A stretch of DNA of 26,446 nucleotides from a virus. The notes beneath the pieces were generated by a model. The model was not told the origin of the DNA, did not search any database, and saw nothing but the letters and a program-made list of their open reading frames with translations. The position numbers and the translations under genes are program-made. Within the stretch, counting starts at the first letter, position 1; every line of letters starts with the position of its first letter. Of this stretch, positions 1 through 26,446 are shown in pieces. The stretch lies in the IMG/VR virus record IMGVR_UViG_3300014502_000248, positions 1 to 26,446 of that record; one strand, 5' to 3'.

Positions 1-3000
1 ACCGGTTGCCCGCAACACCCGCCGCATCCTTCGCGTTCTGCTGAGCCACCACCGCCTGGGTCTCGGCGTACTTGTCCTGCACCTCCTGAAGCTTCAAGTC
101 GGCGTAGGTGGACGAGTCCGTCGCGTACAAGCCCGAGTTCAACTTCGCCTGCGTCGCCTTCGTGGCCTGCTTGGCGAGACCGACAGTGTCGCCGGGGTGA
201 AGCCCCGCCTGCGCCAAGGTGTTCGCACGCGCGAGTTCGTCTTCCTTGATCGCCTGCAACTGATCGGCCTTCTGGATCTGCAGGTTCGCCCACTCCTCGG
301 AATCCTGGGCGATGGAACCGTTCGCCAGAGTGTCAACCGTGTTGTTGTACGCCTGACGCAACTTGCCCGTGGAGTCCCCGGGGGCAATCTTCGCCATCGC
401 GTTGGCCTGCCGACGCTGGTTCTCTAGGCCCACCGCCGCGTACTTCTCCTGCTCCGCACGCAGGTCGGTCTGGGCGTACGCCGCGCTGTCGGGCGCCAAC
501 GAATCGCGCTCGATAATCGAGTTGTTGTAGGTCTGCCACGCCAGGTCAACCGGGTCGCCCGGCGTCAACTGGTTCAGCGAGTTCGCCGCCGCGATAGCGA
601 TCTTCTCCTGGGCGGCCGAATACGTGTTCTCAGACTTAGCCGCCATGCGGTCCCGCTCGCGCTGACTGTGCTCCGGTGTCGGCGGAATGTACGTCCCGGT
701 GTTGTAGTCGTAGCCGCCCTGGCCGTCGGTGTCCTCCTTGGACTTCTGGTCGATGGCGTCCGCCTCGATCTTCAGGCGCCCGAGAGTGTCGCTGGGGAGC
801 AGGACCGACTGCTGGTAGTTCGACAGGCTGTCAATCTGAGCAAGCCGACGAGAAAGAGCGGCGCGCTTGCCCTTCAGGATCTCGGTGTCGACCTGGTCAA
901 GCCAGCGCTGCTCATCCTCGTCGAGCGGCTGACCCGTGGCGCTCGCCAACGCCACAGCCTTCGCGCGCATGGACTCCAGTTCGCTGAGGTACGAATCGGC
1001 CCCGAGGGTGGCGGATCCCGTCTTGTCCTCAACAACACCACCCTTGGCCTGGGCCAGCGACGGAGCAAGGCTCAGGTAGGCGCCCAGGTTCTTGCGCTGC
1101 AGATTGCCGCCATACGCGTCAATGACCATCTGCACCTGGCTGTTCATCATGCCCTCGAACAGGGCAACCTGACCGTCCTTGACCAGTTCCGCCCAGCGAG
1201 TCTCGCCTATCGCCTTGCGCAGCGCGGCCAGAGCGCGCTCCTTGATCTGGGTGGCCTCGTTGGTGGTGATGATCCCGTCCGCGCCGAAGTCTTCCAGCGC
1301 AGAAGCGGTCGCGTCAGTCAGCGCCGTCCTGACTGCCGTCTCGTCCTGGGTGGAGAGCTTGAAGTCGTTGGCCTGGTCGTCGTACTTGTACTTGCCCCCA
1401 TAAGTGGACGTTCCAGTGTTATGCGCGTTGTCGGCCTCGGCCTGGAAGACTGCTTGCGAGTTCCTTATCGTCTTGATTCCGGCGTCGCCCACCTGAGCGG
1501 CGATTGTGGCGTAGTCACTGCGCGTGACGCCCGCAACCGCATCCTGCGTGCCGGAGGCAATCTGCGAGAAACTGAACATGGCACGGTTGAGGAGGTCGAG
1601 ACGCTGGGCGGCGTCGTACCCGCGGTTCTTCAATTCGTCCAGCGTCGAATTGATTGCATCGACCGTGAAGTCCGTGAAGACATTCTTCTGGTCAGCGGCG
1701 ATCTTGTCGGCCTTGTACTGGTCCTGCTCGGCTGCACGCTTGTTCGCCGCATCAGCCACGGCCTTGAGATCCGCCTGCTCGCCGCCCGTCAGCAAGGACG
1801 TCAGGAGCGCGGGAATCAAGCCCCACACATCACCAGCGGCGAGTCCCCCCAGGCCCTTGTCCTGCAGGTCCGTGACCTGGTTCTGAGCGTAGGCAGCCGC
1901 TTCCTTCAGCGCCTCCGTGTTGTCGGCCATCGCGACGCGGAGTTTCGCATCGTCGACCGCCTTCCGGGCTGCATTGTCGATCTCGAACGCCTTCGAGACC
2001 GTCAGGACAACGCCCAGCGCCACCATGCCGGCGCCGAGGAGCCCCGCGCCCGTGAGCCCAGTAGCGGCCTCGGCGCCGACCACCGCGCCTCTGGCCCCCG
2101 TCGGAATGGCCTTGACGCCCAGGGCGCCCGACCGCGACATCGACAGCATGGTGCGATCGGCGTCCGACAGCCGCAGCGGAACCTTCAAGAAGTCGGGCAT
2201 CGCCGCCCACACTGCGCCCCGGGCCTCAGCCGGGGACGCCTTGGTGACGAAGGTGCCGTTCTCCATGAGAGGACCAACGGCGCCAGCGCGGCCCGCGCGA
2301 CCGATCGGCAACTGGCTGGCAATCGCCATACCGGCAATCCCGAGAGTCCCGTTGGCGAGGCGCCCCTGCGCGCCGACAGCAGTACGCGCCGCGACCCCGG
2401 CCGTTCCCGCCCTTGCAACGGCCCCAACACCAGTGCCCATGCCGAACTTCGCCATCAGCAAAGAGGCTGCGTAAAGTTCGACAATCGCAAGAGCCACGGC
2501 ACGCAGCGGGCGCGGAAGCGAGTTGAACAACTTCACGACGTCAGTGCCGATCTCAACGACCTGCTGCAGGCCAACTATCAGCCCGGCGATCCAGTCCAAC
2601 ATGCCGGACTCGACGATCTGCAGACCCAGGTTGACGAAGGCGGCACCGAGCATCTTCAGGCGGTTGCCGATCGAGGTCATCGCCTCGTCGAACTGCTCCT
2701 TACCGAATCCCCGCTGCTCCGGCGCCACCGCGCGGCCAGCAAGGTCGGAAATCTTGCCGTACTGCTGGGTGAGAATCGTTGCGACCTGCTGCGAGCCACC
2801 CTTGCCGAACATGGTGGTGAACTCGTTGAGCTGCTCGGTGGAAAGTTTCATCGAAGAGACGGCTGCGAATATCTGAGGCAGCGTCTTGCCGGTCATGTCG
2901 ACGCCCGTGATCTCAGACGCCTTGGGGCCGATCTCGCCCACGCCCCGCGAAAGCACCTGGCGGAACTGCCCAGCCGTGGACTCAGGGTTCTGGCCGGTGG

Positions 3001-5374
3001 TGGTGGCGACCTGCGCGACGAGGGCAGTCAACTCCTGCGGGGTGAATCCCGCCGCCGTGCCCAACGTCGCGATGTTCGAGACCGCGCCGAGCAGTTCCGT
3101 CGGGGCCTGGCCGGTCTGCCGCGAGGTGTAGGAGACGATGTCCTCTAGCTGCGGCAAACGCTCGACGCCCCACTGGAGCGAGCGCAAGGCGCCCGCGAGT
3201 TGCGTCTGCGTCGTCAGAGGATCGCTCCCGGCCACACGCGCCATCCGGGTCGCCACGTTGGCCGACACGTCAATCGTGCGTTCCTGCGTGGCCTGATCTG
3301 CACTAGCCGCACCGTAGAGCCCCAGGGCCTTGGCCCCAAGGTTGACGCCCACCGATGGCGCGAAGCCGGCCCCCACCGAGACGTCCGACAGGCCGGACGC
3401 CATGCTGTCGTTCTGCTCACGGTTGCGACCCGTGACGATGTTCAAGGCCGTCAGTGCGGCCTCGTACTCCATCGTCTCCTTGATCGCACCCTCAAGGCCG
3501 CGCTGCAGCATGGTGAGAGCGCGGTAGGCCACGCCGTAGAAGAGGGCGATCCGGGCGGTCTGCCCGATCATCTCCCCAGTGCCCTTGGACGCCGGGCCGC
3601 TGAAGCCAGACATGAAGGAGTCCTTGAACCCCGCCACGCCGCCGCCGCCGCTACCGCTCGCGCCGTTACTGACCCCGCTGCCCAGAACGGGGCGCGCTGC
3701 GGGGCGCTGGTTCAGGCCAGCGTTGGCCTGCTGCTGCAGGGCGAACATCTCCTGCCACTGCGAAGCGTTCGCAGAGGCCATCTTCGGCGCGGTGACGCCG
3801 GGCAGCCCCATCGAGCGCAGGAAGTTCTGCCCCATCGGGGTGTCGTAGTACGGGTTCGTCTGAGGCGTCCTGGCGGGCGCGCCGAGTTGAGCAGGCGCGT
3901 ACTTCAGGTCGTTCCTGGCGATCTGCGCCGCCTGGGCCGGGTCGTTCCACCACGAAGAACCAGCAGCAGAAGGGCGATCGTTGCCACCAAACCCCATGCC
4001 TCGAAGGAAGGCCTGGCCCATCTCGGTCTGGAAGTAGGTGTTGGGGCCGATGATCCGACCGCCGAAGCCGCCAGGGTTCTGGTCCACCCACGCGGGGACC
4101 TCGGCTGCGTGCGCCCCGCGATAGGGGGGCGTAACAGGCCCGCCGCCGTTGGTCGACCAGTCTCGACCCAGAAGCGAACCGCCTGGGCCGATGTAGTTCA
4201 GGGCAGCCTGGTCCCTGATCGCGTAGGCATCGAGCAACTGGGTGCGAGCACCCAGCATCCCCGTCGGCCCCCGCTCCATCCGCATGTTCTCGATCACCTG
4301 GGCCGCAGAGGCGGGGTAGACAGCACCCTCACGCGTGTAGCCCGACGATCCGGGAAGCAGGGCCGACGTCTCCATCCCGTTCTGGGCTACCGCCTTGGCC
4401 CCCCTCGCTGTCGCCTCGACTTCCCTCGCCGTGATGGCGGCAGCCAAGGCAGCGGCCCGGCGAGCCGTCGTCTCCTGACGTATGGCAGCGATCAGGTCGG
4501 GGTACGCGCGCTCAACCCCCAAGACCTCGTTACGGCCCGCCCCGAACTCCTTGACGACCGACCTCAGCGGCTGACCCTGGCCGCGAGCAATCGCTATCTC
4601 GGCCAGCCGCAGACTCGCCGCTGAACTGACCGCGTTGCTGTACGCCATCTCCGCGCGGATGTCGGATGCGTAGGTGGTGCGCGAAGGGGCAATCGGGGCC
4701 ATGTACTGAGCCGCGACGCCGCTCTGCAGGGCGGTCTGGGTGACAGGAGTCTGCAGCCGGGTCGCGAGAATCTGCTGCGTCGGCTGAGACAACTGCTCGC
4801 TGAGACGACTCTTGGCCGTGGCCGAGAACGGCGCCGACTTGATCGTCTGGATGTCGCGCTGCAGGGTGGTCGGGGTGCGGTTGAGCTTCTCCTGCGCGGA
4901 CTGGACGAGGCCGAAGGCTCGCGCCGACTTCAAGTACTGCTGCTCCTGACGCGCCGCCGAATGGGCGAGGCTGTCGAAGTAGTTCGTCCCCGACGACTCC
5001 TTGAGCATCGCCTGAACGGAATCGTGCGCGGCGCTGGAAATCCGCTGAATCTCGGCAAACTGCTTGGTGGCGTTGTTCCGAAGGCCAGAGTTCGCTGCGA
5101 CGGCTGTCCCCAGACCACCCCCGGACATCAGTCCGGGAACGTTCAGGACGCCAGCCGCCGCAGCCATCTCCAGCTTGATGCCGGCGATGAGGGCGCGCGC
5201 GATTGCCGCGCCCTTGGTCCGCATCAACGACTCGTCGCCCCCCGTGGCGATCATTCGCCGAAGGGCTTCTTGCAACTCGCGCGGAAGGATGTCCAGGTCG
5301 GCCCCGAAGCGCTTGATCGCCTCAGACCCGGTGTATTCGACACCGACCATCATCTGGTCTTCGGACATCGCCAC
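1..5374 (-). CDS. Tail tape measure protein (3' end beyond the left edge)
   Basis: The frame is open from the GTG at 5374 to the left edge, giving at least 1791 residues with no stop. Tape measure proteins set tail length and occupy the tail lumen. Residues about 630-870 resemble the TP901-type tape measure core (EYEAALTALNIVTGRN near 632, then FGKGGSQQVATIL). A glycine-rich hydrophobic segment at about 1105-1128 (GAGLLGAGMVALGVVLTV) could insert in a membrane during DNA delivery. The N-terminal third is Ala/Gln-rich and helical; the C-terminal part carries 60-62 residue repeats (P-G-D at 1605, 1665 and 1727). GTG 5374 is chosen because a GGAAGGG ribosome site lies 9 bases upstream; ATG 5368 in the same frame is possible. 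The position directly after the frameshifting chaperones is the standard one for this gene. A true C-terminus cannot be seen. Confidence 0.93.
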   Translation of the reverse strand, partial: MAMSEDQMMVGVEYTGSEAIKRFGADLDILPRELQEALRRMIATGGDESLMRTKGAAIARALIAGIKLEMAAAAGVLNVPGLMSGGGLGTAVAANSGLRNNATKQFAEIQRISSAAHDSVQAMLKESSGTNYFDSLAHSAARQEQQYLKSARAFGLVQSAQEKLNRTPTTLQRDIQTIKSAPFSATAKSRLSEQLSQPTQQILATRLQTPVTQTALQSGVAAQYMAPIAPSRTTYASDIRAEMAYSNAVSSAASLRLAEIAIARGQGQPLRSVVKEFGAGRNEVLGVERAYPDLIAAIRQETTARRAAALAAAITAREVEATARGAKAVAQNGMETSALLPGSSGYTREGAVYPASAAQVIENMRMERGPTGMLGARTQLLDAYAIRDQAALNYIGPGGSLLGRDWSTNGGGPVTPPYRGAHAAEVPAWVDQNPGGFGGRIIGPNTYFQTEMGQAFLRGMGFGGNDRPSAAGSSWWNDPAQAAQIARNDLKYAPAQLGAPARTPQTNPYYDTPMGQNFLRSMGLPGVTAPKMASANASQWQEMFALQQQANAGLNQRPAARPVLGSGVSNGASGSGGGGVAGFKDSFMSGFSGPASKGTGEMIGQTARIALFYGVAYRALTMLQRGLEGAIKETMEYEAALTALNIVTGRNREQNDSMASGLSDVSVGAGFAPSVGVNLGAKALGLYGAASADQATQERTIDVSANVATRMARVAGSDPLTTQTQLAGALRSLQWGVERLPQLEDIVSYTSRQTGQAPTELLGAVSNIATLGTAAGFTPQELTALVAQVATTTGQNPESTAGQFRQVLSRGVGEIGPKASEITGVDMTGKTLPQIFAAVSSMKLSTEQLNEFTTMFGKGGSQQVATILTQQYGKISDLAGRAVAPEQRGFGKEQFDEAMTSIGNRLKMLGAAFVNLGLQIVESGMLDWIAGLIVGLQQVVEIGTDVVKLFNSLPRPLRAVALAIVELYAASLLMAKFGMGTGVGAVARAGTAGVAARTAVGAQGRLANGTLGIAGMAIASQLPIGRAGRAGAVGPLMENGTFVTKASPAEARGAVWAAMPDFLKVPLRLSDADRTMLSMSRSGALGVKAIPTGARGAVVGAEAATGLTGAGLLGAGMVALGVVLTVSKAFEIDNAARKAVDDAKLRVAMADNTEALKEAAAYAQNQVTDLQDKGLGGLAAGDVWGLIPALLTSLLTGGEQADLKAVADAANKRAAEQDQYKADKIAADQKNVFTDFTVDAINSTLDELKNRGYDAAQRLDLLNRAMFSFSQIASGTQDAVAGVTRSDYATIAAQVGDAGIKTIRNSQAVFQAEADNAHNTGTSTYGGKYKYDDQANDFKLSTQDETAVRTALTDATASALEDFGADGIITTNEATQIKERALAALRKAIGETRWAELVKDGQVALFEGMMNSQVQMVIDAYGGNLQRKNLGAYLSLAPSLAQAKGGVVEDKTGSATLGADSYLSELESMRAKAVALASATGQPLDEDEQRWLDQVDTEILKGKRAALSRRLAQIDSLSNYQQSVLLPSDTLGRLKIEADAIDQKSKEDTDGQGGYDYNTGTYIPPTPEHSQRERDRMAAKSENTYSAAQEKIAIAAANSLNQLTPGDPVDLAWQTYNNSIIERDSLAPDSAAYAQTDLRAEQEKYAAVGLENQRRQANAMAKIAPGDSTGKLRQAYNNTVDTLANGSIAQDSEEWANLQIQKADQLQAIKEDELARANTLAQAGLHPGDTVGLAKQATKATQAKLNSGLYATDSSTYADLKLQEVQDKYAETQAVVAQQNAKDAAGVAGNR
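40..600 (-). repeat. Three degenerate 60-62 residue repeats in the tape measure protein
   Basis: Three consecutive units share the pattern A-N-x-L/M-A, then P-G-D, then a Q-x-Y/T-N segment, then G-S/L-x-A-x-D-S-x-x-Y/W-A, then L-x-x-Q/E and K-Y-A. The P-G-D codons fall at 554-562, 374-382 and 188-196, giving spacings of 180 and 186 bases (60 and 62 residues). The repeats have diverged at DNA level, so they are protein repeats rather than recent duplications. They may continue past the left edge. Confidence 0.7.
3797..4042 (-). repeat. Duplicated short motif, 62 residues apart, in the tape measure protein
   Basis: Two copies of the pattern N-x-Y-x-x-T-x-MGQ-x-FLR-x-MG start at about residues 445 and 507, with their Asn codons exactly 186 bases apart. 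The intervening sequence is linker-like and is not obviously repeated. The motif has no function known to me. Confidence 0.6.
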
Positions 5375-5396
5375 GAGCTACCACCCTTCCTGAAGG

Positions 5397-6481
5397 TCAG
5401 CCACGCATGGCCGTCATGTCCTCGTCCACGTAGTCGTCGTCGCTGTCAGGGATGTCGATCGACTCGCCGCCCTTGGACCGGCTGTCCATTCGGCGCTTGA
5501 CCGTCTCGAACCACTCGGTCAACATCTCCTGGCTGTGCCAGTACTCCTCGGGCGGAATCTGATCCTCGGCCAGCTCAAACCAGCCGAGCGTGGTCATCGC
5601 AGCGGCGATGGCTTCCGTGAGGTCCCAGCCCGCGAGCGTGACGTCTCTTTCGGGGTAGAGGGCTTCGAGTCCGCCTCCACGTTTTGCTGCCCCGACGACC
5701 CGGAGGAAGCCGACGGAGCGTCCGAGTTTCCCGCTTCACGAGACGTCATCTCGCCATCCAGCGCGAGCAGCACGGACTTGATGACCTCATCGCCCAGGTC
5801 GTTCACGCTGGCCCTGTCAGAGCACACACGCTGGCCCACGACGAGCGTTGCGAGGTCGGGCTGGCCGTCATCATCAAAGGCCACCTCGCACTCGCGCAGG
5901 GAGTACCAAATCTCGGTCTGCCTGCGGTTCTCGTAGAAGGAGGTGCTCCCGAGCATCTCCCTCCAGGCCCGGCGATACTCCTTCTCCAACTCAGGGCGAG
6001 GCGTAGCGTCCAACTCCCGCTTAGCGATTCGCAGGGCCTTCGCGTGGATCTTCTCGACCTCGACGTTGTACTCGATCGCCACCGCCAGGATGAGTTCCTG
6101 CTCCTGCTCGGTGACCTTCCCGTCCTTGGAAAGTTGGCGCCGGTCAAGGATCTCCAGGCGCTCCTTCCACTTGGTGTCGGCGCGAAGTTCATCGTCGGCC
6201 TTCAGCAGGAGTTCGCCGTTCTTGCGCCGCAAGAGATCGGTGGAGACGTCGAGATCGGTCATCCCCCCGAGCAGGACCTCGATCTGCGCCTGCTCGTCCT
6301 CGTCGCGATCGAACGCGAGCATCCGGCGCGCGCGCGCGGAGCGGGCGTCCTTGATGGACTCGTCCTTCTCCAGCGCGTTGAGCTTGGCGACGTAGACGGG
6401 GATCTTCTCCCCGCCACTCTCCAGCACGACGACGTCGCCTCGTCGGAAGAGATCCTGGATGCGCTTCAGCGTCCCAGCCAT
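5397..6481 (-). CDS. Tail assembly chaperone, long form made by -1 frameshift (gpGT-like)
   Basis: This is the frameshift product: 252 codons in the first frame from ATG 6481 down to base 5726, then base 5726 is read twice and translation continues in the -1 frame to the TGA at 5397, giving about 361 residues. The -1 frame has no stop from the slip site onward and reads GGLEALYPERDVTLAGWDLT and then AIAAAMTTLGWFELAEDQIP, a Trp-rich helical domain with an acidic tail. The downstream frame has no start codon with a ribosome site: its only early ATG, at 5597, sits mid-domain. In lambda-like phages the long form bridges the tape measure and tail-tube subunits. The order major tail protein, chaperones, tape measure matches that role. 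The slip itself is inferred. Confidence 0.88.
5594..6481 (-). CDS. Tail assembly chaperone, short form (gpG-like)
   Basis: A 295-residue protein if no frameshift occurs. The start is ATG 6481, with GAGGAG five bases upstream; the GTG at 6484 is too close to that site. The body is highly charged and mostly helical (KWKERLEILDRRQLSKDG, then AVAIEYNVEVEKIHAKALRI), longer than the 140-200 residues common for gpG. The last 40 or so residues after the slip site (SDAPSASSGSSGQQ and on) are low-complexity Ser/Pro/Arg, as expected where selection acts mainly on the overlapping -1 frame. It acts in the cytoplasm, probably coating the tape measure before tube polymerisation. A strong hairpin lies between this gene and the major tail gene, which may lower its expression. 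Confidence 0.85.
   Translation of the reverse strand: MAGTLKRIQDLFRRGDVVVLESGGEKIPVYVAKLNALEKDESIKDARSARARRMLAFDRDEDEQAQIEVLLGGMTDLDVSTDLLRRKNGELLLKADDELRADTKWKERLEILDRRQLSKDGKVTEQEQELILAVAIEYNVEVEKIHAKALRIAKRELDATPRPELEKEYRRAWREMLGSTSFYENRRQTEIWYSLRECEVAFDDDGQPDLATLVVGQRVCSDRASVNDLGDEVIKSVLLALDGEMTSREAGNSDAPSASSGSSGQQNVEADSKPSTPKETSRSRAGTSRKPSPLR
5726..5732 (-). promoter_or_regulatory. -1 ribosomal frameshift slippery heptamer GGGAAAC
   Basis: On the minus strand the codons read GCG GGA AAC, so the heptamer G GGA AAC is in the exact X XXY YYZ phase of the upstream frame (Glu-Ala-Gly-Asn-Ser). Slipping back one base moves ribosomes into the frame that ends at 5397. A second, weaker candidate CCCCGAAAG lies about 75 bases further on. 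A short CGGA-CGC-TCCG stem follows; I see no strong pseudoknot. Confidence 0.87.
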
Positions 6482-6536
6482 CACAACTCCTCAGTCCAGT
6501 GATCGTGCCCAGTTCCATGTGCCCCGAGAGACACGA

Positions 6537-6580
6537 AAGGCCGGTCGAGGCCTCTTCGTGAGAGGCACTCGACCGGCCTT
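6537..6580 (-). terminator. Long hairpin after the major tail protein gene
   Basis: Arms 6537-6549 and 6568-6580 pair perfectly over 13 bp. A single unpaired A (6567) separates them from an inner 6-bp stem (6550-6555 with 6561-6566) and a 5-base loop. On the minus strand the stem ends in GGCCTTTCGTG, a short U-run typical of a weak or partial intrinsic terminator. It lies between the tail-tube and chaperone genes, where it could reduce downstream transcription. Confidence 0.75.
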
Positions 6581-6598
6581 CGCCGGATCCTGCTGGGA

Positions 6599-8101
6599 TC
6601 AGACGGTGAAGGTGAACTTGCTGTCGTCGCTGGCGAGCGACGGCCCCTTGCCGCTGGTCACGGTGACATCGACGATGCCCGCCGCGTGCGCTGGCACGAC
6701 GGCCGTGATCTGGCGGTGGTTGTCCACGACGAACGACGTCGCCGGGACGGCGCCGAAGCTCACACCGGTCACCCCGACGTAGCCCGAGCCGGTGATGACG
6801 ACGGTTGCGCCACCGGCAGCCACGTCCGTGGCCGGGTCGATCTCGACGATGAACGGGGCCGCGAGGTCCGAGAAGAGCGTCAGAACGCCCTGGTCGGACT
6901 CCCAGTCCATCGAGATGGTGATGTTCTGCTCCACCCGCGGCGAGTAGCCGGGGAGAGAGAACCGGGCGTCCGGGACGTGGAAGCGCTTGAGCGTCGCGCC
7001 GCCAGCCGAAGCATCCTTGATGATGATGTCGAGCTCAAGGATCTCGGCCAGGTCGGGACCGATGGCCTCCTTGAGGTTCTGCTTGCCTGTGATCGCGCGG
7101 AGCTTGCGGTACAGGTCGTCGACATCGCGGGGGAGGATCGAGATGCTGCCCGACACGGTCGGCACGTCGAAGTCGCGACTGACGGCGTTCGGGTTGCCGA
7201 ACTCCATCTCGACCTCTTGCGTGACCTTCCAGTCCAGGGTGATGTCCTGGACGCCGGTCCACTTGTTCGCCGCCGACAGCGCCGGATTGGCGGCGTTGTA
7301 GCCACCGATGTAGACGTCGATGTCGCGACCCTTGACGGCAGCCGGCTTCAACGTGGCCGGGGTGTGGACCGTCTGGGCGTACGTGATCGGATCCGGCGAG
7401 TGGTACGTGACGTAGATGGTGTCCGTGATCGGGACAGCCGCCACGAGCGTGACCGTGACGATCGCCGCATCGAGCGTGACCACGCCCTCGGTCAGGGTGT
7501 AGTCCGCACCCTCCGTCAGCCGCTGGTTGGCGACCGTCACGCACAGCACGCGCCGGAGACCGTTGGCGTCGGTGTACGGGTAGGCGGGGTGCACCGTGGC
7601 GACAGCCTGGCCGGCGACTGCCGTACCGAGGTAGTCGTCGATGTAGACCGCCCCGGGGCAGTAGTAGATCGAGTCGCCCTTGAGGGTGAAGGTCTCGGTC
7701 GCGTTGTCCTTCAAGCCGAACTTGTACGACGCGCTCTCGATCGTCAGATACGGGATCGCAACCCCGTTGGCTGCGACGAAGGCGTTCGGACGCTTCTTGC
7801 CCGGCTTGAGGTTCTGCGCCACGTTGAGGCAGTGCGACGTCGCGAGGTCAATCCCGGTCGCCGCGATCTCGGCGTCCGTCATGCCGACGAAGACCTGCTC
7901 GGTGTCCGTGGACACGTCGAAACTCTCCAGCGTGAACGTCAGGTCGGGGGTGTCCCGAATCGTGGCGACGCTGGTGTAGTTGCCCAGCTCGTAGATTTTC
8001 TCGCTTGGGATGCTCAGTGCGCCGGGACCACCGGACTGCAGCCGCTCAATGAGCGCCACGCCGTTCCCGACAGTGATGAGCGATCCAGCCTTCACAGCCA
8101 C
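6599..8101 (-). CDS. Major tail (tube) protein with C-terminal Ig-like TIG domain
   Basis: A 500-residue protein started by GTG 8101 with GGAGG seven bases upstream; a longer in-frame ORF reaching 8335 is rejected because its extra residues are Arg-rich and lack a ribosome site. The N-terminal part (VKAGSLITVGNGVALIERLQ) and the following beta-rich stretch fit a tail-tube fold. About residues 190-250 hold an extra Thr/Val-rich beta segment (YTLTEGVVTLDAAIVTVTLV). The last 85 or so residues (PATDVAAGGATVVITGSGYV onward) match the IPT/TIG Ig-like fold, probably displayed on the tail surface. Position just before the frameshifting chaperones supports the call. It is longer than the 200-300 residues typical of tube proteins, explained by the added domains. 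Confidence 0.85.
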   Translation of the reverse strand: MAVKAGSLITVGNGVALIERLQSGGPGALSIPSEKIYELGNYTSVATIRDTPDLTFTLESFDVSTDTEQVFVGMTDAEIAATGIDLATSHCLNVAQNLKPGKKRPNAFVAANGVAIPYLTIESASYKFGLKDNATETFTLKGDSIYYCPGAVYIDDYLGTAVAGQAVATVHPAYPYTDANGLRRVLCVTVANQRLTEGADYTLTEGVVTLDAAIVTVTLVAAVPITDTIYVTYHSPDPITYAQTVHTPATLKPAAVKGRDIDVYIGGYNAANPALSAANKWTGVQDITLDWKVTQEVEMEFGNPNAVSRDFDVPTVSGSISILPRDVDDLYRKLRAITGKQNLKEAIGPDLAEILELDIIIKDASAGGATLKRFHVPDARFSLPGYSPRVEQNITISMDWESDQGVLTLFSDLAAPFIVEIDPATDVAAGGATVVITGSGYVGVTGVSFGAVPATSFVVDNHRQITAVVPAHAAGIVDVTVTSGKGPSLASDDSKFTFTV

Positions 8102-8108
8102 TTTGTTA

Positions 8109-8113
8109 CCTCC
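8109..8113 (-). promoter_or_regulatory. Ribosome binding site fixing the major tail protein start
   Basis: GGAGG on the minus strand lies seven bases before GTG 8101. No comparable site precedes the longer open frame, so this site decides the start. Confidence 0.8.
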
Positions 8114-8218
8114 TGCGTACCGAGGCCCACGCAGGGGCCGACGATGATTCGCTTGAGGCACTCGACCGTCGAAGAGTGGATCTCGGCGATTCGTGCGGGC
8201 GCAGAAACGGCATCGCCC

Positions 8219-8254
8219 TTGCTGGCGCCACCTCAGCGGCGCGAGAATTGAGTC
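8219..8254 (+). promoter_or_regulatory. Candidate promoter for a leaderless plus-strand gene
   Basis: TTGCTG (8219-8224) and GAGAAT (8243-8248) are separated by 18 bases. The -10 box matches TATAAT at four of six positions; the -35 box is weak. The ATG at 8255 lies seven bases after the -10 box, where a transcript would start, and no Shine-Dalgarno sequence precedes it. This fits a leaderless mRNA, which is common in actinobacteria. The evidence is weak and rests on spacing. Confidence 0.4.
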
Positions 8255-9043
8255 ATGGATGCCGTCGTCAATCCGCACGCGCCGCTCGCTGACCTGGCGA
8301 CGGTGAAGGCGTGGATCATGTGCGCCGGAAGCCATCTCGCAACCCCGGCCGAGGACTTCAAGGAGTACTGGTCGACGACCGGCCGTGGGATCCGCTCAGA
8401 CGCGCTGCCGGACGGGCTCACGTCCGCAGAGATCACGCGCCTGACACACCACCGGATTGACCCCCGGACACTGTTGCGGGCACTGAACTCCAACCCGCTG
8501 AACAACGACTCCCCGGCCACTCTGAACGTCGTGCTCCCGCAGGCGTGCAAGATCGCCAAGGACAGCGACCTCGCGCTCAACGGCACCTTCGTCCGCTCGT
8601 GGGTGGACACCCTAGAGAAACTCGCCGCCCAAGCCAATGTCGCGCTGGAGATCGGCGGGGGTGAGCGACGAGAACTGAGCGCAGACCTGCTGGCGATGGT
8701 CACGCGCGCGCCCTTCGAGCCGGTGCTGAGCACTCGCGACCGGGGCCTCATCACGGCCTGGGGCGAGCAGGCGCGTCTAGCCGTGGCGTGCTCACGGATC
8801 GAACTGAGCGAGTTCGTCGGACTAGAGGATTTCCAGGATGCCTGCGTAGCTGCGTGGGACCTTCCTGCGATCTACCCCCATCACCTCGGCGTAGGCGGCA
8901 CGCAACAGATTGATGGGTCGGTTCGTCCTCTTGAAGCGCTGGAAGGCTCGGCTGTAGGCATCCTGCGGGTCGATCCCCTTCTGGATGAAGCCGGTGAGGG
9001 TTGCCCCGTCCCCGTCCTCCTCGACCTGTCCGTCCCACGTTGA
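8255..9043 (+). CDS. Unknown protein, plus-strand orphan inside the tail operon (moron-like)
   Basis: A 262-residue open frame on the strand opposite to every neighbour. I recognise no domain. The first 185 or so residues look like a soluble, helical, Ala/Leu-rich protein (MDAVVNPHAPLADLATVKAW at the N-terminus; TLEKLAAQANVALEIGGGER later). Third codon positions are strongly G/C up to about base 8820, and the minus-strand frames opposite are Ser/Arg-rich shadows, so this strand is the coding one. From 8822 to 9043 the frame runs against the end of a minus-strand tail gene and its third-position GC falls, so that tail of the frame may not be functional. In the next frame stops occur at 8805 and 8823, so a single-base change would end the protein just before the opposing gene. 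A possible leaderless promoter precedes it. It may be a lysogenic-conversion or exclusion gene; this is speculation. Confidence 0.72.
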   Translation: MDAVVNPHAPLADLATVKAWIMCAGSHLATPAEDFKEYWSTTGRGIRSDALPDGLTSAEITRLTHHRIDPRTLLRALNSNPLNNDSPATLNVVLPQACKIAKDSDLALNGTFVRSWVDTLEKLAAQANVALEIGGGERRELSADLLAMVTRAPFEPVLSTRDRGLITAWGEQARLAVACSRIELSEFVGLEDFQDACVAAWDLPAIYPHHLGVGGTQQIDGSVRPLEALEGSAVGILRVDPLLDEAGEGCPVPVLLDLSVPR

Positions 9044-9565
9044 GAACGGCTGGAACTTGTCGCCTGCACTGAATCCGTGGTGATGGAACTCGCCGCCCGC
9101 GAGGTAGTAGATCCCCGAGGATCCCATCGCCGTCCCGCCTGAGAGTTCCGACCCCCAGACACCGAATAGCCGCTGGCCGACGTGGATCGACGTACCCTCT
9201 TCGATCTGGCGCCAGTACTTCGCCTGCGACCTGTCCATGAACGCCGGGTTACCGACCCGCCACCCCGAGGCGTGCATGACACGGTTCCGCTCATCCAGAG
9301 TGGCAGCCTCTAGGCGGTGAGTCGAAACCTCGGGTCGCCTGACAGTCTCCTTGTACGCTTCCACCACCATGAGCTGAAATGTCTCGGCGGCACTTGCGTA
9401 GTTCTTCTGCATCAACTTGAGGATGTCATCCCAGGCGTGTTGATGGGTCGCCCCTGGGCTGTTCACCGCCTCCCAGAATCCGTTGCCCCCTTGGGGGACG
9501 TTGACTGTCACAACCAGTCCTGTATCCGCGATCGGGATGCGGTAGTACAGCCGGCCGAGGGCCAT
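8822..9565 (-). CDS. Probable tail-completion or minor tail protein, unassigned
   Basis: A 247-residue protein from ATG 9565, which overlaps the stop of the upstream gene (TGATG). Longer starts up to 9637 are rejected because they lie inside that gene. It is soluble, without signal peptide or membrane span, and contains YYRIPIADTGLVVTVNVPQG near the start, a helical middle (ILKLMQKNYASAAETFQLMV) and a Gly/His-rich region (GGEFHHHGFSAGDKF). Location between neck genes and the tail-tube gene suggests a part of the head-tail joint or tail initiation, but I recognise no family. Its 3' end overlaps an opposing plus-strand frame by 222 bases, and the next minus-strand gene begins only about 720 bases further on. 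Confidence 0.75.
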   Translation of the reverse strand: MALGRLYYRIPIADTGLVVTVNVPQGGNGFWEAVNSPGATHQHAWDDILKLMQKNYASAAETFQLMVVEAYKETVRRPEVSTHRLEAATLDERNRVMHASGWRVGNPAFMDRSQAKYWRQIEEGTSIHVGQRLFGVWGSELSGGTAMGSSGIYYLAGGEFHHHGFSAGDKFQPFSTWDGQVEEDGDGATLTGFIQKGIDPQDAYSRAFQRFKRTNRPINLLRAAYAEVMGVDRRKVPRSYAGILEIL

Positions 9566-9834
9566 CAGTCGGCCTGGAGGTTGCGGACCTGATTGTTGAT
9601 TTCCGCGAGCAGGCCGATGACCTCGTCGTTGACCCACGTACCCTGCGACACGCCGCGCACGACGTCAATCAGGAAGTCGCTGAAGGAGCCGGCCGCGACC
9701 AGCACCTTGATGCGGAAGGCGTGCTGCTGCTCAACGGTGAGGTCGGCGTAGAACTCCCGCTCGGCATGACCGAGAATCGTGCCGACCAGGCGCTTTCGCT
9801 GCTCCCCGATGATGGCAACGACAGGGTCGGCCAT
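9565..9834 (-). CDS. Small unknown structural-operon protein
   Basis: An 89-residue protein from ATG 9834, overlapping the stop of the preceding gene by one base (TGATG). A longer start at 9867 is rejected as it lies inside that gene. The sequence is helical and amphipathic (EQRKRLVGTILGHAEREFYA; the end is NEVIGLL-like, with NNQVRNLQAD closing). No family is recognised. Size and place, between a connector candidate and a minor tail candidate, would fit a small neck protein or a helper for it. Confidence 0.7.
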   Translation of the reverse strand: MADPVVAIIGEQRKRLVGTILGHAEREFYADLTVEQQHAFRIKVLVAAGSFSDFLIDVVRGVSQGTWVNDEVIGLLAEINNQVRNLQAD

Positions 9835-10337
9835 CAGCTTTCCTCGCCGGGGAAGTCCATCACGCACACCCCGGATACTGAGAACCAGTTGCGACTCGCG
9901 GTGGAAGGCTGGTTGCGCATTACCTCTGCGAACTCCCCGAGGTAGCCGGAAAGCTCAAGCCCGGTCCCCGGATCCACGGGACGCAAATAGCGGGTGCCGC
10001 CGAGCAGGCCCGTGAATCGGCCCTTCAGGTCGCTGGAGATGACCTCGCCGATGGACTCGTCAACCCCGATGACGTCGCAGAAGAAGACGTATTCAATCCG
10101 CAGCATCCCGCCGCCGAGCTCAATGGCATCGTGGTCGCCCTCCCGGCCGAAGGAGATGAACGCGACATTCCCGACGATCGACTGCAGGTTGGACGGGTCC
10201 GGCGCTCGGCGCTCAACGGTCACGGCGGTGGTGCCGAAGTTCGGGGTCGCCCCCGTCCAGCCGTACGCGTCGAGGAACCCCTGGACCATGTCCGCGACGG
10301 AGTTGTAGATGTAGCGCGAGTCGAACCGAACGCTCAC
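9834..10337 (-). CDS. Candidate tail terminator or neck protein
   Basis: A 167-residue protein started by GTG 10337, coupled to the previous stop through GTGA. The N-terminal helix (YNSVADMVQGFLDAYGWTGA) followed by alternating beta strands (MLRIEYVFFCDVIGVDES) and a short helical turn (GEVISSDLKGRFTGLLGG) resembles the alpha-beta layout of tail terminator proteins, which cap the tail tube and join it to the head. This is inferred from order and general shape, not from a recognised motif. It could also be a head-closure protein. Confidence 0.6.
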   Translation of the reverse strand: MSVRFDSRYIYNSVADMVQGFLDAYGWTGATPNFGTTAVTVERRAPDPSNLQSIVGNVAFISFGREGDHDAIELGGGMLRIEYVFFCDVIGVDESIGEVISSDLKGRFTGLLGGTRYLRPVDPGTGLELSGYLGEFAEVMRNQPSTASRNWFSVSGVCVMDFPGEES

Positions 10338-10792
10338 TTGGTGTCCTCAGTCGAGCACTCGATGGTCCACACGCCGACACTGTCCAAAGAGACCTGCTGG
10401 GTGATCTTGCGGTAGTTGAACCGCACCGGAGTGCCTTCGTGGGTCGGCCAGAGGTTGAGGTAGGTGAAGCCCTCGATGGTGAAGTACTCCTCGTCCAGGA
10501 GCGTGACGTGGACGACCTGGGGGTACATCCGGCCGAAGTTCTGCTCGACCAGGAGGTTGTTGACCCATTCCACCGCGCACAGTGGCCGCAGCGTGACGAG
10601 CACGGGAGTAGCCACTGCGGCGTCAGGATCCCAGGCGACACCGTTGTAGTCGACCGTGGCGCCGGATGCGATCACCGGGACGGTCACGAACTGCGGGCGC
10701 CGGGCGGCGTCGTCGGGCTGGGCCATCCGCATGGGGAGCCGGATGCCCTCGCGGAACGCTGCGGCGTCGAAGCCGGGGATCGCGAGGGCCAT
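10334..10792 (-). CDS. Candidate head closure / head-tail connector protein
   Basis: A 152-residue protein from ATG 10792, overlapping the previous stop (TGATG). The N-terminus contains GIRLPMRMAQPDDAARRPQF, and the rest is beta-rich (VNNLLVEQNFGRMYPQVVHV, YFTIEGFTYLNLWP). I do not recognise a named family. The position as second gene of the connector cluster, after the adaptor candidate, is where a head-closure or stopper protein is usually encoded. No membrane segment or signal peptide is present. Confidence 0.6.
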   Translation of the reverse strand: MALAIPGFDAAAFREGIRLPMRMAQPDDAARRPQFVTVPVIASGATVDYNGVAWDPDAAVATPVLVTLRPLCAVEWVNNLLVEQNFGRMYPQVVHVTLLDEEYFTIEGFTYLNLWPTHEGTPVRFNYRKITQQVSLDSVGVWTIECSTEDTK

Positions 10793-11301
10793 CAGAGGAC
10801 CCAGCGGGGGAGCGCGTTCTCGTAGGGGAAGAACCCGCCGTAGAAGTTGTGGTCGTACATGCGGGTGACGTACGCGTCGAGCACGAACACCGAGGTGCCA
10901 TTGCCCCGCCGCGCGTTGTCGAGGATCTGGTTCTTGCGGGCGGTCAGCGCCTTGAGCAACTCGGTCATGGCGGCGGCGCTCTGCTTGATCGCGTACTCCA
11001 CCGGGCCGGCCTTGTAAGAACTCTCTGTCGACAGCGTCAGGATCCGCTGGCGAATCAGGCGCATCCCCGCGTAGATGACGACGAGCGCCGCGCCGGCCGT
11101 GCTCAAGTCGGGGGTGATCTCCCCGGCGTCCACGTCGAGGGCCATCGTGTGGAAGAAGCCGTCGAGTTGGGCCTCGCCGAACGCATCCCCGAGGGATGCC
11201 GCGATGTGCGCGTCGGTGGTGCTCGGGAAAGCCGTCACGAAGGTGCCGGGAACCGCGACCTCCCGCTTGTACGCCTCCACCAGGTCAACCAGTTCCGTCA
11301 T
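10792..11301 (-). CDS. Candidate head-tail adaptor protein
   Basis: A 169-residue protein from ATG 11301, with a purine-rich GGGATAGGGG stretch just upstream; the start at 11319 is rejected because it would overlap that site. It is mostly helical (MRLIRQRILTLSTESSYKAG, AAAMTELLKALTARKNQIL), as adaptor proteins that dock under the portal usually are, and ends with an aromatic segment (YDHNFYGGFFPYENALPRW). It opens the connector cluster after a hairpin. The adaptor call depends on gene order and helical content only. Confidence 0.6.
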   Translation of the reverse strand: MTELVDLVEAYKREVAVPGTFVTAFPSTTDAHIAASLGDAFGEAQLDGFFHTMALDVDAGEITPDLSTAGAALVVIYAGMRLIRQRILTLSTESSYKAGPVEYAIKQSAAAMTELLKALTARKNQILDNARRGNGTSVFVLDAYVTRMYDHNFYGGFFPYENALPRWVL

Positions 11302-11320
11302 ACCCCTATCCCTCGACATG

Positions 11321-11362
11321 CCAGGACCCCCTGCACGGCGAAATCACGTCAGGGGGTCCTGG
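11321..11362. terminator. Long perfect hairpin between two structural genes
   Basis: Arms 11321-11333 and 11350-11362 are perfect 13-bp inverted repeats with a 16-base loop; three more pairs can form across a bulged base inside the loop. Neither strand has a U-tract after the stem, so it may act as an RNA processing or stability element rather than a classical terminator. It fills the short gap between the 167-residue gene and the adaptor candidate. Confidence 0.6.
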
Positions 11363-11379
11363 AGTACATGCGGGTCGGA

Positions 11380-11883
11380 TCAGTCGAGCACAGCGTCCCT
11401 CGGCGCACCGCCCGGACGGTAGTTCTCGATGATGTAGTCCGTGAGGAAAGTCAACTGCGCCGACGAAACCAGTTCGGAATTGGACTCGGCCAGCGCGAGC
11501 ATCCGGCGCACGTTGCGCTCGGTGAACTTCTTGACTTTCGCGTGGAACGCGTTGCCGCTGGAAGTGAACGTCACCAGCAGGTCCTTGTCCGACAGGGCCT
11601 GCTCCTTGTTGTAGTCGGGCATCTGCTCCACGACCTCAGCGGTCGGCACGTCGACCCGCTTGAAGGTCCCGTTCAAGAACGGGTCCGACTCGGGCTCGAC
11701 GTGCATGGCGTGGTTCGCCTCCCGGTCCGGGGACGACACCTTGAAGCGGGTGCCCGACTTGCCCTTGATGCGCCGGGGCCGCTGCATCAGCGGGTTGCGC
11801 ACATCCAGCACCATGATCCAGACCCCACCCGGAGTGGTGGTCTCCCATACCTCATGGGTGACGCGGATCGTACTCTCAGCCAT
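11380..11883 (-). CDS. Unknown structural-operon protein after the major capsid gene
   Basis: A 167-residue protein from ATG 11883, with GGAGG five bases upstream. The in-frame extension to 11913 lacks any ribosome site. The N-terminal part is beta-rich (STIRVTHEVWETTTPGGVWI), the middle basic (RPRRIKGKSGTRFKV), and the C-terminal part helical (TERNVRRMLALAESNSELVS). I recognise no family. It is isolated by a hairpin on each side (11986-12017 before it, 11321-11362 after it), so its expression may be set separately from the capsid and connector genes. A minor capsid or head-completion role is possible but unproven. Confidence 0.75.
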   Translation of the reverse strand: MAESTIRVTHEVWETTTPGGVWIMVLDVRNPLMQRPRRIKGKSGTRFKVSSPDREANHAMHVEPESDPFLNGTFKRVDVPTAEVVEQMPDYNKEQALSDKDLLVTFTSSGNAFHAKVKKFTERNVRRMLALAESNSELVSSAQLTFLTDYIIENYRPGGAPRDAVLD

Positions 11884-11985
11884 AGCCCCTCCAAGGACGT
11901 CGTTGGCTCTCATTGAACTGCCCGGCCGTGCGTCGGCGCAGATTCTGCGATTGCTGCTAGCGCAGGTTTCTCACCCGGACGACGA

Positions 11986-12017
11986 AGCGGCCCCCCTCCC
12001 GAAGGAGAGGGGCCGCT
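11986..12017 (-). terminator. GC-rich hairpin after the major capsid protein gene
   Basis: Outer arms 11986-11994 and 12009-12017 pair over 9 bp. After one mismatch (11995 with 12008), 11996-11999 pairs with 12004-12007 around the loop CGAA. The stem starts ten bases after the capsid stop codon. On the minus strand it is followed by TCGTCGTCC, a poor U-tract, so it may be a partial terminator or an mRNA 3'-end stabiliser. Confidence 0.65.
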
Positions 12018-12026
12018 CAGGTCGTG

Positions 12027-12995
12027 CTACGCGCTGACCTTGATGCGCCGCGCGTACTGCGGGCGGTAGATGCTCAGGCCGATGTCGCGCCGGCTGCGCA
12101 CGTGGAAGTGCTCAGTCGCGTCCTCCGACCAGGCACGGACCTTGGCGCCGCCGTACGAGACGAAGCGCCCCAGGTCCCCACCGAGGATGAAGACCTCGTT
12201 GGCGGGGATGTAGGGCAGCCCCTCCTCGTCGGTCCAGTTGGTGAGGCGGACGATGTTCGCCCCACGGTAGACACCGAGACGACCCTGCTTCCGGATCTCC
12301 TCCTTCGCCTCGTTCGCGAAGTTGGTGAAGTCGGAAATCTGGTCGATCGCAGCAGCGCGGCCCACGATGGACAGCGGCGCCGAGAGCGTGCTGTTGCTCG
12401 GGGGAGCAACATCCGCGACCTCGGACAGGAGCGGGTTCAGAACCAACTCCGTGAGGCCAGTCCCTGCAGCGTCCTCGTAGTACGGCGACGTGGTCGGGAT
12501 GGCCTCCTTCAGCACCGAGAAGATCCGACGGTTGATCTCGGCGGTCTCACGCATCTGCGCGAAGCCGACGAGCTTCTCGACGGTGGCCGCGTAGTCCGCC
12601 TGCCAGTTGTCCTCGAACTCGCTCACGTGCCAGCCCAGCGTCTCCCGGGGGAGTTCCCACTGCTCGGTACGGATCTGGGACTCGTCGATCTGGCCGTTGC
12701 GAGCGGTCCAGAAGACCTTCATCCCACGGGTCTCTTCGATGGTGATCTTCTCGAACTGGCCGACATTCATCGTCGGGAAGTAGGAGCCGATCACGTTCTC
12801 GTTCTTGAAGCCGAAGTCCAGGCGCTCCGTCAGCAGGGCTGCCTGCTCACGGTGCCACTCGGGCTTGCCCCAGTTGGCCTTGGCCTCGATGTTCAGCGCG
12901 GCCTTGGCTGCGTTGTAGTTCCGGGCCTCGGTAGCGGAGGCGAACTCCCGCTTCGGGGCGCCATTGATGAGCTGCGACAACACGCTCGTTCCCAT
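12027..12995 (-). CDS. Major capsid protein (HK97-fold type)
   Basis: A 322-residue protein from ATG 12995, with AAGGAG six bases upstream; a longer frame to 13109 is rejected because its extra residues are Arg-rich and overlap the upstream gene. Features that fit a capsid subunit include a helical N-terminus (ATEARNYNAAKAALNIEAKA), a central region with FPTMNVGQFEKITIEETRGM, and a C-terminal beta-rich stretch (VFILGGDLGRFVSYGGAKVR) ending in IYRPQYARRIKVSA. Order after scaffold and decoration genes and before connectors is the normal place. The strong ribosome site and following hairpin suit a highly expressed gene. The HK97 fold is inferred from context. Confidence 0.87.
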   Translation of the reverse strand: MGTSVLSQLINGAPKREFASATEARNYNAAKAALNIEAKANWGKPEWHREQAALLTERLDFGFKNENVIGSYFPTMNVGQFEKITIEETRGMKVFWTARNGQIDESQIRTEQWELPRETLGWHVSEFEDNWQADYAATVEKLVGFAQMRETAEINRRIFSVLKEAIPTTSPYYEDAAGTGLTELVLNPLLSEVADVAPPSNSTLSAPLSIVGRAAAIDQISDFTNFANEAKEEIRKQGRLGVYRGANIVRLTNWTDEEGLPYIPANEVFILGGDLGRFVSYGGAKVRAWSEDATEHFHVRSRRDIGLSIYRPQYARRIKVSA

Positions 12996-13009
12996 GTCCG
13001 TCTCCTTCC

Positions 13010-13522
13010 TCAGCCGACCAGAACGGCTTCGACGTAGTCCGTGCCCACGAAAGTCACCCGAAGAACGGCGGCTCCAGCGGACTTCTTGATCCAGGCGGTG
13101 CCGGACCATTCCAGTTCGTCACCGATGGCCGTGACGCCAGCCATCGTGATGATGGTTCGCGCAGCAATCACGCGACCGTCGAACCGGGTCTGGGTCGGGG
13201 TGTTCTTCAGCCAGACCTTGTTCCCAGCACCCGAGTGGATGACGGCGGGCTTGCCGTTCAGCGCCTTGCCCTTGCTGAACGAGTCGACGTTCGGAGCACC
13301 GAAAGCCGAGATGTCCCAGCCCTCTTCCTGCTCCAGAAGGCCGGTGAACCCGGGCTGCAGAGCCGAGGTCGCGGCGGCGAGCTTGAGGAAGCCCGGCGCG
13401 TCCTTGTTGTAGGTGACCAGGTCGCCCTGGTAGAGGGTGCCCGTGAGCGGGACGCGCAGGCGACCCTCCCGAACACTCGGCTCCGACCGACGGAAACCGA
13501 AGTTCAAGCCGTAGTCCGACAT
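13010..13522 (-). CDS. Probable capsid decoration protein
   Basis: A 170-residue protein from ATG 13522, overlapping the scaffold stop (TGATG). It is beta-rich with many Gly, Thr and Val residues (EGRLRVPLTGTLYQGDLVTY, ARTIITMAGVTAIGDELEWS) and ends in VTFVGTDYVEAVLVG. Decoration proteins that lock onto the expanded capsid are usually encoded between scaffold or protease and capsid genes, as here. No domain is firmly recognised, and a minor head protein is an alternative. Confidence 0.62.
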   Translation of the reverse strand: MSDYGLNFGFRRSEPSVREGRLRVPLTGTLYQGDLVTYNKDAPGFLKLAAATSALQPGFTGLLEQEEGWDISAFGAPNVDSFSKGKALNGKPAVIHSGAGNKVWLKNTPTQTRFDGRVIAARTIITMAGVTAIGDELEWSGTAWIKKSAGAAVLRVTFVGTDYVEAVLVG

Positions 13523-14109
13523 CAGTTGCTCCCCTCTCCGAGGAAGTCCGTGTAGAAGGCGTTGCCGGTCGGCTTGTCGCCCACCGGGTCGCCCGCCATG
13601 TGGGTGCTGGCGGTCTCCCGGGACTCAGTGCCAACCGGCGCCGGGATCCCCTCGGACAGAGCAGCAAGCTCCGCGACATACGCCGCGAAGTCGTCTTCGG
13701 TCTTCCGCGCCCAGGCGTCAACGCGCGCCTCGGTGAAGAAGTCATCCTTGAGGTGGGCGGCGACCTCGCGAACCTTGGCGATGCGCGCGTCCTTGCAGGC
13801 GGCGATCTCCTTCTCGGCCACAACGGTTGCCTGGAACGAGGTGAGGTCCGTCTCGGCCTTCTCGCGAGCGACGACCGCGACGTCAAGCTGACCCTGAAGA
13901 ACCGACTTCTCGGTCTCCAGTGCCGCCTTCTCTGCGGTCAGGCGCTCGATGTCCGCGACCTTGGACGCGGTCTCGCGCGCGACGCCATCCGCTACCAGCG
14001 CGTAGGCCTCGCCCTCGGTGAACGTGCGGTCCGCTGCGATCTCGCGGACGGTGGCGACAGGCGCCAACTCCGCAGTCTCTCGCGAAAGCACAAGCTCAGG
14101 TGCTGCCAT
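13522..14109 (-). CDS. Capsid scaffold protein
   Basis: A 195-residue protein from ATG 14109 with AGGAGG eight bases upstream, one of the best ribosome sites here. Residues about 45-110 form a long Ala/Glu/Lys-rich coiled coil (TAEKAALETEKSVLQGQLDV, VVAREKAETDLTSFQATVV), and the last 40 or so residues are flexible and Gly/Pro-rich. Acidic coiled-coil proteins between protease and capsid genes are typical scaffolds, which guide shell assembly and then leave or are digested. A 104-base gap separates it from the protease; I see no clear promoter there. Confidence 0.8.
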   Translation of the reverse strand: MAAPELVLSRETAELAPVATVREIAADRTFTEGEAYALVADGVARETASKVADIERLTAEKAALETEKSVLQGQLDVAVVAREKAETDLTSFQATVVAEKEIAACKDARIAKVREVAAHLKDDFFTEARVDAWARKTEDDFAAYVAELAALSEGIPAPVGTESRETASTHMAGDPVGDKPTGNAFYTDFLGEGSN

Positions 14110-14213
14110 GAGCCATTCCTCCTCGCTTGAAGTTCAGGCCCGGCTATGGATCGGCCCTCGCGAGAAGTACTCGACTTGGGTACTGGAGAACGTGAAACCT
14201 GCGCCCACAGGAA

Positions 14214-15044
14214 TCACACGGTTCGGGCGCTCCACTGCAGGATTGAGGCGACCATCTGGCGCGCTTCGTCATCGGCCAGACCGGGCAGGTGAAGGTCCGC
14301 TGCTTCAACCTGGGCCTGGGCGTCTTGCTGCAGTCCCATGCTGGTGATGTTGGCGTCACGCCATCCCGGCGCCTGCGGGGGAACAATCACGGCCGCACCC
14401 TGAAAGACGGGGTCGACGAAGCGACGGTGCGAAGCGCGCTCCTTGACGTGCTCGCAGGCGACACCGCTGCGGGTCTGCGCGTCGACATAGGGCATGACCG
14501 CGCCGCAGCCGTTCGGGCCTACGCACGCGATCTCGTTGGAGACGCACTCCATCGAGAACCACGCTTGGCCGGCGTCGATGAAGTTCGCGAGCGCGCGGGC
14601 CTTCTCGCGGAACAGGAACGCCCACACGACGGCGCCGGTCTGGATGTGCGGCCCGATGCCTTCCGCTGCCCGCTCAGCGGAGACCAGGAGTGGGTCGACG
14701 AGAGTGCCAATGATCGCGGCGGGATCGTGGCCCCAGTTGAGTGGCCCGTGCGCGACGCTGGGCAAGCCGAACTCCAGGTCGCCCTGCGACCAGAAGGCGC
14801 CGTTGGAGTTCGCCGTCTCCGCCTCGACGAGACGACCACGGAACTTGAGCAGGAAGTCGTCAGCGTTGAACTTCGCGGTCTCGGCGACGATGGGCGTCGC
14901 GATGACGACCCGGTTGGTCTCGTGGTTCTCGACCATGAACGCTGACGCCGTCGGCTTCTCCGGCAAGACGACAACTCTCGGGACCTCGACTGCACGATGC
15001 GGAGGGCGAAGACGATCGCGGAGTTGAATCACTGACTCAGTCAC
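14214..15044 (-). CDS. Capsid maturation (prohead) protease, candidate
   Basis: A 276-residue protein from GTG 15044, overlapping the portal stop (GTGA). LNWGHDPAAIIGTLVD (His106) resembles the catalytic His region of phage prohead serine proteases, and AWFSMEC (Ser164) lies 58 residues later, a spacing comparable with those families. Between and after them come beta strands and a Cys/His cluster (Cys167, Cys174, Cys180, Cys197, His199) that could bind zinc and is not usual for the family as I know it. Location between portal and scaffold is the standard protease place. The C-terminal 50 residues (GLQQDAQAQVEAADLHLPGL) look helical. It would trim scaffold and capsid N-termini during maturation. 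Catalytic assignment is inferred from motif similarity. Confidence 0.7.
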   Translation of the reverse strand: MTESVIQLRDRLRPPHRAVEVPRVVVLPEKPTASAFMVENHETNRVVIATPIVAETAKFNADDFLLKFRGRLVEAETANSNGAFWSQGDLEFGLPSVAHGPLNWGHDPAAIIGTLVDPLLVSAERAAEGIGPHIQTGAVVWAFLFREKARALANFIDAGQAWFSMECVSNEIACVGPNGCGAVMPYVDAQTRSGVACEHVKERASHRRFVDPVFQGAAVIVPPQAPGWRDANITSMGLQQDAQAQVEAADLHLPGLADDEARQMVASILQWSARTV

Positions 15045-16750
15045 GATCCTGCGCCTCCAACAGACGGTGCGCCCGATGCGGTGCGCTTCTTGACCTGGCT
15101 CTGAGCTGACTTCTTCGGGGAGCCGCCACCCACTGGACGGCCCCCCTGGGCACCCGTCACTGCGCTAGGTGCTCCTCCTTGTCCATCGCCAACCTTCGCC
15201 GGATCGCCGCCGGCGCCTGCTGTAAACGGCACGGTGGTCTTGAAGTCGTCGTCATAGAGATCCGCCTCGCGCACGATCCGCTGGTGCTCCACGGCCTGGT
15301 CGAATCCGAAGGACTCCAAGAACGACTCCCGGCTCAGGTCACGCGACTGACGCGCCGCCATGATCGCGGCGATGATCTGGGCATCGTTGTCGAGCTGCAC
15401 GTTGCGAGGCGTGAACGCGAGGGAGGGCTTTTCCTCGGGCTTGAACTTCTTGAGGACCTCCGCGTTGTACGGGTGGTCCCAAATCTGGTCCCGGATCTCC
15501 TTCTCCACCATGCGGCGAAGCATGTGGCGCTGGCTCTCCAGGGTGCGCGCCATCATCCGCGTGGTGATCCCGGCGTTCTGGTCGCCGCGGGCACCGGAGT
15601 TGATCGAGGGGGCGCCGAACAGCCGCGCCAGGATCCGGGAATCGAGGGTGTTGTACTTGTCCGCGATCAAGGTTGTGTCGAGTTTCGGCGAGATGATCTC
15701 GATGGTGAGGCGGTGGTCCGAGACGATGACGGGCAACTTCGCCAGGACGTTGAAGCCCTCCTTGAGGTTGTCCACCTCCGACTGCGCTGCTGGTTGGTCG
15801 ACACTGCCCTTCTTGACCAGAAGCAGGTAGTTCGCGGCGCCGACCAGCATCACCCGGTCGCTCTCCAGGAGTTGCTGCTTGAGATCGAGCAGCCGGAAGA
15901 CGGCCTTCATCCGCAGGTCGGCGAAGGGCTGGTACGCCGCCTTGGTGCGGGTGTGCCGCCACACTCTGTCTGGGTTGAACTCGATGAGCCGGCGCGGGTC
16001 AATCCCCAACTTGCCGAGCCAGACCTCCTCCTCGCGCGTGGGCGTGTAGACGCCCTTGAACAGCCCAGCCATGACCGCGTCGAAGTTCATGAGCGGCTGC
16101 TCTTCCATGCCCGACCAGGCCGCGATCATCTCCTCGGTGGCGTGCCACGCGAGGCGCTCGTCGCCGAAGATCGCCATCCCGACCGGGACCACGCAGGTGG
16201 GGTCCAGCGTGATGATCTTCGTGGGCGCGAAGAGCTTGAACTTGGCCCGGCCGGGGTAGGTGCGCGCGGAGCCGTTCTTGTTCGTGGCATCAGCCGTTTT
16301 GCGGGTAGTGGACGTGTACGTCTTCCAGCCCCACCAGGTTGCGGTGACCGTCTGGCTGTAGGTGAAGTTCTCGCGGTACGCGGTGCGCAGGTACCCGTCG
16401 AGGTCGATCTTCCCGGCGATCTGGTTCATGATGTCGGCGGCAGCCTCGTTCGAGGACTCCCAGCTCGTGCCCTGCAGGATCAGACCTTCGGTGACGTCCG
16501 CCGCTGCCGAGACGACGTCGTCGTCCTGGATGGCTGTGTGCGCCATCCGCATCTGCTCGTACGGCCCCTCGGGCGCCGTGAACTTCGTCCGGTCGAACAT
16601 GCCGGAGCGGCCCTTGGTGGCGCGCTGCTCGCGCGTCCACTGCTGCAGGTAACTGGCCGTCTCGCGGATCGTAGGAAGCAGAACCGCATCCGGCAGGCCC
16701 GACTGGTTCTCCCAGGCCGCACCGACCCATCCCGTGTCAAGGCTCGCCAT
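15041..16750 (-). CDS. Portal protein
   Basis: A 569-residue protein from ATG 16750, overlapping the previous stop (TGATG). Length and architecture fit a portal: an N-terminal wing (IRETASYLQQWTREQRATKG), a central region with GRAKFKLFAPTKIITLDPT, a long helical stem region (LRMKAVFRLLDLKQQLLESD) and the crown-like helical part (TRMMARTLESQRHMLRRMVE). The last 50 or so residues are Gly/Ser/Lys-rich and disordered. The dodecameric portal sits at one capsid vertex, nucleates assembly and passes DNA. Position after the large terminase and before the protease supports the call strongly. Confidence 0.88.
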   Translation of the reverse strand: MASLDTGWVGAAWENQSGLPDAVLLPTIRETASYLQQWTREQRATKGRSGMFDRTKFTAPEGPYEQMRMAHTAIQDDDVVSAAADVTEGLILQGTSWESSNEAAADIMNQIAGKIDLDGYLRTAYRENFTYSQTVTATWWGWKTYTSTTRKTADATNKNGSARTYPGRAKFKLFAPTKIITLDPTCVVPVGMAIFGDERLAWHATEEMIAAWSGMEEQPLMNFDAVMAGLFKGVYTPTREEEVWLGKLGIDPRRLIEFNPDRVWRHTRTKAAYQPFADLRMKAVFRLLDLKQQLLESDRVMLVGAANYLLLVKKGSVDQPAAQSEVDNLKEGFNVLAKLPVIVSDHRLTIEIISPKLDTTLIADKYNTLDSRILARLFGAPSINSGARGDQNAGITTRMMARTLESQRHMLRRMVEKEIRDQIWDHPYNAEVLKKFKPEEKPSLAFTPRNVQLDNDAQIIAAIMAARQSRDLSRESFLESFGFDQAVEHQRIVREADLYDDDFKTTVPFTAGAGGDPAKVGDGQGGAPSAVTGAQGGRPVGGGSPKKSAQSQVKKRTASGAPSVGGAGS

Positions 16751-17211
16751 CAGACCTGTCCTCCGCTCAACTGGATCTCCTGGCGAGTCACTTCAAGGAG
16801 CCGACTCGCGGTCTTCCACTGACGCTCGATCTCGGCCAGGTAGATCAGGACCTGCTGGGTGCGCAGGCGCACGTACTGCCGGTCAGTGCCCTCGGCCCGG
16901 TTGAGCAGGACGGTGAGTTCGCTCAGGCGCGCGGAGTACGCGCTGCACTCCCGCAGGATCTGGTCGCAGGCCTTCATGTGGAACCCGCGCATCGCGGCGG
17001 CGATGTCGTCGAGTTCCGCCTGGACCTCCTGGCGGCTGCCGAGCCCGTTGCGCAGCCCGGCTGGCCCCGGGTTCACCACGCGCGAGGGGCAGATGTGCTG
17101 GAACCCCATGACGTAGACCGCGCCGCACGAGGGGCACGAAGTCTGGGCGGCGGGGACGCCGGGCTCCGGCGATCGGAATCGGTTCCCTGCTGACACGGTG
17201 GTTACGGGCAT
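16750..17211 (-). CDS. Zn-ribbon / coiled-coil protein between terminase and portal
   Basis: A 153-residue protein from ATG 17211. Residues 26-41 read CPSCGAVYVMGFQHIC, a four-ligand zinc site (CxxC, then HxC or a close variant). The rest is helical and probably coiled (ELTVLLNRAEGTDRQYVRLR, IYLAEIERQWKTASRLLEVT). No Shine-Dalgarno sequence precedes the start; instead TTCGATTG occurs twice in the 36-base gap after the terminase. I recognise no named family. Its place suggests a role at the packaging vertex, for example as a link between portal and terminase, but this is only inference. Confidence 0.7.
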   Translation of the reverse strand: MPVTTVSAGNRFRSPEPGVPAAQTSCPSCGAVYVMGFQHICPSRVVNPGPAGLRNGLGSRQEVQAELDDIAAAMRGFHMKACDQILRECSAYSARLSELTVLLNRAEGTDRQYVRLRTQQVLIYLAEIERQWKTASRLLEVTRQEIQLSGGQV

Positions 17212-17215
17212 GTTC

Positions 17216-17248
17216 TGGTCAATCGAACCGGAACGAGTGCAATCGAAC
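17216..17248 (-). repeat. Paired TTCGATTG repeats upstream of the Zn-ribbon gene
   Basis: The 9-mer CAATCGAAC occurs at 17220-17228 and again at 17240-17248, 20 bases apart, about two helical turns. The 11-mer TCGATTGACCA (minus strand) at 17216-17226 is also found just upstream of the small-terminase candidate (about 20223-20233), at nearly the same distance from its start codon. Both genes lack a ribosome binding site. It could be a protein-binding site or an unusual translation signal. Confidence 0.45.
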
Positions 17249-18858
17249 TAGAAGAATCGGTCCAGCACTGGACCTGCTCGGCCGGGTTTTGCCAGCAAGG
17301 CCTCGATCGCCATCAATTCCTTCGCCAGCACGTACATGCGCGCGGCGTCGAGGGTGTGGCACTCGCTGCCGGAGTACTTGCGGATCGCCCCGTCGAACGA
17401 CTTGGACACCTTGATGTGGCTGACCGTCTGCCCCTGCCACTCCGAGAGGAGTTCCAGGTCGTAGGGCAGCCGCAACGCCTTGGTGTCGACCTTCTTGCGC
17501 AGCAGGTCGGTGGCGTGGTCCTTCACCCACTTGAGGATCACCAGGTCCTCGGGCTTCTCCTTGCCCACGGGTTCCCGGTCGTCGAACTCCACGGGGCGCT
17601 TCTCGGCGAAGTTGTAGCCGACCACCCGTGCAGAAATCTTGCGGTTGTCCTTGAGGATCTGCACGAGCGGCAGGCCGTTCCCGGTGCGGTCCATGCCGAA
17701 GCGCTTGAGGCGCTTGCCGAAGAAGTCGAAGAGGTGCTCGATGACGCGGACCTGGCAGCCGGCCGTGACGCGCTCCAGGTGAACGCGCACGAGGAGCCGG
17801 TCGATGCTGGTCTTGCGCTCGGTGCCGAAGATGAGGATCTCGCTCGGGTCGTTCGTGAAGCCGACGTCCATGCCTCCCCAGAAGGAGGAGTAGGCATCGT
17901 CGAGGTGCTTGAAGTCGATCTGCATGAGGTCCTCAACGGTCCCGACCCGTTCGATCAACTCCTGCGAGATCCGCAGATTCGTGTAGTCCTCGTTGAAGGC
18001 GATGTCGGCCGGCGAGGCGGACATCGCCACGCAGGCCATCAGCCGGGCGGTGACGAACAGGGCGTTGCCGAGGTCGGACGGCTCGCCGAAGATGTTGCGG
18101 ACGTAGTCCGGGTGCTCCTCGGTGCCGCCGTAGATAGCGAGCTTGTTGCGACGCTCGGTGTCGTTCCAGTCCGGCCGGTGCATGGCCTGGTAGCGGTGCA
18201 CGTAGAACGGCAGGTCGCTGCCCTCGCCGTGCGTGAGCTTGTAGTGCATGTCCCTGGTGCCGTTGGAGACGCCGTGGATCCGCCACCGCGCGTTCGGCGC
18301 GTTGACCTTGATCGTCTCGATGATCTCCATGTACGCGGGCTCGGGAATGTCCTGCCCCTCGTCCATCTCGATCTGAATCGGGTGCGGCCCCTTGAGCCCC
18401 TTGCCGTCGATCCCGGCCAGACGCGTGATGACTTTTGCGTCATTGATGAACTTGAGTTGGAACTGGGGCGCGTAGGTAATCCCATTCTTGCGACCGACAG
18501 GCAGCATCTCGCGGTAGATCCGAGAACGGTTGAGATTCTTCTCGATGGCATCCGTGATGAGTTTCATGTGCTTCGCCTGCGGGGTGGCGATAAGCATGTC
18601 CTGGGCCGGATTGTTGAAGGGGAAAGTCAGCGCGCACATGACGAGGCTTTCGCTCTTTCCGAGCCCGCGCCCGAGCAAGTCAATCTGGAATGTCTCTAGG
18701 CACTGCATGAAGGGCCACTGGAAGTCCCAGAGCCTGTAGCAGCGGTCCGGCGTATACTCGTTGACCCACGCGAACTCGGCGAGGTCGACGCCCGTCGGGT
18801 CGGACAGGATGCACCACAGGAACGCCTCCTCCTCCGTGAGTTGCGCGACGGCGGTCAA
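17248..18858 (-). CDS. terL: Terminase large subunit
   Basis: A 536-residue protein. The start is placed at TTG 18858, which overlaps the stop of the HTH gene (TTGA); upstream in-frame residues are Arg/Pro-rich shadow and no ATG occurs before residue 51, so a weak coupled start is the best reading. The N-terminal ATPase shows Walker A GRGLGKSE (63-70), Walker B IQIEMDEGQD (161-170) and the coupling motif GVSNG. The C-terminal RNase H-like nuclease shows three acidic sites: GGMDVGFTNDPSE, FGMDRTGNG and CHTLDAARM. It is the motor that pumps DNA into the prohead and cuts the concatemer. It sits directly after the HTH and small-terminase candidates. Confidence 0.95.
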   Translation of the reverse strand: MTAVAQLTEEEAFLWCILSDPTGVDLAEFAWVNEYTPDRCYRLWDFQWPFMQCLETFQIDLLGRGLGKSESLVMCALTFPFNNPAQDMLIATPQAKHMKLITDAIEKNLNRSRIYREMLPVGRKNGITYAPQFQLKFINDAKVITRLAGIDGKGLKGPHPIQIEMDEGQDIPEPAYMEIIETIKVNAPNARWRIHGVSNGTRDMHYKLTHGEGSDLPFYVHRYQAMHRPDWNDTERRNKLAIYGGTEEHPDYVRNIFGEPSDLGNALFVTARLMACVAMSASPADIAFNEDYTNLRISQELIERVGTVEDLMQIDFKHLDDAYSSFWGGMDVGFTNDPSEILIFGTERKTSIDRLLVRVHLERVTAGCQVRVIEHLFDFFGKRLKRFGMDRTGNGLPLVQILKDNRKISARVVGYNFAEKRPVEFDDREPVGKEKPEDLVILKWVKDHATDLLRKKVDTKALRLPYDLELLSEWQGQTVSHIKVSKSFDGAIRKYSGSECHTLDAARMYVLAKELMAIEALLAKPGRAGPVLDRFF

Positions 18859-19427
18859 GGCGTCACACGCTTTGCGCGGGTGGCAAAGGTCTGTCGCTTC
18901 CCGGCGCTCATCCCGTAGCCTGCGGCGGCGTTCGGTGTGGAGGGCGTGTAGGCGTACGTGTCGGCCTCGATCGTGGCGAAGGCCTGGATGGACCGGTGCG
19001 GGCTCAGCAGGCCGTCGATCGCCTCGTGGATCGCCAGGACGCGGTACTCGTGGAAGTACGCCGGGTTGACGTGCACGACCCTGGCAATGACCTCGATCTT
19101 GGCCTTGGTCAACGGCTCCGTGCCGTGCATCATCCGGAACAGGTTCCCGGGGTTGATCCCCGCCAACTTCGCGATCGTTGAACACGTCTGCTTCGACGCC
19201 CCGCGCAGCGCCTCAGCAAAGGGGAGCGTGGAGCGTCTCGGGTAGACCACGTTCACGACGTCGTCGATGGACCCGACCGTCAACGCCGGCCGACGACCAC
19301 GGCGCTCGATTCCCATCTCCCGCTCGCGCTCTGCCGCAACCTCGCCCAGGATCTCGGCGAGAAGCCGGTAGAAGGTTGGAGGGATGTCGCGGAAGTGGGA
19401 GGCCCACTCCTCTTCAGTGAGGGTCAC
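18855..19427 (-). CDS. Helix-turn-helix DNA-binding protein next to the large terminase
   Basis: A 190-residue protein from GTG 19427, whose start overlaps the previous stop (TAGTG). Residues about 76-125 form an XRE-like HTH: STIAKLAGINPGNLFRMMHG followed by LTKAKIEVIARVVHVNPAYF. The N-terminal 50 residues are acidic and helical, with a basic RRGRRP segment near 43-48. The C-terminal 60 residues are flexible. As the gene immediately before the large terminase, it could be the DNA-recognising small terminase subunit, or a regulator of the late operon. The two options cannot be separated from sequence alone. Confidence 0.8.
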   Translation of the reverse strand: MTLTEEEWASHFRDIPPTFYRLLAEILGEVAAEREREMGIERRGRRPALTVGSIDDVVNVVYPRRSTLPFAEALRGASKQTCSTIAKLAGINPGNLFRMMHGTEPLTKAKIEVIARVVHVNPAYFHEYRVLAIHEAIDGLLSPHRSIQAFATIEADTYAYTPSTPNAAAGYGMSAGKRQTFATRAKRVTP

Positions 19428-20215
19428 TAGATCGTGCCAACCCAGTACTTCTGACCGTTCGCGCGGAACTCCGCGTCAATCGAGTGGAACTTCGGGACCA
19501 TCTTGTCCCGGACCCAGGCCACAATCTGCTCGTCGTTCTCGATTCCCGTCTTGCGCCGCTCGAACTCGTTGCTGCGGTCGAACGTCCCGACGATCGAGGA
19601 AAGTTCGTTCATCAGGGTGATTGCCTCGACGGCCTGATTGTTGCGGTTGATCCCGAACTCGCGAGCGCGCAGGCGGAGATTCGCAATGTAGTCCGCGACG
19701 CTGCCCTGCTGCTGATCGCGCGACGCGCGAGTCAGGCCCAGTTGCCGCTTGAGTTCCCCGATGATCTTTGCCTCGGCGAGTTTGTTCTGCCGAAACTGCT
19801 CTTCCGCCCGATAGGGGAGGAAGATCCCGTCGTACATCTTGCCGCTGGCGAGTTGGGACGTGTACCGAAAGTCGAGGAGCTCGTGCATAAGCAATGCGTC
19901 CAGGTCGGCGAGATCCGAGACGGCATCGAACTTGTTCTGATCGAGATACGCAGCCTTCTGGGTGTTGTAGAACAACTCCTCGGCCTTGCCCTGCACCTCG
20001 ATCGCGGAGCCCGTCGGCTGGGTGACCTTCCGGAGCACGATGGCGACCAACTTCGGCGGCTTCGCTGCCGCCTTCTTCGTGGCCGTGGTCTTCGCTGCCG
20101 CCGCCCGCGCCCGTGATGCCTGCATGGGCGTGACCACGGGCTTCCCCTGGGCAGCGCGGAGTTCTCTCTCGATCGTCTCGGCGCTCTTGCGTCGCCCGCT
20201 GCCCGGTCCACCCAT
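19427..20215 (-). CDS. Candidate terminase small subunit
   Basis: A 262-residue protein from ATG 20215. The N-terminus MGGPGSGRRKS is a form often seen in phage small terminase and related packaging proteins. A basic Ala/Lys/Thr linker follows (residues about 38-55), then a helical body (DLADLDALLMHELLDFRYTS, LAEAKIIGELKRQLGL) and RTSRASRDQQQG-like polar turns, ending in YWVGTI. No Shine-Dalgarno sequence is visible before the start; TCGATTGACCA lies seven bases upstream. A hairpin terminator closes the preceding gene, so a promoter of its own would be expected in the 45-base gap, yet none is convincing. The HTH gene that follows is a rival for the small-subunit role. Confidence 0.65.
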   Translation of the reverse strand: MGGPGSGRRKSAETIERELRAAQGKPVVTPMQASRARAAAAKTTATKKAAAKPPKLVAIVLRKVTQPTGSAIEVQGKAEELFYNTQKAAYLDQNKFDAVSDLADLDALLMHELLDFRYTSQLASGKMYDGIFLPYRAEEQFRQNKLAEAKIIGELKRQLGLTRASRDQQQGSVADYIANLRLRAREFGINRNNQAVEAITLMNELSSIVGTFDRSNEFERRKTGIENDEQIVAWVRDKMVPKFHSIDAEFRANGQKYWVGTI

Positions 20216-20259
20216 GATGCAATGGTCAATCGACCACCCCGCGTTGCCCGGAAGGCAAA

Positions 20260-20281
20260 GATTCCTGTGCTAGCAGGAATC
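20260..20281 (-). terminator. Intrinsic terminator before the packaging genes
   Basis: GATTCCTG and CAGGAATC form an 8-bp stem with a 6-base loop. On the minus strand the stem is followed by TTTGCCTT, a short U-rich tract. It begins two bases after the stop codon of the 278-residue gene, so it probably ends or weakens the helicase transcript. Confidence 0.65.
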
Positions 20282-20282
20282 G

Positions 20283-21119
20283 TCAGAACAAGGGTGGACG
20301 TGGGTAGGCAGCCCCCCTGAAGGGGGGCGCTTCCTCCAGCCAAACCGTCCAGCGCTCGGTCGCAGCAGCCATGAGGTCCCGAGACTCGTGCACCACCCGC
20401 AGCGCCTGGTCGGCCCAGGCGCGCATCTTGTCCTTGTCACGAGTCGCGAGGATCTGCTCGACAGTGAGATCCGGCAGGCCAGCGCCGGGGTTGAGCACCT
20501 TGCCGTACATCGACTCAACCAGGTTGGCGCCGTCCTCCACGGCCTGGATAGACCGCGCCCAGCGCTGCAGCACCGGCAGTGGATCAGGGCAACAGCAGAC
20601 CAACTCCGGGTAGTAGGCCAACGCCCGCACGCGAGAGGTGACGATCGCCGGAACCGGATGATCCGCCACGGTGCTGTCCTGGTCGAGCTCGCGAAGGCTG
20701 CTACCCATCAAGCCCTCGACGAACAACCAGTCAGCCTCGCCCATCCCCAGGAACGTCTCGGGCGCTCCCCACAGGTTGTGCAGCCGGTGCATCGGCCCAC
20801 CGTAAAGCGTGTGAGCCGATGCACCGGTGCGTCCTTGTGCGTCGGTCCGGTCCCTGCTGACCACGACCAGGTCCTGACCGGTGAGCAGCAGGCCGACGAA
20901 GGTGCTCCTGGCGTCGGCGAGCACGGGTGCCCGTTTCAACAGCGAGAACGGGGAATAGTTGGTGTTCAACCCCGGGTAGATGGCCCGCAGGTAGCGCGGC
21001 TGCTGCGAGTCCACCGTGATGCTGGTGGTGGCCCGGCAGGTCGTCTCACGGGCCTTGATCGCAGCACTCCGAGCCCTGACCTCAGCCACAGGGGCCTCCA
21101 CGGCTCGCTTGTACTTCAC
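20283..21119 (-). CDS. Unknown 278-residue protein coupled to the helicase
   Basis: Starts at GTG 21119, overlapping the helicase stop by three bases (GTGA), so the two proteins are probably made together. I do not recognise a family. The N-terminal 40 residues are basic and polar; the centre has mixed alpha-beta character (FVGLLLTGQDLVVVSRDRTD, MGEADWLFVEGLMGSSLREL) and a CCCPDPLPVLQRWARSIQ segment with three adjacent Cys residues. The C-terminal third is helical and Trp-rich (MRAWADQALRVVHESRDLMA). No signal peptide or clear membrane span. It may assist the helicase or be an accessory protein; nothing in the sequence decides this. Confidence 0.75.
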   Translation of the reverse strand: MKYKRAVEAPVAEVRARSAAIKARETTCRATTSITVDSQQPRYLRAIYPGLNTNYSPFSLLKRAPVLADARSTFVGLLLTGQDLVVVSRDRTDAQGRTGASAHTLYGGPMHRLHNLWGAPETFLGMGEADWLFVEGLMGSSLRELDQDSTVADHPVPAIVTSRVRALAYYPELVCCCPDPLPVLQRWARSIQAVEDGANLVESMYGKVLNPGAGLPDLTVEQILATRDKDKMRAWADQALRVVHESRDLMAAATERWTVWLEEAPPFRGAAYPRPPLF

Positions 21120-22645
21120 TTTGTAGCGGCAAGGTGAGCATCAACCCACGAGAGCCCGCCGACGTCGAGGACGTGCTGCGCGCGCGTGACGGCCACGTAG
21201 GCGGTCATCGCGTCCTCGCTGGCAACGTCCTCACGAACGCCGAACTCATCGGTGCGGGGCTCGGAGAAGTCGTCGGCGATGAGCACCTTGGGCCACTCCC
21301 GCCCCTTCGCCTTGTGCACCGTGGACACCACGATCGCAGCCGACTGCTCGGGCACTGCGGCGTCGACCGCGCGGATGATCGACCCGGCACCGTACGTGTC
21401 GACGAGGTTCACCAGGGTCTTGAGGTCCTGCCCGCCGAAGTCCTCCTCGACGTAGTCCTGGACCGAGGACCACGACGTGAACATGCACAGGTCCGGGTGC
21501 CAGGTCTTGCCGGAGTCCTTGAGCTGCTTCGCGGCGCCGGCGAGCCGCTTGACGTCCTGCCCGCCACCCACGATCGCCACCTTCTGGCCCCCGCGCTGCC
21601 CCGCCATGACGTGCTGGATGACCCCGGCATTGGTTCTGCACAGGACAGCGCTGGGAGCCTCCAGAGGGGCCACGCGCGACTTGATGCTGGGGGTGCCCCG
21701 AACCTCGATGTCGTCACCCATGATCGCCAGCCACTTGTTCGCCTCCGCCGCGATCGACGGGCCGAACCGGAACGACTGCGTCAAGTACAGCCGAGACGAC
21801 GCGCCGAACGCATCAAGCGCGTCGACAGAGCCCCTCCAACCGTAGAGTTGCTGGCGGGAGTCGCCGACGGCGACCACCTGGACATCGCGCTGGCGGTTGA
21901 TGACGTCGACCACCACGGGGTTGGAGTCCTGGCACTCGTCGACCAGCACGTAGTCCGTCTTGAGCACCGGCTCCGACAACTGCCAGAGCTTCACGTAGTG
22001 GTCATGGTCGAACTTCAGCGACCCCGTCTTGCTCAGCAGGTCCTTCCATGCCGCGCGAGCGAACGGCAGGACCGCCGCCTCAAGGTTGGCCTGCTCCTGG
22101 CCGGGGGTGACCCCCACCTGCTCAGGCACATGCTTGCCGAGGATCGCCCGGTCCGCCGAGTGCGCGAACATCGAGACCGTCTCGATCGCCAGCCGTGCCA
22201 GTTGGGCAGCCGCCAGTACCCGCTTCGGGCCGATCTGCAACGAAGACCGAATCCCCAGGATCTTCGCGATGTCGCCGCTAGTCTGCCGCGGAGTGTTCAG
22301 CCGCAGCCGGATCTTCGGGGTCACCGTCGAGCGATACGCCAACGAGTGAACCGTCGAGCACGCTGTGGTCGACGGGAACGCCCCCTCGGCCTCCACCGCG
22401 CCAGCCTTGTTGTAGACCAGGTACAGCCCGGACCGGGTCGTGGAGTTGGCGAGCACCTTGAGCGTCGAGGTCTTCCCCGTGCCGGCCAGCGCCTCCAGGA
22501 CCATGCCCTCGCCTTGCGTGAAGGCCCCCAGCGCAGCGTCCTGCTCGTCAGTGAGCACGAAGGACGGGGGGGCCGCTGCAGGACGCACGGACGGCCGGTA
22601 CGCGTTGGTGTAGGCGGACCCGCGAGCGACCGAAGACCTCACCAC
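21116..22645 (-). CDS. SF1 DNA helicase, UvrD/FBH1-like
   Basis: A 509-residue protein from GTG 22645 (GTG 22642 is equally possible). All superfamily 1 motifs can be read: Q motif FVLTDEQDAAL (29-39), Walker A EALAGTGKTS (51-60), motif Ia-like YLVYNK (75-80), Walker B YVLVDECQD (232-240), motif III AVGDSRQQLYGWRGS (259-273), motif IV LTQSFRFG (288-295), motif V STVHKAKGREWP (441-452) and motif VI YVAVTRAQ (483-490). It would unwind DNA 3' to 5' in replication, recombination or repair. It is shorter than UvrD (about 720 residues) and closer in layout to FBH1-type enzymes. It overlaps the zinc-protein gene upstream. Confidence 0.93.
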   Translation of the reverse strand: MVRSSVARGSAYTNAYRPSVRPAAAPPSFVLTDEQDAALGAFTQGEGMVLEALAGTGKTSTLKVLANSTTRSGLYLVYNKAGAVEAEGAFPSTTACSTVHSLAYRSTVTPKIRLRLNTPRQTSGDIAKILGIRSSLQIGPKRVLAAAQLARLAIETVSMFAHSADRAILGKHVPEQVGVTPGQEQANLEAAVLPFARAAWKDLLSKTGSLKFDHDHYVKLWQLSEPVLKTDYVLVDECQDSNPVVVDVINRQRDVQVVAVGDSRQQLYGWRGSVDALDAFGASSRLYLTQSFRFGPSIAAEANKWLAIMGDDIEVRGTPSIKSRVAPLEAPSAVLCRTNAGVIQHVMAGQRGGQKVAIVGGGQDVKRLAGAAKQLKDSGKTWHPDLCMFTSWSSVQDYVEEDFGGQDLKTLVNLVDTYGAGSIIRAVDAAVPEQSAAIVVSTVHKAKGREWPKVLIADDFSEPRTDEFGVREDVASEDAMTAYVAVTRAQHVLDVGGLSWVDAHLAATK

Positions 22646-23034
22646 GTCCGTGCCCCCACGACGGTCAGCCCTCTCCGGGCGACCTTCAAGTTGGCAAGCT
22701 TCACCGGATCAGCGCACTGCCCCTCCACCTTCGCTACCGAGTACGCCACCATCCGCTCACGGTGGTTCTTCTCCCGGGTCTCCCCGTCCTCGCTGCAAGG
22801 AACCAGCGCTGCCGCGCCACACGCCGGGCAAGCCACCGTCCAGAAGATTTCCCGCCGAGCCTCGGTCATCGCGCTGGCCCGCTCAGCCCGGAAGTCATCC
22901 CAGCACGCCAGGTGCACCGAGCACCCGCTGGCGTGGATGACACGGTCGCCCCGCTCGATCCTCACCCCGCACTTGGCCCCGCAGCGGTCCTTGCGGATCG
23001 CGGAGACCGAACGAAGCCTGAACTGTGTACTCAT
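22639..23034 (-). CDS. Small protein with two zinc-binding clusters
   Basis: A 131-residue protein from ATG 23034 with AGGAG four bases upstream; the longer GTG start at 23091 is rejected as it lies in AT-rich repeats without a ribosome site. Cluster one: CGAKCGVRIERGDRVIHASG followed by C-x-V-H-L-A-C. Cluster two: CPACGAAALVPCSEDGE with a later H-R-E-R, matching the actinobacterial pattern CPxCGA..PC..H..R. It heads the leftward transcript with the helicase, so a role in DNA binding or transcription is plausible but unproven. Confidence 0.82.
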   Translation of the reverse strand: MSTQFRLRSVSAIRKDRCGAKCGVRIERGDRVIHASGCSVHLACWDDFRAERASAMTEARREIFWTVACPACGAAALVPCSEDGETREKNHRERMVAYSVAKVEGQCADPVKLANLKVARRGLTVVGARTW

Positions 23035-23069
23035 GACGCTCCTGTCAGAGGGATTTTGCCTCGCGCACG

Positions 23070-23117
23070 CGTAGTACTTAACACTTAACACTATAAAGAG
23101 TACTTAACTATATAAAG
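23070..23117. promoter_or_regulatory. AT-rich repeat island, probable divergent promoter region
   Basis: This stretch is strikingly AT-rich in a GC-rich genome. AGTACTTAAC occurs at 23073-23082 and 23099-23108; TTAACAC is tandem at 23078-23084 and 23085-23091; TATAAAG occurs at 23092-23098 and 23111-23117. A rightward promoter could use TTAACA (23085-23090) and TATATA (23109-23114), 18 bases apart. Leftward, TATAGT (complement of 23090-23095) is a good -10 box but its -35 is poor. It lies between divergent genes starting at 23034 and 23382. Confidence 0.6.
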
Positions 23118-23130
23118 CACATCTAACTAG

Positions 23131-23375
23131 GACATCTCGGTTCTTCTTCTTCCGTTCTTCCGTTCCCGTCAACTGCTTACCAGCCGCATCATTCTTGATG
23201 GTACGGAGGGCCTTCGTGCTCCGAGAAGGACGATAGTCAGGTTGTCAACCGTGAGTCCAGCGATGAGGTCATCTGACGAAACGTGTGGGCACAGGAATCG
23301 CAACGATGGACGATGAGGGCTCTTCTGCAGCAGCCTGTGACTGATGCGGGCGGCTTGTCTGCAGCGATCTAGGAG
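23131..23375. other. Leader region without a supported gene
   Basis: About 245 bases before the plus-strand gene. The first part is a pyrimidine-rich tract with repeated TTCTTCCG (about 23141-23170). Further on are a small palindrome GGTTGTCAACC (23241-23251) and two TCTGCAGC copies (about 23323 and 23358). Two tiny open frames of 12 and 17 codons exist but are unsupported. If the AT-rich island drives rightward transcription, this would be a long 5' leader. Confidence 0.5.
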
Positions 23376-23381
23376 ATGACC

Positions 23382-23711
23382 GTGGACCTGGCAGCAGCAA
23401 ACGTGGTGGGCGCCCAAGCTCTGTACGAGAGCCACAGGGCGTTGATGGGGGTCCTCGATCTCCCCCCGTGGGAGAGGTTGCTCCCCATGCAGCAGCACAA
23501 CCTCCTGGAGCAGTCCCTGATGATCGTGGCCGAGGTCGCCCCCGTGATCGCCCAGCAGGTTCGTGACGACGTCGCCCGGGATCAGCGGGGTCTCGCCCAG
23601 TGGCTCATCTCACTGGACGACGACGACCCCACCTCACCCGGCCGACTGGAGCGCCAGACCGTCGGCCTGAACGACATCATCAAGCGCGCACGGACCAGTC
23701 TTCAGTCCTAG
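23382..23711 (+). CDS. Small plus-strand protein of unknown function
   Basis: A 109-residue protein. Start GTG 23382 is chosen because AGGAG (23371-23375) lies six bases upstream; ATG 23376 touches that site directly and would be poorly used. Third codon positions are rich in G/C on this strand, and the opposite frame is Arg/His/Cys-rich shadow, so the gene is real. The product is helical and acidic in its C-terminal half (HNLLEQSLMIVAEVAPVIAQ, SLDDDDPTSPGRLERQTVGL). No family is recognised. It runs against all neighbours and its TAG stop shares the four bases CTAG with the stop of the converging virion gene. Confidence 0.78.
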   Translation: MDLAAANVVGAQALYESHRALMGVLDLPPWERLLPMQQHNLLEQSLMIVAEVAPVIAQQVRDDVARDQRGLAQWLISLDDDDPTSPGRLERQTVGLNDIIKRARTSLQS

Positions 23712-26278
23712 TTCTCGATGGCCTTCAGCGTCACGATGGGGCCAGCGGCGAGGGTGACGGCGGCAGTGCTCGCCCGGACCCGAACCCACTTCGGCAAGGC
23801 GGCAGCCGAGACGTTGAGCATCACAGTGCTGCTCGCCACGGCGGTGAGGGCTCCGCCGATCGCGTACCAGTTGCCGTTGTCCTCGCTGCCCTCGATCTGG
23901 AGGATTGGGGCGGTGGCTACTGTCCCGATGGTCACCGTCAGGTTGAAGGTGTCGGCGCGCTCCACGAACCATGAGGGCGTCACCGAGTTGAGCGTGGTGA
24001 GCACGATCGAGCGGTCGACGAATGAGCGGAGGAGCGGCACCGAGACTGAGTGCTGCAACCGGTTCAACGACATCGTGAACGACGGCGTCGCGGTTCCGCC
24101 GATCGTTCGCACGTACCGGTACCGACTGCCCCAGACGGCGGGCAGGATCGGGGATACATACGTTCCGGTCCCGACGATCCGCGGGAAGTCGTAGATCCGC
24201 ACCCAGTTCGTCCCGTTATCGGGGGACTCCTCGATGGACACGTCCATCGTCGGGTTCGTGCCACTGGCGGCGGTGACGATGACGGAGAACGAGTGCGCGT
24301 TGGTACCGACGTTCGCCACCGACCCGGGCGAGGTGGCTGCCGACGTCGCGGTTGTTCCGATCGCCGCCGACGCGATATCCGCGACCAGGAACCCGCCCCA
24401 GCCACCCGCGCTCCACATCGTCGAACTGAGTCCCGCCTGCTGGGACGCACTGATTATCGTCGAGCCCGTGATGGTAACCGGGACAGCGTTGTTGGCGTCG
24501 TTCGCGTTCCCACGCCCGCCGACGACCTCAACAACGTGCCTCGTATAGTCCATGACTCGCGCGAAGTGGACGCGCACGTCGGTGCGCCGGATGAGAACTC
24601 CACCAGTGGTGATCGAGCCGAAGTCCGCCCCGATTGACTCCAATTCAAGGGACGATGTGCTCACCCTCAGCACCTTGTAGGCACCTTCGTAGGCCAAGGC
24701 GGCAGGCTCTAGGCCATACAGGTGCATGAACTCGCCGGGTAGTGGCGTGGCCCACGTGCCGTTGCCGATGACTGTGAGGACGTTGCTTGTGCGAGAAATT
24801 GACTGCGCAACTACCCCAAAGACCCCCGGGGTTGTAGCGGCAAGGACGGACCCCTCAACACGAAACACGACTCCACCCGCGCTCGATACCGTCAGCGCTG
24901 TGCCATCAATGACAGTGAAGTGAGTCGAATCTATGACTGAGGCGACTGCTGTCATGGCGGTCAGGTTCGGGAAACTGGTCGCATCACGCACCCCGTAGAC
25001 CTGCACCATGTCGCCCACCGCGAGCGTCGTGGCGACGTCTGTGGTCACGGTGGCAGTGGTAGTGCCGGTCTTGGCGATAGCGCTAATGCGTGCGACTGGC
25101 TTGGTCATGTTGCCCAGGTTGCGCGCCCGGATACGAAGTTTGTAGTCCTTGCCCTCGTCGGGAACAGCCTGCGAGTACTTGAGCGCCCCTGTGGTTGCCG
25201 CTACGCCATCTGCCGCGAATGACCGGTAGTAGATTTCCTCCATGCTGGCATAGAACTCGTGCGTAGCAGCAGAATTGAAAGCGTCGGTGTAAGGGGAAAC
25301 ATTCCCCTGAGTCGCGACGGTTGTTGAAACAGTCCCGGCGACTGAACGATACTTGCCACCGCTACGCCGGGCGGCGAACGATGCGGTAGTCGCCGTGACG
25401 CTCTCGAACAACAACCCTGCACCGTTCTTCGCAAGCCGAAACGGGTCGGCATGACGAACGTATCCACCGGTCGTGGAATATGACGCCCCGTCCGCCAGGG
25501 TAATCGGCAACGTGAAGTGGTTCTTGTCGACAACGGTGACAACCACTGGCCCAACGTTCAATCGGTGCTCTGCGCATCCGAAGACAACAACCCGGTCGCC
25601 GCCGTTGAAGGGGTGGCCCGTCATCGTCACCGTGCCGACGTTCGTGGCGATCGTGACGGTAGCGCCAGTGATCGCATGGTCAACTTCAGGAGTGAGCGTC
25701 TCGACAGTGCCAGCGTCGTCAGCACCGACCAGGCCGATAAATACTTCCTGACCGGTGGAGCGCTGACTCATCGAGATGCCAAACCCCAAGCGCATCGGGA
25801 ACTGGAACGTCTCCTTCGAGGTCAGCACCACCTCGGAACTGTCCGTGAACGGATCCATCGAGATTCGGAGATACGACGACCCGAACGCATTGCCGCCCGC
25901 CGTGATGAGGTGGGCGGAATCCTGCGCCAGATCCCAGACGGCGGGATTGGGCTGAACCGCGCTGTCGAACCCGTCCCTGAACTTGCTGCGGGCGTTCCCG
26001 ACAATCTCGCGGTTGTACTGGGGGTCTCCCGACTTCGTGTCGTAGAAGACGGCCAGCCGATCGGTGTCAGACATCATCGTGGTGCTGTAGTCGAGGGTCA
26101 GGACGTTGGTCGCGACCGTCCCGCCCTTGAGTGGGTCCGCGAACGAGTACACAACGATGTTGTCCGTGACGTTCGTGATTAGCAGCACGCGCTCTAGGTC
26201 GATCTGGTCGAACTCACTGAACGTCACCGTCTTCGCGCTCGCGCTGAACGTGTAGCGGGGGATGAGTTGCTTGGTCAT
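23708..26278 (-). CDS. Large virion structural protein with repeated beta modules
   Basis: An 856-residue protein from ATG 26278 with GGAG eight bases upstream; the frame to 26401 is rejected as it overlaps the upstream gene. Residues 1-80 (YTFSASAKTVTFSEFDQIDL, LLITNVTDNIVVYSFADPLK, STTMMSDTDRLAVFYD) match a module I know from many phage virion proteins. Three copies of a beta domain follow at about 206-276, 400-475 and 493-566, with the pattern G-D-x-V-x-V-x-G then V-x-D-x-x-H-F-T and S-x-G-G-x-V; they resemble the FCCH-like fold found in phage tail proteins. Two C-terminal domains at about 661-740 and 775-856 share E-x-S-x-D-N-G-x-W and a closing beta strand. It may be a tail, fibre-base or decoration protein. 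Its place upstream of the helicase, away from the tail block, is odd. Confidence 0.82.
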   Translation of the reverse strand: MTKQLIPRYTFSASAKTVTFSEFDQIDLERVLLITNVTDNIVVYSFADPLKGGTVATNVLTLDYSTTMMSDTDRLAVFYDTKSGDPQYNREIVGNARSKFRDGFDSAVQPNPAVWDLAQDSAHLITAGGNAFGSSYLRISMDPFTDSSEVVLTSKETFQFPMRLGFGISMSQRSTGQEVFIGLVGADDAGTVETLTPEVDHAITGATVTIATNVGTVTMTGHPFNGGDRVVVFGCAEHRLNVGPVVVTVVDKNHFTLPITLADGASYSTTGGYVRHADPFRLAKNGAGLLFESVTATTASFAARRSGGKYRSVAGTVSTTVATQGNVSPYTDAFNSAATHEFYASMEEIYYRSFAADGVAATTGALKYSQAVPDEGKDYKLRIRARNLGNMTKPVARISAIAKTGTTTATVTTDVATTLAVGDMVQVYGVRDATSFPNLTAMTAVASVIDSTHFTVIDGTALTVSSAGGVVFRVEGSVLAATTPGVFGVVAQSISRTSNVLTVIGNGTWATPLPGEFMHLYGLEPAALAYEGAYKVLRVSTSSLELESIGADFGSITTGGVLIRRTDVRVHFARVMDYTRHVVEVVGGRGNANDANNAVPVTITGSTIISASQQAGLSSTMWSAGGWGGFLVADIASAAIGTTATSAATSPGSVANVGTNAHSFSVIVTAASGTNPTMDVSIEESPDNGTNWVRIYDFPRIVGTGTYVSPILPAVWGSRYRYVRTIGGTATPSFTMSLNRLQHSVSVPLLRSFVDRSIVLTTLNSVTPSWFVERADTFNLTVTIGTVATAPILQIEGSEDNGNWYAIGGALTAVASSTVMLNVSAAALPKWVRVRASTAAVTLAAGPIVTLKAIEN

Positions 26279-26289
26279 GTCACTGTCTC

Positions 26290-26446
26290 CTAGAGCGCGA
26301 TCATCAGGGCGATGGTGGATTGCTGATTCACTGCGATGAGGGCGGCGGCTCGTGCGTCCACTGCGGCAGTGAAGTTCATGGGGGTTCGCTCCCACGCCCA
26401 CCCATTACTCACGAACAGGTACTCGGAGCTCAAGAAGGCCGCGTAG
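26290..26446 (-). CDS. C-terminal end of an unidentified protein (5' end beyond the right edge)
   Basis: The frame is open from the right edge to TAG at 26290-26292 and encodes at least 52 residues (YAAFLSSEYLFVSNGWAWER, then NFTAAVDARAAALIAVNQQS, ending MIAL). The end is Ala-rich and helical. It lies 11 bases before the virion protein start, whose ribosome site directly follows this stop, so both are probably in one operon. No function can be assigned from this fragment. Confidence 0.65.
   Translation of the reverse strand, partial: YAAFLSSEYLFVSNGWAWERTPMNFTAAVDARAAALIAVNQQSTIALMIAL

Follow-up and report, generated by a model that had tools for sequence, protein, structure and literature searches.

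An apparently leaderless antisense gene in a phage tail operon carries the operator spacing of packaging genes

Introduction

Genes for the tail, head and packaging functions of a 26.4 kb soil virus record, analysed here over its full length and called the window below, lie almost without exception on the minus strand according to a GC-frame gene caller. ORF 8255–9043 on the plus strand is the clear exception, which raises the questions of whether it is a gene at all, whose promoter it uses and under which regulator it would be expressed. The initial annotation, made from the sequence alone, had regarded it as a moron, i.e. an independently expressed cargo gene that may be active in the prophage. 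Our own reading, to which we assign a probability of roughly one half, is that of an accessory gene with its own leaderless promoter, which would belong to a phage-wide operator regulon and be switched on together with the packaging genes during lytic growth. The features discussed are collected in Table 1.

Table 1. Positions of the features discussed; coordinates refer to the window unless another record or locus is named.
Feature	Position	Strand	Basis or remark
Antisense gene, conserved part (residues 1–203)	8255..8863	+	coding GC to 8821; BLASTP relatives; AlphaFold2
Non-homologous C-terminal extension and stop	8864..9043	+	shadow GC; relatives end near residue 203; opposite minus-strand gene
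Tail-tube-like gene with C-terminal TIG domain	6599..8101	-	TIG PF01833, E 1.3e-9; function inferred from position
Upstream tail gene, overlapped by the antisense ORF	8822..9565	-	relatives 33–43 % identical
-35-like TTGCTG	8219..8224	+	CTTG column kept in 5–6/6 phages, fixed spacing
-10-like GAGAAT	8243..8248	+	G/A/A/T columns in 5–6/6 phages
Palindromic operator GCGATTCGTGCGGGCGCAGAAACGGC	8186..8211	.	score 27.0, rank 3/26421; centre 8198.5, 56.5 bases upstream of ATG
Operator copy, intergenic	11947..11972	.	score 28.8
Operator copy, intergenic	14192..14217	.	score 18.7
Operator at first packaging-operon gene	20258..20283	.	score 31.5; 55.5 bases upstream of 19427–20215 (-)
Operator copy, intergenic	23276..23301	.	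score 18.7
Antisense genes of L038 and L053	about 190–600 bases upstream of tube gene at 8001	antisense to tube	TACGGT-N6-ATG in both
Sigma-70-like protein	G001 23607–24365, G003 26470–27111, G005 1230–2003, G006 32709–31993 (loci L082, L086, L090, L095)		Sigma70_r2 below cut-off
Conserved non-coding stretch	L084:4377–4526, L088:7766–7918, L091:19519–19664, L100:12767–12917		

Results and Discussion

ORF 8255–9043 is a genuine gene. The 720 bases without a minus-strand gene that had been noted between the tube-like gene and its upstream neighbour were found at 8102–8821, and a search of this interval for a conserved minus-strand gene retrieved none. Codon-position GC over 8255–8821 amounts to 0.67/0.50/0.85, matching the true genes of the window, while the antisense-shadow reference in the window is about 0.83/0.5/0.63. 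The plus-strand coding signal thus holds, and homologues in the same slot agree with it. A chance long frame opposite GC-rich DNA was considered as well, as the window is rich in long shadow frames such as 10666–11916 (+); however, nothing in sense orientation lies opposite 8255–8821, the GC pattern there is that of coding DNA, and homologues at the same place already refute a spurious ORF, to which we give next to no credence.

From 8822 onwards, codon-position GC changes to 0.82/0.45/0.61, the antisense-shadow pattern. The frame can be taken as coding until about 8860, and the final ~60 residues are antisense shadow. As the homologues also end near residue 203, these residues look like a read-through following loss of a stop codon. 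The ORF consequently overlaps the upstream tail gene tail-to-tail by 222 bases, whereas the convergent overlap in relatives comprises only about 14–50 bases. The long overlap, together with the lack of a terminator for the antisense gene in a simple scan of 8000–10500, would suit an antisense RNA that tunes the tail operon, with the transcript rather than the protein being what matters. Coding constraint on the ORF, protein homology and the short overlap in relatives speak against such a function, and we regard it as very improbable.

Viral scans seeded by the window's antisense protein or by the tube protein alone returned no relative, and scans of genome contigs with the tube alignments yielded no prophage; relatives were instead found via the neighbouring gene 8822–9565 and tube alignments. 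Defining the clade by tube proteins that align across all ~500 residues gives six distinct phages (the window, L007/L002, L008/L003, L009/L010, L011 and L060), with tube-like relatives 58–70 % identical within the clade. Each of the six has a coding-pattern antisense ORF starting 137–156 bases upstream of the tube start, and a tree computed from 54 tube proteins groups them in one clade with a support of 100/100. A systematic check of all tube loci revealed a coding-pattern antisense ORF in the same gap of two sister phages, L038 and L053, which form a separate branch of this tree (support 98/89) and whose products show no kinship to those of the other carriers by BLAST. In the 58 other tube loci, which include some near-duplicates, the sense ORF stops 9–228 bases before the tube gene and therefore leaves no room for an antisense gene. 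Antisense cargo seems to recur in the gap beside the tail-tube gene, a slot in which leaderless genes with unrelated products would be kept. The expectation of an insertion absent from relatives was borne out in part: the slot is empty in most of them, but judging from its presence throughout the clade the gene is not a recent or one-off insertion.

Some further observations concern the tube-like gene itself. Where the antisense gene is missing, the similarity of relatives to the clade's tube-like protein is in most cases limited to its first ~410 residues. Directly upstream of the ribosome site of the tube gene, 8102–8165 (-) contains a GC-rich hairpin of the GGCCC...GGGCC type, which is found at the same place in the other clade members and also in L004, a locus without the antisense gene. 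The tube-like homologue of phage GX15bay (MK557849.1; L006 7001–8218) is annotated in GenBank as 'epimerase', which is probably a misannotation since this label is at odds with the position in the tail region.

All four long records of the clade encode an integrase, two of the tyrosine and two of the serine type, and by this gene content the group is temperate. An actinobacterial host is likely, since a helix-turn-helix protein encoded in G001 (the record of L007), which has an orthologue in G002, hits actinophages exclusively (281/281 records); for the window itself such a host is presumed.

The sequence directly before position 8255 reads GCGCGAGAATTGAGTC, with a spacer of 18 bases between TTGCTG and GAGAAT. 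The -10-like GAGAAT noted just before the ATG was confirmed, ending six bases upstream of it, and neither upstream of 8255 nor evidently in any of the six clade upstream regions is there a Shine-Dalgarno sequence. These six regions align without gaps after a one-base shift for L009, with C, T, T and G at -37 to -34 and G, A, A and T at -12, -11, -8 and -7 each conserved in at least five of the six phages. A simple sigma-70 consensus scan of the window region gave no promoter at the antisense start, so the promoter call relies on this column conservation across related phages, by which comparison the proposal of an own, apparently leaderless promoter stands. In all eight carriers the -10 hexamer lies 6–7 bases before the start codon, and the antisense start looks leaderless in each of them. 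In Mycobacterium tuberculosis, leaderless genes with a -10 element at such a short distance are frequent (PMC3898074). The carriers resemble these actinobacterial genes in the distance of six to seven bases and in the missing Shine-Dalgarno sequence. At sequence level all of them would fit a leaderless gene, defined by a -10 element within 7–12 bases of a start codon that doubles as the 5' end, except that in place of TANNNT the six clade members have a -10 element beginning with G or C.

The words directly upstream of the -35 element recur within each long phage's own genome, where they are part of a palindrome, GCGATTCCTGC-N4-GCAGGAATCGC, in G001, G002, G003 and the window, while G005 and G006 carry other palindromes. 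For scoring we used a matrix built from 31 training sites of three other phages, excluding all antisense-gene sites and the whole window. The highest score in 40 shuffled windows was 13.2, compared with 27.0 for the site at 8186–8211. There are five strong sites in the 26 kb of the window and all five are intergenic; across six records this applies to 54 of 84 sites, against roughly 5–10 % non-coding DNA as estimated with a simple gene caller, with G006 contributing the weakest set, under half of which is intergenic. The operator was not found in the 9–17 kb loci of relatives outside the clade.

The distance from operator centre to antisense start is 54.5–56.5 bases in all six clade phages (sd 1.0), whereas that to the tube start ranges from 82 to 103 bases (sd 8.7). 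Likewise, a -10-like hexamer starts 42–44 bases from the operator centre on the antisense side in 6/6 phages and on the tube side in 0/6. An operator serving a tube promoter was thus rejected for its varying spacing and the missing -10 element. With the antisense sites left out, 11 coding starts lie at 54.5–56.5 bases from the remaining operators versus 2.2 per three positions elsewhere, a clustering with a Poisson probability of about 2e-5, with the reservation that the data in which the spacing first stood out overlap those of the test. In the window, G001, G002, G003 and G005 the same -55 module stands in front of the packaging operon's first gene, which in the window is likewise leaderless (19427–20215 (-), GACCAT-N6-ATG). 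It is also found before a small gene in front of the G005 integrase. There, at G005 57385–57408 (L092:17385–17408), a single palindrome is flanked by two small ORFs that diverge from it, both having a -10-like hexamer and an ATG at about 55 bases, and one of them leads into the serine integrase.

A sigma-70-like protein is kept in 4/4 long clade members, with Pfam Sigma70_r2 below the cut-off. Its gene is preceded by operators in G001 and G003 and by a weak operator in G005. This sigma factor and the helix-turn-helix proteins adjoining the packaging operon are no more than candidates for the protein that binds the palindrome. Besides protein-coding genes, a conserved non-coding stretch of ~145 bases ends the late operon in four phages. 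It has operators and a TTGC-N18-TAGAGT-like promoter ahead and a terminator-like hairpin at its end, its alignment is 79 % identical with compensatory change in 7 of 34 predicted pairs, and it has no match in Rfam. From these features it is a candidate for a new phage RNA.

From this geometry we infer a regulator, a sign of control and a timing. The accessory gene, moron-like in position and lying antisense to the tail genes of a temperate, probably actinobacteria-infecting clade, would be transcribed from its own leaderless promoter, with a putative phage DNA-binding protein recognising the repeated palindrome ~55 bases upstream of the start. Since operator, spacing and leaderless -10 element are shared, both the antisense gene and the packaging operon's first gene should react in the same way to the palindrome binder. 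As a prophage has to keep its packaging genes silent, silence is probable for the antisense gene as well, which with the same sign of control would most likely be off in the prophage and on in lytic growth. Activation through contact with RNA polymerase is our first choice, because a fixed site directly upstream of the -35 element fits activation better than occlusion.

The main rival assumes the same regulon with the opposite sign: without any activator, the palindromes would be dispersed repressor sites through which both the antisense gene and the packaging operon are kept shut off in the prophage. We consider this possible, if on the unlikely side. The sites are indeed dispersed and mostly intergenic, some lie beside or within other transcription units, integrases are present, and phiC31 and L5 are known to have 18–30 dispersed repressor sites (PMC4557955). 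A phage-specific site in many copies across a temperate genome, mostly between genes, is what these two phages have in common with the window clade (PMC4557955, PMC6550527). However, L5-type sites are asymmetric 13-mers found mostly in one orientation (PMC6550527, PMC4557955), whereas those of the window clade are palindromes at a fixed distance of ~-55 from leaderless starts, and with the centre near -55 the core promoter stays accessible, again a better fit to activation.

A classical moron, with its own promoter active in the prophage independently of phage regulators and a product for exclusion or host conversion, appears quite unlikely to us, even though the own promoter, an accessory slot filled by unrelated products in either branch and the temperate clade are in its favour. 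Phage morons such as HK97 gp15, cited in PMC9936078, are likewise extra genes with own promoters among structural genes and missing from most relatives. Here, absence from the site in relatives was seen in 58 loci, yet the gene is fixed in the clade, and an own promoter is indicated by the conserved columns in six phages. The simple scan found no terminator, base composition does not deviate, codon-position GC being like that of neighbouring genes, and the promoter carries the phage's dispersed operator at the spacing of the first packaging gene, which is necessarily silent in the prophage. Of the original moron call, accessory cargo with its own promoter therefore remains, but not its independence: the operator geometry it has in common with the packaging genes speaks against expression specific to the prophage, and independent prophage activity is not supported. 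With the switch of the packaging genes in front of it, the gene is unlikely to run freely as a mere passenger.

Two further systems bear comparison. The dyad of the P2 late promoters is centred near -55. These promoters depend on activation by Ogr (PMC3931495), and with a dyad upstream of several late promoters they resemble the arrangement at 54.5–56.5 bases from antisense and packaging starts, but the P2 dyad is TGT-N12-ACA and thus differs from the GCGATTCCTGC-N4-GCAGGAATCGC consensus, and the -55 targets of the window clade are, unlike those of P2, leaderless genes. The SAS/ESAS elements of Cluster K mycobacteriophages are inverted repeats with phage-specific consensus upstream of a subset of gene starts as well (PMC3203893). 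In contrast to the window's antisense start, which has neither GGGATAGGAGCCC nor a ribosome site, GGGATAGGAGCCC adjoins the start in Cluster K, and the sites in Cluster K keep out of the left half of the genome with its structural genes, unlike the operators of the window clade.

What the gene encodes was approached through its relatives and its predicted structure. The antisense proteins of the window, L008 and L009 are homologous with 26–32 % identity and E values down to 5e-15 (window by BLASTP against L003, E 6e-10; against L009, E about 1e-14), and that of L011 is weakly similar. Those of L007 and L060 show no significant similarity to the window's protein. This similarity is at odds with the tube tree: the tubes of the window and L007 are 70 % identical while their antisense proteins do not match, whereas with L009 the tubes are 64 % identical and the antisense proteins do match. 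Very fast divergence or replacement in the slot would explain this mismatch. The absence of a recognised family, claimed initially, was upheld in Pfam, PHROGs, NCBIfam and PADLOC, none of which gave a match above cut-off, and neither PDB sequences nor INPHARED phages contained a usable match. An NCBIfam hit of carphisopro on the L009 protein (E 8e-4, below cut-off, 17 residues) was taken as chance. Structure prediction, which had been suggested along with that claim, delivered an all-alpha model (AlphaFold2 pLDDT 81, pTM 0.63) but no standout fold, with a Foldseek E of at best 0.2 and a best VIA-align Z of 6.2 that is within the helical-bundle background. The encoded protein would probably act as a soluble accessory factor, all-alpha in structure, and not be a part of the virion. 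Our best guess for its role is that of lytic-phase accessory cargo, perhaps acting in counter-defence or superinfection exclusion during lytic growth.

Conclusion

In place of a vague moron call, the comparison offers a circuit that can be tested, consisting of one palindrome, one spacing and several genes. As a tentative generalisation, held with somewhat less confidence than the reading of the gene itself, an activator may control a phage-wide regulon in the temperate actinophage clade: leaderless genes of either strand would be driven from a palindrome centred at -55, and a fast-changing slot for antisense cargo would have become part of this regulon. If such an activator regulon exists, its targets would be the packaging operon, the sigma-factor operon, the integrase neighbour and the structured RNA, and cargo would be delivered in step with virion production, not from the prophage. 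This would provide an actinophage parallel to P2-type -55 control and would show how cargo carried on the opposite strand can stay synchronised with the lytic genes.
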